Origin: Chelatococcus sp. YT9
GTDB taxonomy: Bacteria; Pseudomonadota; Alphaproteobacteria; Rhizobiales; Beijerinckiaceae
Length of the DNA: 64,000 nucleotides
Assembly: GCF_018398315.1 (NCBI RefSeq)
Contig: NZ_JAHBRW010000001.1
Coordinates: 2,612,501-2,676,500, forward strand
Direction of reading: 5' to 3'
Part shown: positions 1-64,000 of the stretch, in pieces
Position numbering within the stretch: the first letter of the stretch is position 1
Layout: each line of letters begins with the position of its first letter
Translations under genes and position numbers: made by a program
The notes under the pieces: generated by a model
Databases searched by the model: none
Seen by the model: only the letters and a program-made list of their open reading frames with translations
Told to the model about the DNA's origin: nothing

Positions 1-54
1 GGGCTCGATGTCACATCAGGCAAGTGGTATGGCAATTCGTGTCGCGCCTACTGA
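1..54 (+). CDS. 3' end of an upstream gene (partial, product unknown)
   Basis: An open frame enters from the left edge in phase with base 1 and ends at a TGA at 52-54, giving 17 C-terminal residues that end in KWYGNSCRAY. The single Cys and the aromatic residues would suit a small exported protein, but 17 residues cannot identify a family. A short open frame at an edge can also be chance. About 120 bases separate it from the start of pdxY. Confidence 0.3.
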   Translation, partial: GLDVTSGKWYGNSCRAY

Positions 55-178
55 GCTCCGCGCGAGGGACTGCGGTGGTGCCGATGAGCGCCCGAGCGCT
101 TAAGCCGCGCTCTCGCTTTCGGGTTTCCGAAAAGGCATGATTGGAGTACACCGATCACCCGATCGGATGGACGTCCCC

Positions 179-1027
179 ATGAATATTCTCTCGATCCAAT
201 CTCACGTCGCCTATGGCCATGTCGGGAATGCCGCCGCCGTCTTCCCCATGCAGCGGCTCGGCGTCGAGGTATGGCCGATCCATACGGTGCAGTTTTCCAA
301 TCACACGGGCTACGGCGCCTGGAAAGGACGTGTGTTTGACGGGCCGGCGATCGAGGAACTGGTCGAGGGTATCGCGGAGCGCGACGTGCTGTCGCGCTGC
401 GACGGCGTGCTCTCTGGCTATATGGGCGCCGTCGATATCGGCAATGCCATCCTGTCGACGGTGGCCAAGGTGCGCGCGGCCAACAGCCGCGCCCTCTATT
501 GTTGTGATCCGGTCATCGGCGATGTTGGACGCGGCATTTTCGTGCGGCCGGGTATTGCTGAATTCATGCGCGACCAAGCTGTTCCCGCCGCCGACGTGGT
601 GACGCCAAACCAGTTCGAGCTCGCGCTTCTGGCAGGCCATGAAATCGGCGACCTCTCCGATGCGAGGCGTGCCATCGCGGCCGTCCATGCGCTGGGGCCC
701 CGCATCATCATGGTGACATCCCTCGAGATCTCGGACATGCCCGATGATGCGCTCGATCTCCTCGCGTCCGACGGCACGGCGTTATGGCGCGTGCGCACGC
801 CCCGTCTTGATCTGAAGATCAACGGGGCTGGCGATGCCATCGCCGCCCTGTTCTTCGTTCACTACCTCCGGACGGGTAGCGCCGCGGAAGCATTGACGGA
901 GGCCGCCTCGTCGATCCACGGATTACTGAAGCGCACGGCCGAGGCGGGCGCGAGGGAGATCTTGCTCGTCGCAGCTCAGGACGAATTCGTCAGTCCGAGC
1001 CGGCGCTTCGCCGCGGAGCTGGTGTGA
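179..1027 (+). CDS. pdxY: Pyridoxal kinase PdxY
   Basis: This is a 282-residue ribokinase-fold vitamin B6 kinase that would phosphorylate pyridoxal to PLP in the salvage pathway. The N-terminus carries the family signature [13 protein letters not shown], the middle has the SGYMG and CDPVIGD segments, and the C-terminal anion-hole and catalytic-base motif [10 protein letters not shown] lies near residues 215-224. An upstream in-frame ATG at 137 would add 14 residues with no family similarity, so the ATG at 179 is preferred. The stop overlaps the start of the next gene, which indicates translational coupling. Length and motifs match PdxY closely; the close paralogue PdxK is the only real alternative. 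Confidence 0.93.
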
Positions 1028-1944
1028 TGGCGGTGCTTTCGACTCGCTCCGGACGTCGTTTCCATACGCTCGACGTATTCACCGACAGCACCCTCGCGGG
1101 CAATCCGCTTGCCGTCGTGCTCGACGCCCACGAGCTGGATGACGTGACGATGCAGAAGATCGCCGCCGAGTTCAACCTCTCGGAGACGGTCTTTGTCCTG
1201 CCGCCGGAGGACATCGCGCATCGCGCGCGGCTGCGCATTTTCACGCCGACGCAGGAGCTGCCCTTCGCCGGGCATCCGACAGTCGGTACGGCCGTGCTTC
1301 TCGCGCTGCTCGATGGGGCGCCCATGGGCAGCTTCACGGTCGAGGAGCGCGTCGGGATCGTGCCTTGTGAAGTCTCTATCGCGGGCGATGGTGTGGGGGA
1401 GGCAACCTTCACCCTGCCGCGGCTTCCGGAGCGCGTGGGCGCACTGCCCGACGCCTCGGCCATCGCCGCAGCGCTCGGGTTGATGGAGAGCGACATCGGT
1501 TTCGGGCGTCACGTGCCCGCACAGTATTCTGCCGGGTCCCCCTTTGCGCTGGTTCCGGTCACGAGCCGCGCCGCTGTCGACCGTGCCGCCAGCGTCAGAA
1601 CGGCCTGGGACGCTGCCTTCGGGCAGGTCAAGCGCGGCAGCGCCTTCATCTATTGCAGCGAGCCCGTCGATCCCGAGCACCGCTTCTATGCGCGCATGTT
1701 CGCCCCGAGCCTCGGCATTGGAGAGGACCCGGCGACGGGTTCGGCCGTGGCGGCCTTTGCCGGCGCCGTGATGGACCATGAAGCGCTTGGTGACGGCGAA
1801 CACAGGATCGTCGTGGAGCAGGGCTATGCGATGGGACGACCGTCACAGATCATCCTGACGCTGAACATTCTGGACGGGGCCCTCGTGAAGGCGACAATCG
1901 GCGGCAAGGCAGTGCTCGTCAGCGAAGGCAGGCTGTTTGCGTGA
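1027..1944 (+). CDS. PhzF-family isomerase/epimerase
   Basis: This is a 305-residue member of the PhzF phenazine-biosynthesis-like family, which has two similar halves of the diaminopimelate-epimerase fold. Family hallmarks visible are GNPLAVV near residue 25, the conserved acid in NLSETVF (Glu53), [13 protein letters not shown], and [12 protein letters not shown] near residues 233-245. PhzF itself isomerises a phenazine precursor, but most family members act on unknown small molecules and no phenazine genes are nearby. The start is the ATG overlapping the pdxY stop; a GTG one codon earlier (1024) is equally possible. The exact substrate cannot be told from sequence. Confidence 0.88.
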
Positions 1945-2663
1945 CACGTTCCGCGCCCCGCCCGGACGGCAGGATCGTCCAGCTCGACGAGGTCGAGATG
2001 CATCTCACGGCTGATGAGTGGCCGTGGGCGGTCGAGAACCGCGAGCGCATCGACGCCAACTGGCGGCGCCTGAAGGCGGAGAAGCCGGCCCTCTTCAATG
2101 GACAGGTGCTCGTGATGAGCGAAAGCCGGATCACGGCTCGTAAGCTGACTGGCCGCTACATCGCGACCGACTACGCCAGCTTTCTCGCGATGCGCGATTT
2201 CGGCGCTCCCCCGCCCGGCACGGGCAATTGTTTCGCCATGGCTGCGCTGCGTTCCGCCGATGGCGCTTTCGTCCTCGGGGTTATGGGTGACCACACCGCC
2301 AATGCTGGGAAGGCCTATTTTCCGGCGGGAACGCCTGATCTGGCGGACGTGCTGCCGGACGGCCGCGTGGACCTTCTCGGGAGTGTGGAGCGGGAGCTGG
2401 CCGAGGAAACAGGGCTCGGTGCCGACGATGTCACGATCGGCGAAGGCTGGACGGCTGTTTTTGACGAGCCGCGGCTGGCGCTTATGCGCCCGGTGCAGTC
2501 AGTGCTTCCGGCCGACAGGCTTGTCGGCCGGATCGAAAACTTTCTTGCGGCCGAGCCCGAGCCTGAACTGTCCGGAATCAGGCTCGTGCGCAGGGTAGGC
2601 GATATCGATCCCGCGACCATGCCTCCCTTCCTGCAGCTTTATCTCAAGCACATGCTGACGTGA
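1941..2663 (+). CDS. Nudix hydrolase
   Basis: A 240-residue protein starts at a GTG that overlaps the stop of the PhzF gene (GTGA). The Nudix box is seen as the core RELAEETGL near residues 151-159, preceded by a glycine-rich strand, so a metal-dependent nucleoside-diphosphate-X hydrolase is expected. The N-terminal 75 residues before the Nudix fold carry no motif recognised here. Coupling to pdxY and the PhzF gene suggests a shared role in metabolite repair or cofactor salvage, but this is inference from position. The substrate is unknown. Confidence 0.85.
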   Translation: MTRSAPRPDGRIVQLDEVEMHLTADEWPWAVENRERIDANWRRLKAEKPALFNGQVLVMSESRITARKLTGRYIATDYASFLAMRDFGAPPPGTGNCFAMAALRSADGAFVLGVMGDHTANAGKAYFPAGTPDLADVLPDGRVDLLGSVERELAEETGLGADDVTIGEGWTAVFDEPRLALMRPVQSVLPADRLVGRIENFLAAEPEPELSGIRLVRRVGDIDPATMPPFLQLYLKHMLT

Positions 2664-2683
2664 GGCAGGCTCTCACGCCGGCC

Positions 2684-3028
2684 TTAGGGATAGCCGTTGC
2701 GCGACTTGACGGCGGCTAGGATCGCGAGCGCCTGGCCATCGTTGCCCTGGGCGCAGGCGCTGGCAGCGCGGCTGACGTCCGGAATCATGGATTTGTAGAC
2801 GGAGGGGCTCAGATGGCCGACCTGAACGTCGCTATCGATGATACGGCGGAAGCCGAGGATCGGCGCGCCACAGCTCCGGCTCGCCAGGCTGGCGCTGTCA
2901 AGCGGGGCTGCGAGCACACCGTTTGAGCTGTCCGCGTAAGCTTGGGCAGCGGGAGGGTTCTGCGCGGTCGTGTTGCAGGCGGCCAAGCCCAACAGGAGTG
3001 GCACGGCGAAAGTCAAACGGCTCAACAT
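2684..3028 (-). CDS. Small putative lipoprotein
   Basis: This 114-residue protein begins MLSRLTFAVPLLLGLAACN, a lipoprotein signal whose lipobox LAAC predicts lipidation at Cys18. An in-frame ATG at 3073 would add 15 residues before the signal and is less likely. The mature part is short, Ala/Ser-rich, has two further cysteines (SCGAP and SACAQG) that could form a disulfide, and shows no domain recognised here. It converges with the Nudix gene, with only about 20 bases between the stops. Function unknown. Confidence 0.72.
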   Translation of the reverse strand: MLSRLTFAVPLLLGLAACNTTAQNPPAAQAYADSSNGVLAAPLDSASLASRSCGAPILGFRRIIDSDVQVGHLSPSVYKSMIPDVSRAASACAQGNDGQALAILAAVKSRNGYP

Positions 3029-3242
3029 CGCTATCCCCGGAGTCTGATTCCATCCTGTCGCCAGCTTTTTCATTTGTCACGGCCGGGTCAACCGGATGAT
3101 TGATGACTTGTCAGCGCCTATTCGTCTCGGTTACAACCATTTGAGCGATCGTCGTTGACGCGGAGTGTCCGCGGCTGCGTTGAAAAGGGATTGAGGTTCA
3201 GTGACTGCGATAGCTTCAGGGATTGCGCAGGGGACCGCGGCC

Positions 3243-3323
3243 ATGTCCGCAGTCGCTCTCGACGCGCGTCTTGAGCTGTCTTCGCGCCTGAGCCTTATTG
3301 GCCTCCTCCTTAGCCGCCCCTGA
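3243..3323 (+). CDS. Candidate leucine leader peptide upstream of leuA
   Basis: A 26-codon frame starts at ATG 3243 behind an AGGGG element at 3229-3233 and stops at TGA 3321-3323. Eight of its 26 residues are leucine, and three successive Leu codons (CTC CTC CTT, 3303-3311) lie close to the stop, after the run LSLIG. The reading frame can be extended upstream to a GTG at 3201, which is a possible longer form. The stop codon lies inside the first arm of a 12-bp RNA stem (3317-3328 with 3345-3356). Leucine-rich leaders before leuA are the classic arrangement for ribosome-sensed attenuation. Translation is inferred, not shown. Confidence 0.6.
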   Translation: MSAVALDARLELSSRLSLIGLLLSRP

Positions 3324-3403
3324 GGGCCGGCCGGGCTTTGCCTGGGCCTTCAGGGGATGTGACGGCCACCGCGATCGAGCGCCGCCCCCTGTGAGAAGCG
3401 CTC
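3317..3403 (+). promoter_or_regulatory. Candidate leuA attenuator: mutually exclusive RNA stems
   Basis: Arm A (3317-3328, CCCCTGAGGGCC) pairs over 12 positions with arm B (3345-3356, GGCCTTCAGGGG), with one G-U pair. The distal part of B (CAGGGG, 3351-3356) can instead pair with arm C (CCCCTG, 3386-3391). A further stem joins GAGCGC (3377-3382) and GCGCTC (3398-3403), which encloses C. A therefore competes with C for B, as expected if a ribosome on the leader peptide decides the fold. No T-run follows any of the stems, so a classical intrinsic terminator is not evident. Control might act through Rho or through access to the leuA ribosome site (AAGGA, 3413-3417). Confidence 0.5.
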
Positions 3404-3425
3404 CTCAAGCTCAAGGACGAACAAA

Positions 3426-4985
3426 ATGAACTCTCCGGTATCCGCGTCCGACAAGGACCGCGTCGTTATCTTCGATACTACCCTGCGTGACGGCGAGCAG
3501 TGCCCCGGCGCCTCGATGACGCCCGAGGAAAAGCTCGAGGTCGCCGAAATCCTCGACACGATGGGCGTCGACATCATCGAGGCGGGCTTCCCGATCGCCT
3601 CCATCGGCGACTTCGATTCCGTCGTGGAGGTTGCCAAGCGGACGAAGAATGCGGTCGTTGCGGGCCTCGCTCGCGCCATTCCGGGCGATATCGCCCGCGC
3701 CGGCGAGGCCGTGCGCCACGCTCGGCGGCCGCGGATTCATACTTTCGTGTCGACGTCGCCGATCCATCTGGCGCATCAGATGCGCAAGAGCGAGGAAGAG
3801 GTGCTCGAGATCATCACCGCGACGGTGACGCAGGCGCGCAACCTCGTCGATAACGTCGAGTGGTCGGCTATGGATGCCACCCGCACTCCGATCGCCTATC
3901 TTCTGCGCTGCGTGGACGCGGCCATCAAGGCGGGCGCCACGACGATCAACCTGCCCGACACGGTGGGCTACGCGACGCCGGATGAATATCGCGCCATGTT
4001 CCGCACCATCCGCGAGACGGTCGCCGACGCGGACAAGGTGGTGTTCTCGGTGCATTGCCATGACGACTTGGGCCTCGCCGTCGCCAATTCATTGGCGGGC
4101 GTCGAGGGGGGCGCGCGCCAGGTGGAATGCACCATCAACGGCCTCGGCGAGCGGGCCGGCAATGCCGCGCTGGAAGAGATCGTGATGGCGATCAAGACCC
4201 GTGCCGACGTGTTGCCCTATACGGTCGGGGTCGATACGATCATGCTGACGCGGGCCTCCAAGCTCGTCTCGGCCGTGACCTCCTTCCCGGTGCAGTACAA
4301 CAAGGCCATCGTCGGCCGGAACGCCTTCGCCCATGAGAGCGGCATCCACCAGGACGGCATGCTGAAGGAATCTTCCACCTACGAGATCATGACACCGGAG
4401 TCCGTAGGTGTGTCGAAGACCTCGCTGGTGATGGGCAAGCATTCCGGCCGCCATGCCTTCCGCGATAAGCTGAAGGCCCTGGGCTATGAGCTGGGCGACA
4501 ACGCTCTGGAGGACGCCTTCCGCCGCTTCAAGGACCTCGCTGACCGCAAGAAGGATGTCTATGACGAGGACATCGAGGCCCTGGTCGATCAAGGCATCCT
4601 GACGGCGCATGATCGCGTCAAGCTGGTGTCGCTCTCGATCATCGCGGGGACGCGCGGGCCGCAGCGGGCCACCATGAAGCTGGACATCGGTGGGGAGGTT
4701 CGCACCGAGGAGGCCGAGGGGAACGGGCCCGTTGATGCCACCTTCAACGCCATCAAGGCGCTGGTGCCACATGACGCCAAGCTCGAGCTCTACCAGGTGC
4801 ATGCGGTGACCGAAGGTACGGACGCCCAGGCGGAAGTCTCGGTCCGCCTCGACGCCAAGGGCAGCCCGGTGACGGGTCGCGGCTCCGATCCCGACACGCT
4901 GGTCGCTTCGGCCCGGGCCTATCTGTCGGCCCTGAACAAGCTTCTGGCGCGCGGCGAGCGCCTGCACGCGCAGGCTGCGGAGTAG
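3426..4985 (+). CDS. leuA: 2-isopropylmalate synthase
   Basis: This 519-residue enzyme condenses acetyl-CoA with 2-ketoisovalerate, the first committed step of leucine synthesis. The DRE-TIM barrel begins with DTTLRDGEQCPG at residues 17-28, and the metal ligands sit in SVHCHDDLGLAVAN near residue 207. The linker region shows HESGIHQDGMLK, and the C-terminal 120 or so residues have the LeuA regulatory domain that binds leucine. Length is normal for the long bacterial form. An AAGGA ribosome site lies 8 bases before the ATG. The gene is monocistronic here, with a leader upstream and a strong terminator downstream, so both allosteric feedback and leader control by leucine are plausible. Confidence 0.97.
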   Translation: MNSPVSASDKDRVVIFDTTLRDGEQCPGASMTPEEKLEVAEILDTMGVDIIEAGFPIASIGDFDSVVEVAKRTKNAVVAGLARAIPGDIARAGEAVRHARRPRIHTFVSTSPIHLAHQMRKSEEEVLEIITATVTQARNLVDNVEWSAMDATRTPIAYLLRCVDAAIKAGATTINLPDTVGYATPDEYRAMFRTIRETVADADKVVFSVHCHDDLGLAVANSLAGVEGGARQVECTINGLGERAGNAALEEIVMAIKTRADVLPYTVGVDTIMLTRASKLVSAVTSFPVQYNKAIVGRNAFAHESGIHQDGMLKESSTYEIMTPESVGVSKTSLVMGKHSGRHAFRDKLKALGYELGDNALEDAFRRFKDLADRKKDVYDEDIEALVDQGILTAHDRVKLVSLSIIAGTRGPQRATMKLDIGGEVRTEEAEGNGPVDATFNAIKALVPHDAKLELYQVHAVTEGTDAQAEVSVRLDAKGSPVTGRGSDPDTLVASARAYLSALNKLLARGERLHAQAAE

Positions 4986-5060
4986 CCACGGCCGGGATCC
5001 CGCCGCGTCAGACGCTCCGCGTGCGTGACTCCGGAGCAAATTCTATCGAGTGACATCTCC

Positions 5061-5091
5061 AAGCCGCCCGGCAAAAGCCTGGGCGGCTTTT
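5061..5091 (+). terminator. Intrinsic terminator of leuA
   Basis: A perfect 9-bp stem AAGCCGCCC (5061-5069) / GGGCGGCTT (5081-5089) with an 11-base loop runs into a short T tract (5088-5091). It lies about 75 bases after the leuA stop. The rest of the stretch up to the tRNA at 5299 shows no gene. Confidence 0.85.
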
Positions 5092-5298
5092 CAACAGGCG
5101 CTGCGCGCGTGAAAAGAAGGGCCACGCATCGTTTTGGATTGCAGATTCCGGTTATTTCATAATGCGTTAGGATGGTGCCGTCGTTAAGTGCAGGCCTCCT
5201 CGCCACGAAATGCTGGCAAAATGTGTTTGTGGCGCTGGACATGGGCAAAGCTCTTTGGTAACAACCCCGAGTTCTCGGCGCTCAGCGAGCGTCGCGGC

Positions 5299-5370
<72 letters not shown>

Positions 5371-5374
<4 letters not shown>

Positions 5375-5413
5375 TCAAACAAATGCCTTTAGAGGCTCTT
5401 GAAGTTTGATGGT
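5371..5413 (+). repeat. Inverted repeat that includes the tRNA CCA end
   Basis: ACCATCAAAC (5371-5380) and GTTTGATGGT (5404-5413) are perfect 10-base inverted repeats. The left arm contains the discriminator base and CCA of tRNA-Lys. Inside lies a second small stem, GCCT-TTAG-AGGC. Only GTTT follows, so it is a weak terminator at best. It could be a processing or termination hairpin of the tRNA transcript. Confidence 0.5.
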
Positions 5414-5722
5414 GTTTCCAAGCCGCTAATCAGTATGACCGGGCGGCCATCGATCCCAAAAACACGTCTGTATTTGGCGCTTGAGCAAGCGGATATGCCG
5501 TGACTTCGGGCGATCGCATGATGCCGCGCGTGAGGGCTTGCCGGGTCACTTTCCAGGCGCCATGACCTGCGCCATCCAGAGGTGATTACGGGCTGTTGGC
5601 TATCTGGGGTTGTCGGGCGCGAAAAAAAATGCCCCGATGGCCCGTCTGACATGTTTTCAACATCGAAGCTGTGAATAGATAGGGTCTCCGCCACTATCCC
5701 CATCCCGTTTGCGGAATGAGTA
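5414..5722. other. Intergenic stretch without a recognised gene
   Basis: About 310 bases lie between the tRNA hairpin and the next gene. Both strands have only short, unconvincing frames, and a 104-codon frame on the minus strand has no family similarity seen here. An A-run of eight (about 5622-5629) is the only low-complexity sequence. The promoter of the downstream secreted-protein gene probably lies here, but no clear hexamers were identified. Confidence 0.5.
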
Positions 5723-6883
5723 ATGACATTTGTGCGAATGACTCTGTGTTGCGTGCTCTTCTTGGGGGGAAGTGCCGCAGCAAAGGCCCAGGATACTATC
5801 CGTCTTGAACTCTCTCCAAAGGCAGAGACTGTCTACGACTATGCTGCGGAGAGGTGCCGTTCGAACAGCATTCCAGACAGCCCCGCCCGTGCGCTACGGC
5901 GTGCCGATGGTTCCGTGGTTCTGATCAGTGGTCACCTGACAAACTGGTTCATGGAAGGGGACCGCCTCGACAGCGTGAAGCCCAATTGCTCGATTTCATC
6001 CCGCGCCGCCGAATCACCAAACCCGGCTGAGTTCGACGACCGCTACTGGATTCAGGCGCTGCTCCCGGTGGGTGAGGGCCGGGTGATCGGCCTCGGCAGC
6101 CAGGAATTCATGGGTAAGCGGCACAAGGGCGTCTGCGACGGTCCCGGCGCCCAGTCGCCCTGCTGGTATTCCTCGATCGTGACAGTCAGCGCGGATGCAA
6201 AGGACCTCGATTTTTCGCTCTTGCCCAAAGCGGAGCGGCTCGTGGCTTCATCGAGCAAGCCCTTCGACCCGAAGGTGAAGATGACGGGTTTCTTCACTAC
6301 CTCGAACATCGTGCGCGATGGCCAGTATCTCTATTTCGTCGGGTGGACGGCGGGCGAGGCAAAGCCCGGTCCGAACGGCAATTGCCTGTTCCGCTCCACC
6401 GTCGCCGAGGCGGCCAGAGGCGAGTGGAAAGTCCTGAGCGAGGGCCAATTTACACGCCCGCCGCAGGCCTACCGCGGTGATGACGCGACGACCCACTGCG
6501 ACAATATTGGTGCCGGCAGGCAGGGCAAGCCGCCATTCGGCCGGTTTCGTTCCATCGTCCGCCTGAAAAGTCACGACCTGTGGCTGGCCACCTATAACAC
6601 AGGCCTGCCCAATCCGGGCGTTTTCTACACCACGTCCAAGGACCTGGTGAATTGGAGCGAGCCGAAGATGCTGGCCGATTTCAAACCGTTCTGGCAATCA
6701 AAGGGCGCCTGCCAGGATTACTTTGAATATCCGTCATTCATCGATCCCGCGAGCGATTCGGATATATTCGACACGGCTGGCGACGCCTTCTATGTCTATT
6801 TCACGCGGCTGAACTGGACGAACTGCAAGCGCGGTATGGATAGGGATATCGTGCGCTTTCCGGTGCGGGTTGTTTCCGGTTGA
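5723..6883 (+). CDS. Secreted protein of unknown function, cysteine-rich
   Basis: This 386-residue protein has a signal peptide with likely cleavage after AKA near residue 22. The mature part holds eight cysteines, an even number consistent with disulfides in the periplasm or outside the cell. Repeated strand-like segments such as GQYLYFVGWT, HDLWLATYNTG and DAFYVYFTRLNW, together with TTSKDLVNWSEP, recall the beta-propeller of glycoside hydrolases or sialidases. No catalytic set can be assigned, so this is a fold impression only. It sits between a tRNA gene and glycan genes, about 250 bases before a pyruvyltransferase, so a role at the cell surface is plausible. Confidence 0.7.
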   Translation: MTFVRMTLCCVLFLGGSAAAKAQDTIRLELSPKAETVYDYAAERCRSNSIPDSPARALRRADGSVVLISGHLTNWFMEGDRLDSVKPNCSISSRAAESPNPAEFDDRYWIQALLPVGEGRVIGLGSQEFMGKRHKGVCDGPGAQSPCWYSSIVTVSADAKDLDFSLLPKAERLVASSSKPFDPKVKMTGFFTTSNIVRDGQYLYFVGWTAGEAKPGPNGNCLFRSTVAEAARGEWKVLSEGQFTRPPQAYRGDDATTHCDNIGAGRQGKPPFGRFRSIVRLKSHDLWLATYNTGLPNPGVFYTTSKDLVNWSEPKMLADFKPFWQSKGACQDYFEYPSFIDPASDSDIFDTAGDAFYVYFTRLNWTNCKRGMDRDIVRFPVRVVSG

Positions 6884-7129
6884 GACGATGACGGATAGAC
6901 TGCATGGCCGCGGATAACGCAGGGAAAGTTGCCGGTGCGTGGTTGTCATTCTGGCATGATGGCTGCATGGACTATCCCGGCGTGAAATACCGCGCGTCGG
7001 GCTAAGCGATTGTTGCAATCGCCCCCTACGTTCGGCAGCAATTCCCTTGGGCAGTTCCCGCCCATCTGCAGGATTGAGAACCTCGGCCCGCTATGCTTCT
7101 GCGCATGGGCGACTACTGGTTAAAGGCGG

Positions 7130-8356
7130 ATGATGACCATGCTCTATCGTGAACAGCCGACGCGCACGGTGCCCTATCGCTACTATAACGTGATCCGGAA
7201 CTGTGGAGACGCAATCTCCGCCTATATCCTGAAGAACCAATTCGCTGCGACGGGCGTTTTCACCGAGTCCTCTCAGCCCCATCTGCTGCCGATCGGCAGC
7301 ATCTTCTTCATGGCGAATGCGAACTCCTATATCTGGGGTTCGGGCGTGCTCAGCCCCTCGGTTGCACTCGGCGCCATCGATGTGACCAAAATCAGGGCAC
7401 TGCGCGGCGAGTTGACCCGCAATCACTTGCGCTCCGCGGGCCTTCAGGTGCCAGATGTGCCGCTGGGAGACCCCGGCATTCTGGTCAAACGTCTCGTCAG
7501 CCCGGACCAGATGCGCGCGCGGTATCGCGCTGCGATCGTGCCGCATCATTCCTCGCTGCACAGCAAGGCTTTTGACGCGTTTCGCGCGAGCGACGAATTC
7601 TGTGTCGTCGACATGATGGACGACTCGCTCCTGCCGCTTGAGCAGATCGCGCAGTCGGAAGTGGTGATCTCGCAAAGTCTGCATGGCCTGGTCTTCGCCG
7701 AAGCCTTGGGGCGGCCTAGCCTGTGGATCTCCAATCGCAACGAGCCTGTCTGGAACTTCAAGTTCAACGACTGGTTCTCGATGATGAAAAACCCGCAGCG
7801 TGAGCCGGTGGCGATCGCGGGCAAGCCCGAAGACCTGATCTCGCAGGCCGAGCATCGTGTTTCGAAGATCAACGAGGCAGAGTTGGTCGGCGCTTTTCCG
7901 TCAGAACTGCTTGAGGATCAAACCTCGGCGCTTCTGACGGATTTCGATGTATGCCGTGGCTTGTCGCCCTGGCAGATCTTCGTCGAGCAGCCGTTGACGC
8001 TCAAGGCGGAGCCATCGCAGCAAGAACTGGCGGCCTTTGCCAAGCGTATGCGCCAGCTTCGCTCGGCCGCTTTTACGGGTTTTGCTGAGCCGGCTTATCT
8101 TGCCGTCTATCCGTTGTCGCAGAAAAATACCCCCAGCCGCGTCGATCTCCAGGCTATACAGCGTTTCATGGATGAGCGCCGCAATTTCGATTTTGTCTGG
8201 ATACCGGAGCGAGCTGAGCCGACCGGTCCCTCGGGCATTACAATCACCCCCGTCGAAACGAAGCTGGGGGCCGGCGGGCTCCCGCCTGGAGGTTTCATGA
8301 TCCGACCGTCCGGGTTCTTGTCCGCTAATTCCTCTTATGCGGTCGTTGGAGCATAA
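7130..8356 (+). CDS. Polysaccharide pyruvyltransferase family protein
   Basis: The first 260 or so residues of this 408-residue protein look like the polysaccharide pyruvyltransferase family (WcaK/AmsJ/ExoV type), which adds ketal-linked pyruvate from PEP to sugars. Supporting segments are NCGDAISAYIL near residue 24, the VPLGDPGIL strand near residue 110, and SQSLHGLVFAEALGRPSLWI near residues 183-202, which matches the conserved SxxxHG...A...P signature. The last 150 residues are not recognised. Three nearby Met codons make the exact start uncertain by up to three residues. The setting among glycosyltransferases supports pyruvylation of a surface glycan. No signal peptide is visible, so action in the cytoplasm is expected. 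Confidence 0.82.
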   Translation: MMTMLYREQPTRTVPYRYYNVIRNCGDAISAYILKNQFAATGVFTESSQPHLLPIGSIFFMANANSYIWGSGVLSPSVALGAIDVTKIRALRGELTRNHLRSAGLQVPDVPLGDPGILVKRLVSPDQMRARYRAAIVPHHSSLHSKAFDAFRASDEFCVVDMMDDSLLPLEQIAQSEVVISQSLHGLVFAEALGRPSLWISNRNEPVWNFKFNDWFSMMKNPQREPVAIAGKPEDLISQAEHRVSKINEAELVGAFPSELLEDQTSALLTDFDVCRGLSPWQIFVEQPLTLKAEPSQQELAAFAKRMRQLRSAAFTGFAEPAYLAVYPLSQKNTPSRVDLQAIQRFMDERRNFDFVWIPERAEPTGPSGITITPVETKLGAGGLPPGGFMIRPSGFLSANSSYAVVGA

Positions 8357-8458
8357 GGTATATCATGCGTGGTCGCTGACTTGGCCTAGCCTTGAGGATA
8401 ACACAAGAACGCATTGGTTCTGGACGTAGTCATCAATATTTCTGCGCGAGAAAGAGAT

Positions 8459-9394
8459 ATGAGTGAAGTTATTCTGATACGGACTCATTATTTTGATGAG
8501 ACCCTCGAAGGCTTTTGCTCTCGTCTCCAAAACGAATCGGGTCGCGAGGTCGTGGCGCTCGTTGATGAAAGCAAAGGACAGGTTTCTGTCCCCAACACTT
8601 TCGGTAAGGTTGTCCTTGATTTCGAGAGTCTAAAAGAGCGAGGGATTTATATTCCCCGCGATGCCGCGTGGCGTTGTGGGGATTATTGCTACTATGCTGC
8701 GCGTCTCGCGCGCCCAGATGTGGCCGCGTTCTGGCTTGTTGAGGGGGATGTCAGATTCAAGCTCGATCATCTGTCGGAGTTTTTCAACGCATTTCCCAAC
8801 GCAGATGAAGTTGACTTCATCACAACAGGATATCACAAATCGAGCAACAAGTGGTGGTGGTACAATGCAATGCATGCCTTTTCCGAACAGGTCTACGGCT
8901 GCATGTATCCTCTCACAAGGCTGTCCTCCCGAGCAATAGATCATCTTATGGTACGCCGTGCCGAACATTCGATCGTTTTTCAAGAACGTTTGTCAAATGG
9001 CGAGATGGGCTTGTCTTGGCCCAATGATGAGTCCTTTACGTCAACAACACTCTCCTGCGACGGCTTTGTGTGCCGCGATGTCAACGGTTTTGGTCGTTCC
9101 TTTCATTCCAAGAAAACTTTCCGAGTTGGGCGTCCTGTATCCTTAAGAGAGCTTGAAACGCAGCCTAATGATGGTCAGATCCATCATCCGGTTGTTTCAG
9201 GCGTGTCCTTTCTACGAAAAATGAAAAATTCATTCGGCTCATATCTAAAAAAGAATATGCCGGCGGAGGAGATACGCGCAATTTTCAACACGCGCCTCTT
9301 TTTGCTTGTAGCATTGGAAACAGATCCCGAGACGGCATTGAAGTTTCATGACGACTGTGAAGCTGCCTTGGCGCAATACAATTCTGATGTTTAG
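8459..9394 (+). CDS. Probable glycosyltransferase-like protein, AT-richer gene
   Basis: This 311-residue protein starts at ATG 8459, after a GAGAAAGAG stretch; a frame extension to 8414 adds 15 unlikely residues. The central segment AAFWLVEGDVRFK near residue 90 sits where GT-A enzymes carry an acidic metal-binding motif, and later segments such as WPNDESF could give further acids. The fold is a guess, and no named family is assigned. The DNA is visibly less GC-rich than its neighbours, with more A/T-ending codons, which suggests later acquisition. It follows the pyruvyltransferase on the same strand by about 100 bases and probably belongs to the same glycan function. Confidence 0.6.
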   Translation: MSEVILIRTHYFDETLEGFCSRLQNESGREVVALVDESKGQVSVPNTFGKVVLDFESLKERGIYIPRDAAWRCGDYCYYAARLARPDVAAFWLVEGDVRFKLDHLSEFFNAFPNADEVDFITTGYHKSSNKWWWYNAMHAFSEQVYGCMYPLTRLSSRAIDHLMVRRAEHSIVFQERLSNGEMGLSWPNDESFTSTTLSCDGFVCRDVNGFGRSFHSKKTFRVGRPVSLRELETQPNDGQIHHPVVSGVSFLRKMKNSFGSYLKKNMPAEEIRAIFNTRLFLLVALETDPETALKFHDDCEAALAQYNSDV

Positions 9395-9417
9395 AGCATA
9401 CTTTTGGCTACGAAATC

Positions 9418-9460
9418 GATCGCACCGCGTTTGGATGTTTTGACCAAACGTAGCGCGATC
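9418..9460. repeat. Imperfect inverted repeat between convergent genes
   Basis: GATCGCACCGCGTTTGG (9418-9434) pairs with CCAAACGTAGCGCGATC (9444-9460) at 14 of 17 Watson-Crick positions, around a 9-base loop. It lies between the stops of two converging genes and may act as a bidirectional terminator or be a copy of a dispersed intergenic repeat. There is no long T tract on either side. Confidence 0.45.
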
Positions 9461-9470
9461 TAGGCTGCTC

Positions 9471-9755
9471 TCAAGCGGTCCGGTTCTTCAGCGCGCCGAT
9501 GATCGCGGTCAGCAGGGCGCCGCCGGCGCCGCCGCTGATGATATTGGTGATGATCCCGCCAATGCTGAAATTGCCTGTCTGGGCTGCGGCAACAACGCTC
9601 GGCCAGATCAAGGTGACGATCTGGCCGAGGACCCCGCCGCCGACGAGGCCGGCGATGGTGTTGCCCATCGTGCCGAGATCGAACTGTGGTGACGCCTTGC
9701 CGGCGGCGTTGCCGCCGAGTGCGCCGGCGATCAAATTGATAATGAGTTGTTCCAA
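9471..9755 (-). CDS. Small glycine-rich hydrophobic protein
   Basis: This 94-residue protein starts at TTG 9755, supported by a strong GGGAGGA site 6 bases upstream. It has two or three hydrophobic, Gly/Ala-rich stretches (near residues 30-50, 60-75 and 75-90) built on repeats such as GLVGGGVLGQIV and IISGGAGGALLTAIIGAL. A membrane-inserted or amphipathic small protein is likely. There are no charged catalytic residues or cysteines. Function unknown. Confidence 0.7.
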   Translation of the reverse strand: MEQLIINLIAGALGGNAAGKASPQFDLGTMGNTIAGLVGGGVLGQIVTLIWPSVVAAAQTGNFSIGGIITNIISGGAGGALLTAIIGALKNRTA

Positions 9756-10009
9756 GCTTTCCTCCCGTGAGGCAGCCCTCTACTTGTATTAACCGAATCT
9801 ACTTGAGATGGTTAAGTAGGCAGCGTGAGCATGGCGGTTTTCAGCCACGCTTGCAAGACCTTCGAGCAACAGTCAGCCGCACGGCGGCAGCGTGAAGAGG
9901 CCATCGTGCTCTCAGCGTGTTGGCGTTGCCCATGTGCTGCCCTATTCGCGGCCGCATTGTTGTGGCCTCTCGCGCGGTGTGGTCCGCGGATAGGTGCCGG
10001 CCTTGTCGA

Positions 10010-10567
10010 CTATTGGCGAAGAGCCGTCGCGGGCTCTGCCGTGCGCCTGCGCCGTTCCCGGATTTTGCCGGCGCCGCGGATATTCCAGGGCAGATCGTAG
10101 TGGGCGATAAGGCCGACTTCGAGACCGGCGCTGGCATTGACCGGCCATCCGTTCCAGCTGCTGTTCGGTGGTGCGATGGTGAGAATGTCGAGAAACGCGG
10201 AGCTTTCCAATGCCTCGACAAGCAGGGCTTGCATGCGAAGATGTGTCGGATCGCTGGCGCCTGGGCTCACATAGGCCGAGAAGCGGCTGTTAAGGCCGGA
10301 AGCGGCGATGCCAACATAGAGCGCCCGCTCGCCCTGGACAAAGGCGTAGACGCCCGGCTCCTTGGGCAAGGGGCGTTCCAGCGCGAGACGCCCGCTCGCT
10401 GGCTTGACCCAGCGGCTCGCGTGCACAAAACCACCGCTGACAAGAGCTTTGGCGGTTAGATGAGGCTTTCCTCGTGTAGGCTTCAGCGATCCATAGCAAG
10501 TGGCATATGCTTTTAAATCGACACGCGAAGAATTATCGCCGCCTTCGACGATACCTGAAAATATCAT
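10010..10567 (-). CDS. GIY-YIG nuclease-superfamily protein
   Basis: In this 185-residue protein the GIY-YIG signature appears as GVYAF...ALYVGIA near residues 73-88. A conserved-type Arg follows in LNSRF, and an acid followed by the family asparagine appears in AGLEVGLIAHYDLPWN near residues 147-162. The domain is therefore probably complete and able to cut DNA. It is not preceded by UvrC-type extensions, and no phage or intron context is seen. It stands alone between a small membrane-protein gene and galU. The biological role is unknown. Confidence 0.72.
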   Translation of the reverse strand: MIFSGIVEGGDNSSRVDLKAYATCYGSLKPTRGKPHLTAKALVSGGFVHASRWVKPASGRLALERPLPKEPGVYAFVQGERALYVGIAASGLNSRFSAYVSPGASDPTHLRMQALLVEALESSAFLDILTIAPPNSSWNGWPVNASAGLEVGLIAHYDLPWNIRGAGKIRERRRRTAEPATALRQ

Positions 10568-10856
10568 TGGTCATCCCCCGGACCTGCACGTCATGGGCAT
10601 GGCTGAAAAGCGTTGCAGGGGTCGTCTAAAAAAATCGACGTGATGAAAATATCGACATACGACTGATGCCCAAGCACAGGTTAACCATCGTTATCTGTGT
10701 CGTCTATACGAAATCAAAGAAAATTTGCATGGGCAGGTTCTCGATCATTAAGAATGATCCAACGGCCCGCGTTGATGGCTTTCCAGCAAAGCCCGGCGAC
10801 ATCAGTCGTCGGGCTCGCGGCGGTATGATAAGGGCGGCTTCCGTTGAGCCGGCGGT
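10568..10856. other. Intergenic stretch, no recognised gene
   Basis: This is 289 bases of moderately AT-rich DNA between the GIY-YIG gene and the 3' end of galU. An 86-codon plus-strand frame (10666-10926) overlaps galU antisense and lacks family similarity. No terminator with a T-run was seen for galU here. Confidence 0.4.
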
Positions 10857-11777
10857 TCAGCGGCTCAAGATCGCGTTGATATCCTGCCTGAGGATGGGAG
10901 CGATGTCGGGCCTGTCCATGGCATAGGCGACATTGGCGGCGAGGAAGCCTGTCTTGGAGCCGCAGTCATAGATGGCGCCGTCGAAGCGGGTGGCGTAGAA
11001 GGGCCGGGTCTTGGCGAGCGTGAGCATGGCATCGGTGAGCTGGATCTCGCCGCCGGCGCCGCGCTCCTGGGTGGCGATCAGGTCGAAGATCGCCGGCTCC
11101 AGGATATAGCGGCCGGTGATGTGCAGGTTCGAAGGCGCGGTGCCCTTCGGCGGCTTCTCGACCATGCTGGTGATCTTCGACACCTTGGCCTTGGCATCCT
11201 CGACGCCTACGATGCCATACTGGTGGGTCTGGTCCTCGGGCACCGGCGCCACCGCGATATGGTTGCCGCCATGGGCCTCGTAGGCGGCGATCATGTCGGC
11301 GAGGCACGGCGTCGCGCCGTGGTGGAGCATGTCCGGCAGAAGCAGCGCGAAGGGCTCGTCACCGACGATCTCGCGGGCGCACCACACCGCGTGGCCGAGA
11401 CCGAGGGGCGCCTGCTGGCGGGTGAAGCTGGTCTGGCCGGGGCCGGGCAGGTCCTCGAGCAGCGCCTTCAATTCCTTGGTCTTGCCGCGGGCCTCGAGGG
11501 TGCGCTCCAGTTCGAACTGGCTGTCGAAATGGTCCTCGATGACGCTCTTGTTGCGGCCGGTGACGAAGACGAAATGCTCGATGCCGGCGGCGCGCGCCTC
11601 ATCCACCACATGCTGGATCACCGGCCGGTCGACCACGGTGAGCATCTCCTTCGGCATCGCCTTCGTGGCCGGCAGAAACCGCGTGCCAAGTCCCGCGACC
11701 GGAAACACGGCCTTCCGGATGCGGCGGGGGGAGGCGGTCTTGGCGCCGGTATGAGCAGAGACTGTGGTTGCGGTCAT
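10857..11777 (-). CDS. galU: UTP-glucose-1-phosphate uridylyltransferase
   Basis: This 306-residue nucleotidyltransferase makes UDP-glucose from glucose-1-phosphate and UTP. The N-terminal nucleotide-binding signature FPVAGLGTRFLPATKAMPKE lies near residues 25-44, followed by DRPVIQHVVDEA. Further GalU-type segments are FVTGRNKSVIEDHFD, LGHAVWCA, LLPDMLHH and MVEKPPKG. The N-terminus has about 18 residues before the domain, so a slightly later start cannot be excluded. It is transcribed away from the kds genes. UDP-glucose is the entry point for UDP-uronate and hexose donors used by the glycan genes in this region. Confidence 0.95.
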   Translation of the reverse strand: MTATTVSAHTGAKTASPRRIRKAVFPVAGLGTRFLPATKAMPKEMLTVVDRPVIQHVVDEARAAGIEHFVFVTGRNKSVIEDHFDSQFELERTLEARGKTKELKALLEDLPGPGQTSFTRQQAPLGLGHAVWCAREIVGDEPFALLLPDMLHHGATPCLADMIAAYEAHGGNHIAVAPVPEDQTHQYGIVGVEDAKAKVSKITSMVEKPPKGTAPSNLHITGRYILEPAIFDLIATQERGAGGEIQLTDAMLTLAKTRPFYATRFDGAIYDCGSKTGFLAANVAYAMDRPDIAPILRQDINAILSR

Positions 11778-12101
11778 GATGCTTGCGTCGAACTCCGGCT
11801 GAGACGGGGTGCTGCTCCCGCCTGTTCAATTGCATGCAAATAGGGCGAAATCTGAACCGCATGCGCGGCCGCCCGGGCTCCTCGCCGCGTGATCTTAGGC
11901 ATTCGCCCATTCATGGCAATCCGCGGCCGGTGCTGATCGTAAATCTCCTTCATTAATCTTATGCTTATGGCGAGCGACGACAATTCCGCGCGGCGCGCTG
12001 CCGCCTCATAGTTGCCGCACGGAACCCGTGCAGCTATGCAGGGGACGATGAGTTGTCGGGTGGCAAGAATGAGCGACCGGCGACATGTTGGAAGGGGCGA
12101 C
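11778..12101. other. Divergent intergenic region between galU and kdsA
   Basis: This is 324 bases with no convincing gene. Promoters for both directions must lie here if the genes are independently expressed. The AT-richer part around 11935-11965 (AAATCTCCTTCATTAATCTTATGC) is the best place for them, but no confident hexamer pair was assigned. Confidence 0.4.
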
Positions 12102-13031
12102 ATGCCCGGAATGAGGCCCATGACCCAATCTCCTCTTGACGTGGTTGAAATTGGTCGCAGACCGTCAGGACAGATCTCGACCTCTCCCGTGCGGATCGGC
12201 AATGGTCTGCCGCTTGCCGTCATCGCGGGGCCCTGTCAGATGGAAAGCCGCCAACATGCGCTGGAAACGGCCCATGCCTTGAAGGAGATCGCCGAGCGGC
12301 TCGGTATCGGCCTCGTCTACAAGACCTCATTCGACAAGGCCAACCGCACCAGCGCCAAGGCTGCGCGCGGCATTGGCCTTGCCGATGCCTTGCCGATTTT
12401 CGCCGACATCCGCAGCAGGGTTGGCCTGCCGGTACTGACCGACGTGCACGACGCACGCCAATGCGCTGAAGTGGCTGAGGTCGTCGATGTTCTGCAGATT
12501 CCGGCCTTCCTCTGCCGGCAAACGGACCTGCTCTTGGCTGCCGCCGCGACGGGGCGTGTGGTAAATGTCAAAAAGGGGCAGTTTCTCGCGCCCTGGGACA
12601 TGAAGAACGTCGTGGCGAAGCTGACCGGCGCCGGCAATCCCCAGGTGCTTCTCACCGAGCGCGGCGTATCCTTCGGCTACAACACGCTTGTCTCGGACAT
12701 GCGCTCCCTCCCCATCATGGCCCGTACGGGCGCGCCTGTGATTTTCGATGCGACCCATTCGGTCCAGCAACCTGGCGGCCAAGGTGACAGCTCGGGGGGG
12801 GAGCGTGAATTCGTGCCGGTGCTTGCCCGCGCCGCGGTCGCGGTTGGGGTGGCGGCGGTCTTTATCGAGACACATCAAGATCCCGACCATGCGCCATCGG
12901 ATGGCCCCAATATGGTTCCACTGAGCCAGTTCGAGGCGCTGCTCGGCTCCCTCATGGCCTTCGACCGCTTGGCGAAGACCCATTTGACCAAGGACGGCAT
13001 CCAGGCTGTCACGAAAGGACAACAGGCGTGA
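12102..13031 (+). CDS. kdsA: 3-deoxy-8-phosphooctulonate synthase (Kdo-8-P synthase)
   Basis: This enzyme condenses PEP with arabinose-5-phosphate to Kdo-8-phosphate. Signatures seen are IAGPCQMES near the N-terminus, [41 protein letters not shown], and the C-terminal SDGPNMVPL. The Cys in GPCQMES is the residue that distinguishes the metal-dependent class from the E. coli class, which has Asn there. The start is uncertain: the ATG at 12102 follows GAAGGGG by 4 bases, ATGs at 12111 and 12120 are in frame, and the open frame extends to 12012. The GTGA overlap with kdsB shows coupling. Its location with kdsB and kdsD, away from pyrG and eno, resembles capsule-type Kdo cassettes. Confidence 0.94.
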
Positions 13032-13771
13032 ACCCGATCGTCGTCATACCCGCGCGTCGTGCAGCGACCCGGCTGCCGGGCAAGCCCTTGGCGGATATTG
13101 CGGGGGAGCCCATGATCGTGCATGTCTGGCGCCGCGCGATCGAGGCCGATGTCGGGCCTGTTCTTGTGGCGACCGATGATGATGAGATCGCGGAGGCGAT
13201 CCGCGGCGTTGGCGGCGACCCGGTTCTGACGCGCTCCGACCATCCCTCGGGGTCCGACCGTGTTTTCGAGGCGATCTCGCTGCGGGATCCGGATCAGCAC
13301 TACGACGTGATCGTCAATATCCAAGGGGACTTGCCGACGGTTGCCCGCGATACGATCCGGGACGCGATGGCGCCTCTGACTGATGCGGATGTCGCGATCG
13401 GCACTCCCGTGGTGGAGATCACCATTGAGGAAGAGAAGACCGCGCCGAGCGTGGTCAAAATGATCGGTTCGCCGATTGGCGCACGCCGTTTTCGAGCCCT
13501 CTATTTCACCCGTGCTACGGCGCCGTCCGGTGACGGCCCTCTTTATCATCACATCGGCCTTTATGTGTGGCGCCGGGCCGCGCTGGCCCGGTTCATCGCG
13601 CTGCCGCCATCCCCTCTCGAATTGCGAGAGAAGTTGGAACAGCTGCGCGCGATCGAAGCAGGCATGCGCATCGATGCCGTCGAAGTCGACGCGGTGCCTT
13701 TGGGCGTCGATACGGAGGCTGATCTCGAACGCGCGCGCCGCATCTTCGCAGAAACGGCGGGGGTGAGGTGA
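13028..13771 (+). CDS. kdsB: 3-deoxy-manno-octulosonate cytidylyltransferase
   Basis: This 247-residue enzyme activates Kdo to CMP-Kdo with CTP. The N-terminal motif [22 protein letters not shown] is the CMP-sugar synthetase signature, with [19 protein letters not shown] and the IQGDLP strand (usually QGDEP) after it. The C-terminal segment [19 protein letters not shown] is typical of KdsB. It starts at a GTG that overlaps the kdsA stop, and its own stop overlaps the kdsD start. The protein is soluble, with no signal. Confidence 0.94.
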
Positions 13772-14778
13772 TGGCGGAGCTCTCTGTCGTCGCCTCCGCC
13801 GGCCTCCGGAGCCCCGATGATGCACTCGACGTCGCGCGTCGGACCCTGCGCCTTGAGATGGATGGGCTTGCGGCCATCAATGATGCCCTGGGCGGCGAAA
13901 CCGGGGAGCGCCTGCGCGAGGCGATCTCTCTTATCCACAGGAGCTCCGGCCGTGTCATCGTGACCGGTATCGGCAAGTCCGGGCATATCGGCCGCAAGAT
14001 CGCGGCGACCCTCGCTTCGACAGGCACGGCGGCCTATTTCGTGCACGCGGCCGAGGCGAGCCACGGTGATCTCGGGATGATCCACGACACCGACGTGGTG
14101 CTGGTGTTGTCCTGGTCTGGGGAGACGGCGGAGCTTTCCGATATCATCGACTACACGCATCGCTTCAAGGTGCCGCTGATCGCCATCACCTCACGGGAGA
14201 GCAGCACCTTGGCGCGCGCGGCGGATATCGCGCTGGTGCTGCCCGCCATGCCGGAAGCATGCCCCAACGGGCAGGCGCCTACCACGTCGACGCTCATGCA
14301 GCTGGCGGTCGGTGACATGCTGGCCACTTGCCTCCTCTCCAACCGCGGCTTTTCGGCTGATGATTTTCGCCGTTACCACCCCGGCGGCAAGCTGGGCGCA
14401 CGGCTGAAGCGCGCCCGGGACGTGATGGTCCAGGGTGAGGCGATGCCCCTGGTTGCTGCGGATGCAAGCTTGTCGCAGGCGGTTCTCACCATGTCGTCGA
14501 AGCGACTGGGCGTAACCGGCGTTGTCAATGCCGATGGCGACCTCGCGGGGCTCATCACGGACGGCGATCTGCGCCGGACTTTCAAGAACGGCTTCACCGA
14601 CTGCCCGGTGGCGGATGTCATGACCCGCAAGCCCATCACGGTGACGGAGGATACGTTGGTGCAGGAGGTGCTTGCGCTGATGAACTCCGCGAGCATCACC
14701 GTTCTCTTCGTGATGAATGGCAAGCGGCCCGTCGGCGTCATCCATATTCACGAGCTGCTGCGCATCGGTGTCGTCTGA
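13771..14778 (+). CDS. kdsD: Arabinose-5-phosphate isomerase (KdsD/KpsF/GutQ family)
   Basis: This 335-residue enzyme interconverts ribulose-5-phosphate and arabinose-5-phosphate, the first substrate for Kdo. The SIS domain covers residues about 30-190, with VTGIGKSGHIGRKIAATLAS and LVLSWSGETAELSDI. Two CBS repeats follow (about 210-330), with LGVTGVVNADGDLAGLITDGDLRR in the first. GTG 13768 or ATG 13771 are both possible starts. The last 31 bases overlap the 3' end of the convergent glycosyltransferase gene. With kdsA and kdsB this makes CMP-Kdo from ribulose-5-phosphate; only the phosphatase KdsC is absent. Confidence 0.94.
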   Translation: MAELSVVASAGLRSPDDALDVARRTLRLEMDGLAAINDALGGETGERLREAISLIHRSSGRVIVTGIGKSGHIGRKIAATLASTGTAAYFVHAAEASHGDLGMIHDTDVVLVLSWSGETAELSDIIDYTHRFKVPLIAITSRESSTLARAADIALVLPAMPEACPNGQAPTTSTLMQLAVGDMLATCLLSNRGFSADDFRRYHPGGKLGARLKRARDVMVQGEAMPLVAADASLSQAVLTMSSKRLGVTGVVNADGDLAGLITDGDLRRTFKNGFTDCPVADVMTRKPITVTEDTLVQEVLALMNSASITVLFVMNGKRPVGVIHIHELLRIGVV

Positions 14779-17387
14779 CGGCGGCCTCGACCGGGCAGGC
14801 CGTAGAGCCCAAGCAACTGGTCGACAACCGCGTCCAGGCTGAATGTGCCGTGGACATGGACCGGCGCGCATTGCCGCGCTTTGGCGCGCCAGGCGGGGTC
14901 ACGCAGGATGCGGATGACCGCATCCGCATAGTCCGCCGGAGAGCGTGCGGCGACGACAAGGCCGCTTTCGCCGTCGGCGATGGCCTCCGCGACGCCACCG
15001 ACATCGGTGGCGACGACTGGCACGCCGAAGTGCTGCGCTTCGATGATGGCGTTGGGGATGCCCTCGCGCTCGGACGTGAGCAGTTTAACGTCCATGACCC
15101 GATACCAGTCGCCGACATTTGAGACCCGGCCTGGCAGGTGGAGCCGGTCGCGAAAGCCATGGTCGGTGCTGAAGGCAGCGACCGCGTCAGTCATGTCGCC
15201 GTCACCGATGATGAGAAAATGCGCCGTTGGCACAGCGTCGAGGATCAGGCGCGCGGCTTCCGCCCACCACATCGGGCGCTTTACCGGCTGCAGGCGGAAC
15301 GAGCCGCCGATGACAGGCGTGGCCGGATCCTCGATGCCGAGCGATTCACGCAGTGTGGTGTTTCGGCTTACATCGAGGCCTAACGCGGCGAAGTCGACCG
15401 CATTGTAGATCACCCGAAAGCGGCTGGCGTCGGGCCAGTCAAGCCATTGCTGGTCCGTGCGACAGCCGGCCTGCGAGTTGTTCAGGATCACGAAATCAGG
15501 CCGCTCAAGAAGCCGACGGTAGCAATGCCGCATGGGGCGGAAGTGCGTGGCCGTCTGGTGGCTGTTCTGCGCCCAGTAATCCGGCGACAGAGAGCCCCGA
15601 TGGATGAAGAAATGCGGCACGCCCACGATATGGCACGCCAGCGCTGCCGCATGCATGTCCTGCCAAATATGGACGGCTTGCGGCCGGTGATCCCACAAGG
15701 CCCGGCATAGCCTGATGATATCCTCTCTCATATTGTGGGGCAGAAGGGCGATCGCCCGAACCAGGCGAGGGCGATTGGCGAGTTCAGCCAGTTCTCTCGC
15801 GACATCGCTTGGGCACGCCCAGTCGCGGCCATAGACATGATGCGCGACGGGAAGGGCTTTCACTGCGTCGAAGAAAAAATCGTCGCCTGCCTTGAGGTGA
15901 ACCGAGCGAATGAGCAGCGTGAGCTGGACGATACGGGGTTCTTTGAGCAGACGCCGCACCATCGTCTGGGTCTGGCGTTCGCCTCCGCCTTGCCCGAGGG
16001 AGCCGGACACCATCGCAACATGGCCTAGCTTGGGTGTGTAGGGGTTGGGGCGGGCAGCCACCTCTTCCATGATCACGTCGACGAGACATTCGGGAAAACG
16101 CAACGGCTCGGACCCCGCGCCGCAGAAAGTTACGACATCCAGCAACTGCCGGTGGCGACGGACATAGAGCGAATTGTTGTCGACCGCTCTGGCGAGGCTA
16201 AATGCTTCCAGCGCTTCCCCGTGAAGATGATCTCGCATCAGCACGAGAGCGCGCTCGGCATGGATGTCGATCGGAACGCTGGAAGCGAGGCTGGCCTGAC
16301 GGGCTGCGATGTCGAGATGGCACAGAGCAGTGCGGCAATCGTTCCGGGCGAGCGCGCAGCTCGCGGCGAGCCAGGACGTGAGCACCCCGGGTTGGCGATC
16401 GGTGAGGCACCGCTCGATTGCCATAATGCCCGTGGCGTCGCCATGCCGTTGGGCGCATTGAACGAGATGGCGCATGGCTGCGACGACCGCACTCTGTTCG
16501 CTTGCGGGCTGGGCGTCGGGCAGAGCCCCGTTCGTGAGCCACGACGCGATTTCCTGCGCGAGGGCGAGGTCATCGCCGGCTCCCCGCAGGGCAGCAAGGA
16601 GGCCACGGCGGTTGGCGGCATCCGAACGCAGGGAGAGGGCCTTGCGCCACCAGCCGACGGCTTCGCCGTGGTTTCCGGCAGCGCCGAGAAGGAGCGCTGC
16701 GAGCGCTGCGCCGTCCACCTCCTGGCTATAGTCTGGCGCGATCGCCGCGATGAGCCCGAGGACACCCGCGTTCTCTTGAACGGGAGACGGTAAACGGGAC
16801 GCAAGATCAACCAGAATCGCGAGAGCCGCGTCGTAGCGCCTGTCCTCAGCAATTTGCCGCAGCAGGGACAGGATGAGGTTATCGTGGCCGCTGATCAGAT
16901 CGGCCAGACGCCGTTCCATGCCTTCGCACAGGCCATCGCCGCGCTCGATGTGGTTGAGCCATTGCAGCAGCGAAGGGCCGTGCAGCCGGGTGAGGTCCTC
17001 GCTCTCGGCGGTGGGGAGGACAGTCCGCGCGCCTTCGAGCGCGGTGAGCAGTGCCAAGCCGTCTCGCGCGGTGGCAGCGCTGTGAACACTGAGCAGCACC
17101 TCCTGAGGCCGCGCTTCGGCAATCTTGAGGGCTGGGGCTGGCTCTACCTTGGGCTGATGCGTGGCCACTGCCTGGGCATCCAGCGCCCGGATCCTTCCCA
17201 GGCAGTGGCGGGCCTCCGCATCGCGCGGAAGGCTGCGCAGCAGGCTTTCCCACACGAGCCCCGCTACTTTGTACTCGCCGTGTTCCATCAGCAGACGCCC
17301 CCGCTTGCGTAGGGTCAGCACGTGCCGTGGCCATCGGGAGATCAGAGCCGGCCCGGCTGGCGGAACAAACAGGGAGGGCGCGCGCAT
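14748..17387 (-). CDS. GT4 glycosyltransferase with N-terminal helical repeats
   Basis: This 879-residue protein has an alpha-helical TPR-like part (about residues 25-450) and a GT4, GT-B fold part (about 455-875). The GT4 part shows VSGSLGQGGGERQTQTMV at its start, GSFRLQPVKRPMWWAEAARL near residue 690, LIIGDGDMTD, and the donor-binding EGIPNAIIEAQHFGVPVVATDVGGVAEAI near 774. There are no signal or membrane segments, so it is cytoplasmic. A TPR protein gene lies 63 bases upstream on the same strand and is probably co-transcribed. The 3' end overlaps kdsD by 31 bases. The acceptor and donor are unknown; the position suggests assembly of a surface glycan. An internal ATG at 17288 is another possible start. 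Confidence 0.85.
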   Translation of the reverse strand: MRAPSLFVPPAGPALISRWPRHVLTLRKRGRLLMEHGEYKVAGLVWESLLRSLPRDAEARHCLGRIRALDAQAVATHQPKVEPAPALKIAEARPQEVLLSVHSAATARDGLALLTALEGARTVLPTAESEDLTRLHGPSLLQWLNHIERGDGLCEGMERRLADLISGHDNLILSLLRQIAEDRRYDAALAILVDLASRLPSPVQENAGVLGLIAAIAPDYSQEVDGAALAALLLGAAGNHGEAVGWWRKALSLRSDAANRRGLLAALRGAGDDLALAQEIASWLTNGALPDAQPASEQSAVVAAMRHLVQCAQRHGDATGIMAIERCLTDRQPGVLTSWLAASCALARNDCRTALCHLDIAARQASLASSVPIDIHAERALVLMRDHLHGEALEAFSLARAVDNNSLYVRRHRQLLDVVTFCGAGSEPLRFPECLVDVIMEEVAARPNPYTPKLGHVAMVSGSLGQGGGERQTQTMVRRLLKEPRIVQLTLLIRSVHLKAGDDFFFDAVKALPVAHHVYGRDWACPSDVARELAELANRPRLVRAIALLPHNMREDIIRLCRALWDHRPQAVHIWQDMHAAALACHIVGVPHFFIHRGSLSPDYWAQNSHQTATHFRPMRHCYRRLLERPDFVILNNSQAGCRTDQQWLDWPDASRFRVIYNAVDFAALGLDVSRNTTLRESLGIEDPATPVIGGSFRLQPVKRPMWWAEAARLILDAVPTAHFLIIGDGDMTDAVAAFSTDHGFRDRLHLPGRVSNVGDWYRVMDVKLLTSEREGIPNAIIEAQHFGVPVVATDVGGVAEAIADGESGLVVAARSPADYADAVIRILRDPAWRAKARQCAPVHVHGTFSLDAVVDQLLGLYGLPGRGRRQTTPMRSSS

Positions 17388-17450
17388 GGCTGGAAGTCCG
17401 CTTTTGCTTCGCGTCAGGAACGAGCTTCAAATGGGGCGCAGCAATGGGGT

Positions 17451-19163
17451 TCAGGTGGCTCGGCTCTCTCGGCCGTTCGGCCCACGCGGGGCGTTCACGT
17501 GAAGGACGGCGTCTTGGCTCGCGTTGAGGTCGGGCGCCCTTGCCCCAAGTTGAGCCAGCATGGCCTGCGCCTCCACATGGTCCGGCTTTTCAGCCAGGAT
17601 GGCGGCGACGATGGGTTGCGCCTCCGTGAGGCGGCCCGAGCGCATATAGCACCGTGCAAGTTGCAGCCGGCACATGGAGACCATTGCCGGATCGAGTTCA
17701 CCCAGCCTGTTCCAGGCTGTGATGGCGAGATCATACTGGCGCCGCGCCATCGCAGCGCGACCGGTCAGCAGATGCACATCGGCATCGTCGGGCCGCAGCG
17801 ATCGCGTTGCCGCCTGAATAGCGAGTATCGCCTCCCAATCCGCGGACTTAAACGCCGCTCGCATCGCCTGCAGCAACCGGCGGCCAACGTGCTCGGTGCG
17901 TCGGGCGAGGTCGGGATCGTCGGGCGATAGCGATTGTGCAAGCATGAGAGCTTCGACCGCTTCGGTGAGGGCTCCGGCGTCGATCAGCCTGCGCACATGC
18001 TCAAGCATGCGCCGCGGCATCTGGGCGAGCATCTCCCGTGCCTCTGGATTGCCCGGGACCAATTCCAGGACATTGCGCCAGTGGGGAAGGGCTGCGGCGT
18101 GATTGTCGCTGCGATCGAGCGCGCGGGCAAGCTGGACATGCGCCTCCACTAGCCGGGGGTTGGCCGCGATCGCGGTCTGCCATAACCGCGCCGCGGCGTG
18201 CCAATCCCGCTGCCGCATCAAGAGCCTGCCCAACTGGATCCGGCTGTCGAGATCGCCGTCATCGAGCTGCACGAGCCGTTGAAACGCCTCTCGGGCGGCT
18301 TCCCAGTCCTGCGCATGCAAAGCATCATGAGCAGTGAGATGAAGGGTCCGCTTGATGCGCGCCTTGCCGCGGGCAGCCGGACCATCGCCGGGATCGGCCA
18401 GGAGAATGGCCGTGTGGTCCTGAAACGCCTCATCAAGATGCCCTGCGCGCTCCTGCGCCATTGCCCGTGCGGCAAGGACGCGCAGCGCTTCCTCGGTTGC
18501 TTGTCGGATCGCCAGGGCCCGACTTGCGTCGGACCCCAGCTCTCCCTCCAGCGAGGCGCGGGCCAGGGCCGCAATACCGCGATAATGGCGGGCTTGGCGG
18601 AGCGCCTCGAACCGGCGCCAGGCAGCGGCCGGATCCTCTGTCACCAAGCTCGCGAAGAATGCGGCAGCGGCCTCGCAGCGTCCTCGCTCAAGCGCCAGTT
18701 GCCCCAGGAGATCAGCGCAGAGGGCCGTGCGTGGTGTCAGCTCGGCGAGGCGCTCGCCTGCCTCATCGGCGCCGGCGGCATCGCCGCTGCGGTGGAGGGC
18801 GCGCGCGAGCTGGAACTGCGCCTCCGGCCAGTCGGGGCGCCCCTGCGCGACGACGGCCCAAGCGGCCGCTGCAGGTGCCCATTGCCGTTCGGCGTTGTAA
18901 GCGCGGGCGCGGAGCAGCTGGCCCTCGGCATGTGTTGGCGCCAGCGCAAGCAGGCGGCGTGTCCAGCGGTCGAGATCACGCCAGTTGCGGGTGGCGTAGC
19001 TCACGCGGCAAAGGCCGAGTAGTGGCGCCTCGGCACGAGGCTCGGCGGTATGGGCGAGCACGAAAGCCGCTTCAGCTTCTCGATAGGATTGCTCTTGAAG
19101 CAAACGCTGGCCGGCGCAAAGCGCACCCTCGGCCCTGGTCGGGAACAGGTCCATGATGCCCAT
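17451..19163 (-). CDS. TPR-repeat protein
   Basis: This 570-residue protein is composed almost entirely of tetratricopeptide-like helix pairs. Examples are AEAAFVLAHTAEPRAEAPLL, AEGQLLRARAYNAERQWAPA, AFQRLVQLDDGDLDSRIQLG and LVEAHVQLARALDRSDNHAA. There is no catalytic domain, signal peptide or membrane segment, so a scaffold role in the cytoplasm is likely. It precedes the TPR-GT4 gene on the same strand by 63 bases, and its own helical part resembles the N-terminal part of that enzyme. It may therefore organise or regulate the glycosyltransferases. Start at ATG 19163 or 19154. The intergenic DNA upstream is AT-rich and is shared with the divergent GT4 gene. Confidence 0.85.
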   Translation of the reverse strand: MGIMDLFPTRAEGALCAGQRLLQEQSYREAEAAFVLAHTAEPRAEAPLLGLCRVSYATRNWRDLDRWTRRLLALAPTHAEGQLLRARAYNAERQWAPAAAAWAVVAQGRPDWPEAQFQLARALHRSGDAAGADEAGERLAELTPRTALCADLLGQLALERGRCEAAAAFFASLVTEDPAAAWRRFEALRQARHYRGIAALARASLEGELGSDASRALAIRQATEEALRVLAARAMAQERAGHLDEAFQDHTAILLADPGDGPAARGKARIKRTLHLTAHDALHAQDWEAAREAFQRLVQLDDGDLDSRIQLGRLLMRQRDWHAAARLWQTAIAANPRLVEAHVQLARALDRSDNHAAALPHWRNVLELVPGNPEAREMLAQMPRRMLEHVRRLIDAGALTEAVEALMLAQSLSPDDPDLARRTEHVGRRLLQAMRAAFKSADWEAILAIQAATRSLRPDDADVHLLTGRAAMARRQYDLAITAWNRLGELDPAMVSMCRLQLARCYMRSGRLTEAQPIVAAILAEKPDHVEAQAMLAQLGARAPDLNASQDAVLHVNAPRGPNGRESRAT

Positions 19164-19396
19164 AAGAATTCTCCAAAATATAGTATTAGTCTATAAGAAA
19201 ATCTAATTATCTTAAATGTGACGCGGATTTCCGCCGTGATCACGGCTCTTAAAGCGAGAGAGAACGGTATATCTATGCAGATGACTGTATTGCGCAGTTG
19301 ATATGGTAAGCGTAATCATGCATATTGCAGAGATTGCGGCAACCAATTTCTCAAGAATATTTCTCCAGAATAGTATTCATTTAAGGTTGTATCTCA

Positions 19397-21727
19397 TTGA
19401 CTTATGCAATCCGAAATTGCGTCTCTACCCGTTCTGCCGCTCAGCGGAAGGTTTGGGAGCGAAGTGCTCCGGCGAGGGCGGGAGGTGCGCAGGACTTGCT
19501 GGCCGCCGGCATCGCTTGCTTCCGCGCAGGCGACCTTACGGACGCTTATCACCTTCTTGACAAGGCGCAGGCGCGACAGTCGGACGATCCCGAGGCGTTG
19601 CGCTGGCTGGCTCGCGCTCAGCGCGGGCTCGGGCGGCTGGACGAGGCAGCTGCATCCTGGCGGCGGCTGCTCCTATTGCTTCCGACGGACTTCGAGGCGC
19701 TTTTGCGATCAGGCGAAGCCGGCCTCCAGGAGCTGTCTCCGGCGAGGCGCGAAGCCCCCGTTCATCCGCAAATACCAGGGAAACAAGCGGCAGGACGCGT
19801 GCGAGAGGGAAAGCCCCGTAGGCTGCCCCTCGTATCGGCGCCGGCGGATCCTCAAACAAGCTCCATAAGCCTGGCTGATGCAGAAGCTTGCCTCCTGCGA
19901 GCTGCCGAACTCCGACCGGGAGACGTCCGTCCGCTGCGTCTGCTTGCACAGCATTATGTCTGGTCGGGGCGCCTGGCCGCAGCGCGCATGCTCTTGCACA
20001 AGGCTTTGCGCCGGACCCCGCGGGGGGTTGAATTCTGGCTCGTGGCCCTGGACGTCTTGGGCATGTGTGGTCGGCAAGGACTGAAGACCCGCGTCCTGCG
20101 TCGCTTGCAGCACCGCCTGGCCGCATCCCCCGAGTTCGAAGATCGCCTCTTCCTTGCTGACATACTCACGGCGGCCGGTGCGGTGCGGTCGGCGCGCATC
20201 CTGCTCGAGCCGCTGGCAGCCGAGGAAGTCGTGCGTGGTGAAGCGCTTCGGCGCCTCGGTCTGCTCGCTTTGTCGCAGGGCAATATCGCGCTCGCGTCGG
20301 TCCACGCGCGTCAAGAGGGGGCATGCCTCGCTCTCGGCGAGGTGGTCGCGGCCAGTCTCGCACACCAGCGTCACTCTCTAGCGCCGAGCTCCCCGACAGC
20401 GCGGCCGACCAACGACTGGCTCGGCGATTGGCTGGCAGGTGTCGAGCGAATGAGGCGGGCGCGACGGCCGCTGGCTTACGACGCGCGTCCGGAACTGGTT
20501 GTGCATGTTCTCAATTCGCTCGCCGCCGGCGGGACAGAACGCCAATGCGCGCTGCTTGCACAGGCGCAGGTGCGGCGCGGATACGACGTTTGGGTGATCT
20601 GCACGGACGCGCGGCGCGGCGGTCGGGGCGCCTTTTTCCGTTCGGAACTGTTGGAGACAGGTGTCCGGCTCGCAACGCTTGCCGACTACACAGGTGCGGC
20701 GGAGAGCATCGCAGGTGCGTTCCCCTTACTGGCCGCGCCGCCGAAGCCTCTCCAACTCCTCATCAATCTGCGAGAGATTGCCCAGATTGCGGCCGCGATA
20801 GCCGCGCTGCGGCCAGCGATCATCCAGGCCTGGACCCCGCAGGCTGCCGGGCATGCGGCAATTGCTGGAATCCTCTCGGGCACGCCGACAGTCGTGCTGC
20901 GGGGTGGCAGCGTCGCTCCGGGCAGTCGCGGAGCAGAGGACGAAGCGGAATACGCCCGCAATGCGCGGCTGCACCGCTTGTTGCGGGCTGTCCTGAGGGA
21001 TCGCAGCGTGAAGCTCGTCAACAATAGCGAGCGGAATCTCCACGGCTGGCTCGACTGGCTGGGCCTCGACGCTGCCGTTCTGGGCGAACGGGCCGCTATC
21101 ATCCCGAACACGATCGACGCCGAATGGCTGCGCGGCGGGCGCCGAAGGCGCGGCGGTGTTCTGCGGGGGCGTTACGGCATCGTGCCGGACGCGGCTGTGG
21201 TCGGCGGCGTCATGCGGCTGGAGCGGGAGAAGGATCCGCTGCTATGGCTCGAAGTTCTAACACGCCTGTGTGACCGGGATCCCACCGTCCACGGGCTCCT
21301 GATCGGGGATGGCCGATTACGGCCCGTCATCGAGGCGGAGGTGGAGAGACGGGGGCTCGGCGGGCGGATCACGCTGGCGGGCCTGGTGGCCGATGATCTC
21401 GTCGATCACTATGATCTTTTAGATGTCCTCCTGTTGACCTCGCACTTCGAGGGACTGCCGAATGTCCTCATCGAGGCGCAGGCGCGTGGTGTGCCGGTGG
21501 TGGCGCCGGACGTGGGCGGCGTCGCGGCTGCGATGCTCCCGGGGCAAACGGGATTGCTCGGTGCCAGCCGTAATCCGGGAGAGCTCGCCGCAGCCGTGAA
21601 TGCGTTGCATGGGGACGACGGGCGACGGCGGGCCATGGGTAAAGCGGGGCGGGGTTTCGCTTCCCGCTTTTTACCCGAGATCATCGCGGCGCAATGGGAG
21701 GCGGTCTACGGCCGGTCACCGGAATGA
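19397..21727 (+). CDS. GT4 glycosyltransferase with N-terminal TPR-like region
   Basis: This 776-residue protein has helical repeats in its first 330 or so residues, for example LLDKAQARQSDDPEALRWLA. A GT4 fold follows from about residue 363, starting VVHVLNSLAAGGTERQCALL. Donor-site elements are GGVMRLEREKDPLLWLEVL, LLIGDGRLRPVIEAE and EGLPNVLIEAQARGVPVVAPDVGG. The architecture parallels the enzyme encoded at 14748-17387, so the two are probably paralogues on opposite sides of the TPR gene. The start is a TTG at 19397 with AAGG 10 bases upstream, which is weak, and a later start is possible. The stop overlaps the next gene by 4 bases (ATGA), showing coupling. Confidence 0.84.
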   Translation: MTYAIRNCVSTRSAAQRKVWERSAPARAGGAQDLLAAGIACFRAGDLTDAYHLLDKAQARQSDDPEALRWLARAQRGLGRLDEAAASWRRLLLLLPTDFEALLRSGEAGLQELSPARREAPVHPQIPGKQAAGRVREGKPRRLPLVSAPADPQTSSISLADAEACLLRAAELRPGDVRPLRLLAQHYVWSGRLAAARMLLHKALRRTPRGVEFWLVALDVLGMCGRQGLKTRVLRRLQHRLAASPEFEDRLFLADILTAAGAVRSARILLEPLAAEEVVRGEALRRLGLLALSQGNIALASVHARQEGACLALGEVVAASLAHQRHSLAPSSPTARPTNDWLGDWLAGVERMRRARRPLAYDARPELVVHVLNSLAAGGTERQCALLAQAQVRRGYDVWVICTDARRGGRGAFFRSELLETGVRLATLADYTGAAESIAGAFPLLAAPPKPLQLLINLREIAQIAAAIAALRPAIIQAWTPQAAGHAAIAGILSGTPTVVLRGGSVAPGSRGAEDEAEYARNARLHRLLRAVLRDRSVKLVNNSERNLHGWLDWLGLDAAVLGERAAIIPNTIDAEWLRGGRRRRGGVLRGRYGIVPDAAVVGGVMRLEREKDPLLWLEVLTRLCDRDPTVHGLLIGDGRLRPVIEAEVERRGLGGRITLAGLVADDLVDHYDLLDVLLLTSHFEGLPNVLIEAQARGVPVVAPDVGGVAAAMLPGQTGLLGASRNPGELAAAVNALHGDDGRRRAMGKAGRGFASRFLPEIIAAQWEAVYGRSPE

Positions 21728-24700
21728 CGGGGGTGATCGACATCCTGAATGACGATGATCTCGCGGCCCCGCGTCGCGCCATTCGTCATGATCCGGAGCC
21801 TTCACTGCATCTGCGATGGGCGCTCGATGGCGCCTGTGTGACCGGTGCGGTTTCCGGCGCTTTCGGGACGAGCGCGCTGCTCGCGGTCTATGACGGCAAG
21901 ACGCTGCTTGGCCGCTTACGTGTCGCAGTGCGGCACGAGGAGGCCACACGGTGGCGGCTCCTCCTCCCGATGCCCCTGATCGACGGGAAGGATCACGCCA
22001 TCCACATAAGGTTGCCTAACGGGCGGCCTGTTCCCGGCAGTGACGGCGCCGTCTTTTCGACTTTCAGGCAAACCGTGCGCAGCACCATCGACACCTGCGA
22101 GGACGGGGTCATTACGGGTTGGGCCTATGACGTGGCTCGGCCAGATGAAACGGTCGAGATTGGACTCTACGACGGCGATATCCTCATCGCGACGGCTCAG
22201 GCCGCTCTCGCTCGACCGGATGTCAATGCTCATTTCGGCATCGCGGGCCACCATGGTTTCGCCATCGTACTTCCCCGACGCCTGTTCGATGGACGAGAGC
22301 ACGCGCTGCGACTCACGGCGGACGGGGTGGAGGTGCTGAGCGCCGGAAACGCGGTGCTGCCGAAGCGGTTGTCCGCTCCTCGCGGCACCGTGTCGGCCCA
22401 GCCCGCGCCGTCCTTTATCGGCAAGGTGGAGATGGCGAACTGCCACGAGATCCGCGGATGGGCCGCCAATCCGGGTGAGCCCGGTCGTCCTGTCGATATC
22501 GGCATTCTCGTCGACGGCCTCGTGGTGACAGTCGTGAGGGCGGACTCGTATCGCTCCGACCTCGCGGCCGCTACCGGCTCCGGTTTCCACGGTTTTTCAG
22601 TCTCCTTGCCGGCGCGTCTGATGAACGGCGGCATGCGGGAGGTCGCGGTTCGCTGCATCGCTGATGGTACGCTGTTGCCAGGTGCCAACGGCACGACAGG
22701 GATGCTCGTGGATTTCCCCCTGGTCGATCTTCTCGGTCGGAGCGAATCGCTCTCCGATCGGTGGCCTGATCTGCCATTGCGCCACCGTTCTGCACGGCGG
22801 CCTCCTACGATCCGGCCCTGGCGGAGACGCAGACGGCCGCGCGTCAGCATGATCGTGCTGAATCACAACGGTGCCCCCTTGCTGGACGATTTGCTAAGGT
22901 CGATCGTGACCACCGGGCAAGGCGAGGGGCTGGAGGTGATCGTGGTGGATCATGCGTCCAGCGATGATAGCCGCGCTGTGGCGATGGGCTTTGCCGATGC
23001 GCTCACCCTGACGGTCTTCGCTCGCGACGCCAACCACTCTTTTTCGGCCTCCAACAATCTGGCCGCGGACCGGGCGCGCGGGGATTTCCTGTTCTTCGTC
23101 AACAACGATATCGCTTTTCTCGAACCTTGCGTCCGCAGGCTAGCGGCGTGGCTGGAGGCGGACGCGACCATCGGGGCGGTCGGCCTGCGGCTTTGGGAGC
23201 CACGCCCGGCAGGGGACAGATGGAGCCATCAGGTTCACCACGACGGCATCTCATTCGGCGTGGCCAGGGCCGACGGTGAGGGCATGCTCTACCGGCCGCT
23301 TGAAGTTTCCGACGCGCCGGAGCCAGTGGCGGGCGGAGCCGACGTTCCGGCGGTGACAGCGGCCGCCATGATGATGCGGCGCGCGGATTTTCTCGCTATC
23401 GGCGGCTTCGACGAAGGCTATGTCTACGGTCAGGAGGACGTTGACCTCTGTCTGCGGCTCCGTGGCGAGCTGGGCCGTACGATCGTCTGCGATTCAGGCC
23501 TTGCGGCACTGCACCGGCGCGCCGCCACGCGTGACATCGCCAGGCAGGATGCCCCGGGGCGGATGGTCTCCATTTTGGCGGCGCAAGCTGCCAATCGTCG
23601 GCTGCTCGCTTCCCGTTTTGCGCCACGTCTGCGCCGAGCCGCACTCGAGGCCCTGATCTCTGGCGGGTTGCCGTGGCGGCGCGAGGCGCTGCGAGTGGTT
23701 TTCATCGTGACCGAAGCCGATGGGGCAGCGGCCGCCGGGGACGTCTTCACAGCCCAGGAGTTCGCCGAGGCCCTGCGTGCATGCTTCGGATGGGATATTC
23801 TCTTTGCCGGCTATCGTAGGCCGGAGCTGGCCCGTGCCGACATTGTCGTGGTCATGCGGCACGATGTCGATCTTCGGCAACTGAGCGGGGGCAATCCGGG
23901 CCTCATCGTCGTTGCCTGGTTGCGTAACCGCATCGATGAGTGGCTGGCGAGTCCGTCCTTCTCTCACTATCACGTTCTGCTCGCCTCTTCACGCAAGGCG
24001 TGCAGGACGATTGCTGCTCAGACTGGCCGTGAGGCGCTTTTGCTTCCGATCGCAACCAACCCTGCCCGCTTTCATCCTGATCGTGCGCCGTTGGAGAGGC
24101 GCCATGATATAGTTTTCACTGGGAATCATTGGGGTTCGCCGCGCACGGCACTCGATCAGATCGACCTTGACCGCTTCGGCTCGAAGCTCGCGATTTATGG
24201 CCATGGCTGGAAGGGGCATCCGCGTTGGGGCGTCTACTGGCAGGGCGCCCTTGCCTATGATGAGGTGGCACGGGCCTATGCCGGGGCTCGCCTCGTTATA
24301 GATGACAGTCATCCTGTCACCCGGGATTGGGCCTCGCTGAATTCCCGCGTATTCGACGCCCTGGCCGCGGGGGCTTTGGTCATCACCAACTGCGTCGACG
24401 GCGCGGCTGAGATCTTCGACGGCCTGCTGCCAAGCTTTACGACGCGACGAGAGCTCAATGACCTTCTCGCGCGCTACCTCTCAACAGAAGACGAACGCCG
24501 AGCTCTGGTGGCGCGGCTGCGCGCCCGTGTGATGCGCGACCATCGTTACGAGCATCGTGCTCCCGTTTTGCGCGCGGCTTTAGCAGCGGTGGCGCAAAGC
24601 TATCGCATCGCCATCAAGATCGCGGTGCCAGATCCGGCTCAGCGCGAGCGCTGGGGCGACTGGCATTTCGCGAGAGGCCTTGGCAAAGCCCTGGAGCGTT

Positions 24701-25509
24701 GTGGTTGCCTCGTTCGCATCGATTGCCTTCCCGACTGGTCCACCGGTGTGGGAGCGGGCGACGATGTCAATATTGTGCTGCGCGGGTTGTCCCGCTTCCA
24801 ACCGGAGTCCGGCGTTCTCAATCTGATGTGGCTCATCAGCCATCCTGATCGAGCGGATGATGATGAACTCGCCGCCTATGACCATGTGTTCGTCGCCTCT
24901 GCATCCTATGCTGAGAAGCTGGCCAGCCGGCATGGCAGCCGGGTGTCCACCTTGCTGCAATGCACGGACCCCGAAGTTTTCCGCCCGGCTCTCGCGCCGG
25001 TCACGGATCTGCCCGAGACGCTTTTCGTCGGCAATTCGCGTGGGGTGGAGCGGCCAATGCTGCGCCATGCGCTCGCCGCCGGCATCGATTGCGCCATTAT
25101 CGGCGACGGATGGGAAGGCCTATTGCCGGCGGAGCGGGTGCTGACGCCTCATGTTCCGAATTGTGAGCTCTTCCGCTACTATGGAGCTGGCAGCATTCTT
25201 ATCGCTGACCATTGGCCGGATATGGCGCGGGAGGGCTTCATCGCCAACCGGCTCTTCGATGCTGCGGCCTGCGGCGCAACGGTCGTCAGCGATGCGGTTG
25301 CTGGTCTGGAGACGGTCTTCGGCGATGCCGTCCCGGTTTGCTCCGGGCCGGATGAGCTGGCGGCGACGATCGCGGCTCTTCGCGCGGACCCGCCGGCGCG
25401 TCAGGCAAGAGCCATGCAGCTCCGCGAGACAATACGGAACGAACATAGTTTCGATAGTCGTGCTCGGCGGATCATGGAAGCCATCCAGGAGCGGCTGGCT
25501 CCCCTGTAG
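21724..25509 (+). CDS. Multi-domain glycosyltransferase: three N-terminal repeats, GT2, two GT-B-like domains
   Basis: The 1261-residue product starts at the ATG that overlaps the previous stop. Residues about 30-350 hold three copies of a beta-rich module, each with a strand like GWAYD, a DGD or DG turn, and a closing GF-LP-R-L-(D/N)G element. Residues about 371-645 are a GT2 domain (SMIVLNHNG, VVDHASSDDS, the metal-binding VNNDI near 459, and GFDEGYVYGQEDVDLCLRLR near 560-580). Residues about 655-955 and 959-1255 resemble CgeB-like GT-B domains, with SLNSRVFDALAAGALVITN and FIANRLFDAAACGATVVSD respectively. No signal or membrane helix is seen. One chain may thus add several sugars. Substrates are unknown. 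Confidence 0.85.
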   Translation: MTGVIDILNDDDLAAPRRAIRHDPEPSLHLRWALDGACVTGAVSGAFGTSALLAVYDGKTLLGRLRVAVRHEEATRWRLLLPMPLIDGKDHAIHIRLPNGRPVPGSDGAVFSTFRQTVRSTIDTCEDGVITGWAYDVARPDETVEIGLYDGDILIATAQAALARPDVNAHFGIAGHHGFAIVLPRRLFDGREHALRLTADGVEVLSAGNAVLPKRLSAPRGTVSAQPAPSFIGKVEMANCHEIRGWAANPGEPGRPVDIGILVDGLVVTVVRADSYRSDLAAATGSGFHGFSVSLPARLMNGGMREVAVRCIADGTLLPGANGTTGMLVDFPLVDLLGRSESLSDRWPDLPLRHRSARRPPTIRPWRRRRRPRVSMIVLNHNGAPLLDDLLRSIVTTGQGEGLEVIVVDHASSDDSRAVAMGFADALTLTVFARDANHSFSASNNLAADRARGDFLFFVNNDIAFLEPCVRRLAAWLEADATIGAVGLRLWEPRPAGDRWSHQVHHDGISFGVARADGEGMLYRPLEVSDAPEPVAGGADVPAVTAAAMMMRRADFLAIGGFDEGYVYGQEDVDLCLRLRGELGRTIVCDSGLAALHRRAATRDIARQDAPGRMVSILAAQAANRRLLASRFAPRLRRAALEALISGGLPWRREALRVVFIVTEADGAAAAGDVFTAQEFAEALRACFGWDILFAGYRRPELARADIVVVMRHDVDLRQLSGGNPGLIVVAWLRNRIDEWLASPSFSHYHVLLASSRKACRTIAAQTGREALLLPIATNPARFHPDRAPLERRHDIVFTGNHWGSPRTALDQIDLDRFGSKLAIYGHGWKGHPRWGVYWQGALAYDEVARAYAGARLVIDDSHPVTRDWASLNSRVFDALAAGALVITNCVDGAAEIFDGLLPSFTTRRELNDLLARYLSTEDERRALVARLRARVMRDHRYEHRAPVLRAALAAVAQSYRIAIKIAVPDPAQRERWGDWHFARGLGKALERCGCLVRIDCLPDWSTGVGAGDDVNIVLRGLSRFQPESGVLNLMWLISHPDRADDDELAAYDHVFVASASYAEKLASRHGSRVSTLLQCTDPEVFRPALAPVTDLPETLFVGNSRGVERPMLRHALAAGIDCAIIGDGWEGLLPAERVLTPHVPNCELFRYYGAGSILIADHWPDMAREGFIANRLFDAAACGATVVSDAVAGLETVFGDAVPVCSGPDELAATIAALRADPPARQARAMQLRETIRNEHSFDSRARRIMEAIQERLAPL

Positions 25510-25608
25510 CAAGCCCCGTCTGGATACATGCGTTCAGAGGGCAATCTGCGGGAGGCCCGGCCATGCATGACGATGGGCCCTGCTGACACGGTCGGGGCGC
25601 ACGAAGCT

Positions 25609-26622
25609 TCACTGGTTGAAGTAGTCGCGATACCAGGCCACGAAACGCTTGACGCCGAGGGCGACAGGGGTGGCTGGACGGAAGCCTGTCAGACGCTCCA
25701 GAAGGCTCGCGTCGGCGAAGGTCGCCGGCACGTCCCCGGGCTGCATCGGCATATAGTTGCGAATGGCCGGACGACCAATGGCCTGCTCGATCGCCTCTAT
25801 GAAGGCCGTGAGACGCACCGGTTCTCCATTGCCGATATTGACGACACGGTAAGGTGCGACTGGGCTGAGCCCAAGGTGTCCAGCCGCCTCGTCCTCGAGA
25901 GTTTGCGGATCCGGTGGTATCGTATGCGCAAGGAGCACGATGGCGTGTGCGAGATCGTCGATATAGGTGAAGTCCCGCGCCATATCGCCGTTGTTATAGA
26001 TGTCGATGGGGGTTCCTTCGATGATCCCCTTCGTGAATTTGAACAATGCCATGTCTGGCCGGCCCCATGGGCCGTAGACCGTGAAGAACCGGAAAACGGT
26101 GGTCGGAATGCCCCAAAGATGCGCGTAGGAATGCGTCATCACTTCGGTCGCCTTCTTGCTCGCGGCGTAGAGCGTCAGCGGATGGTCCGTCGGGTCGCTC
26201 TCCACAAAAGGCATCTTCGTGTTGCCGCCATAGACAGAGCTTGTCGATGCGAGCAGAAAATGGCGGGGCGGTGCACGGCGCACGCATTCCATCAGGTTGA
26301 AGCTGCCAACGAGGTTCGTATCGACATACGCCCGCGGGTTCTCCAGGCTGTAGCGAACTCCTGCCTGGGCTGCGAGATGGATGACGACCTCCGGCCTCGC
26401 CGCGCTATAAGCGGCGGCCAGCTTATCCTCATCCTCCAGCATCAACTCATGGGCGGTAAAATTTGGCGATTGCAGCAGCATCGCGTGTCGACGCTGCTTC
26501 AACGCCACGTCGTAATACGCCGTCATTCCGTCGATACCGACAACATCATGGCCGGCTTCGGTGAGCATCTTTGCCACGTGAAAGCCTATGAAACCGGCCG
26601 TTCCTGTCACGAGAACACGCAT
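25609..26622 (-). CDS. NAD-dependent nucleotide-sugar epimerase, probable UDP-glucuronate 4-epimerase
   Basis: This is a 337-residue short-chain dehydrogenase-type epimerase. The cofactor loop GTAGFIG lies near residues 7-13, the catalytic STSSVYG and YAASKKA (Tyr-x3-Lys) near 130-155, and GPWGRPDMALFKFTKGI and DMARDFTYIDDL follow. The last two segments are typical of the CapI/LpsL group that converts UDP-glucuronate to UDP-galacturonate. It lies 17 bases after the 6-dehydrogenase on the same strand, so the two probably act in sequence. Epimerisation of an N-acetylated uronate is the alternative, given the dehydrogenase type. Confidence 0.88.
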   Translation of the reverse strand: MRVLVTGTAGFIGFHVAKMLTEAGHDVVGIDGMTAYYDVALKQRRHAMLLQSPNFTAHELMLEDEDKLAAAYSAARPEVVIHLAAQAGVRYSLENPRAYVDTNLVGSFNLMECVRRAPPRHFLLASTSSVYGGNTKMPFVESDPTDHPLTLYAASKKATEVMTHSYAHLWGIPTTVFRFFTVYGPWGRPDMALFKFTKGIIEGTPIDIYNNGDMARDFTYIDDLAHAIVLLAHTIPPDPQTLEDEAAGHLGLSPVAPYRVVNIGNGEPVRLTAFIEAIEQAIGRPAIRNYMPMQPGDVPATFADASLLERLTGFRPATPVALGVKRFVAWYRDYFNQ

Positions 26623-26639
26623 GCGACGATCTCCGGACG

Positions 26640-27965
26640 TCAGGCTTTCACGATATGGGGGGCGGTGATGCCAGCGCGCGCACAGGCGTTGCGCGTGTCG
26701 ATGACAAGCCGGGCATTGTCCGCAACCAGCTTATAGTCCACGTCGTCATGGTCGGTGGCGATCAGCACGACGTCAAAGGCCGCGATCGCCGGGCCATTCC
26801 AGGCGATGCGCGGTCGTCCCTGGTAATCCGGATATTCCCGCATCGGCGGGATAGCAGGGACATGGGGATCGTAATAACCCACATCAGCACCCCGGTGTTC
26901 CAGAAGCTCGATGAGCTTGAAAGCCGGACTTTCTCGCACGTCATCCACGTTTTTCTTGTAAGCGAGGCCGAGCAGCAGAACCCTCGCGCCCTTGAGGCCG
27001 CGGCCGGTCATCTGGTCGAAAGCCCGCGCCAGTCGCTCCACCACATAATGCGGCATGGCCGTGTTGATCTCGCCGGCAAGTTCGATGAACCGTGTTGAGA
27101 TCTCGTATTCGCGGGCCTTCCAGGTTAGATAGAAGGGATCGATGGGGATGCAATGGCCGCCAAGCCCAGGGCCAGGATAAAACGGCATGTAACCAAAAGG
27201 TTTCGTCTTGGCCGCTTCTATCACTTCCCAGATATCCACTCCCATCCGCTCGTAGACGATCTTGAGTTCATTGACGAGAGCGATGTTCACGGCGCGAAAT
27301 ATGTTTTCCGTGAGCTTCACCGCTTCGGCCGTGCGCGTGGACGATACCGTCACCGTGCCGGCCACAATGGCGCTGTAGAGCGCATCGGCGAGGCGAAGCG
27401 CGATCGGCCCGTCACCTCCGATGACCTTGGGAATGGCGCGCGTGGTGAAGGCGGGATTGCCGGGATCCTCGCGCTCCGGCGAATAGGCCAGGAAGAAGTC
27501 CTCACCGCTTTTGAGGCCGGAGCGCTCCAGGATCGGTTTCATCACCTCTTCGGTGGTGCCCGGCCAAGTCGTCGATTCCAGCACGATGAGGTGACCGCGG
27601 CGGAGATGGGGCGCGATCGTCTCTGTCGTACGAATGACATAGGTGAGATCCGGTTCGCGATGCGCGGCCAACGGGGTCGGCACACACACAATGATGGCGT
27701 CTACCGCGCGCAGGCGCGCGAAATCCGTGGTCGCCTCGAGACGACCGGCTGAGATGACCGCACCGAGCTCATCCTCACCGATGTGCTTGATATAGCTGCG
27801 GCCGCCTTGCAGGCTCTCGACCTTCGCGCGATCGACGTCGAAGCCGACGACCCGATATCCGGCCGTCGCGGCAGCGAGCGCGAGCGGCAGGCCAACGTAG
27901 CCGAGCCCGATGATGCCGATGACCTTGTCCAGCGACCAGTCGTTCTCGATCGTGCCGTCGTTCAT
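26640..27965 (-). CDS. UDP-sugar 6-dehydrogenase (WbpA/UDP-GlcNAc dehydrogenase type)
   Basis: This 441-residue enzyme oxidises the C6 of a UDP-hexose to the uronate with two NAD. The N-terminal Rossmann motif is IGLGYVGLPLA. Mid-protein segments are VCVPTPL, ESTTWPGTTEE and AYSPEREDPGN, and the catalytic Cys lies in FYPGPGLGGHCIPIDPFYL near residue 260. That form of the active site is usual in UDP-GlcNAc/ManNAc dehydrogenases such as WbpA, though some UDP-glucose dehydrogenases share it. The ATG at 27965 has AGAGGT upstream; a frame extension to 28067 would add 34 residues. It precedes the epimerase gene and follows the broken hlyD. Confidence 0.9.
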   Translation of the reverse strand: MNDGTIENDWSLDKVIGIIGLGYVGLPLALAAATAGYRVVGFDVDRAKVESLQGGRSYIKHIGEDELGAVISAGRLEATTDFARLRAVDAIIVCVPTPLAAHREPDLTYVIRTTETIAPHLRRGHLIVLESTTWPGTTEEVMKPILERSGLKSGEDFFLAYSPEREDPGNPAFTTRAIPKVIGGDGPIALRLADALYSAIVAGTVTVSSTRTAEAVKLTENIFRAVNIALVNELKIVYERMGVDIWEVIEAAKTKPFGYMPFYPGPGLGGHCIPIDPFYLTWKAREYEISTRFIELAGEINTAMPHYVVERLARAFDQMTGRGLKGARVLLLGLAYKKNVDDVRESPAFKLIELLEHRGADVGYYDPHVPAIPPMREYPDYQGRPRIAWNGPAIAAFDVVLIATDHDDVDYKLVADNARLVIDTRNACARAGITAPHIVKA

Positions 27966-28071
27966 CACGCGTTCTACCTCTGCGCTGCGGACACCTTGCA
28001 GCGGGCCGTCGCTCCATCTGCGCTTGTATCGGGATGGACGAGCGCCGCCAAGCTCCGCGTTGGCCAAGAAC

Positions 28072-29132
28072 TCATTGCTCTCGCATCGTCATGGCGAGGC
28101 GACGTGTCAGCGGCTCCAGGAGGTAGGAGAGAGGTGTCCGCTCACCGGTGATGATCAGCACGTCAGCCGGCAAGCCGGCCCGGAGCTTCCCTGAGATCGA
28201 CGGCGGTATATTGCGGGGATCGGCGACGACCTCGGCTGCGAAATAGCTGCGGCCGCTTGTCTCCTCGACAAGGCTGTCGTGAGAGAGCTTGCGCAGGATG
28301 CCGAAGACCGGCGCACCGACCGTGCGGAACGTGGGAAACTGTATTTCCGCCTTCTGGCCCACCACCACAGCACCCATGTCGCGCGGATCGATCCGCGCCT
28401 GATCAGCGCGTGGCGTTGGTCATCCACGGCTTGGCGGACGATTGGCACTGCGCTTCGTTCAGTGACCTCCGCGGGAAGCGTGATCGGGGTTCCATCTCGC
28501 TCCGCCACAAGCCGGGCTTCCTCCGCAAGGGCCGCGGCACGCTGGTTCCGGGCCATATCGAGGGAAGCTCTTGCTTGTGTCGGATCGAGGCCGAGCAGGA
28601 GCTGTCCCTGCGCGACCTTGTCGCCGTCGCGGACGTGAATGGAGGTGACGAGGCCGCCCTCGAGATGCTGCACCGTCTTGCGACGCGATTCGACCGCGAT
28701 GATTCCCGGTGCGATTGCTGCTCCGTCGAGATGCGCAAGCGCAGCCCAGGCTCCGCCACCGCCTACAGCAATGGCGAGGATCGCGAAGCCAACTCTCGCC
28801 GAACGGCGCCAATCAAGGCGGGCCTGCGGGGGGGCCTTGGAAGGGCGCGGGTAAGTGGACCGAATTTTTGCCGGATTGCTGCGGGGCGGCGGGCCCCCAG
28901 GCCCTTGGGGTTTGGTCCCGATGCGGCTTCGCTGTGGTTCAATATAACGGGCAAGTTCCGCGACGTCTGTGAAACCCTGAAGTCGGGCGAGGTCGTGCAG
29001 AAGCTGCAAGTCGTCACGGAGCATGCTTTGATCGATCCGCGCAACCGGTCGGCTCGCCGCAGGTGAGCGGCTGGGTCCAGGGGGCATGACCGGGCGGAGG
29101 TGAGGGGCGGTGGGGGCGTTCGCTGTCTTCAT
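28072..29132 (-). pseudogene. HlyD-family secretion adaptor, internally deleted and frameshifted
   Basis: Two HlyD pieces lie in different frames. The N-terminal piece (29132 to about 28385) has a 110-residue proline-rich head, one membrane segment (VGFAILAIAVGGGGAWAAL), and the start of the barrel and coiled coil (HLEGGLVTSIHVRDGDKVAQ). The C-terminal piece (about 28400 to 28072) has GAVVVGQKAEIQFPTF and ends PLSYLLEPLTRRLAMTMREQ, as intact HlyD/PrsE proteins do. The pieces are joined where some 150-200 residues of hairpin and second half-barrel should be, and the frame changes at an 18-bp palindrome. Read straight through, the N-terminal frame ends in an arginine- and serine-rich tail at 28155. 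The start overlaps the upstream ABC gene by 4 bases. Confidence 0.82.
28381..28398. repeat. 18-bp perfect palindrome at the hlyD break
   Basis: GCGCGGATCGATCCGCGC equals its own reverse complement. It lies exactly where the N-terminal and C-terminal parts of the broken HlyD gene meet and change frame, so it may mark or have promoted the deletion. It is too short to be an insertion-sequence scar with target duplication. Confidence 0.8.
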
Positions 29133-30925
29133 GAGCTGGCTACCACGCGCATGCGTTCTCCGCGCGGCGCTCCCTGGCGGCTGATGCGCCGCAGCACGTC
29201 GTCCCGCGCGCCAAATTGGATCAGCTTCCCCTGGCCAAGTAACGCGATCGTCGTTGCCAACGCCAGGAGTTGTGCCTTGTGGGTTATGAGCACCACTGTC
29301 GTGCCCTGTGCCTTGACCTCAGCCACGGTCCGCGCCAAGGCGGCTTCCCCGGCGCTGTCGAGATGGGCGTTGGGCTCGTCCAGCACGACGAGCGCCGGCC
29401 GTCCATAGAGCGCGCGGGCAAGGGCGATCAACTGGCGCTGCCCGCTGGAAAGGCCGCTGCCATTGTCACCAACTGCCGTCGCGTAGCCCTCCGGCAGCGA
29501 CTGGATCATGTCATGCGCGCCGGCAAGCTTGGCCGCGGCAAACACATCGTCATCGTCATGGCGGGGCCTGAACCGTCTGATGTTCTCGGCCACCGTGCCC
29601 TTCATCAATGCGCCGTCCTGCGGCAGATAGCCGATATGGGCCCCGAGGGCGTCGCTCCGCCAGTGGCCGTAATCCGCGCCATCGAGCCGGACCTGGCCGA
29701 GAGTTGGCTGCCATAAATTCACAAGCACGCGCGCCAGCGCGGATTTCCCTGAACCGCTCGGGCCAACGATCGCGAGCACCGTGCCGGCATCGACCGCGAA
29801 CGAGACGTTGCGGAGTATGACGCGACGCGTGCCAGGCACGGACAGGGTGAGGCCTTCCAGCTGCAGCCGCCCGCAGGGCCGCGGCAGCACGATCACAGGA
29901 GAGGCGCCAGGCGCTGTTGCGAAGAAGGCCTCGAGCCGCGCGCGGGCCAGGCTCGCGGCTTGATAGCCCCGCCATTGTTGAATGGCCTTGCGCGCGGGAT
30001 CCGTGGCATGGCGGCCGATCAGCATCGCAGCATAGATGACGGCCGGCGAAATCTTGCCCTGCAAGGCGAGGCCGGCCGCAGCCGCGGGCACAGCGACGAA
30101 TGCCGCTGCCTGCGTGAACTGCGACAAGAGCAACAAGGGCGCGGCGCGTTCGCTAGCGCGAATGCGATGAATGAGAGCTGCCTCATGCTCGGTCAGCCAG
30201 GAGCGCGCGGCGGTGGTGCCCATGCCCATCGCCTGGACGACATCACGCGCGTCGAGGCACCGGCGTTCGATCGCGGTGGCGGCGGCCTCCGCCTCCCCAG
30301 CCAGACGCAGGTGCGGAGCCACCGCTTTCTGGGTGGCGATCGCGACGAGGAGCATGATCGCCAGTGTGGCCAAGGCAATACCGCCCAGCAGGGGATGCAG
30401 GATGAACAAGGCCAGCAGGAACAAGGGCGACCAAAACAAGGCGAAAAGGGTTGTCAGCCCTCCCTTCACCCAGAACGCGCGCAGTGTCTCGAGGTCGCGC
30501 AAAGCGCCGGAATGGGGATTGTCGGCGGCAGTGCTCGGATGCTGGAGGCCGGCAAAGAGATCCTCCGCGACGGAGCGATTGAAAGCGAGCCCGAGCCGCT
30601 CCAGCAAGCTCTCCCGCGCCCGCCCGATGGCCGCCTCGACGAGCAGCAGGAACAGCGCGATTGCAGTAAGCGCCATGAGCGTATTCATGTTACGGCTCGG
30701 TAGAACCCGTTCGTAAAGGTTCATCATGTAGAGCGGAACGGTCAAGGCGATGACGCTGATCGCGCTCGTGAGAAGGCCGACGGAGACGATGCCTGGTCGA
30801 AGCTCTGCAAGGACTGTGGCCAAACGTCCGGAGCCATCCCCAACAGGGAGTTTCGCAGCCGTCGCGCGCGTCCTCCCGGTGATCGTGCCGCGTACCGTCA
30901 CAGCACCCTCGGCGACGGGCTTCAT
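29129..30925 (-). CDS. Type I secretion ABC transporter (permease-ATPase, PrsD/HlyB-like)
   Basis: This 598-residue exporter half-transporter would energise one-step export through both membranes with an HlyD adaptor and a TolC channel. The membrane domain (about residues 45-320) begins with SVGLLTSAISVIALTVPLYMMNLYERVL. The ATPase domain has Walker A GPSGSGKSAL, a Q-loop YLPQDG, the signature GSGLSSGQRQ, Walker B ALVVLDEPN and the H-loop LITHK, so it looks functional. No C39 peptidase domain is present. ATG 30925 is preferred; the frame extends to a TTG at 30979 without a ribosome site. Its partner hlyD overlaps by 4 bases but is broken, so this exporter may be orphaned. No RTX-type substrate gene is seen. 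Confidence 0.88.
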   Translation of the reverse strand: MKPVAEGAVTVRGTITGRTRATAAKLPVGDGSGRLATVLAELRPGIVSVGLLTSAISVIALTVPLYMMNLYERVLPSRNMNTLMALTAIALFLLLVEAAIGRARESLLERLGLAFNRSVAEDLFAGLQHPSTAADNPHSGALRDLETLRAFWVKGGLTTLFALFWSPLFLLALFILHPLLGGIALATLAIMLLVAIATQKAVAPHLRLAGEAEAAATAIERRCLDARDVVQAMGMGTTAARSWLTEHEAALIHRIRASERAAPLLLLSQFTQAAAFVAVPAAAAGLALQGKISPAVIYAAMLIGRHATDPARKAIQQWRGYQAASLARARLEAFFATAPGASPVIVLPRPCGRLQLEGLTLSVPGTRRVILRNVSFAVDAGTVLAIVGPSGSGKSALARVLVNLWQPTLGQVRLDGADYGHWRSDALGAHIGYLPQDGALMKGTVAENIRRFRPRHDDDDVFAAAKLAGAHDMIQSLPEGYATAVGDNGSGLSSGQRQLIALARALYGRPALVVLDEPNAHLDSAGEAALARTVAEVKAQGTTVVLITHKAQLLALATTIALLGQGKLIQFGARDDVLRRISRQGAPRGERMRVVASS

Positions 30926-31906
30926 GCCCGCTCGTGCGACATTGATGGGATCATGCGATCTGCGCGCGTCGAACAGCAATGAGTATCTCGCAATAACTTC
31001 ATACGGCCGCTGAAGGTGCCGTACATGAATACATCACGCGAACCAGGGTCGAAGTAATTGTCAGGTAAAATACCGCCCGGTTCATCCCGGATATCGGTAG
31101 TGCGGGAAATATTGCCTTTGAGCAAAACTGGAGAATGATCTATATGGAATGAATAACGCTGTGATTAAACAATGGATGTGTCGGACAGGAAATTCGTGTG
31201 CCCAAACCCGGATCGATAGGCATCCGGAAGATGATGAGATATGAAGATATAGCCCTTATCAGAACAACGGCGAGCCGACATTCCTGCCAAGCCCGAACCG
31301 CTCGCAAGCAACTGCAAATATGAAGCTCATGTATAGAAGCTCATTTCTTGGCGCGAGTCGAGCGTTTTTTAGCAATGCTTCTCGACGCGCGGCCGCGATG
31401 ACGATGGTTGCTGCCCCCGAGGGTGAGCAAAAAAGAGAGCCAAAGGGCAGTTGACAAAAGACCGGGATATGTTCTTAATTTCGTGAAATTTGATTGATGC
31501 TGGATAGTTATTTTATTGGCCGGTGCCGGCGGAGGCACGATCACGCGGTCCTGAAAGGTATCCATACGCCTGAGAATAAGCTATTTTTTTGCTGGTTGCA
31601 CGCGAAGCGCGTTGAGGCTATGCCGCGTTGAAGTTGGGCAGCCAAGCTGCTTCTAAGAAAATCTCGACATTACTGCTCTAACCGCCGTGCGTGGTTGCGA
31701 TTACGCAAGCGTTCCGGGCTCGCATCAAGAGTCCGAGCGGTTAGACGATTGGCTGAGTGGAAATATTTTTCGCGCGATTGGATTCTTTTCTGCGGGTTTG
31801 CATTGCCTGCCAGCTTCAACGACATATTTAGCACCTGCACCTATAGATGACGCACAGTTATGCGGAATTTTATATTTACTGTCATTATCTCCGTTAGGGG
31901 GGCGGA
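30926..31906. other. AT-rich intergenic region of about 1 kb
   Basis: No convincing gene is present on either strand; the frames found (67, 74 and 85 codons) have no ribosome site or recognised family. The base composition is clearly more AT-rich than the flanking genes. A hairpin GTCGAG (31357-31362) / CTCGAC (31381-31386), extended by four more pairs after a mismatch, encloses a T-run. The region separates the divergent ABC exporter and 350-residue protein genes, and it may hold their promoters or remnants of lost sequence. Confidence 0.5.
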
Positions 31907-32959
31907 ATGACGATCGACTTGAAAGAGACGGTTGCAGGCGTTGATGCCGAGCCAGCGCGGGTCTTCTCCCGCATGATCAAGCTGTCGCGCGGCTTGTTCG
32001 CCTTGCGTTACCTCGCTGCGGATGATGATCGAAAGCCTCCTGCCATTGGCGTCCAGACGGGGCCTGGCAGCAGAGGCACGCTGACGATTATTGGCGGTCC
32101 GGATTCAGAAGAGGGCTTTCTGTTGAAGCCTGGAGACGCGGCGGTGCTGGTGTCGCGGGGAGCCTCGCTCATCGTGGTCACAACCTATGTGCGCCAGCAT
32201 GCGCTATCCGATGGCGTGAAGCTGAAGCTTGATCAGATCGATCGCCTCAATGCGCGCGACAGTGAGTTGCTGCGGGCGGCGAGCCCTCACCGGGCCAAAG
32301 CCGTTCATCAGGAGCGGCGCATGCCTGTTTCCCTCTCCGGTCATATAGAGGGGATCGGCACCTTGTCCCTCAAGGCAGGACAGCGCTTGGGCGAGCTCGG
32401 CTCCGGCAAGGCGATCGAAGAATTCGCGATCCATTGGCCGCGCCGGCCCGTAGGGGTCGATATCGCCTATGGCTGTGCCGCTGTCGGTGGGGGCTTGGCC
32501 GCCGAGACGCTGACCGGTGATTTTGTCGGCGCGCGCGGGGCCGGCGGGGCAATCGGAAGCCTTTTCGTCCGTCTCGTCGGCGAGCGGGCAGGGGAGTTTA
32601 CGCTCGATGCAGAGGCCGTGTTCGCTGACGGACGTCGCGTCGTCTCAACGTCGCAGGGGGTGGAGGCTGAGGAAGGGCCTGCGCCTCTCGTCGCGTTGTC
32701 TGTCGCAGTCCTTGGGCCGCTGCAGCTAGACGCGCGTGGGACCCTGGAGGCGAGGGACGAGGCGGGCTTGGGTCAAGGAATGGATCTGCCCCAGGAGACG
32801 AGCTTGAGCATCGGGGCGTCGGACATGACCGCGAATTCCATCATGGGGACCTCGCAGACTGGCGATCAGCGCGGACGTCGGAACGTGGGCATCAGGCCGG
32901 GACGCATTCGTCTCTTCCGTGGGATGCAACGCTTGGCGGTCCCTGAAGCCGCTGAATGA
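31907..32959 (+). CDS. Protein of unknown function (350 residues)
   Basis: The ATG at 31907 follows an unusually purine-rich ribosome site (AGGGGGGCGGA). The N-terminal 110 residues look beta-rich, with LTIIGGPDSEEGFLLKPGDAAVLV. A central part (about 140-270) has GVDIAYGCAAVGGGLAAETLTG and SLFVRLVGERAGEFTLDAEAVF. The C-terminal 80 residues are low in structure and rich in Gly, Gln, Arg and Asp. No signal peptide, membrane helix or catalytic motif is seen. It is divergent from the type I ABC exporter across an AT-rich gap, so it could be a cargo or partner of that exporter, but nothing in the sequence proves it. Confidence 0.7.
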   Translation: MTIDLKETVAGVDAEPARVFSRMIKLSRGLFALRYLAADDDRKPPAIGVQTGPGSRGTLTIIGGPDSEEGFLLKPGDAAVLVSRGASLIVVTTYVRQHALSDGVKLKLDQIDRLNARDSELLRAASPHRAKAVHQERRMPVSLSGHIEGIGTLSLKAGQRLGELGSGKAIEEFAIHWPRRPVGVDIAYGCAAVGGGLAAETLTGDFVGARGAGGAIGSLFVRLVGERAGEFTLDAEAVFADGRRVVSTSQGVEAEEGPAPLVALSVAVLGPLQLDARGTLEARDEAGLGQGMDLPQETSLSIGASDMTANSIMGTSQTGDQRGRRNVGIRPGRIRLFRGMQRLAVPEAAE

Positions 32960-33009
32960 AACCCGCTCGCGCTTCATGGCGCGCGCGGGGGCCAGAGGCG
33001 AGTTATCCA

Positions 33010-33459
33010 TCATATATGGTAGACGAAGGCGTCCATCTCGTCTTGGGAGAGCCCTTGCATCTGGTCTAGGGTGTAGTTGTCGAGCACTCCGGAAATCGCC
33101 TCACGCACGTCGAGCATGATGAGCCTGACGGCGCAACGCTTTTCATCGGGGCAATCATCGCAAGGACGGTAGGCCGTGCGGCTGGCGCATTGGATGGGTG
33201 CCAGCGGCCCATCGAGCACGCGAATGACGTCACCTATGTAGATTTCTTCTGCTGGCTTGGCGAGCATGTAGCCGCCGCCCTTGCCCTTTTTGCTGTGCAG
33301 ATAGCCAGCATTCCGCAATTCGCCCAGAATTGCGTCGAGAAACTTCTTCGGGATGTTGTTGGCTTCGGCGACATCTGCAACGAGTGCGGATTGCCCGCGC
33401 TGCAGTTTGGCTAGGTGAACTATCGCCTTCAGCCCGTATTTTCCTTTTTTGGTCAACAT
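33010..33459 (-). CDS. Rrf2-family transcriptional regulator
   Basis: This 149-residue regulator begins MLTKKGKYGLKAIVHLAKL, followed by the winged helix with VADVAEANNIPKKFLDAILGELRNAGYL and the wing KKGKGGGYML typical of Rrf2. A cysteine cluster CASRTAYRPCDDCPDEKRC (four Cys, about residues 95-113) suggests binding of an Fe-S cluster or a redox or cysteine-metabolite signal, as in IscR and RirA. The C-terminus is normal. It is encoded alone, with nearest neighbours the unknown 350-residue protein and a pterin dehydratase, so its regulon cannot be read from context. Confidence 0.9.
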   Translation of the reverse strand: MLTKKGKYGLKAIVHLAKLQRGQSALVADVAEANNIPKKFLDAILGELRNAGYLHSKKGKGGGYMLAKPAEEIYIGDVIRVLDGPLAPIQCASRTAYRPCDDCPDEKRCAVRLIMLDVREAISGVLDNYTLDQMQGLSQDEMDAFVYHI

Positions 33460-34007
33460 TCCCTATCAATCCCGAACAGCAAAAGCGCGATCAGGGCTTG
33501 GCCCTGGGACAGCTGCGCCAGCCCGATACGCGCAGATAGTGATGGAATGCTCAAGCTCAATTGCGTACCGATTGGCAAGAAGGTGGCCGCGCAGATGGCA
33601 ATGCGCCAGCACCCCCGACCATAGCACCGTCGGATCTTCGCCATTGCAGCCGCCCATGTGGTCGCGTTGTGAGGGGAGCAATGTCGTTGCGGAAAATCAC
33701 GGTTCGCCTAGCCATCGCTTATGGGATCCCGGAGCCATAGCCGGGCAGGCTGCTCGGAACTCATCATTTGAATTGTTCCATATCACAGGCAGGGGCTGGT
33801 CGCCTATCGGCGTCACGAGCCGATACGGCCTGATGTTGTCCACCGGCATTCCGCTCGACAGCCACCGCGCTTGAGCAGCTCAGCGCACGCTCGGCTGCCG
33901 CCGGAAGATACCTTAATATCTCTCCCGGCACGGGGCGCCGGTGCGAGCTTCGCATCGGAGGCTATCGCTGTGCCGCCTGTGCGAGGATAAAGGACAAGGA
34001 GAGGCCC
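33460..34007. other. Intergenic stretch, no recognised gene
   Basis: These 548 bases lie upstream of both the Rrf2 gene (minus strand) and the pterin dehydratase gene (plus strand). The frames present on either strand show no family similarity. Regulatory sites for the Rrf2 gene may lie in the first 100 bases, but no clear operator dyad was picked out. The last part carries GGAGAGG, the ribosome site of the next gene. Confidence 0.4.
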
Positions 34008-34382
34008 ATGAACGGGATCGAGATCAAGCCGCTGCCCCCGCAGGAGATCGCGAAGCGCCTCGAGCGAGACTTGCCGGGCTGGCATCTCGTCGATGGGGAG
34101 CTCCGGCGGCATTTCGCCACTCACGGCTGGAAGGGATCGCTGATGGTGGCGAATGTCATTGTTCATCTGGCGGAGGTCGCCTGGCATCACCCGGATCTTG
34201 TGGTCTCTTACGGCGGCGTGGAGGTGCGTCTGTCGACCCATTCCCCGAAAGGCATCACGGATCGCGATTTCGCGCTCGCCAGGCAGATCGATGCTGTCGT
34301 GCTCTGGCAGCCCGCTCATGAGGGTATTCTAGAGGGAACGCCTGCTGATCCCGGCGTTGCCTATCTCAAGGACAACGCTTGA
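34008..34382 (+). CDS. 4a-hydroxytetrahydrobiopterin dehydratase (pterin carbinolamine dehydratase)
   Basis: In this 124-residue protein the signature is seen in AEVAWHHPDLVVSYGGVEVR (about residues 60-79), followed by LSTHSPKGITDRDFALARQID, which carry the active-site histidines and Asp. The enzyme recycles oxidised pterin cofactor after aromatic hydroxylation and may also have a repair role in folate or moco pathways. A GGAGAGG ribosome site supports the ATG at 34008. No phenylalanine hydroxylase gene is adjacent. It converges with pabC, 37 bases apart, beside folate genes, which is suggestive but not decisive. Confidence 0.9.
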   Translation: MNGIEIKPLPPQEIAKRLERDLPGWHLVDGELRRHFATHGWKGSLMVANVIVHLAEVAWHHPDLVVSYGGVEVRLSTHSPKGITDRDFALARQIDAVVLWQPAHEGILEGTPADPGVAYLKDNA

Positions 34383-34419
34383 GGTCTCATTCGTGAGCAT
34401 CGGCTCTCGCTAACGCCGC

Positions 34420-35310
34420 CTATATGAACTGGCTGGTCCGGGCAGGCCCTGTGAAGGGATCGGCGCCGCAATCCGCGTCGATGTCGGCCCGCAACGCCTC
34501 CATCAATGTGACAACGCGGGCATCCCGCGGAATTTCCACGCCATCCAGGGACGCAATCGGAGAGATCAGTCGAAGGCTGTTGGTGGCAAAGGCCGCGTCC
34601 GCAGCCTTCAAGGCGGCCAGGGTGAGCGTCTGCTCGTGTACGGAAAGCCCGATGCTTGCCGCAAGGGAAAGGAGCACCCGCCGGGTGATGCCAGGGAGCA
34701 CACCGTCTTCCACGGGGGGAGTGACGAGCGCGCTGCCGCAAAGGGCGAAGACGTTCCCGGCGCTGGTCGCCGCCACCGCGCCACGGGTGTTCAGGAGGAG
34801 AGCGTCGTCGCAGCCGTGCCGCGCGGCCTCCTCGAGAGCCAGGACATTGTCGAGATAGGCTAGCGACTTCATGCGGGAGAGCGGCGAGAATTCGTTGCGA
34901 CGAACGGCGGCCAGATGCAATCGCAGCGGCTGAAAGGCCATGACCGGCTGCCAGGGTGCGAGCGTAGCGAAGACGCAGGGCGATGGATTGGGCGGCAACC
35001 GCAGGCCACGAGGTCCGGCGCCGCGGGTGACCGTGACACGGATCGCGGCGAGCCCGCCGATGTCGGCACTCGCAGCCGCATAAGCCGCGAGGGCGAGAAC
35101 GGCCTCCTCCGGCCGCGTGTCGATTGGGATGCCGATCGTATCCGCGCTGCTCTTCAGCCGTGCGAGATGGTCTGCGAGACGCCACGGCTGCCCGCCGACG
35201 ATCAGCACGGTTTCGAACAGTCCGTCGGCCAGAAGAAGGCCACGGTCGCCGGCTGCAACCATGAGCATTCCGCGTTCGTGGAGCGCGCCATCGTGCCACA
35301 GCATCGTCAA
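34420..35310 (-). CDS. pabC: 4-amino-4-deoxychorismate lyase (class IV aminotransferase fold)
   Basis: This 296-residue PLP enzyme would convert aminodeoxychorismate to p-aminobenzoate and pyruvate. The PLP lysine lies in RMKSLAYLDNVLA, and further family segments are GLLLADGLFETVLI, NTRGAVAATSAGNVFAL and FATNSLRLISPIASLDG. The start overlaps the pabA stop by 4 bases, so it is the third gene of the coupled pabB-pabA-pabC operon. Class IV aminotransferases include branched-chain aminotransferases, but the operon makes PabC the better call. Confidence 0.9.
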   Translation of the reverse strand: MTMLWHDGALHERGMLMVAAGDRGLLLADGLFETVLIVGGQPWRLADHLARLKSSADTIGIPIDTRPEEAVLALAAYAAASADIGGLAAIRVTVTRGAGPRGLRLPPNPSPCVFATLAPWQPVMAFQPLRLHLAAVRRNEFSPLSRMKSLAYLDNVLALEEAARHGCDDALLLNTRGAVAATSAGNVFALCGSALVTPPVEDGVLPGITRRVLLSLAASIGLSVHEQTLTLAALKAADAAFATNSLRLISPIASLDGVEIPRDARVVTLMEALRADIDADCGADPFTGPARTSQFI

Positions 35311-35897
35311 TGGCTCCGGTTCTCGTGGGTACGCTGCGCCAGACCTAGGAAATTCCGAAGAATGGCGTGGCCGTGGGGCGTCAGGATCGATTCCGGGTGG
35401 AACTGGATTCCATAGGTCGGTGCTGTCCTGTGGGCCACCGCCATGATTTCGCCCTCCGGCGAGCGCGCATTCACCAGGAGGGGGCCGGGCTCATCCAGTT
35501 CCACGACAAGAGAATGGTAGCGCCCAGCCCGGAACGGTGTCGGCAGGCCCGCGAACAGGCCGCGCCGGTCGTGCAGGATGTCGCAGGCGCGACCATGCAT
35601 GGGGTGGCGCGCTCGCGTCACTTGTCCGCCTAACGCGGCGCCGATGCATTGATGCCCAAGGCAGATGCCGAGGATCGGCACGTGCCCATTGAGTTCGCGC
35701 ACAAGCTCGAGAGATATGCCCGCCTCCGCGGGCGTGCAGGGACCGGGCGAGATGACCACCGCCTGCGGAGCAAGCGCCAGCACGCCGCGCACGGAGATGG
35801 CATCATTGCGCACCACCCGCGTTTGAGCCCCCAATTCCTGCAGATAACGCGCCACGTTGAAGACAAAGGAATCGTAGTTGTCGATCACGACGATCAT
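35307..35897 (-). CDS. pabA: Aminodeoxychorismate synthase glutamine amidotransferase subunit
   Basis: This 196-residue class I glutamine amidotransferase supplies ammonia to PabB. The N-terminal IDNYDSFVFNVARYL, the oxyanion loop ISPGPCTPAEAG, the nucleophile Cys in ILGICLGHQCIGAALGG, and the His-x-Glu pair in IQFHPESILTPHG are all intact. Trp-type TrpG is the alternative, but the overlap with pabB (ATGA) and pabC and the absence of trp genes favour PabA. It might serve both pathways, as in some bacteria. Confidence 0.92.
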   Translation of the reverse strand: MIVVIDNYDSFVFNVARYLQELGAQTRVVRNDAISVRGVLALAPQAVVISPGPCTPAEAGISLELVRELNGHVPILGICLGHQCIGAALGGQVTRARHPMHGRACDILHDRRGLFAGLPTPFRAGRYHSLVVELDEPGPLLVNARSPEGEIMAVAHRTAPTYGIQFHPESILTPHGHAILRNFLGLAQRTHENRSH

Positions 35898-37414
35898 GGC
35901 GCGGCCTCATCTACATCGTTCGAGGCCGTGGGTTCTGCAAAAGCGGCAAAGATCCGCTCTGCCTTGGCGAGGCTTTCGGCATATTCAGAAGCAGGATCGG
36001 ACAGCGCGGTAATCCCACCCCCTGCGTGGACCAGGGCCTCGCCCTCGGCCAGCATCACCGTGCGGATGAGGATGTTAAGGTCAGCTTCCCCGTTGAAGCC
36101 AAGAAAGCCGATAGATCCGCAATAGGCCTCGCGCGCTTCGCGCTCGATCTCCGCAATGATCTCCATGGCGCGGATTTTCGGCGCACCCGTCACCGATCCG
36201 CCGGGGAAAGTGGCTCCCAAAAGCTCAACGATGCCGTGGCCAGCGACGAGCTGGCCCGTCACCACGGATACGAGGTGATGGACGGACGCATAGGTCTCCA
36301 GACCGCAGACACTGGGTGTCGCCACGCTGTGGGGCCGGCAGACACGGGAGAGATCGTTGCGCAGGAGATCGACGATCATGATGTTTTCGGCGCGGTCTTT
36401 TTCGGAGGCTTCCAGCCGGGAACGCGCCCGCGCATCCTCAGCCGGATCATTGCTGCGCGCGGCCGTGCCCTTGATCGGCCGAGCCTCGACATGTTCTCCG
36501 CTCAGCTTCAGAAGCCTTTCCGGCGAGCTGGAGGCCAGGGTGAAGCCGTCGCCGGCGATGTAGGCACCGAAAGGTGCCGGATTGGTCGCGCGAAGGCGAC
36601 GGTAGAATGGCCATGCGGCGAAGCCGGTCGGGAGAGGTGCCCGAAAGCGTTGTGCAATATTCGCCTGGAAGATATCGCCTTCAAGGATGAGATCAATGAC
36701 GGCGGCAATCGCCATCTCGTAGTCGGCCTGCGTGAAATTGGAACGCCATGCGTCGCGGGTGACCGCGGCATTGGCGGGGTGCGTGGTGGGAGACGCATTG
36801 ACGATCAGGGCGTTGACGGCTTCGGCGCGGGCTCTGGCGCGTACCGCGCGGGCAGCGGGGTCGGTTTCCGGCCACCCGGTCGAGATGATCGAGGCCTTTC
36901 CCGCCAGATGGTCGAAGGCAACAACCACGTCATAGGCGTGGAGAGCGGCCGCGGGAATGGGCTTGGACCAGGCAGGTGGCACGGCAGCTCTGGGCCGATA
37001 CTCGAGAACCTGTCCGAGAGTGTAAGCGAAAAATCCCGCAAAGCCGCCCTGGAAGGGCGGTAGATCCCCGCGGTGGGGCGTCGCGAACCGCTTGAGGAGC
37101 TGGCCCAGCAGGTTCAACGCCAGAGGGGCAGGAACTTCAGTCGCCTCCCCGCTGTCGGGGGCCGACCAGCTGGCCTGTCCGTTCTCGATGAGGAAACGTC
37201 CGAAAGGGTCCGCGGCCACATAGGAGTAGCGTCCGAGCGTTTCATGCCGCATGGCGCTATCCAGAAACGTGAGATGTCGCAGGTGACCAAGGGCGTCCGC
37301 CACCGCGACCGCCTCCGTCCCGGGCGCGAGCGGCAGGACATAGGGGAGGGGCGCGTCGTCGCGTGACCGCTCCGGAGTTCCGCTCTTTTGGTCAGAACCA
37401 CTGCCTTGCTTCAC
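35894..37414 (-). CDS. pabB: Aminodeoxychorismate synthase component I
   Basis: This is a chorismate-using enzyme of about 506 residues. It has the segments ASSSPERLLKLSGEHVEARPIKGT, NIMIVDLLRNDLSRVC, FPGGSVTGAPKIRAMEII and YCGSIGFLGFNGEADLNILI, the active-site signature of the TrpE/PabB/MenF family. The PIKGT segment is typical of PabB. The likely start is GTG 37414 behind AGGCGAG; a TTG at 37459 would extend it by 15 residues. With PabA it makes 4-amino-4-deoxychorismate. It is the first gene of a three-gene operon with 4-base overlaps. Confidence 0.93.
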   Translation of the reverse strand: MKQGSGSDQKSGTPERSRDDAPLPYVLPLAPGTEAVAVADALGHLRHLTFLDSAMRHETLGRYSYVAADPFGRFLIENGQASWSAPDSGEATEVPAPLALNLLGQLLKRFATPHRGDLPPFQGGFAGFFAYTLGQVLEYRPRAAVPPAWSKPIPAAALHAYDVVVAFDHLAGKASIISTGWPETDPAARAVRARARAEAVNALIVNASPTTHPANAAVTRDAWRSNFTQADYEMAIAAVIDLILEGDIFQANIAQRFRAPLPTGFAAWPFYRRLRATNPAPFGAYIAGDGFTLASSSPERLLKLSGEHVEARPIKGTAARSNDPAEDARARSRLEASEKDRAENIMIVDLLRNDLSRVCRPHSVATPSVCGLETYASVHHLVSVVTGQLVAGHGIVELLGATFPGGSVTGAPKIRAMEIIAEIEREAREAYCGSIGFLGFNGEADLNILIRTVMLAEGEALVHAGGGITALSDPASEYAESLAKAERIFAAFAEPTASNDVDEAAP

Positions 37415-37559
37415 GACACGCTCGCCTGTTTCTGAAGACCGCCTGCCGCATCTCGGCAAATTCTAGAGCATCGCGGGCAAAAGTGTATGCGGCTTCTCGA
37501 TAAATCGGGTGCTTCATCAACGAGATAGAGTGCATCCCGATCGTGCTGCGGACGCCGAT

Positions 37560-38027
37560 CTAAGGTATGCGCTTGCCGTCACGATCGAAACTCTTGAGAT
37601 AGGTGAGGAGATTGCCGACGTCCTCATCCTTCGGCAGGCCAGAAAAGATCATCTTGGTGCCACGCAGGAAATCGCGCGGGTTCTGCAGCCAATGCTTGAG
37701 ATTGGCGTCATCCCAGGTAATGCCGGACTCCTTCATGGCGGGCGAATAGGTGTAGCCCTCGACGCTCGCGGCGGGGCGCCCTATGACGCCATTCAATTGG
37801 GGTCCTACTAAATTCCGCGCGCCTTCTCCGACTTGATGGCACGCGCGGCACTTGCGGAATACGGCCTCACCCGCCGCGGCGTCTTGGGCATGAGCCGGAG
37901 CGGTTCCGGGGAGGGCCAATGCAACAACAACGATCGCTATCGATGCGAAGGCCAGCGTACCACCCGACCGGGCACACCTCACGCGGCGACATTTCCCTGA
38001 ATCGCGCGCATCGCCGGCAATTTTCAT
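37560..38027 (-). CDS. Class I c-type cytochrome (c2/c552-like)
   Basis: This 155-residue protein has an N-terminal basic stretch and one hydrophobic segment (LAFASIAIVVVALALPGT), with likely cleavage after AHA. The heme site CRACH is near residue 60 and the distal Met ligand is probably in TKMIFSGLPKDEDV near residue 127. The order GPQLNGVIGR after the heme motif is typical of cytochrome c2. Its ATG overlaps the folK stop (ATGA), so it is the last gene of the long overlapping operon. It should carry electrons in the periplasm. Its link to folate genes has no evident metabolic reason. Confidence 0.9.
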   Translation of the reverse strand: MKIAGDARDSGKCRRVRCARSGGTLAFASIAIVVVALALPGTAPAHAQDAAAGEAVFRKCRACHQVGEGARNLVGPQLNGVIGRPAASVEGYTYSPAMKESGITWDDANLKHWLQNPRDFLRGTKMIFSGLPKDEDVGNLLTYLKSFDRDGKRIP

Positions 38028-38503
38028 GGTGTCATCCTCTCAATTCCCGCGATGTCCACCTCAGCAAGCCAATCAGCCACAGGCCGCCCGCCGATGACGA
38101 GCGTGGGTGCGATTTCCGCCAGAGGTACAAGCACGAAGGCACGCTGGGTGAGGTGAGGATGCGGCAGGGTCAGGCTAGCGGTTGCTATTGCCCGGTCGTC
38201 ATAGGTCAGGAGATCGATGTCGATGACGCGCGGTCCCCATCTCTCCAGCCGCTCCCGGCCCAGTTGTCGCTCGACAGTCAGGCATTGCGCGAGGAGAGCC
38301 TCGGGCGCGAGCGCCGTCTCGACCCGGGCGCAGGCATTGACGAACCAGTCCTGGTCCAGCTTGCCCCACGGGGGCGTGCGATAGTCGCCTGAGCGCGCCT
38401 TGACGGCGACATCCATCGCGCCGGCCAGCAGGTCTAGGGCACGCGCGATCGTCGCACGCTTGTCGCCGAGATTGCTGCCGAGGCAGATGTAGGCTTCAGC
38501 CAC
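38024..38503 (-). CDS. folK: 2-amino-4-hydroxy-6-hydroxymethyldihydropteridine pyrophosphokinase
   Basis: This 159-residue HPPK transfers pyrophosphate from ATP to the pterin before coupling to pABA. Signatures are YICLGSNLGDK at the N-terminus, SGDYRTPPWGKLDQDWFVNA, ERWGPRVIDIDLLTYDD (the substrate- and ATP-binding stretch), and LPHPHLTQRAFVLVPLAEI. Its start lies 8 bases inside the end of folB, and its stop overlaps the cytochrome c gene by 4 bases. Length is normal. Confidence 0.95.
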   Translation of the reverse strand: MAEAYICLGSNLGDKRATIARALDLLAGAMDVAVKARSGDYRTPPWGKLDQDWFVNACARVETALAPEALLAQCLTVERQLGRERLERWGPRVIDIDLLTYDDRAIATASLTLPHPHLTQRAFVLVPLAEIAPTLVIGGRPVADWLAEVDIAGIERMTP

Positions 38504-38876
38504 CGCGCACCCGCGTGATCTTCACGGCGACGCTGTCAATGATCGCCGGCACGGGAGCCGAAGGCTTCTCGACCTCGACGCTGATGCGCTCGACGCGCGG
38601 GAATTCCGCCAGTGCCTCGTCGGCTACCGTTTGCGCCAGCGCTTCGATGAGACGAAAGCGGCGGCTCGTCGCGACACGTGTCACCAGGGCGGTCATCTGC
38701 CCATAGCAGACCGTCTCGTTCCAATCGTCACTTTTGCCGGCAGGCTCAGCGTCGAAGCCGATATCGAGCGATACATAGAAGCGCTGCCCGAGCTTCTCTT
38801 CTTCGTCGTTATTGCCGTGATACGCGAAAACGGCGATGCGCCGGATGAGAATGTGGTCGAGGGGCCGTGTGGTCAT
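38496..38876 (-). CDS. folB: Dihydroneopterin aldolase
   Basis: This 126-residue enzyme splits dihydroneopterin to hydroxymethyl-dihydropterin and glycolaldehyde. Family marks are the N-terminal IRRIAVFAYHGNNDEEEKLGQRF, the conserved Tyr in the VCYG segment, LIEALAQTVADEALAEF with the catalytic-region Glu, and VEKPSAPVP with the catalytic Lys near residue 102. The start overlaps folP by 4 bases, and the 3' end overlaps folK by 8 bases. Confidence 0.94.
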   Translation of the reverse strand: MTTRPLDHILIRRIAVFAYHGNNDEEEKLGQRFYVSLDIGFDAEPAGKSDDWNETVCYGQMTALVTRVATSRRFRLIEALAQTVADEALAEFPRVERISVEVEKPSAPVPAIIDSVAVKITRVRGG

Positions 38877-39745
38877 GGCGCACTCCTTGGGGTGGGTTCC
38901 CCGGTCAGGACATCGAGGCGCGCGGGGTTCTGCACCGCATCGAAGATCCGGCAGGCGTCGCGGTGGGGGGCGACGTCGTGGACGCGAATAATGTCGGCTC
39001 CATTGGCGAGCGCCAGGACGTGGGCGGCGAGCGAGCCGGCGAGGCGTTCGCCGGCGGGCCGGCCGGTCACGAGTCCAATGGTGGACTTGCGCGACGCACC
39101 GACGAGGAGAGGGCAGCCGAGCACCCTGAGCTCCCTCAGCCGCTGGAGAGCGACCAGGTTCTGCGCCGGCGTCTTGCCGAAGCCGATGCCGGGATCGAGG
39201 ATGACATTGCCCCGCGGGACACCGGCTCGGTCGGCCAGCTCCAACGTCCGCATGAAGAAGGCCTTGATGTCCGCGATAATATCGAGAGCGGGATCGATCG
39301 CTTCCCGATTGTGCATCGCGATAACCGGCAGCCCGTGCGCTGCCGCCACGCCTGCCATGGCAGGATCCCGCTGAAGGCCCCAGATGTCATTGATGATGGA
39401 CGCTCCCGCTGCGATGGCAGCCTCCGCCGTCCTGGCCTTGTAGGTGTCAATCGAGATCGGCAGCTGGTGCCGCGCGGTGATCGCTGTGATGACAGGAATG
39501 ACGCGGGCGATTTCCTCCTCCGCAGGGATTTCCGTGTGGCCCGGCCGTGTCGATTCCCCGCCGACATCGACGATGTCAGCGCCCTCACTCACGAGACGGG
39601 CCGTCTGTGCGACCGCCGCCTCATGGGTCGCGAAGAGGCCGCCGTCGGAAAAGGAATCGGGCGTCACGTTGAGAATGCCCATGATCAACGGGCGCCGGCC
39701 GAGATCCGGAAGAAGAGGGCGCTTTGGACCAGTCGCGTGCACCAT
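38873..39745 (-). CDS. folP: Dihydropteroate synthase
   Basis: This 290-residue TIM-barrel enzyme joins pABA with the pterin pyrophosphate. Both signature loops are present: MGILNVTPDSFSDGG near residue 20 and DVGGESTRPG near residue 57, followed by SIDTYKA, NDIWG and DPGIGFGKT. The third loop has VGASRKSTIG. The frame is open far upstream (to 40288), but the ATG at 39745 fits the family and overlaps the last base of the previous stop (TGATG). It is the sulfonamide target, and no resistance-type insertion is seen in the loops. Confidence 0.95.
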   Translation of the reverse strand: MVHATGPKRPLLPDLGRRPLIMGILNVTPDSFSDGGLFATHEAAVAQTARLVSEGADIVDVGGESTRPGHTEIPAEEEIARVIPVITAITARHQLPISIDTYKARTAEAAIAAGASIINDIWGLQRDPAMAGVAAAHGLPVIAMHNREAIDPALDIIADIKAFFMRTLELADRAGVPRGNVILDPGIGFGKTPAQNLVALQRLRELRVLGCPLLVGASRKSTIGLVTGRPAGERLAGSLAAHVLALANGADIIRVHDVAPHRDACRIFDAVQNPARLDVLTGEPTPRSAP

Positions 39746-40803
39746 CAAACGGTCTCGGTCACCTTGTTGAGGTGGGGCGGGCGGTCGGGATCGAAGCCGC
39801 GCTCGCGGGCCACCGCGTCCGCCAGCGGATAGAAGCTCTGGATCAGCGCGATGGGTGCGGCAAGCGGATCGATCCCAGCCGCGAGTGGCAGGGTCACCAC
39901 ACCGCGCTCCCTCAGTCCATCGCCGGCTGGCCCGGCGATGATCACGGGTACGCCGCGATCCCGCAGACGGCCGATGAGCTCGCGGGTTCCCTTCAACGTC
40001 TCGTCGGGCTGGCTCAGGACGAGGACGGGGAAGTCGGGACCAGCGAGTGCCTGCGGCCCATGCATCACCTCGGCCGCGCTGACGGCCTCCGCATGCAGGC
40101 CGGCCGTCTCCTTCAGTTTGAGGGCCGCTTCCTGCGCCACGGCGAAGCCCGTGCCGCGTCCGACGACATAAAGATTCCGGGCCGCGATAAGGGGCGCTAC
40201 TGCAGGGTCCCAATCTTGCTCCAGCGCGCTCCCGAGCGTCTCCGGGAGGGCGGCCACGGCCTTCTTGAGCGCTGCGTCGTCGCTCCAATCCGCGGTGATC
40301 AGAAGACCCGCGGCGAGCGAGGTGATGAACGACTTCGTGGCGGCCACGCTGCGCTCGGGGCCGGCCTGCAGCGGCAGAACCACCTCGGACAACGCCGCCA
40401 GCGGCGAGGTGGCATCGTTGACGACCGCGACCGTGGTCGCGCCTTCCTCGCGCGCGCTTTCGGCGAGATGCAGGAGGTCCGGGCTGCGGCCGGACTGGGA
40501 AATGGCGAGGAACAGCGCGTCCGCGACGCGCAGCTTGGCCTGGTAGACAGAGCTGATCGACGGCCCGACGGAAGCGGTGACGACACCGAGACGGATCTCG
40601 AAGAGATATTTGGCGAAGGTCGCCGCGTTGTCGGAGCTGCCGCGGGCGCAGGTCACGGCGAAACGGGGCGGAGCGGCGCGCAACCGCTGTCCCAGCGCTG
40701 TCGTCAATGCGCTGTTTTCGGCGATGAGGCGCGCGACGGCTCCCGGCGCCTCGCGGCTCTCGCGCAGCATGGCGGTGTCACGATTGGCGGCATCGGAGAT
40801 CAT
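39745..40803 (-). CDS. SIS-domain sugar-phosphate isomerase/deaminase (GlmS-like, NagB-II type)
   Basis: This 352-residue protein has two SIS domains and no glutaminase domain. The first domain has CARGSSDNAATFAKYLFE and ISQSGRSPDLLHL, and the second has VVGRGTGFAVAQEAALKLKE and AEVMHGPQAL. This is the arrangement of NagB-II glucosamine-6-phosphate deaminases. The upstream frame to 40947 lacks family similarity, so the ATG at 40803, which overlaps the kinase stop (ATGA), is taken. Pairing with an N-acetylglucosamine-kinase-like gene suggests amino-sugar catabolism or cell-wall recycling. Its stop overlaps the folP start. Confidence 0.86.
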   Translation of the reverse strand: MISDAANRDTAMLRESREAPGAVARLIAENSALTTALGQRLRAAPPRFAVTCARGSSDNAATFAKYLFEIRLGVVTASVGPSISSVYQAKLRVADALFLAISQSGRSPDLLHLAESAREEGATTVAVVNDATSPLAALSEVVLPLQAGPERSVAATKSFITSLAAGLLITADWSDDAALKKAVAALPETLGSALEQDWDPAVAPLIAARNLYVVGRGTGFAVAQEAALKLKETAGLHAEAVSAAEVMHGPQALAGPDFPVLVLSQPDETLKGTRELIGRLRDRGVPVIIAGPAGDGLRERGVVTLPLAAGIDPLAAPIALIQSFYPLADAVARERGFDPDRPPHLNKVTETV

Positions 40804-41723
40804 GGTCGGGTCCCTGGTGATAGGTCGTCCTGGAGCGCTGCGCCATCCCACGACGGGCGGGCGTGCTGCCGTGCCATCAGGATAGCGCCATCGATGGCGT
40901 CGGCTATGGGGGTGACGACGTGATGACGCGATTGGGGAGAAAGCCACGGAAGAAGCGGGCCCGCGAGCCCACCTAGCAAGGCGACGGTCGGCGCGCGGAG
41001 TGCCACGAGCCGCGCGATCAGCGCATCCGCGTCACCGGCTGCGGCCGTGACAATGGCGCTTGCCACAGGATCCCCGGCGGAGGCATGGGCGATGATTGTC
41101 GGCGTATGGCTCGCGAAATCCCCGGGCGTCGCTGCGTCCGCCCAATCCACGATCGCCTCGGCGCTATTGCCGAAGGCGCCAAGCAGTTCATCCGTCAGGG
41201 CCGAACGCGGCCCGAGTTGATCAAAGGCCAGCACGGCACGCCGAATACCTTCGCGGCCAATCACCGCGCCGCTGCCACCGTCCGAGACGATGGAGCCGTA
41301 GCCGCCGACGGAATGGCGTACACCCCGGACGACGGCGAAACCGCAGGACCCGGTGCCGAGGATGAGAATGGCGCCATCTGCACCGTGGGTAGCGCCAAGC
41401 CACGCCACGTAGGCATCCGTGTCGACGCTGACGCTCGCGAAAGGATGCGGCAGTGCCTTGAGCAGCGCCAACGGCTTGGACTGCGCCGCGCCCGCGAGAC
41501 CCAATCCGGCGTGCATGCGAGGGAAGGCGTCGTCAGGAAGGCCTCCGGCTCTCGCTGCCTCCCTTGCGGCGTCGAGGATAGAAGCCATCACCCTGTCAGG
41601 CCCGAGGCGGACATTGGCTGGACCGCCCCGGCCCTCGCCGATGAGCTGCCCCTTCGCATCACGGATACGCGCCCGGCAGTGGGTTCCGCCGCCATCGACG
41701 CCGATGAAAAGCGCGTCCGTCAT
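40800..41723 (-). CDS. BadF/BcrA-family ATPase, probable N-acetylglucosamine kinase
   Basis: In this 307-residue ASKHA-fold protein the phosphate-1 loop is GVDGGGTHCRARI at residues 8-20, followed by GLGLAGA, the phosphate-2 loop ILGTGSCGFAV and SDGGSGAVIGREGIR. These are typical of bacterial N-acetylglucosamine or glucosamine kinases in the BadF family. A 5' frame extension to 41789 is rich in Gly and Arg and unlikely. It is the first gene of the run of overlapping genes through folP, folB, folK and cytochrome c. Role: phosphorylating an imported or recycled amino sugar before the SIS enzyme acts. Confidence 0.86.
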   Translation of the reverse strand: MTDALFIGVDGGGTHCRARIRDAKGQLIGEGRGGPANVRLGPDRVMASILDAAREAARAGGLPDDAFPRMHAGLGLAGAAQSKPLALLKALPHPFASVSVDTDAYVAWLGATHGADGAILILGTGSCGFAVVRGVRHSVGGYGSIVSDGGSGAVIGREGIRRAVLAFDQLGPRSALTDELLGAFGNSAEAIVDWADAATPGDFASHTPTIIAHASAGDPVASAIVTAAAGDADALIARLVALRAPTVALLGGLAGPLLPWLSPQSRHHVVTPIADAIDGAILMARQHARPSWDGAALQDDLSPGTRP

Positions 41724-41894
41724 GACCGTCCACTGACCTCCGCCACCGAATCCACCCCGTCGCGCGCCGACGGGTGGCCGGCAGAACACGGCGTCATGGC
41801 CTTCATGTCAAATGGTCATTCCGCCGCCCCGGTGGCAAGATCCAGGGCAAAGTTCTCTTGCCTGCTTTGCGTGCCAGAAAGATCCGGGTTGCAG

Positions 41895-41911
41895 CCGCAT
41901 TCTAAATGCGG
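41895..41911 (-). terminator. Weak hairpin after cysK
   Basis: CCGCATT (41895-41901) and AATGCGG (41905-41911) form a perfect 7-bp stem with a 3-base loop, 16 bases after the cysK stop on the minus strand. No T tract follows, so it is a weak terminator or a transcript-stabilising hairpin. Confidence 0.35.
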
Positions 41912-41926
41912 AGGAACGCGCAGGCT

Positions 41927-42958
41927 TCACTCCAGCGGTGGCTTGATCGTCGTCGTGCCTTCCAACCACGGAGGGGTGGGCAAGCCCTTCTGACGGAGGA
42001 AAGCGGGATTGAAAAGCTTGGACTGGTAGCGATTTCCGTAGTCGCAGAGCATGGTCACGATGGTATGGCCGGGGCCGAGATGGCGCGCGAGGCGTATCGC
42101 ACCGGCCACATTGATGCCGGTTGAGCCGCCGAGGCACAGGCCTTCGTGCTGCAGCAACTCGAAGATGACCGGCAAGGCCTCGGCGTCCGGGATCTGGAAT
42201 GACAGGTCAACCGGCGCGCCTTCCAGGTTCTTGGTAATGCGGCCCTGGCCGATACCCTCGGTGATCGAGGAACCTTCGGACTTCAGTTCGCCATGGGTGT
42301 AGTAGTTGTGCAGCGCGGCGCCCATGGGGTCGGCGAGTGCGACCACGACCTTCGGATTGCGCTCCTTCAGGGCAAGGCCCACGCCGGCCAGTGTGCCGCC
42401 GCTGCCGACAGAGGCGATGAAGCCATCGACCTTCCCGTCAGTCTGTGCCCAGATCTCCGGCCCGGTCGTCTCAAGATGCGCCTGCCGGTTGGCGACGTTG
42501 TCGAACTGGTTGGCCCAGACGGCGCCTTCCGGCGTCTCCGCGGCCAGTTTCTCCGCCAGCCGACCAGCGACCTTCACGTAGTTGTTCGGGTTGGCGTAGG
42601 GCACTGCCGGCACTTCGATGAGCTCCGCTCCCAGCAGGCGCAGCGCGTCCTTCTTCTCCTGCGATTGCGTCTCGGGAATGACGATGACCGTGCGGAAGCC
42701 AAGCGCGTTCGCAACGACGGCAAGCCCGATGCCGGTATTTCCCGCGGTGCCTTCAACGATGGTCCCGCCAGGACGCAACTGCCCTTTCGCCACGGCGTCC
42801 TTGATCAGGTAAAGCCCGGCCCGGTCCTTCACGGACTGGCCGGGATTGAGAAATTCAGCCTTGCCGAGAATGGTGCAACCCGTCAGCTCCGACGCATGCT
42901 TGAGGCGGATCAGCGGCGTGTTGCCGATGAGTTCGATCACGCTAGGGACAAAGGACAT
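41927..42958 (-). CDS. cysK: Cysteine synthase A (O-acetylserine sulfhydrylase)
   Basis: This 343-residue PLP enzyme makes cysteine from O-acetylserine and sulfide. The N-terminal IGNTPLIRLKHASE, the PLP-lysine motif NPGQSVKDRAGLYLI, the substrate loop EGTAGNTGIG, and the phosphate-binding GSGGTLAGVG are all intact. The open frame extends to 43057, but ATG 42958 (MSFVPSVIELIG) fits the family best; 43000 is also possible. It is transcribed away from the LysM gene. An Rrf2 regulator lies 8 kb away; a link through cysteine sensing is possible but unproven. Confidence 0.93.
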   Translation of the reverse strand: MSFVPSVIELIGNTPLIRLKHASELTGCTILGKAEFLNPGQSVKDRAGLYLIKDAVAKGQLRPGGTIVEGTAGNTGIGLAVVANALGFRTVIVIPETQSQEKKDALRLLGAELIEVPAVPYANPNNYVKVAGRLAEKLAAETPEGAVWANQFDNVANRQAHLETTGPEIWAQTDGKVDGFIASVGSGGTLAGVGLALKERNPKVVVALADPMGAALHNYYTHGELKSEGSSITEGIGQGRITKNLEGAPVDLSFQIPDAEALPVIFELLQHEGLCLGGSTGINVAGAIRLARHLGPGHTIVTMLCDYGNRYQSKLFNPAFLRQKGLPTPPWLEGTTTIKPPLE

Positions 42959-43180
42959 GGCAAACAGCCTCACGGTGGCGTGCGACGAGATCTTCATGCA
43001 GATAGGATAGCACCGGCTCATTGTCCATGGATGCGCGGGGAAGACTTCTAAAAACATATTCTGTATGTATTTTTGGCTTTGCTGCGACTGCCATGGGACA
43101 GATGAAACAAGTGCGGCTAAGGTACGCTATTGTAGGCGTGCGGCATCCAAGCCGCGCTGGAAAGTGCAGGGAGAACCACT

Positions 43181-43624
43181 ATGGGACTGTTCAGCTTCAT
43201 CAAGGAAGCCGGTGAAAAGCTCTTCGGCGCCAGCGAGGCGAAGGCCGCAACGCCGGAGGAATTGAAGAAAGAGATCGAGAAGAACGGTCTCAAGGCCGAT
43301 GGTCTCGAAATCGCCGTCGACGGTGATAAGGTCTCTGTCAAGGGCAAGACCGTTTCGACCGAAGAGGCTGAGAAGATCATCCTTGCGCTCGGCAATACCA
43401 TCGGTGTCGCGAGCGTCGACAACGGCCTCGCCGTCGAGAAGGAAGCGGCTGCGGCTGTCATGTACACAGTGAAGAAAGGCGATACGCTCTGGAAGATCGC
43501 CGAGGCCAACTATGGCAAGGCCAATGGCGCCAAATACACCGTCATCTTCGAAGCGAATAAGCCGATGCTGAGCCACCCCGACAAGATCTATCCCGGCCAG
43601 GTCCTGCGCATTCCCGCGCTGTAG
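43181..43624 (+). CDS. BON-LysM protein (Kbp/YgaU-like)
   Basis: In this 147-residue protein residues about 20-85 form a BON-type domain (LKADGLEIAVDGDKVSVKG, then VASVDNGLAVE). Residues about 95-147 form a LysM domain starting YTVKKGDTLWKIAEANYG and ending IYPGQVLRIPAL. There is no signal peptide, as in the E. coli potassium-binding Kbp (YgaU), which is cytoplasmic and stress-induced. The same two-domain order and similar length make this the best match. An AGGGAGAA ribosome site lies just before the ATG. A palindromic repeat follows the gene. Confidence 0.92.
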   Translation: MGLFSFIKEAGEKLFGASEAKAATPEELKKEIEKNGLKADGLEIAVDGDKVSVKGKTVSTEEAEKIILALGNTIGVASVDNGLAVEKEAAAAVMYTVKKGDTLWKIAEANYGKANGAKYTVIFEANKPMLSHPDKIYPGQVLRIPAL

Positions 43625-43659
43625 GACCAAGCGGTACCGGGGATGCCCTACGGATCACC

Positions 43660-43694
43660 ATCGGGATCACCGGGCTTGTCCCGGTGATCCCGAT
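43660..43694. repeat. Palindromic intergenic element, copy 1
   Basis: ATCGGGATCACCGGG (43660-43674) and CCCGGTGATCCCGAT (43680-43694) form a perfect 15-bp stem with loop CTTGT. It follows the LysM gene. Its core GGGCTTGTCCC resembles the small palindromic elements that are dispersed between genes in many Rhizobiales. Confidence 0.75.
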
Positions 43695-43719
43695 CGGAAG
43701 GGCGTCTCACCTTATCGAG

Positions 43720-43742
43720 ATGGCCGGGACAAGCCCGGCCAT
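43720..43742. repeat. Palindromic intergenic element, copy 2
   Basis: ATGGCCGGG (43720-43728) and CCCGGCCAT (43734-43742) form a perfect 9-bp stem with loop ACAAG, the complement of the loop in copy 1. The two together make a mosaic of stems 25 bases apart in the gap between the LysM gene and the convergent ABC transporter gene. They may terminate transcripts in both directions. Confidence 0.7.
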
Positions 43743-43830
43743 GACAACAAGGGAACGTTGGATAGGGATTGGTTTGGGTTGACTACGACAAGATGCGTGT
43801 CGCGCGGCCTCTTCCCTGGGATGCCACCCT

Positions 43831-45501
43831 CTACGTGAAGGTGCGTCCGTCAGGGTTGTCCAGAAAAGCGGCCGCTATCAATTCCCGCGTGTAGCTCTCA
43901 CGCGCGCCCTTGAAAATAGTGTCGACGGACCCGCGCTCTACCACCGCGCCCTGTTTCATCACCAGGATTTCGTCCGACAGCGCGCGCACGACGGCGAGAT
44001 CATGACTGATGAACAGATAGGCAAGGCCATATTTCGTCTGGAGATGCCGCAGCAGCTCGACGATCGATTTCTGCACAGACCTGTCAAGCGCGGAAGTCGG
44101 CTCGTCCAGCACGACGACCGTCGGCTTGAGGATCATGGTGCGGGCTATGGCGATGCGCTGCCGCTGGCCGCCGGAAAACTCGTGCGGGAACCGGTGACGG
44201 GTGACGGGGTCGAGCCAGACTTCCTCGAAGGCCTCCGCCGCGCGGCGGTCGCGCTCTGCCCGCGTGAGCCCTGGCTCATGCACGATCAATCCTTCCGTCA
44301 CGATCTCCCCGGCAGTCAGCCGCGGTGAAAGCGAGCCGTAAGGGTCCTGGAAGACGAGCTGGAGGTGGCGGCGCAGCGGCCGCATGGCATGGCGGTCGGT
44401 GGGATGGATAACGGCGCCGTCGTAGCCCACCTTTCCTTTGGCGGGCACGAGTCCGAGGATAGCGCGGCCGAGCGTCGACTTGCCCGATCCCGATTCACCG
44501 ACGATACCGATCGTCTCGCCGCGGCGAACAGTGAGATCGATGCCCTTCACCGCCTCGATGGTGCGGACGTCCGTGCCAAACAGGCCGCGCCTTTGGTGGA
44601 ACGTGACACGCATGTCCTGCGCAGACAGGACAACGGGACTGTCTGAGGGGACCGGCGCCTTGCGGCCGGTCGGCTCGGCCTCGATGAGCATCTTGGTATA
44701 GGCGTCGCGCGGCTTCGCGAACAGCTCGGTCGTGATGCCGTGCTCAATCACCGCGCCATGGCGCATGACATAAGTGCGGTCCGCGAAGCGCCGGACGATT
44801 CCCAGATCGTGGGTGATGAACACGATCGCCATGCCGAATTCGCGCTGGAGATCGCGCAGGAGTTCCAGGATATGGGCCTGGACGGTTACATCGAGCGCGG
44901 TTGTAGGCTCGTCGGCAATGAGCACGTCCGGCTTGTTGGCGAGAGCCATGGCGATCATGACGCGCTGCCGCTGACCGCCGGAGAGCTCATGCGGGTAGGA
45001 GTCGATCCGCTCGGCCGGGTTCGGGATCTGGACCTTGGCCAACAACTCGATGGCCCGCGCCCGGGCAGCGCTCCGACTCAGGCCTGAGTGGGCCATGAGG
45101 GGCTCGATCAGCTGCCGCTCGATCTTGAACAGGGAATCGAGCGAGGTCATCGGCTCCTGGAAGATCATCGCGATCGTCTTGCCGCGATACCGGTTGAGCG
45201 CCTTGGCCGTCAGTCCCAGCAGTTCTTCGCCGCGATAGCAGACCGAGCCTTGAGCTTGGCCGTTCGCTGCCAACAAGCCCATGGTCGCCATCATCGTCTG
45301 GCTCTTGCCCGAGCCGGATTCACCCACGATCGCGACCGTTTCACCAGCGCCGATGTCGATGTCGATACCCTTCACCGCCTCCACGACGCCGTCGTGGGTG
45401 GCGAAGGCAACCCGCAAGCCGCGAATCGCGAGGATTGAGTTCTTTTCAGCGGGGCTCGGTGCCTCGCCGCGCCGCATCGGGAGTGTGGGCTGCGCAACCA
45501 T
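43831..45501 (-). CDS. Peptide-type ABC transporter ATPase, two fused ATP-binding domains
   Basis: This 556-residue protein fuses two peptide-importer ATPases (DppD-like, then DppF-like), as in YejF and GsiA. Domain 1 has Walker [11 protein letters not shown], signature LSGGQRQR and Walker [13 protein letters not shown]. Domain 2 has [27 protein letters not shown] and [12 protein letters not shown]. Both are intact. It is the last gene of the importer operon, and its start shares a base with the stop of the upstream permease. It powers uptake of oligopeptides or related solutes across the inner membrane. Confidence 0.95.
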
Positions 45502-46634
45502 CAGCGATCTCGCGGATCGAGGGCGTCCCGCAGGCCATCCCCGATGAAATTCAGAGCAAAAAGCGTGGATACGAAGAAGATCGCCGGAAAAATGATCAGA
45601 TAGGGCGCGTTCTGGATGTTGTTGGCCCCTTCCGCGATCAGCACGCCCCAGCTCGTCAGCGGCGCCTGCACGCCGAGGCCGAGGAACGATAGGAAGCTCT
45701 CAAGCAGGATGATTTTCGGCACCATCAGGGTCATGAACACCACCACCGGCCCGAGCAGGTTCGGAATGATGTGCCGGCGCAGGATCGCCGGCTCCGAGAC
45801 ACCGAGCGCGTGGGCGGCTTCCACGAATTCGCGGCGCTTCAGCGCAAGCGTCTGCCCGCGGGTGATGCGTGCCATGTCGAGCCATTCGACCGCGCCGATG
45901 GCGACGAAGATCAGGACGAAATCCCGCCCGAAATAGACGACGAGCAGAATGACAAAGAAGACGAAAGGCAGCGAATAGAGCACGTCGACGATACGCATCA
46001 TGACCATGTCGATGCGCCCGCCGAAGAAGCCCGCCGCCGCGCCGTAGCTGACGCCGATCACCAAGCTGACGAAAGTGGCGAGCAGGCCGACCAGGAGCGA
46101 TACGCGCCCGCCGACCATGATGCGGGTCATCAGATCTCGCCCGGCGAGGTCAGTGCCCATCAGGAAGAGCTGGCGCTGGACCGTGCCTTCGACGACGAGG
46201 CTTTTGCCACCATCCTCCGTCGCCACCACCTTGGCGTCCCGGAACTGGTCGACGCGATCGATGTAGCGCGTGTTGCGGGGATCGATCGGATTGGGCGAGG
46301 TCAGAGTGACCCTGAAGGTCGAACCTGAGATCGAGAAGTCGCGCATGCCGATGCGAGCCCGATCCAGCGCCCCTCTCATCGCGTCTTCGAGCGTGTCCTG
46401 GGCCGGGTGCGCCTCAAGGCTCGGCGGCACGCCGACATAGGAGCGATAAACCTGATCGTAGGCATGCGGCGAGAGCCAGGGGCCAACGATGCAGAACAAG
46501 GTGATTGCGACAAGGACGATGAAACTGACAACCGCAGCGCGGTTACGCCGAAGGCGCAGCAACGCCAATGCCGCGAGGCTGCGGCCTTGCGTGAGGGGCG
46601 CTGCGCCGCCGGGAGCGAGAGCGGCGTCACTCAT
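45501..46634 (-). CDS. Peptide-type ABC transporter permease, DppC/OppC-like
   Basis: This 377-residue membrane protein has an N-terminal helix (VSFIVLVAITLFCIVGPWL), a periplasmic loop, and the core permease with about five more helices. The cytoplasmic coupling motif is seen as EAAHALGVSEPAILRRHIIPN. The frame extends to 46652, but the ATG at 46634 overlaps the end of the upstream permease gene, as is usual. The periplasmic loop (about residues 65-165) is longer than in OppC and matches YejE-like permeases. Confidence 0.93.
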   Translation of the reverse strand: MSDAALAPGGAAPLTQGRSLAALALLRLRRNRAAVVSFIVLVAITLFCIVGPWLSPHAYDQVYRSYVGVPPSLEAHPAQDTLEDAMRGALDRARIGMRDFSISGSTFRVTLTSPNPIDPRNTRYIDRVDQFRDAKVVATEDGGKSLVVEGTVQRQLFLMGTDLAGRDLMTRIMVGGRVSLLVGLLATFVSLVIGVSYGAAAGFFGGRIDMVMMRIVDVLYSLPFVFFVILLVVYFGRDFVLIFVAIGAVEWLDMARITRGQTLALKRREFVEAAHALGVSEPAILRRHIIPNLLGPVVVFMTLMVPKIILLESFLSFLGLGVQAPLTSWGVLIAEGANNIQNAPYLIIFPAIFFVSTLFALNFIGDGLRDALDPRDR

Positions 46635-47547
46635 AGCGCACCCGTGGATCAAGGGCGGCGTAAAGCAGGTCCACGATGAGATTGAAGACCACCACGAAGC
46701 CCGCGAGCATCACCACCGTCCCCATGACGAGCGTGTAGTCGCGGTTCAGGGCGCCATCCACGAAATAGGCGCCGACGCCCGGAATGGCGAAAATCTTCTC
46801 GATGACAACCGAGCCGGTAACGAGGGCTGCCGCCGCCGGGCCGAGATAGGAGATGACGGGCAACAGCGCTCCGCGTAGCGCGTGGGTGACGACCGTGCGA
46901 CTGGAAAGCCCATTGGCGCGGAGCGTGCGGATATGATCGGCGCGCAGGGCTTCGATCATCGCGCCGCGCGTCAGTCGGGCAATGACCGCCATCTGCGGCA
47001 GGGCAAGGGCGATCGTTGGCAGAATACGGTGGCTGAGGTCGCCACCGCCCCAGCCGCCGAGCGGCAGAAGGCCGAGCGCCAGACCGAAAACGAGTTGCAG
47101 CAGCGGCCCGACGACGAAATTGGGGACGGTGACGCCCACCGTCGCGACCGTCATGACTGAGTAGTCGCTGGCGCTGTTCTGGTGCAGGGCCGCGAGAACG
47201 CCGGCACTCACGCCGCCGAGCACCGCGAGAATCAGCGCGCCGAGGCCGAGGGAGATGGAATAGGGCAGGCCGCGCATGAGCATTTCACCCACCGTGAAGT
47301 CCAGCGCGGAGTAGCTGGGGCCGAGATCGCCCCTGACGAGCTTGCTGAGGTAGTCCAGATACTGGAGGAACAGGGGCTGGTCGAGGCGGTAAGCGCGCTT
47401 CAGGTTCTCAAGCACCTGAGGGGCTACCGGTTGTTCCATGTCAAAGGGGCCGCCCGGTGCGAAGCGCACGAGAAAGAACGCCACGGTGACGATGATGAAC
47501 AGCGTCGGGATGGCACTCGCCAGTCGTCGCAATGTGTAGAAGAGCAT
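46627..47547 (-). CDS. Peptide-type ABC transporter permease, DppB/OppB-like
   Basis: This 306-residue permease begins MLFYTLRRLASAIPTLFIIVTVAFFLVRFAPGGPF, the typical first helix and loop of DppB-family permeases. The coupling helix region is LRANGLSSRTVVTHALRGALLPVISYLGP, and the C-terminal helices end in VDLLYAALDPRVRYE, the usual DPR-Y ending. The gene lies 58 bases after the binding-protein gene with a hairpin between, and overlaps the next permease gene. Confidence 0.94.
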   Translation of the reverse strand: MLFYTLRRLASAIPTLFIIVTVAFFLVRFAPGGPFDMEQPVAPQVLENLKRAYRLDQPLFLQYLDYLSKLVRGDLGPSYSALDFTVGEMLMRGLPYSISLGLGALILAVLGGVSAGVLAALHQNSASDYSVMTVATVGVTVPNFVVGPLLQLVFGLALGLLPLGGWGGGDLSHRILPTIALALPQMAVIARLTRGAMIEALRADHIRTLRANGLSSRTVVTHALRGALLPVISYLGPAAAALVTGSVVIEKIFAIPGVGAYFVDGALNRDYTLVMGTVVMLAGFVVVFNLIVDLLYAALDPRVRYE

Positions 47548-47571
47548 GGCCCCCCGCTCCGTGAACAGAAT

Positions 47572-47595
47572 ATCCCCCGCCCGGTGGCGGGGGAT
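47572..47595 (-). promoter_or_regulatory. Intercistronic hairpin between binding-protein and permease genes
   Basis: ATCCCCCGCC (47572-47581) and GGCGGGGGAT (47586-47595) form a perfect 10-bp GC-rich stem with a 4-base loop, about 10 bases after the binding-protein stop. No T-run follows. Such stems commonly protect the upstream message and let the binding protein be made in excess over the permeases. Confidence 0.65.
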
Positions 47596-47605
47596 AAAGT
47601 CCGGC

Positions 47606-49216
47606 TCAAGGTACTATGCTGATGTACCGGCTGCGATGCACGTTCTGCACGTTGTCCTCGTAACCGCTTACCTTAGGCGAGACGAGGTGGAGCGATGAGC
47701 GATAGATAAGCGGGATGACCGGCTCGTCTTTCATGATCATAGCTTCCGCGTCCGAGAGCATTTTCATGCGCTGAGCCTGATCGCCGGTCTCGTCGGTTTT
47801 CTTCAGGAGCGCGTCATACTCGGGGTTCGTGTAGCGCGAATAGTTGCTGACCGCGTTGTCGGACAAGCCGAGGAAAAGGAAATTCTGCGGATCAGCGTAG
47901 TCGCCCACCCAGCCGGCGCGGGCAATATCGAAATCACCCTTGTTCTGCAGGTAGGCGTAGTGGCTCTTGATATCGCTGTTCAGGAGCGTGACTTCGGCGC
48001 CGAGCACGGATTTCCACATATCGGCGACCGCTGTCGCCGTATTCTTGTTGCTGTCGTTGGTGTTGTAGCGGATCTCGACCTTGAGCGGCTTAAGACCCGG
48101 CCCGTAACCAGCCTCCTTGAGGAGCTCCTTCGCCTTGTCCTCGCGATCAAGCTGGGTCTCGCCGGCGCTCGCGATCTCAGGCGGCGTGTAGTTCTGCAAG
48201 CCGGGCGGGGTGAGACGATAGGCCGGCACAGCCGCGCCACCCCAGGTCTTCTCGGCAAGGAAATCGCGGTCGATGGCCAGCGACAGCGCGTGGCGCACGC
48301 GCGGGTCGTTGAACGGCGCCTTCTGCGAGTTGGTGGCGTAGTATTCAATGGAGAGATAGGGCGCGGTCCGCACCTGGCCGCCGAGCTTCTCCTTCAGGAA
48401 GGTGAGCTGGTCGATGGGGAACTGATAGTTGGTATCGAGCTCGCCTGCCATGAAGCGACGCACCGCGGCGGCGCTGTCCTCGGTCGGGTAGAAGATGACG
48501 GTATCGACCTTCACATCCTTGGCATCGAAATAGTTCGGGTTCTTGACGACCTTGATGTGATCGCTCGGTACGAACTCCGTGAGCTGGAAGGCGCCATTCG
48601 AGACGAGATTCCCCGGCCGCACGAAGTCCTTGCCGAACTTCTCGACGCTGGCCTGGTGCAGCGGCAACGCGGTCTGGTGCGTGAGGAGTTCCAGGAAGTA
48701 GGGGGTCGGCTGCTCCAGCGTTATCTCGAGCGTGCGGTCGTCGACCGCCTTTACGCCGAGCTCCGCGGGCGGCAACTCACCGCGGTTGACGGCGCGAGCG
48801 TTCTTGATCGGGTAATGCAGGGCCGCGTATCGGGCCGCCGTTTGCGGATCGAGTATGCGGCGGAAGGAAAACACGAAGTCCGATGCCTTGACCGGATCGC
48901 CATTGGACCACTTGCCGTTCTCGCGCAGCTTGAACGTATAGACCTTGCCGTCGGGCGAGATGGTCCAGCTCTCGGCAGCGGCCGGCGTCACCTTGCCGCG
49001 GGAATCATAAGCAAGGAGGCCATCATAGAGGTCGCGAAGAATGTTGGCTTCGACGTCGATCGACGTCTGGTGCTGGTCCAGCGTCTTCGGGTCGCCCGCG
49101 TTGCCACGCCGGTAGATGACCTCAGCCGATGCTCCCACTACGAAAGAGCCCGTCGCCAAAGCCGCGATCACGCCGATGCGCAAGTATTTCGCTAATGTTT
49201 GCCAACTCTTGTCCAT
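47606..49216 (-). CDS. Peptide-type ABC transporter substrate-binding protein
   Basis: This is a solute-binding family 5 protein of about 536 residues. The signal peptide (YLRIGVIAALATGSFVVGASA) is followed by the mature start EVIYRRGNAGDPKTLDQHQT, close to OppA-type proteins. Further family segments are LRDLYDGLLAYDSRGKVTPA, ENGKWSNGDPVKASDFVFSF and VRHALSLAIDRDFLAEKTWGG. A GTG at 49228 gives four more residues; the ATG at 49216 is preferred. It is the first gene of the importer operon, exported to the periplasm. The ligand is unknown, and peptides are the default. Confidence 0.94.
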   Translation of the reverse strand: MDKSWQTLAKYLRIGVIAALATGSFVVGASAEVIYRRGNAGDPKTLDQHQTSIDVEANILRDLYDGLLAYDSRGKVTPAAAESWTISPDGKVYTFKLRENGKWSNGDPVKASDFVFSFRRILDPQTAARYAALHYPIKNARAVNRGELPPAELGVKAVDDRTLEITLEQPTPYFLELLTHQTALPLHQASVEKFGKDFVRPGNLVSNGAFQLTEFVPSDHIKVVKNPNYFDAKDVKVDTVIFYPTEDSAAAVRRFMAGELDTNYQFPIDQLTFLKEKLGGQVRTAPYLSIEYYATNSQKAPFNDPRVRHALSLAIDRDFLAEKTWGGAAVPAYRLTPPGLQNYTPPEIASAGETQLDREDKAKELLKEAGYGPGLKPLKVEIRYNTNDSNKNTATAVADMWKSVLGAEVTLLNSDIKSHYAYLQNKGDFDIARAGWVGDYADPQNFLFLGLSDNAVSNYSRYTNPEYDALLKKTDETGDQAQRMKMLSDAEAMIMKDEPVIPLIYRSSLHLVSPKVSGYEDNVQNVHRSRYISIVP

Positions 49217-49469
49217 GATGCCGCCCACCGTCTCCGATGGGCGGAAATCTGCGCCACGTCAGGCGCTTTGGCAACGGCTTTCATCAGACTTTCTCGTGAT
49301 CATGCCCACCTGTTAGCCGCATTTATAGTTAACGTCACCGATTTTGATTTGGCGAGACTTGCAAGACCGGGATATGGCGTTCGTGGAGGCGCGCGAGACT
49401 TGCTCTGAAATCGGGGGCAGTGCGGCAACTTGCTGCTGCGCCGGTATGCGCATTGTCATGAGGGTAGGG

Positions 49470-49799
49470 ATGAATCCGTTGATCGATCTCGAGTTCGAGG
49501 AGGTGAGGCGTGGTCTTGACGACGGCTCGATCCTGCTGGTCGACGTGCGGGAGGCCTATGAATATGAAGCAGGTCATATCCCTGGCTCCATTTCGGTGCC
49601 CCTGTCGACTTTTGTTCCGGCGGCTCTGCCTGAGGGAAGCGGCCGCCGGATCGTCTTTTCCTGCAAGGCCGGTGTCCGATCAGCGCAGGCCGTGGCGCTG
49701 ATGCAGCAGGCGGGCTATCCGCTTCGTGAGCACTATCGAGGCAGTTTCGCGGATTGGCTGGCGCGGGGTGGAGCCGTCGCTTTCGGCCCGGACGGATGA
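49470..49799 (+). CDS. Single-domain rhodanese-like protein
   Basis: This 109-residue protein has the active-site loop FSCKAGVRSAQAVAL, with the catalytic Cys near residue 67, and the family strands LLVDVREAYEYEAGHIPGS. The six-residue loop CKAGVRS is the form typical of sulfurtransferases. The ATG at 49470 follows GAGGGTAGGG; longer frames to 49344 begin with residues unlike the family. It is cytoplasmic. It might deliver persulfide sulfur, but the partner is unknown. Confidence 0.9.
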   Translation: MNPLIDLEFEEVRRGLDDGSILLVDVREAYEYEAGHIPGSISVPLSTFVPAALPEGSGRRIVFSCKAGVRSAQAVALMQQAGYPLREHYRGSFADWLARGGAVAFGPDG

Positions 49800-50028
49800 C
49801 GCACGCCCTCGGGTGTGGCGGCTCCCGCGCACAGCGGCCTTTGGGCAGGGCGCGCCAATGCACATGTTAGTAACGTTTCTCGCATTGTGCACTGCAGCGC
49901 CAATCGGTATTCATGTGCGCTCACGCACTTGTAATTTGGCTGAAGTGCGGCACGTATATGACGCAAATTTTTCGGGCGTGTCGTTTGCTGGGCTTTGAGT
50001 CACCGACCGTCGAGACAAGGCAGAAGTC

Positions 50029-51168
50029 ATGCAAACCAGAATGTTTGCTCGTTCTATCTTCGCGGCGGCGCTCCTCCTCGCCGGCGGCATGTCGGCGTCG
50101 GCTCAACAGCCCGGCGGGGCTCCGCCGCCGGTCACCGTAGCGAAGCCGCTCGTCAAGAAGATCATCGATTATGATGAGTTCACCGGGCGTTTCGAGCCGA
50201 TCGATGCGGTCGAGGTGCGTTCCCGTGTGGGGGGTTATCTCCAATCCGTCGATTTCGAGGACGGCGCCTATGTGAACAAGGGCGATCTTCTTTTTGTCAT
50301 TGACCGTCGGCCCTTCAAGGCGACGCTGGATCAGGCTGAGGCGACCCTGGTTTCAGCACAAGCGAGGCTGAAATTCGCCCAGGCGGATTTGGAGCGCGCG
50401 CAGTCGCTTTCGCGCTCCGGGAACATCTCCGACCAGCTTCTGGATCAACGCCAACAGAACTTCCTGACGGCGAAGGCGGATATCGACGGAGCCGAGGCGG
50501 CGGTGCGCCAAGCGCGCCTCGATTATGAGTTCACCGAGATCCGCGCGCCGATTTCGGGGCGTATCGGCCGCAAGCTCGTCAGCGTCGGCAATCTCGTGAC
50601 GGCCAACACCACGCTGCTCACGACAATTGTTTCCCGCGACCCCATCTATTTCTACTTCGATCTCGATGAGCGGTCCTTCCTTGCCTACAACAAGGTGTTC
50701 AACCTCGTCGACGACAGCATGACGAAGACACGTCCGGTCGAGGTGAAGATCGCGCTGACTGACGACCGTGAGCCGAGCCACACGGGCACGCTCGACTTCG
50801 TGGACAACCGGATGGATCAGGCCACTGGCACCATGCGCGCGCGCGCCATCGTGAAGAATCCGGATTTCAAGATCTCGCCCGGCCTGTTCGGTCGCGTCCT
50901 GTTTCCAGGTTCTCCGGAGTATGAAGCTGTGTTGATCCCGGATGAGGCGGTTGCGACCGATCAGGATCGACGCCTTGTGTGGGTGGTGGCGGATGATGGC
51001 ACGGTCTCGCCGCGCATCGTGCGCCTTGGGCCGAAGTCGAGTGGCTACAGGGTTATCCGCGACGGTTTGAAGGGGGATGAGACGATCGTTGTCGTGGGCC
51101 TGCAGCGCGTGCGGCCGGGCGGCAAGGTCACCCCGCAGATGAGCACTTTGCCGCCGCAACGACAATAG
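50029..51168 (+). CDS. RND efflux periplasmic adaptor (AcrA/MexA/BepD-like)
   Basis: This 379-residue protein has a signal peptide ending SASA-QQ and no lipobox, so it is not lipid-anchored. The domains are in family order: a barrel-strand FTGRFEPIDAVEVRSRVGGYL, lipoyl half GDLLFVIDRRPFKATLDQAE, a coiled-coil hairpin (about residues 100-155), lipoyl half IRAPISGRIGRKLVSVGNLV, beta barrel and membrane-proximal domain ending RVRPGGKVTPQMS. It links the RND pump to a TolC-like channel, whose gene is not in this window. The pump gene follows after about 140 bases. Confidence 0.94.
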   Translation: MQTRMFARSIFAAALLLAGGMSASAQQPGGAPPPVTVAKPLVKKIIDYDEFTGRFEPIDAVEVRSRVGGYLQSVDFEDGAYVNKGDLLFVIDRRPFKATLDQAEATLVSAQARLKFAQADLERAQSLSRSGNISDQLLDQRQQNFLTAKADIDGAEAAVRQARLDYEFTEIRAPISGRIGRKLVSVGNLVTANTTLLTTIVSRDPIYFYFDLDERSFLAYNKVFNLVDDSMTKTRPVEVKIALTDDREPSHTGTLDFVDNRMDQATGTMRARAIVKNPDFKISPGLFGRVLFPGSPEYEAVLIPDEAVATDQDRRLVWVVADDGTVSPRIVRLGPKSSGYRVIRDGLKGDETIVVVGLQRVRPGGKVTPQMSTLPPQRQ

Positions 51169-51311
51169 CGAGGTCGTCGCCTCGCTTGGCAAGCGGGGTA
51201 GGCGGCAGGATTGACAGTCAAACCGTGCCTCTCCCGACAGGGCTGGCATAACGGCGCGGCGGGCCTTCTGGCCGGCCGATGGGCCGATCGTACGCTGGGA
51301 AAGTTTTTCCG

Positions 51312-54300
51312 ATGAAGTTCACGCATTTCTTCGTCGATCGTCCGATCTTTGCGTCGGTCCTGTCCATCCTTTTGGTCATCGTCGGCTATATCTCCTATGT
51401 CGCCCTGCCGGTCGCGCAGTATCCCGAAATCGCGCCGCCGACGATCACGGTGCGCGCAACCTACCCGGGCGCGAACGCCGAGACAGTCGCGGCAACGGTC
51501 GCCACGCCGATCGAGCAGGAGATCAACGGCGTGGAGGACATGCTGTACATGTCCTCCTATTCCGCTTCCGACGGTTCGATGACCCTGACGATCACCTTCA
51601 AGATCGGCACGGACCTCGACCAGGCGAACGTCCTTGTGCAGAACCGCGTCGCCGTTGCCGAGCCGCGCCTGCCCCAGGAAGTTCGCCAGCTTGGCGTGGT
51701 TACGCGCAAGGCCTCGTCCGACTTCCTCATGATCGTCAATATCCAGTCGCCGGATAATACGTTCGATCAGCTCTATCTCTCGAACTACGCTCTGATGCGG
51801 GTCCGCGATTCGCTGCTGCGTCTGGACGGCGTCGGCGATATCCAGGTCTTCGGTGCGCGCGAATACTCGCTGCGCGTATGGCTTGATCCGAATCGGCTCG
51901 CTTCCTACGGCCTGACTGCCGGCGACATTGTCGCGGCACTGCAGGAGCAGAACGTCCAGGTGTCGGGCGGCGCGTTGGGCGCTCCGCCATTGACGGCGGA
52001 CGCCAAAGCCGCGTTCCAGCTCACGGTGCAGACACAGGGGCGGTTCAGCAACGTCTCGCAGTTCAACAACATCATCGTGAAGGCGGGAGAGGCCGGGCGT
52101 CTGGTCCGGCTCGCCGACGTGGCGCGCATTGAGCTGGCTGCCCGCGATTACACCACCAGCTCCTATCTCAACGGCAAGGAAACGGTCGCCATCGGCGTGT
52201 TCCAGCGGCCGGGCACCAACGCACTGCAGGCGTCGAACGACGTCATCGCCAGGATGGAGGAGTTGAAGAAGGACTTCCCCGCGGGGATGGACTACGCGAT
52301 CGTCTACAACCCCACGAATTACATCCAGGCCAGTGTCAACGAGGTCTACAAGACGCTGTTCGAGGCGGTCGTTCTCGTCGTCATTGTGGTGCTCGTCTTC
52401 CTGCAATCCTGGCGAACGGCCATCATTCCTATCATCGCCATCCCGGTATCCCTGATCGGCACCTTCGCGATGATGGCCGCCTTCGGCTTCTCCCTGAACA
52501 CGCTCACCTTATTCGGCCTCGTGCTCGCGATCGGCATCGTGGTCGATGACGCGATCGTGGTGGTGGAGAACGTCGAGCGTAATATTTCGCTAGGATTGTC
52601 ACCGCGCGATGCGGCTCATCGCACGATGGACGAGGTCGGCAGCGCCCTCATCGCCATCGCACTGGTGCTCTCCGCGGTGTTCATCCCCACCGCCTTCATT
52701 CCGGGCATCTCCGGACGCTTCTATCAGCAGTTCGCGCTGACGATCGCGGCCTCAACGATCATTTCGGCGTTCAACTCGCTTACCCTGTCGCCGGCGCTCT
52801 GCGCGCTTCTCCTGAAGGCGCACGATCCTCACCATCGATCGCGCAATCCGCTCGTTCGGGCCGGCACGTGGCTCGGCAACAAGTTCAATCGCGGCTTTGA
52901 CCGCACGTCCAACGGCTATGCGCGCACTGTCAAGGGCATCGTCGGCCATAAGCTCGTGCTTGTGATCGCTCTCTGCGTCTACGGCGGCCTCATCGCGGCC
53001 ACCGTGCACGCAAGCCGCATCGTTCCGACCGGCTTCATCCCGGCGCAGGATCAGGGTTATCTGATTATGGTCATCCAGCTGCCCCCGGGCGCATCGCTGG
53101 ATCGCACCGATGCCGTCGTGCAGAAGGCAACGCAGATCGCGCTCGATGTGCCGGGCGTGGCCAATGTGATTGGTGTTCCTGGCATCGATGGATCGACCTT
53201 CACGGTGTCGTCGAATTCGGCCGTGGTGTTCACGCCGCTCGATCCGTTCGAGGAGCGATTGGCAAAGGGCCAGACCGCCAACAGCATCGCGGGTGTTCTG
53301 GTGGGCCGGCTGCAATCGATCCAGGAGGCCTTCACGATCGCGGTGCCGCCGCCGCCGGTGCAGGGCCTCGGTAACGCGGGTGGCTTCAAGATGCAGCTCG
53401 AGGATCGCAATGGCGTCGGTGTGCGCCAGGTGCTGGCCGCCGCCGGCGACATCATCGCGCGCGCCAACCAGGACCCCAATCTCGTCCGCGTGTTCACGAC
53501 CTTCGGCGCCAACACTCCGCAGATTTATATCGACATCGACCGCACCAAGGCGCGCATGCTCGACGTGCCGGTGTCCAATATCTTCGAGGCGCTTCAGGTC
53601 AACTTGGGCTCGGTCTATGTGAACGACTTCAATGCCTTCGGCCGCATTTACCAGGTTCGGGCCCAAGCCGATGCGCGTTTCCGCATCGAGGCTGACCAGA
53701 TTTCACGCCTGCAGGTCCGGAACAGTTCAGGCGGTCTCGTTCCGCTTGGCTCCCTGGTCGAAGTCAGCAATGTGGCTGGTCCCAACCTGATCCAGCGCTA
53801 CAACATGTACACGAGCGTGCCGATCCAGGGTGACACGGCGCCGGCCGTGTCCTCCGGCGCGGGTATCGCCGCCATGGAGCGCATCGCCGGCGAACTCCTG
53901 CCGCCCGGTATCAGCTACGAATGGACGGATATCGCCTTCCAGGAGCAGCAGGCGGGCAACACCGCGATCTTCATCTTCGCGCTTGCGGTGCTGTTCGTGT
54001 TCCTGGTGCTCGCCGCCCAATATGAAAGCTGGACCCTCCCGCTCGCCATCGTGCTGATCGTGCCGCTCGCGGTGCTGGCGGCACTTGTGGGGGTGATGCT
54101 GCGCGGCATGGACAACAATATCCTGACGCAGATCGGTTTCGTGGTGCTGGTCGGTCTGGCGGCAAAGAACGCGATCTTGATCGTCGAGTTCGCGCGGCAG
54201 TCAGAGCAGCATGGCAACGGGCCCGTGGCTGCCGTTGTGGAGGCTTGCCGCCTTCGTTTGCGGCCGATCCTGATGACGGCGTTCGCCTTTATCCTGGGCG

Positions 54301-54506
54301 TTATTCCACTGGCGATCGCGCAGGGGCCGGGCGCGGAAATGCGCCAGGCGCTCGGCACGGCGGTTGTGTTCGGCATGACCGGTGTGACATTCTTCGGTTT
54401 GTTCCTCACGCCGGTCTTCTACGTCGTGCTGCGGTCGCTCAGCTTGTGGTTGCGGCCGGCGAGAAAGTCGGGCCCCGAGGAACCAGCGACGTCGACGCAC
54501 GCGTGA
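51312..54506 (+). CDS. RND efflux inner-membrane pump (AcrB/MexB/BepE-like)
   Basis: This 1064-residue HAE1-type pump starts MKFTHFFVDRPIFASVLSIL. It has two repeats of one helix, a large periplasmic loop and five more helices. Proton-relay acids are seen in LAIGIVVDDAIVVVENVER in the first half. GFVVLVGLAAKNAILIVEFA marks the matching helix in the second half with its Lys. Pore-domain segments such as YPEIAPPTITVRATYPGA are intact. The frame can start at 51279, but ATG 51312 matches the family. It expels hydrophobic or cationic toxic compounds, driven by protons. Confidence 0.95.
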   Translation: MKFTHFFVDRPIFASVLSILLVIVGYISYVALPVAQYPEIAPPTITVRATYPGANAETVAATVATPIEQEINGVEDMLYMSSYSASDGSMTLTITFKIGTDLDQANVLVQNRVAVAEPRLPQEVRQLGVVTRKASSDFLMIVNIQSPDNTFDQLYLSNYALMRVRDSLLRLDGVGDIQVFGAREYSLRVWLDPNRLASYGLTAGDIVAALQEQNVQVSGGALGAPPLTADAKAAFQLTVQTQGRFSNVSQFNNIIVKAGEAGRLVRLADVARIELAARDYTTSSYLNGKETVAIGVFQRPGTNALQASNDVIARMEELKKDFPAGMDYAIVYNPTNYIQASVNEVYKTLFEAVVLVVIVVLVFLQSWRTAIIPIIAIPVSLIGTFAMMAAFGFSLNTLTLFGLVLAIGIVVDDAIVVVENVERNISLGLSPRDAAHRTMDEVGSALIAIALVLSAVFIPTAFIPGISGRFYQQFALTIAASTIISAFNSLTLSPALCALLLKAHDPHHRSRNPLVRAGTWLGNKFNRGFDRTSNGYARTVKGIVGHKLVLVIALCVYGGLIAATVHASRIVPTGFIPAQDQGYLIMVIQLPPGASLDRTDAVVQKATQIALDVPGVANVIGVPGIDGSTFTVSSNSAVVFTPLDPFEERLAKGQTANSIAGVLVGRLQSIQEAFTIAVPPPPVQGLGNAGGFKMQLEDRNGVGVRQVLAAAGDIIARANQDPNLVRVFTTFGANTPQIYIDIDRTKARMLDVPVSNIFEALQVNLGSVYVNDFNAFGRIYQVRAQADARFRIEADQISRLQVRNSSGGLVPLGSLVEVSNVAGPNLIQRYNMYTSVPIQGDTAPAVSSGAGIAAMERIAGELLPPGISYEWTDIAFQEQQAGNTAIFIFALAVLFVFLVLAAQYESWTLPLAIVLIVPLAVLAALVGVMLRGMDNNILTQIGFVVLVGLAAKNAILIVEFARQSEQHGNGPVAAVVEACRLRLRPILMTAFAFILGVIPLAIAQGPGAEMRQALGTAVVFGMTGVTFFGLFLTPVFYVVLRSLSLWLRPARKSGPEEPATSTHA

Positions 54507-54526
54507 AGCCATAGGAGGAAAAGGCG

Positions 54527-56839
54527 ATGACGGCACGAAAGTTCGGTATTGGACAACCTGCCCGTCGCTTGGAAGATCTCCGCTTCATTACCGGCGTGGG
54601 AACCTACACGTCCGATATTCTGCCGGCGGGTACAGCCCATGCCGTCGTTCTGCGCAGCCCCCACGCCCATGCGCGCTTCAGCTTCGAGGATCTGGAGACC
54701 GCACGCGCCATGCCGGGCGTGCTCGCAATCCTGACGGCTGCCGATATTGCCGACCTTGGCGAGCTGCAATGTCTCGCGAGCGTGACGAACCATGACGGCT
54801 CACCGCTCAACCGTACCTCCTATCCCGTGCTCGCGCGGGACGTGGCATTGCATGTGGGCGATGCGGTCGCCTTCGTGGTGGCCGAAACCGAGCTGCAGGC
54901 CCAGGAAGCGGCGGAGGCGATCGCTGTCGACTGGGAGCCGCTGCCGGCTGCCGTTGATATCGACGCCTCGTTGGCGGAGAGCGCACCGCTGGTGAGGTCA
55001 GAGCTCGGCAGCAATGTCGCGTTCGAGACCAGAATTGGGGACGAGGCGGCGGTCGATGCCATTTTCGCCAAGGCCGACCGGGTGGTCAGCCTCGATATCG
55101 TCAACAACCGGCTCGTTTCCAATTATATGGAGACACGGGCATGCCTTGCCGAGTACGACACGGCGGAGGGACGCTGGACGATCACTCTCGGCAGCCAGGG
55201 CAGCCATGACATTCGCGACAATCTTGCGCAAAACCTGCTGAAGGTTGAGCCGGCGCGCATCCGCGTCATCACGCCGGATGTGGGAGGCGGTTTCGGCACG
55301 AAGATTTTCATGTATCGCGAATATCCCCTCTGCGCGGTGGCGGCGCAGCGGCTCGGTCGACCAGTGCGCTGGGTCGCTGGGCGAGGGGAGCATTTTCTCG
55401 CCGACACCCATGGCCGCGCGAACGCCACGCGGGCCGAGATGGCGCTCGACAAGAAGGGGCGCTTCCTCGCCCTCAGGGTCGACCTTCGCGCCGATATCGG
55501 CGCCTATCTTTCCCAGTATGCGCCCTATATTCCAACCGAGGGTGTCCGCATGTCGCCGGGATGTTACGACATCCCGGCTTTCTTCGGTCGCGTGCGCGGT
55601 GTCTACACCAATACCACGCCGGTCGATGCCTATCGGGGCGCAGGCCGGCCCGAAGCGGCCTACATGATCGAGCGACTCGTCGATCATATCGCGCGCAGCA
55701 TCGGCTCGACGCCCGACAAGATCAGGGCGCTCAACTTCATCAAGCCGTCGGCCATGCCGCATCGGACCCAGACGGGGCGTCTCTACGACACGGGTGAGTT
55801 CGAGGGGCATATGCGCCAGGCGATGGAGAACGCCGACTGGGCCGGCTTCAAGGACAGGGTCAAGGCGTCCCGGCGCGCCGGGCTCCTGCGCGGTATAGGA
55901 CTTGCGACCTATATCGAGGCTTGTTCAGGCGGTGGTGCCGAATCGTCCACCGTGAGCCTTGAGAAGGATGGTTCGTTCAAGGTGACGATCGGCACGCAAT
56001 CGAATGGGCAGGGCCACGCGACCGCCTATGCGCAGATCGTGTCGGAACATTTTGATGTGCCCCTCGATCAGGTTTCTGTGCTTCAGGGCGACACCGACGC
56101 CATCGCCACGGGCAGCGGCACGGGCGGTTCGCGCTCAATTCCGGTAGGTGGCGCGGCACTCGCTCGCGCCAGCGGCGATCTCGCCGACAAGCTCAAGCGG
56201 CTGGCTGCTGAAGCGCTGGAGGCGGGCGTCGCCGATCTCGAGATCGAAGATGGGCGTATCCATATCGCCGGCACGGATCGCGCGATGACGTTGAGTGAAG
56301 TTGCGGCGCTTCCCGCCGCAACGTCCGCCGCCGTGACCTCCGCCGAGGCGTGGACGCCGCCCGAGCCGACCTATCCCAACGGCAGCCATATCTGCGAGGT
56401 GGAAATCGATCCCGACACCGGGGTTGTCTCCATCCAGCGCTATACGGTCGTCGATGACTTCGGCCGAGCCATGAACCCTCTGCTTCTTGCTGGACAAGTC
56501 CATGGTGGCGCGGCGCAGGGGATTGGGCAGGCACTGCTTGAACGCACGGTGTTCGATGCGGACGGCCAGCTCGTCACCGCGTCGCTGATGGACTATGGCG
56601 TGCCGCGTGCCGATCTCATCCCGTCGTTTTCCTTCACGACGCGAAACGTGCCGTCGACCACAAACGCGCTCGGCATGAAAGGCGCCGGTGAAGCAGGGGC
56701 GATCGGCGCCTGCCCGGCGGTCATCAACGCGGTCGTAGATGCGCTACACCGCGCGGCGGGCATCATGCATATTGATATGCCCGCGACACCTGATCGGGTG
56801 TATGCCGCCCTGGCGCAGACGGACGCTGCTGCGGCTTAA
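54527..56839 (+). CDS. Molybdenum hydroxylase large subunit (form II CoxL/xanthine dehydrogenase family)
   Basis: The N-terminal part of this 770-residue protein begins GIGQPARRLEDLRFITGVGTYTSD. The moco-binding segments are VGGGFGTKIFMYREYP, VDAYRGAGRPEAAYMIERL and IGTQSNGQGHATAYAQIV, and the base-catalyst motif GMKGAGEAGAIGACPAVINAV carries the conserved Glu near residue 730. AYRGAGR at the active-site loop is the mark of form II, whereas form I CO dehydrogenase has AYxCSFR. A perfect AGGAGGA ribosome site lies before the ATG, and only 20 bases separate it from the RND gene. FeS and FAD subunit genes are missing from the window. Confidence 0.92.
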   Translation: MTARKFGIGQPARRLEDLRFITGVGTYTSDILPAGTAHAVVLRSPHAHARFSFEDLETARAMPGVLAILTAADIADLGELQCLASVTNHDGSPLNRTSYPVLARDVALHVGDAVAFVVAETELQAQEAAEAIAVDWEPLPAAVDIDASLAESAPLVRSELGSNVAFETRIGDEAAVDAIFAKADRVVSLDIVNNRLVSNYMETRACLAEYDTAEGRWTITLGSQGSHDIRDNLAQNLLKVEPARIRVITPDVGGGFGTKIFMYREYPLCAVAAQRLGRPVRWVAGRGEHFLADTHGRANATRAEMALDKKGRFLALRVDLRADIGAYLSQYAPYIPTEGVRMSPGCYDIPAFFGRVRGVYTNTTPVDAYRGAGRPEAAYMIERLVDHIARSIGSTPDKIRALNFIKPSAMPHRTQTGRLYDTGEFEGHMRQAMENADWAGFKDRVKASRRAGLLRGIGLATYIEACSGGGAESSTVSLEKDGSFKVTIGTQSNGQGHATAYAQIVSEHFDVPLDQVSVLQGDTDAIATGSGTGGSRSIPVGGAALARASGDLADKLKRLAAEALEAGVADLEIEDGRIHIAGTDRAMTLSEVAALPAATSAAVTSAEAWTPPEPTYPNGSHICEVEIDPDTGVVSIQRYTVVDDFGRAMNPLLLAGQVHGGAAQGIGQALLERTVFDADGQLVTASLMDYGVPRADLIPSFSFTTRNVPSTTNALGMKGAGEAGAIGACPAVINAVVDALHRAAGIMHIDMPATPDRVYAALAQTDAAAA

Positions 56840-56944
56840 ATGCCGCACCTTGGGGTTGTGAGTGGTTTTCACAAGGTCGTCATTAGAATACGTCCAATTC
56901 GATGTTAATCATGAGCCGTGGTCCGTATCTCGCGGGAAAAGCTC

Positions 56945-57379
56945 ATGATTCGAAGTGCTTTGGTTGCTGTGGGTCTGGTGCTCGGGGTGACTGCCGGGAT
57001 TGCTCAGACTGATCCGATTGCCGAGCGGCAGCAGGAGATGAAAGACAACGGACAAGCCTCGCGCATCGGCGCCGGCATGGTCCGCGGACAAGAACCCTTC
57101 GATCTTGCGAAGGCCCAGCAAGTCTTCAACACCTATATCCACACGGCTGACAATTTCGGCAAGTTGTTCCCTGAGAGCTCGAAGACGGGCAAGACTGCGG
57201 CCTCGCCGAAGATCTGGGAAGACCGTGCCGGCTTTGACGCCGCCCTGGCCAAGTTCGGCGACGAGGCCCGGAAGGGTTTGGCCGAAACGAAGGACCTCGA
57301 GACCTTCAAGGTCGCGTTTTCGGCGATAGGGCGCAGCTGTGGCGCTTGCCATGAGAGCTTCCGCGTCAAGCAGAACTGA
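56945..57379 (+). CDS. Class II cytochrome c' family protein
   Basis: This 144-residue protein begins with the signal peptide MIRSALVAVGLVLGVTAGIA. The mature protein is a four-helix-bundle sequence with the heme motif CGACH near the C-terminus (residues about 131-135), as in cytochromes c' and c556. The Met ligand or its hydrophobic replacement near the start of helix 1 would be Met32 in RQQEMKDNG. The ATG at 56945 has GGGAAAAG upstream; a GTG or longer frame to 56918 is not preferred. It follows the CoxL-like gene by about 100 bases and may receive its electrons. Confidence 0.92.
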   Translation: MIRSALVAVGLVLGVTAGIAQTDPIAERQQEMKDNGQASRIGAGMVRGQEPFDLAKAQQVFNTYIHTADNFGKLFPESSKTGKTAASPKIWEDRAGFDAALAKFGDEARKGLAETKDLETFKVAFSAIGRSCGACHESFRVKQN

Positions 57380-57500
57380 CGTGTGAACGCCGCCCATGTT
57401 TGCTGGCTGCGGGAACGCGAGCCGGGGGCGGTAGCCCATCTCGACTGTGGACGAGCTCGGGGGCTAATCTCCCGAGCATCGGACCTATTGGGGATTACCC

Positions 57501-58424
57501 ATGAAGCGGCTTCTGAGCGGTTTGATCCTGCTTGCGATCATCGGTGCGGCCGGCTTCTGGGTGCTGACGAGTCCTCGCTGGCAGTCTCAAGATATAGGCC
57601 CGATCCCGACGGATGCGCCAAACCTGGAGAATGGCCGCGCCCTTTTCATGGCAGGAGACTGCATGGGCTGCCATGCGACGCCGGGGCAGGACGACAAGTT
57701 GCGGCTCGGCGGCGGACTCGCGCTGACGTCCGATTTCGGCACGTTTCATGTACCCAATATCTCCCCCAACACCCGCGACGGCATCGGCAACTGGACGGTC
57801 GAGCAGTTTGCGCGCGCGATGCACGCCGGGGAGGGGCCGAATGGCCAGCATCTCTATCCGGCGTTTCCCTACGCCTCGTTTCAGCGGATGACGGCGCGTG
57901 ATCTGCGCGATCTCTTCGCTTTCATCAAGACCCTCCCTGCTGTGCAAGGGAGTGCTCCGAGCCACGATCTCAAGTTCCCGTTCGCAATCAGGCGCGGCAT
58001 CGGCCTTTGGAAAATTCTTTATCTCGACGGGGAGGTGTTCAAGCCTGATCAGGCCCGTAGCGCCTCCTGGAACCGCGGGGCCTATCTCGTGGAAGGCGTC
58101 GCTCACTGTGCCGAATGCCACAGCCCCCGTGACGCGCTCGGTGGCATCATCCCGGATCGCCGCTTCGCTGGCGGCCCCAATCCCGAAGGGCGCGGGTATA
58201 TCCCCAACATCACACCAGATGAGGCGACTGGCATCGGCAAATGGTCGAAGGAGGAACTGGTCGAACTTTTAACGACCGGCTTCACACCCACCTTCGATTC
58301 GGTCGGCGGCAGCATGGCCGCCGTGGTCGCCGGGACCTCGCAGCTGCCCCCCGAGGACCGGGAGGCGATGGCCGAGTATATTCTGTCATTGCCACCGCGG
58401 ACCGCGACCCCGAGGGCGAATTGA
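57501..58424 (+). CDS. Diheme c-type cytochrome
   Basis: This 307-residue protein has an uncleaved-looking N-terminal membrane segment (LLSGLILLAIIGAAGFWVLT). Two cytochrome c domains follow with heme motifs CMGCH near residue 55 and CAECH near residue 210. Repeats such as HVPNISPNTRDGIGNWT and YIPNITPDEATGIGKWS match cytochrome subunits of quinoprotein or molybdenum alcohol and aldehyde dehydrogenases, which pass electrons to quinone or oxidase. Those relatives usually have three heme domains; here a third is absent. Together with the upstream molybdenum subunit it could form a periplasmic aldehyde oxidase-like chain. Confidence 0.9.
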   Translation: MKRLLSGLILLAIIGAAGFWVLTSPRWQSQDIGPIPTDAPNLENGRALFMAGDCMGCHATPGQDDKLRLGGGLALTSDFGTFHVPNISPNTRDGIGNWTVEQFARAMHAGEGPNGQHLYPAFPYASFQRMTARDLRDLFAFIKTLPAVQGSAPSHDLKFPFAIRRGIGLWKILYLDGEVFKPDQARSASWNRGAYLVEGVAHCAECHSPRDALGGIIPDRRFAGGPNPEGRGYIPNITPDEATGIGKWSKEELVELLTTGFTPTFDSVGGSMAAVVAGTSQLPPEDREAMAEYILSLPPRTATPRAN

Positions 58425-58467
58425 TTTTTGCGATTGTGGCAGCTGCGGCCCAAGGCGGTGCCTGGGC

Positions 58468-59088
58468 CTAATCCATCACGGCCGCTTTGAGGATGCAGAC
58501 CATGACCGCGCGGGACGGACCATCGCTCGTGCAGCGTACCGTATGAGGACGGTCGCAACGGTAGCGCAGGCTCTCACCGGCTCGGGCAGACTGGAGGATT
58601 CCTGCCACCTCGACGGTGAATTCTCCCTCGAGAACGGACAGACATTCGATGGAGCCCCGCTGGTGGGCATCGGAATCGAGCACCGCGCCAGGCTCAGCCT
58701 GGATATCATACCACTGGAGCCATTCGACGGTCTTGATCCATCCGATGATGGCAAGGCGCATGCGTCCGTCGTCGGAGACCAGTATGGGGGTGTCGGCCCG
58801 CGATGATTTCTCGATGAAGGGCTCGTCATCGCCGGATGCGAGGACGCGCTCGATAGAGACATCAAGCGCCTGGCTCAAGCGCCAGATCGTGGCGAGTGTC
58901 GGGTTGGTCTCGTTGCGCTCGATCTGGCTGATGATGGATTTCGCAACGCCGGACTGCTCCGCGAGCTCCGATAGCGACAGATTATAGGCCTTGCGGAGCC
59001 GCTGCACCGTCTTGCCGAGTTGACCGGACAAGAGCTGCGCGCCAGCTTCCATTTCTCGCGTGCGATCCTTGCCCTCAACGGCCATCAA
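58468..59088 (-). CDS. XRE-cupin transcriptional regulator
   Basis: In this 206-residue protein the helix-turn-helix is seen in LSLSELAEQSGVAKSIISQI near residue 40, followed by the family-typical ERNETNPTLATIWRLSQALD. A cupin domain follows (about 115-200), with HQRGSIECLSVLEGEFTVEV and a closing CDRPHTVRC. It is a repressor or activator that senses a small ligand in its cupin. It converges with the diheme cytochrome gene (44 bases), so it may control nearby genes, but no operator was identified. Start Met1 or Met2. Confidence 0.9.
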   Translation of the reverse strand: MMAVEGKDRTREMEAGAQLLSGQLGKTVQRLRKAYNLSLSELAEQSGVAKSIISQIERNETNPTLATIWRLSQALDVSIERVLASGDDEPFIEKSSRADTPILVSDDGRMRLAIIGWIKTVEWLQWYDIQAEPGAVLDSDAHQRGSIECLSVLEGEFTVEVAGILQSARAGESLRYRCDRPHTVRCTSDGPSRAVMVCILKAAVMD

Positions 59089-59163
59089 CCTGCCTCATGA
59101 TTTCGGAATAGCGAACAAGCGTTTGCTATGACGGACGCAATGTGACCGTGTCGAGCGGATCAA

Positions 59164-59973
59164 TCAAGCATTGTTCGCCCACCACCGATGAAAGTGATGG
59201 ACCGGGCCATGGCCTGAGCCGATGGTGAGCTGGTCTGCGGCCGCGAGCGCCGCCGTAACATAGGCCTTGGCCGCGCCGACGGCCGCTGTCAGATCGAGGC
59301 CTTTGGCGAGCCCCGCCGCAATCGCGGACGACAAGGTGCAACCGGTGCCATGGGTGTTGGTGCTTGCAATGCGCGGCGCGCTGAAGCGATGAACCGCCTT
59401 GCCGTCGAGCAGAAGATCGGTGCTTTCAGGGCCGTCACCATGGCCGCCCTTGATCAAGACGGCTTCGGCGCCGAGCGCGAGAATGAGTTGGCCCTGCGCG
59501 ATGACATCATCCTCGTTATGAGCCACGGGCCTGTCCACAAGGGCGGCCGCTTCGGGCAGATTCGGCGTGATGATACGGGCTTGCGGAATGAGGCTTTGCC
59601 GTAATGCGGTGATTGCATCGGCTGCGAGCAGCCGGTCTCCGCTGGTCGCGACCATCACGGGATCCAGCACAACCTGCCGCTGGCCATGGCGCGCGAGCCC
59701 GGCAGCAACGGCCTCGATGACGCTTGCCTGCGACAGCATCCCGATCTTTACCGCGGCGACGGCCAGATCTGAGAAAACCGCATCCATCTGCGCGGTCACG
59801 AACGCCGGCGGTATGTCGTGAATGCCGCTTACCCCATGCGTATTCTGGGCCGTCAAGGCGGCGATCACACTGGCCCCATAGACGCCCAGCGCCGAAAAGG
59901 TTTTCAGATCGGCCTGAATGCCCGCGCCGCCACCGGAATCGGAACCAGCGATCGTGACCGCGATCGGTGTCAT
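59164..59973 (-). CDS. thiD: Hydroxymethylpyrimidine/phosphomethylpyrimidine kinase
   Basis: This 269-residue ribokinase-fold enzyme phosphorylates the thiamine pyrimidine twice. The N-terminal IAGSDSGGGAGIQADLKTFSALG, GIHDIPPAFVTAQMDAVFSD, VKIGMLSQASVIEAVA, LDPVMVATSGDRLL, and the catalytic NTHGTGCTLSSAIAAGLAKG are all intact. It follows thiE on the same strand after about 58 bases. No THI-box riboswitch is seen upstream of either gene. Confidence 0.95.
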   Translation of the reverse strand: MTPIAVTIAGSDSGGGAGIQADLKTFSALGVYGASVIAALTAQNTHGVSGIHDIPPAFVTAQMDAVFSDLAVAAVKIGMLSQASVIEAVAAGLARHGQRQVVLDPVMVATSGDRLLAADAITALRQSLIPQARIITPNLPEAAALVDRPVAHNEDDVIAQGQLILALGAEAVLIKGGHGDGPESTDLLLDGKAVHRFSAPRIASTNTHGTGCTLSSAIAAGLAKGLDLTAAVGAAKAYVTAALAAADQLTIGSGHGPVHHFHRWWANNA

Positions 59974-60031
59974 GAATTAAACCTCCATCAGGCCACTTCG
60001 CCGGCTGTGTGCCGGGCCTCGCTTCCTGGCC

Positions 60032-60703
60032 TCAGGCCTGGCGCGCCCGCGCCGTGAGGGCCTCGTCGACGATAGCGCGCAGCCGGGCGGTCGCGGCCTT
60101 GACATCCTCCTGCATGAACAGCGCGGATATCACCGCGACGCCGTCGGCGCCAGCGGCAATGACCGCCGCGGCGTTGGACACGTCGATCCCTGCGATCGCG
60201 CCGACGGGCTTGTTCGGCGCCGCAGCGCGGGCGACCGCCGCGACCTGCGCAAAGCCACGCGCGCCGAGTGGTAGTTCCGGATTGGCCTTGCTAACGGTCT
60301 CGAATACGCCTCCGATACAGCCATAATCCAGCGGTTGCCCTTCCATCCCGCGCGCATCGGTTTCCGTCTTCAGCGTCAGCCCGATGATTGCCTCTGGGCC
60401 GAGGAGGCGCCGTGCGTCCGCGACGGATATGTCGGTCTGGCCAACATGCACACCTTCGGCCTCGGCCGCCAGCGCGACATCGATACGGTCGTTGATGAGG
60501 AGCGGTACACCGGAGCCGGCGATTGCGGCGCGGATGGCGCGTGCGTTCTCAACGAGATGGCGGGCTTCGCCATCCTTGTCCCGATACTGCAGCAGCGTGG
60601 CCCCACCATCGACGGCCGCGCGGGCGAGCTCCGGCAAGGACCGGTCCTTCGTGCGTCGGGGGTCGAGGATCGCGTAAACGCGAAGGTCAACTTGTGGCAT
60701 CAC
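60032..60703 (-). CDS. thiE: Thiamine-phosphate synthase
   Basis: This 223-residue TIM-barrel enzyme joins the pyrimidine pyrophosphate to thiazole phosphate. Segments visible are AAVDGGATLLQYRDKDGEA, VPLLINDRIDVALAAEAEGVHVGQTD, YGCIGGVFETVSK and AIAGIDVSNAAAVIAAGADGVAVISALF. The family usually has QxR-K, D-D and a glycine-rich phosphate loop, all seen here. It lies upstream of thiD, so the two form an operon for pyrimidine and coupling steps. Confidence 0.94.
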   Translation of the reverse strand: MMPQVDLRVYAILDPRRTKDRSLPELARAAVDGGATLLQYRDKDGEARHLVENARAIRAAIAGSGVPLLINDRIDVALAAEAEGVHVGQTDISVADARRLLGPEAIIGLTLKTETDARGMEGQPLDYGCIGGVFETVSKANPELPLGARGFAQVAAVARAAAPNKPVGAIAGIDVSNAAAVIAAGADGVAVISALFMQEDVKAATARLRAIVDEALTARARQA

Positions 60704-60883
60704 TACCCTCGTTGCTGCCGGTATTCACATCGTCCTGCGACGCAATCCCCGAAGGGGAGCAGTCGCGACCGTTCGGTCATGGCAAGAAGATGGCGCGTTG
60801 GCAAGCCGCGTGGGCCGCGTGAGGCGCCCGGGGATTTCGAAGTCCGCACGGAGACGGTTTAGGACCGGGCGATGATCGGCGTT

Positions 60884-60915
60884 AAAAAAGGCCGCGATGG
60901 GTTATCCATCGCGGC
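60884..60915 (-). terminator. Intrinsic terminator of the EamA-family gene
   Basis: On the minus strand, a perfect 10-bp stem GCCGCGATGG / CCATCGCGGC with a 5-base loop (60891-60915) is followed by a run of six T (complement of 60884-60889). It lies about 29 bases after the stop of the transporter gene. This is a textbook terminator. Confidence 0.9.
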
Positions 60916-60943
60916 ATCAAGGCGATTGAGCAGGGAGGTCAGC

Positions 60944-61915
60944 TCAAACGGTATGGGTTGGTCCAGCCTTGCGGGCGGCGCGTTCGGCGTAGCTGTGATG
61001 ATGCTGGCGCCACACCAGGAACACGCCCGACGCGATAATGATGCCCGACCCGAAGACGACGGCAGGAACGGGGAGTTCCTCGAAGATAAACCAGCCGATA
61101 AGGCAGGCCCAGATCATCGTGGTGTATTCGAAGGGCGCGATCAGCGACGTGTCGGCATGCTTGTAGCTCATGGTGAGCAGGATCTGGCCAATGCCGCCCA
61201 TGACGCCGATGCCGACGAACAGCGCGAATTCACGCGGCGAAGGCATGACCCAGTTGCCGAGCGCGATCGTGGCTAGTCCTAGCGTGCTCATCAGAACCAC
61301 GAAATAGAACACGATGGAGCCGGTGCGCTCGGTATTGACGAGCTTGCGCACCTCGATGGTCGTGCTGGCGTTGCAGAGCGCCGCGAAGAGAGCGAACATC
61401 AGGCCGATGGTGACAGCCGGAGAGGCAGCCCCGGACATCAGCGCGCTCGAAGCGACATGCGGGGTCAACATCACCAAAACGCCGATGAAGCCGATGAAGA
61501 CCGCGAGCCAGCGATAAGCCTGCACCTTCTCTCGCAAGAAAATCGCCGCGAGGACGACCACGAGCAGCGGCGCGATGTAGCCGATGGCGATCGCGTCCGA
61601 GAGCGGCAGCTTGGCAAGGGCCGCAAAGCCCAGAAACATGCCGCAGCCACCGATCAGGCCACGCTTGATATGCCCGCCGATATTCTTCGTCCGCATCGAC
61701 GCCATGATCTCGCGGCGGAAGCCGAGCCACACCAGAAGGGGCAGGATCGTGAAGAACGAACGGAAAAAGACGATCTGGCCGGTCGGGAAATCCTGACCGA
61801 CAGTTTTGATGCCCGCGGCCATCAGCGTGAAGAACAAAGCTGATACGACCTTGAGCGATATACCGAGGAGGGGGTTCACGGCGGGAGACCAGATATGTGC
61901 AGCTGCTGCCTTCAT
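60944..61915 (-). CDS. EamA/DMT-family transporter
   Basis: This inner-membrane protein of about 323 residues has ten predicted helices in two EamA repeats. The first runs from ISLKVVSALFFTLMAAGIKTVG to FIGFIGVLVMLTP, and the second from TIGLMFALFAALCNASTTIEV to VFGSGIIIASGVFLVW. The signature of the first repeat, PLSDAIAIGYIAPLLVVVLA, and of the second, ADTSLIAPFEYTTMIWACLIGW, match the RhaT/YdcZ-like group that exports amino acids, nucleotides or other small metabolites. The ATG at 61915 follows AAGGGG; a TTG at 61939 would give eight more residues. Substrate unknown. Confidence 0.92.
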   Translation of the reverse strand: MKAAAAHIWSPAVNPLLGISLKVVSALFFTLMAAGIKTVGQDFPTGQIVFFRSFFTILPLLVWLGFRREIMASMRTKNIGGHIKRGLIGGCGMFLGFAALAKLPLSDAIAIGYIAPLLVVVLAAIFLREKVQAYRWLAVFIGFIGVLVMLTPHVASSALMSGAASPAVTIGLMFALFAALCNASTTIEVRKLVNTERTGSIVFYFVVLMSTLGLATIALGNWVMPSPREFALFVGIGVMGGIGQILLTMSYKHADTSLIAPFEYTTMIWACLIGWFIFEELPVPAVVFGSGIIIASGVFLVWRQHHHSYAERAARKAGPTHTV

Positions 61916-62014
61916 ACCGGGCAACCCCTTGGGAGCCAATATCGAAAGCAGCAGGTCAGCTATGCGTCCGGCGCGATGGTGTGTATTTCCTCAAGTTACT
62001 TTTAAGAGGAAATT

Positions 62015-62083
62015 AATGGATCTAGGTACGGTGGAAGAACAAATATGGTTTATTCTTGTTAATCCTGCCAATATTAAGTCATA
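62015..62083 (+). CDS. Candidate 22-residue small protein
   Basis: A 22-codon frame in an AT-rich stretch begins at ATG 62015 and ends at TAA 62083. A strong AAGAGGAAAT ribosome site precedes it with ideal spacing. The product starts MDLGTVEEQIWFILVN and ends PANIKS; it is hydrophobic in the middle and is not recognised. It is divergent from the EamA gene and upstream of the LpxH-like gene on the same strand. A stem-loop follows immediately. The composition and the ribosome site support translation, but such short frames can be chance. Confidence 0.45.
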
Positions 62084-62113
62084 ATCTCGCCGCCATCTGG
62101 ACGGGTCGAGATT
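62082..62113 (+). promoter_or_regulatory. Stem-loop after the candidate small gene
   Basis: AATCTCG (62082-62088) and CGAGATT (62107-62113) form a perfect 7-bp stem with an 18-base loop. The left arm overlaps the stop codon of the 22-codon frame. There is no T-run, so it could stabilise or terminate the short message or govern the downstream gene. Confidence 0.35.
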
Positions 62114-62236
62114 GCCCCTTGTTCAGGCATCGCCCCCTGGCTCGTCACGAAACTGCAATCGGAATCAGGTTTTTGATAGCTCGCACGGCCGGATGAGGAC
62201 CGTGCTCCGAGCAAGCTTACGCGGAAGGCCGGAGCC

Positions 62237-63025
62237 TTGCGGAACGACGTTGTGCGAACGAAAGCCCTGTTCATTTCTGATGTGCATCTCGGTACCAAGG
62301 GATGCCAGGCAGATCTGTTGCTCGATTTCCTGCGGTTCCACGACGCCGATACGATCTATCTCGTCGGCGATATGGTCGACGGGTGGCGTCTTAGGCAGAA
62401 GTGGTATTGGCCCCAGGCGCATAACGACGTCGTTCAAAAGATGCTTCGTAAAGCACGCAAGGGCTGTCAGATCATTTATATTCCAGGTAATCATGACGAG
62501 TTTCTTCGTGATTACGTTGGGTCAAACTTCGGTGGCGTGTTGATCATGGAATACGCGATCCATGAAGCAGCCAATGGCAGCCGATATCTTGTCACGCATG
62601 GCGACCAATTCGACATGGTCGTGCGCCACGCCCGCTGGCTCGCCTTCTTCGGTGATCGCGCTTATGGCTTCGCCCTGTTCGTGAACACCTATCTCAATGT
62701 CGCGCGCCGTCGTCTCGGCCTGACCTACTGGTCCCTGTCTTCCTGGGCAAAGCTCAAAGTGAAGAACGCAGTGAATTACATTGGCCGCTTCGAGGAGTTG
62801 CTCGCCTCGGAGGCGCGTCGCCACGAGGCCGACGGCGTCATTTGCGGCCATATCCACCACGCCACGATGCATGACGACTATGGCGTCCGCTACATTAATA
62901 CCGGTGATTGGGTGGAATCCTGCACCGCCCTGGTCGAGCACTATGATGGCCGTTTCGAGATCGTTCGCTGGGGCCGATCGCGAGAGCCCAACGCGATTGT
63001 CCCCCTTCAGGAAGTGGCCGCCTGA
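62237..63025 (+). CDS. LpxH-like metallophosphoesterase
   Basis: The five metal-binding blocks of the calcineurin-like fold are intact in this 262-residue protein: DVHLGTKG, GDMVDGW, GNHDE, VTHGDQFD and GHIHHA. The arrangement and length match the LpxH/YbbF group that splits UDP-2,3-diacylglucosamine, though many alphaproteobacteria use LpxI for that step, so the true substrate may be another phospho-glycolipid. It starts at TTG 62237 behind GGAAGG; a GTG 15 bases later is possible. The stop overlaps the start of the GT4 gene (TGATG), so the two work together. Confidence 0.88.
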   Translation: MRNDVVRTKALFISDVHLGTKGCQADLLLDFLRFHDADTIYLVGDMVDGWRLRQKWYWPQAHNDVVQKMLRKARKGCQIIYIPGNHDEFLRDYVGSNFGGVLIMEYAIHEAANGSRYLVTHGDQFDMVVRHARWLAFFGDRAYGFALFVNTYLNVARRRLGLTYWSLSSWAKLKVKNAVNYIGRFEELLASEARRHEADGVICGHIHHATMHDDYGVRYINTGDWVESCTALVEHYDGRFEIVRWGRSREPNAIVPLQEVAA

Positions 63026-64000
63026 TGCGCGTTCTCGTTGCCACGGACGCCTGGCACCCGCAGATCAACGGCGTCGTGCGGTCGCTCGAGAATGTCGCGC
63101 GGGAGGCTCCTGCACTCGGCGCGGAGATTGTCTTCCTTACACCCGACATGTTTCGGACCTGGCCGATGCCGAGCTATCCGGAGATCCGGCTGGCGGTCGC
63201 CTTTGCCTCCTCGGTCCGGCGCAAGATGGCCGCGTTCAAGCCCGATTTCGTGCATATCGCAACCGAGGGACCGATCGGCTTGGCCGCGCGACGCGCCTGC
63301 ATCAGTGACGGGCAGTCCTTTACGACGAGCTATCATACGCGCTTTCCCGAATATCTCGCGGCCCGCTTGCCGGTGCCCACGGGTTGGAGCTACGCCGCAC
63401 TCAGGCGCTTTCACAACGCGGGGGCCGGCATCATGGTGAGCACGGGCACGATCGAGCGGGAACTCGCCGACAGGGGGTTCGGCCCGCTGATGCGCTGGTC
63501 GCGCGGGGTCGATGCATCGCTTTTCCGACCTCGGCCTGATGCCGCGCGACCTTTCGCGGGGCCGGTTTTCCTTTACGTCGGACGCGTTGCCGTCGACAAG
63601 AACATCGAGGCCTTTTTGAAGCTCGATCTCCCCGGAACAAAGGTGGTGGTGGGAGACGGCCCGGCCCGACCTGCCTTGCAGGCGACCTATCCTGAGGCCC
63701 GCTTCCTCGGGAGCCTTACCGGCGAGGCGCTCGCGGACATCTATTCCGCCGCGGATGTCTTCGTGTTTCCCAGCGCGACAGATACCTTTGGAATCGTGCT
63801 TCTGGAGGCGTTGGCGAGCGGCTTGCCCGTGGCCGCGCTGCCGGTTGCGGGCCCAATCGATGTCATCGGCTCGTCGGGATGCGGCGTGCTCGATCATGAT
63901 CTCAGAGAGGCTGCTCTCGCGGCGCTCGAGATCTCTCGCGCGCGCTGCCGTGACTATGGGCTCACCTTCACGTGGCAGGCCAGCGCCCGCCAGTTTCTAG
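63025..64000 (+). CDS. GT4 glycosyltransferase (partial, cut at the right edge)
   Basis: The frame from ATG 63025 is open to the end of the window (325 codons), so only the last few residues are missing. It begins MRVLVATDAWHPQINGVVRS, typical of GT4 enzymes of the MgtA/SQD2-like group that modify lipids. Later segments are FLYVGRVAVDKNIEAFLKL near residue 185 and the donor-site stretch SATDTFGIVLLEALASGLPV near 250. It is coupled to the LpxH-like phosphoesterase gene, a pair suggestive of glycolipid synthesis. The acceptor is unknown. Confidence 0.9.
   Translation, partial: MRVLVATDAWHPQINGVVRSLENVAREAPALGAEIVFLTPDMFRTWPMPSYPEIRLAVAFASSVRRKMAAFKPDFVHIATEGPIGLAARRACISDGQSFTTSYHTRFPEYLAARLPVPTGWSYAALRRFHNAGAGIMVSTGTIERELADRGFGPLMRWSRGVDASLFRPRPDAARPFAGPVFLYVGRVAVDKNIEAFLKLDLPGTKVVVGDGPARPALQATYPEARFLGSLTGEALADIYSAADVFVFPSATDTFGIVLLEALASGLPVAALPVAGPIDVIGSSGCGVLDHDLREAALAALEISRARCRDYGLTFTWQASARQFL

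What the first reader, a model, noticed from the sequence alone, without database searches (positions are those of the whole stretch)
3201..3425. Leucine-rich leader peptide and competing RNA stems upstream of leuA
A 26-codon frame with 8 leucines, including three in a row, ends inside the first arm of a 12-bp stem whose partner arm can instead pair with a third segment before leuA. The layout fits ribosome-sensed control by leucine. No T-run terminates any stem, so the mechanism may differ from the E. coli type, perhaps through Rho or by masking the leuA start.
Basis: partly seen in the sequence, partly recalled or inferred. Interest (0 to 1): 0.6.

Follow-up and report, generated by a model that had tools for sequence, protein, structure and literature searches.

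The report
Leucine-sensing leader RNA before leuA
Ahead of a leucine-making gene sits a short leucine-rich reading frame and an RNA hairpin that are widely conserved in one class of bacteria, and sequence comparison suggests that the leucine codons themselves cover the gene's ribosome-binding site unless a ribosome starved of leucine is parked on them.

Summary
A 26-codon frame with 8 Leu (ATG 3243, TGA 3321-3323) ends in the 5' arm of a 12-bp stem (3317-3328 x 3345-3356). The same leader and hairpin (P2) lie upstream of leuA in 48 of 50 order-level loci read, in 208 of 249 genomes of the order by model, and in 86 of the 141 class genomes (of 289) with a clear LeuA. All 55 hits among 299 genomes drawn from the phylum were in that class. 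P2 covaries strongly and has no Rfam 15 match. Instead the Leu-codon segment is complementary to the leuA ribosome-binding region in a genome-specific way (172 genomes, z -12.4; held-out 50 genomes, z -4.7; control segments far weaker or null). In the window this helix (P1) is 3307-3314 x 3409-3417 and covers the Shine-Dalgarno AAGGA. Best explanation: translational attenuation, in which a ribosome stalled on Leu codons masks the anti-Shine-Dalgarno strand and frees leuA; with ample leucine P1 shuts leuA off. It works like the actinobacterial LEU element, with a different core. There are no expression data. I found no description in the papers I could search.

The parts
3243..3323 (+). leader ORF, ATG start, 26 codons, 8 Leu, TGA stop
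   Evidence: relatives
3201..3242 (+). possible N-terminal extension of the leader (GTG 3201, preceded by GAGG); which start is used is unknown
   Evidence: the same GTG is present in L002-L004
3303..3311 (+). terminal Leu codons CTC CTC CTT (codons -6 to -4 before the stop), the presumed sensor
   Evidence: held-out loci: codon -6 Leu in 60 of 60; codon -4 CTT in 56, CTA in 3, TTA in 1 of 60
3307..3314 (+). P1 5' strand UCCUUAGC, anti-Shine-Dalgarno
   Evidence: fold of 3291-3437: pairing probability 0.94-0.99 for the four Shine-Dalgarno bases printed; genome-specific complementarity
3317..3328 (+). P2 outer stem, 5' arm, holding the leader stop codon
3332..3344 (+). P2 inner 5-bp stem and loop (3332-3336 x 3340-3344), after bulge GGC 3329-3331
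3345..3356 (+). P2 outer stem, 3' arm
3409..3417 (+). P1 3' strand GCU-c-AAGGA, containing the leuA Shine-Dalgarno AAGGA (3413-3417), 8 nt before the ATG
3426..4985 (+). leuA, 2-isopropylmalate synthase, 519 aa
   Evidence: NCBIfam PRK00915.1-4 853 bits (cut-off 729) and TIGR00973 680 bits (cut-off 598.7)

Best explanation
A leucine-responsive, ribosome-operated translational attenuator of leuA. The last Leu codons of the leader peptide double as an anti-Shine-Dalgarno strand. When charged tRNA-Leu is plentiful, ribosomes pass through and leave the leader, hairpin P2 folds, and the freed Leu codons pair with the leuA Shine-Dalgarno (P1), which keeps leuA translation low. When charged tRNA-Leu is scarce, a ribosome dwells on the Leu codons, P1 cannot form, and the leuA start is open. 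P2 probably folds the spacer so that the two P1 strands meet. Shown here by sequence: conservation of the leader and P2, pairing of P2, genome-specific complementarity of Leu codons and ribosome-binding region, lack of a T-run on P2. Inferred: that the leader is translated, that leucine supply changes ribosome position, that P1 forms in the cell and that it lowers leuA translation.
For: P2 covariation: 11 of 17 pairs with changes on both sides, 92.0% of cells paired against 83.7% in shuffles, 47 distinct order sequences; on 98 class-wide sequences 13 of 17 pairs and 90.8% against 76.8% (that alignment was fitted to the model and holds one false positive, L148). Leu codons: codon -6 is Leu in 60 of 60 held-out loci with all four CTN synonyms; upstream of codon -4 Leu is high in frame 0 only. 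P1: duplex energy of Leu segment -24..-5 with the 50 nt before leuA is -14.51 for own pairs against -12.21 when leaders are swapped within groups, z -12.4, 0 of 5000 permutations, 172 loci; other leader and arm segments z -2.5, 0.4, -0.5. Held-out 50 loci: z -4.7, 0 of 3000; controls -0.3, -0.9, 0.5. Contiguous matches of 7 bp or more: 81 of 172 against 44.4 expected, held-out 30 of 59 against 16.6. Masking the Leu codons raises computed openness of the leuA Shine-Dalgarno region from 0.41 to 0.55 on average, in the window from 0.25 to 0.51 (folds starting 30 nt before the leader stop). No terminator-like site and no T-run on P2.
Against: No expression, ribosome-profiling or probing data. In one search, 39 of 172 loci go the other way by more than 0.02, CGA-type leaders gain little (0.43 to 0.48), a ribosome at the stop codon also opens the site (0.52), and own leaders close the site only slightly better than swapped ones (0.409 against 0.451, p 0.002). 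Those folds leave out the leader upstream of -30. In the window P1 dominates only if the fold starts near the Leu codons: with longer 5' ends other leader segments compete for the Shine-Dalgarno (3270-3277 pairs with 3408-3415), and from 3160 on the site is mostly open, 0.6. 91 of 172 loci lack a 7-bp contiguous P1, and at 8 and 9 bp the held-out excess lies within the permuted range. Related genomes are not fully independent although near-duplicates were removed. Leu segment x leuA coding region also shows a weak signal (z -2.7). T-rich stretches somewhere in the spacer are commoner than in shuffles (40 against 23.4 of 172). 55 of 141 class genomes with LeuA had no element by the model.
Confidence: 0.62

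Rival explanations
1. Transcriptional attenuation without an intrinsic terminator: the ribosome's position or the translation of leuA decides whether Rho terminates between the leader and leuA or inside leuA.
For: No terminator-like site in the window's leader; an untranslated spacer, median 91 to 125 nt from leader stop to leuA start by group; the spacer is slightly C over G, 0.299/0.268. Rho polarity could also follow from translational shut-off, so this may coexist with the best explanation.
Against: The C excess is small and no rut-like signal was shown. It does not by itself explain why Leu codons are complementary to the ribosome-binding region of their own genome.
Confidence: 0.17
2. 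Classical attenuation: the P2 3' arm switches between the 5' arm and a third segment near leuA.
For: In the window CAGGGG 3351-3356 can pair with CCCCTG 3386-3391; the same letters occur in L002 and L003.
Against: Over 209 loci the 3' arm has no excess complementarity downstream (mean z -0.10), nor over 214 upstream (-0.36), and no T-run follows P2.
Confidence: 0.05
3. A sequence-specific arrest peptide (TnaC-like; recalled) that senses free leucine and stalls at Pro-stop.
For: Codon -1 is CCC in 148 of 148 parsed leaders, partly by the way they were parsed, and the stop is TGA in 139.
Against: In 9 of 60 held-out loci the arm reads CCTC, which makes codon -1 Leu. L121, L124, L134 and L144 have CCTC with GAGG in the other arm, L100 and L146 CCTC with GGGG. 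In L087, L109, L153, L217, L224 and L226 the stop codon is gone from the arm and the hairpin is still there. The constraint is on RNA pairing, not on the C-terminal residues.
Confidence: 0.04
4. P2 is a protein-binding or RNA-processing element and the Leu-rich frame is only part of its context; P1 is a side effect.
For: P2 is more strictly conserved than P1; a 3-nt bulge between its two stems recurs in the order alignment; P1 is imperfect in many genomes.
Against: Leu is preserved with synonymous changes in one frame, and P1 complementarity repeats in held-out loci.
Confidence: 0.12

Closest known systems
LEU element of Actinobacteria upstream of leuA (Seliverstov et al. 2005, PMC1262725; parts 1 and 2 of 3 of the text read)
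   Same: Leu-codon run in a leader ORF; a base stem formed by the Leu codons with the leuA Shine-Dalgarno box; same gene
   Different: The core there is a proposed pseudoknot; here it is a simple hairpin that usually holds the leader stop codon, and pairing of its interior with spacer or upstream leader was not supported. The authors thought control by leader translation unlikely because of mutational data; here synonymous Leu conservation speaks for it. No homology was shown.
Enterobacterial leu operon attenuator (transcription attenuation; passage in PMC6123439, rest recalled)
   Same: Leu-containing leader peptide upstream of leuA; ribosome position presumed to be the signal
   Different: No conserved alternative pairing of the hairpin arms and no T-run terminator on the hairpin here
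pheL leader of E. coli ending CCC-UGA (passages of the frameshifting review PMC5009743)
   Same: Leader whose last codon is CCC before UGA
   Different: There it belongs to transcription attenuation of pheA, with frameshifting called incidental; here the +1 frame has no conserved end
erm-type translational attenuation (recalled; only listings and abstract starts seen)
   Same: Leader stalling opens a sequestered start of the next gene
   Different: Signal there is an antibiotic; the masking strand is a separate arm, not the regulatory codons themselves (recalled)

Membership tests
Classical transcription attenuator (leuL type) | short ORF rich in codons of the pathway's amino acid | tested here: met
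Classical transcription attenuator (leuL type) | intrinsic terminator (GC stem plus T-run) before the gene | tested here: not met
   window: none in 3060-3430; relatives: T-run right after P2 in 5 of 172 against 3.0 expected; other stems in the spacer of relatives were not scanned
Classical transcription attenuator (leuL type) | conserved alternative pairing of hairpin arms | tested here: not met
Actinobacterial LEU element | leader ORF with Leu run upstream of leuA | tested here: met
Actinobacterial LEU element | Leu codon run pairs with the leuA Shine-Dalgarno box | tested here: met
   as complementarity only:
Actinobacterial LEU element | internal pseudoknot | tested here: inconclusive
   P2 interior with spacer z -1.36, with upstream leader z -1.49; the published pseudoknot sequences were not compared
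Actinobacterial LEU element | common descent with the actinobacterial element | not tested
   Actinobacteria were not searched; within the phylum all 55 hits of 299 genomes lie in the window's class
Translational attenuator | stalled leader ribosome raises translation of the downstream gene | not testable with these tools
   only computed accessibility
Any Rfam 15 family | match at gathering score | tested here: not met
   window and 14 loci: only tRNAs matched; 3000-3600 at E up to 5: two matches far below their gathering scores

The most novel reading that the evidence does not exclude
A class-wide, uncatalogued RNA device of Alphaproteobacteria in which one stretch of a dozen or so nucleotides is both the leucine sensor (codons) and the repressor (anti-Shine-Dalgarno), with no terminator and no protein factor. 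It is tied to the function rather than to one gene lineage, since it also stands before the distantly related yeast-type 2-isopropylmalate synthase, and it parallels the actinobacterial LEU element as an independent or very old solution.
Probability: 0.5. Interest if true: 0.75.

Novelty: new variant of a known kind. Interest (0 to 1): 0.6.

Why it matters
It would give the leucine pathway of a large bacterial class a mechanism of control that differs from the textbook terminator switch. It would also put the unclear leuA leader of Actinobacteria in a new light: the same trick, codons that are also the anti-Shine-Dalgarno, seen in a distant group with genome-by-genome complementarity behind it. 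The prediction is directly testable with paired mutations, and a covariance model makes the element easy to annotate.

Tried and rejected
Intrinsic terminator on P2: none. Pro-stop arrest peptide: contradicted by Leu-stop leaders and by leaders whose stop has left the arm. Programmed frameshift at CTT-A, suggested by the conserved letters: the +1 frame ends at scattered places and reaches leuA in 36% of 172 loci, the +2 frame in 23%, so no conserved product. Pairing of the P2 interior with spacer or upstream leader: not supported. Rfam match: none at gathering score. Literature: ten searches gave no description of an alphaproteobacterial leuA leader in their listings (long lists were capped) or in the passages read; Vitreschak et al. 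2004, cited in several of them and the paper most likely to mention one, turned up only as a citation and was not read. Of PMC10117765, PMC4117421, PMC5009743, PMC8632094, PMC2573895, PMC6123439 and PMC2659441 only found passages were seen.

Rows dropped: of the 50 order-level loci read (those with the best LeuA matches among 60 genomes, the window's own included; G041 and G051 were not fetched), L039 and L050 had no recognisable leader. For the 148-leader table I left out loci that my pattern did not parse (L087, L109, L121, L124, L134, L144, L148, L153), four more (L081, L100, L146, L154) and six duplicates; all of these but L081, L148 and L154 were looked at. L148 has no LeuA match and lies by secY- and adk-like frames (recognised by eye): a false positive. 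Of 80 named loci 73 fitted the pattern; of the 7 misses L196, L217, L224 and L226 hold variants by eye and L240, L242, L245 do not. The patterns asked for 2 or 3 Leu in the last nine codons, or for CCC before the stop, so counts are conditional on that. The held-out set was anchored on model hits only, though the models hold those columns too; one of its 60 loci (L304) had no leuA motif and 9 more were removed as near-duplicates. P1 was found by looking at several segments, hence the held-out repeat. The LeuA motif used to find gene starts is recalled.

Full report
What is there. The window is part of a 6.74-Mb genome (G000:C1:2612501-2676500); its named neighbours are Alphaproteobacteria, and the nearest named LeuA in the collection searched is that of Chelatococcus caeni, 88% identical (records very near the window may be left out there). 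leuA (3426-4985) is a standard bacterial 2-isopropylmalate synthase. The stop codon lies in the 5' arm of hairpin P2: 3317-3328 x 3345-3356 (12 bp), a 3-nt bulge GGC, and 3332-3336 x 3340-3344 (5 bp). The 48-nt hairpin stretch is more stable than all 200 shuffles (z -3.03); the 225-nt region as a whole is not unusual (z -0.35).

Conservation. Of 50 loci with leuA read from the window's genome and its relatives in the order, 48 have a Leu-rich frame that runs into the same kind of hairpin, and two (L039, L050) do not. A covariance model from these 48 (R1) finds 208 of 249 genomes of the order and 77 of 289 drawn from the class, in nearly all of them one hit. A broader model (R2) finds 93 of 289 in the class and 55 of 299 drawn from the phylum, all 55 in the same class (the answer does not list how many of the 299 lie outside the class). 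In the class set 141 genomes have LeuA at E <= 1e-100; the element stands 28 to 415 nt before the LeuA match in 86 of these and was not found in 55; 86 of the 96 hits are in that position. Among named records 73 of 80 leuA loci fit the pattern, and 4 of the other 7 hold variants. Of 88 loci fetched by model hits or their coordinates (L081-L168), 87 contain a LeuA-like match at E <= 1e-3; the exception, L148, is a false positive.

The element follows the function. In L249 and L250, and in six loci of one family (f64: L257, L258, L259, L261, L262, L263), the gene behind the leader is not the usual LeuA: L249 and L250 score above the cut-offs of the yeast-type synthase models PRK03739.1 and TIGR00970, and the other six look alike by eye.

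P2 is an RNA structure. Over 47 distinct order sequences 92.0% of cells pair (shuffles 83.7%), 11 of 17 pairs change on both sides, and slid controls drop to 58% or less. Over 98 class-wide sequences 13 of 17 pairs change on both sides (24 of 500 shuffles reach that count) and 90.8% of cells pair against 76.8% (an alignment fitted to the model, L148 included). Even the near-invariant base changes in step: CCCC/GGGG becomes CCTC/GAGG in L121, L124, L134 and L144 (L100 and L146 have CCTC/GGGG), and CCCT/AGGG in L196 and L257. In the CCTC loci the last codon is Leu, and in L087, L109, L153, L217, L224 and L226 the stop codon has left the arm, so neither Pro nor the stop in the arm is required.

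The leader looks translated. In 172 dereplicated loci Leu is frequent at codons -12 to -4 in frame 0 (0.29 to 1.00) and not in the other frames, apart from the overlaps within CTTA and CCCTGA (loci partly chosen for Leu). In 60 held-out loci codon -6 is Leu in 60 (CTT 31, CTC 14, CTG 11, CTA 4) and codon -4 is CTT in 56 and CTA in 3. Codon -5 is mostly Leu in the window's order (81 of 86) and Arg CGA in 36 of 62 leaders from other orders.

Which alternative pairing is conserved. Hairpin arms have no more complementarity to the leader or to the spacer than shuffles, whereas the Leu segment has an excess towards the spacer (mean z 0.74, 27% of loci above 1.65) and not towards the upstream leader. 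About half of the best matches start within 20 nt before the leuA start (0.51 and 0.46 of the two main groups), and they change in step with the Shine-Dalgarno: TCCTTCGA with TCGAAGGA in L122, GGTCCTTCGA with TCGAAGGACC in L241, TCCTTCTC with GAGAAGGA in L006, and by eye TCCTAATC with GATTAGGA in L134 (letters). Own pairs against leaders swapped within groups: -14.51 against -12.21 kcal/mol, z -12.4, 0 of 5000; control segments -2.5, 0.4 and -0.5; Leu segment with leuA coding sequence -2.7. A sliding scan peaks at -20..-13 (z 6.5); segments upstream of -24 reach at most 2.4 and those in the hairpin between -1.6 and 1.9. Repeated on loci fetched afterwards, 50 without near-duplicates: z -4.7, 0 of 3000; controls -0.3, -0.9 and 0.5. 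Runs of at least 7 bp: 81 of 172 against 44.4 expected (largest of 2000 permutations 58), held-out 30 of 59 against 16.6 (largest 25); at 8 and 9 bp the held-out excess is within the permuted range.

In the window P1 is UCCUUAGC 3307-3314 with GCU-c-AAGGA 3409-3417; the fold that begins at 3291 pairs the four printed Shine-Dalgarno bases with probability 0.94-0.99. With longer 5' ends other leader segments compete, notably CTTGAGCT 3270-3277 with AGCTCAAG 3408-3415, and from 3160 the site is mostly open, 0.6. Masking the Leu codons as a stalled ribosome would, in folds that begin 30 nt before the leader stop, opens the region before the start from 0.41 to 0.55 on average over 172 loci (112 up, 39 down by more than 0.02), in the window from 0.25 to 0.51; a ribosome at the stop codon gives 0.52; own leaders close it a little better than swapped ones, 0.409 against 0.451.

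Mechanism. I conclude, at about 0.62, that this is translational attenuation with the Leu codons as anti-Shine-Dalgarno. Steps that rest on sequence are the leader, P2, P1 complementarity and the lack of a T-run on P2 (T-rich stretches elsewhere in the spacer are commoner than in shuffles, 40 against 23.4 of 172). Translation of the leader, dependence on leucine and the effect on leuA are inferred. Rho-dependent termination may act alone or with it.

Comparison. The actinobacterial LEU element has the same layout of Leu run and base stem with the leuA Shine-Dalgarno box (PMC1262725, parts 1 and 2 of 3 read), but a pseudoknot core, for which the test here gave no support. I file the present element as working like it, not as a member. 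It is not in Rfam 15 at the thresholds used. No description was found in ten searches of the held library, which lacks most subscription papers; Vitreschak et al. 2004 was not read.

Noticed in passing
L249 207-1928, L250 236-1975; L257-L259, L261-L263: The same leader and hairpin stand before a distantly related, yeast-type 2-isopropylmalate synthase, so the regulatory element seems to stay while the enzyme type behind it differs.
   Followed up: partly
L226 594-705: A Hyphomicrobium leader holds three near-copies in tandem of a segment like CTTACAGGCCCCTCT, with the stop codon moved downstream.
   Followed up: no
window 3270-3277 and 3408-3415: A second Leu-containing leader segment (CTTGAGCT) is a perfect 8-bp complement of the leuA ribosome-binding region and competes with P1 in longer folds.
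   Followed up: partly
class-wide leaders, codon -5: Outside the window's order the middle Leu codon is often replaced by Arg CGA (36 of 62 parsed class leaders), giving Leu-Arg-Leu; in several of these P1 extends over CTTCGACTTA. Whether Arg supply is also read is open.
   Followed up: partly
window 2684-3073, minus strand: A divergent 129-aa frame with a lipoprotein-like signal (LLGLAAC, by eye) starts about 130 nt upstream of the leader's GTG.
   Followed up: no
window 5299-5374: tRNA-Lys (CTT anticodon) gene downstream of leuA.
   Followed up: no
order genomes of family f24 (for example G058, G103, G138, G168): Large genomes of one family had no model hit; in G058 only distant LeuA-like matches were found.
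   Followed up: no
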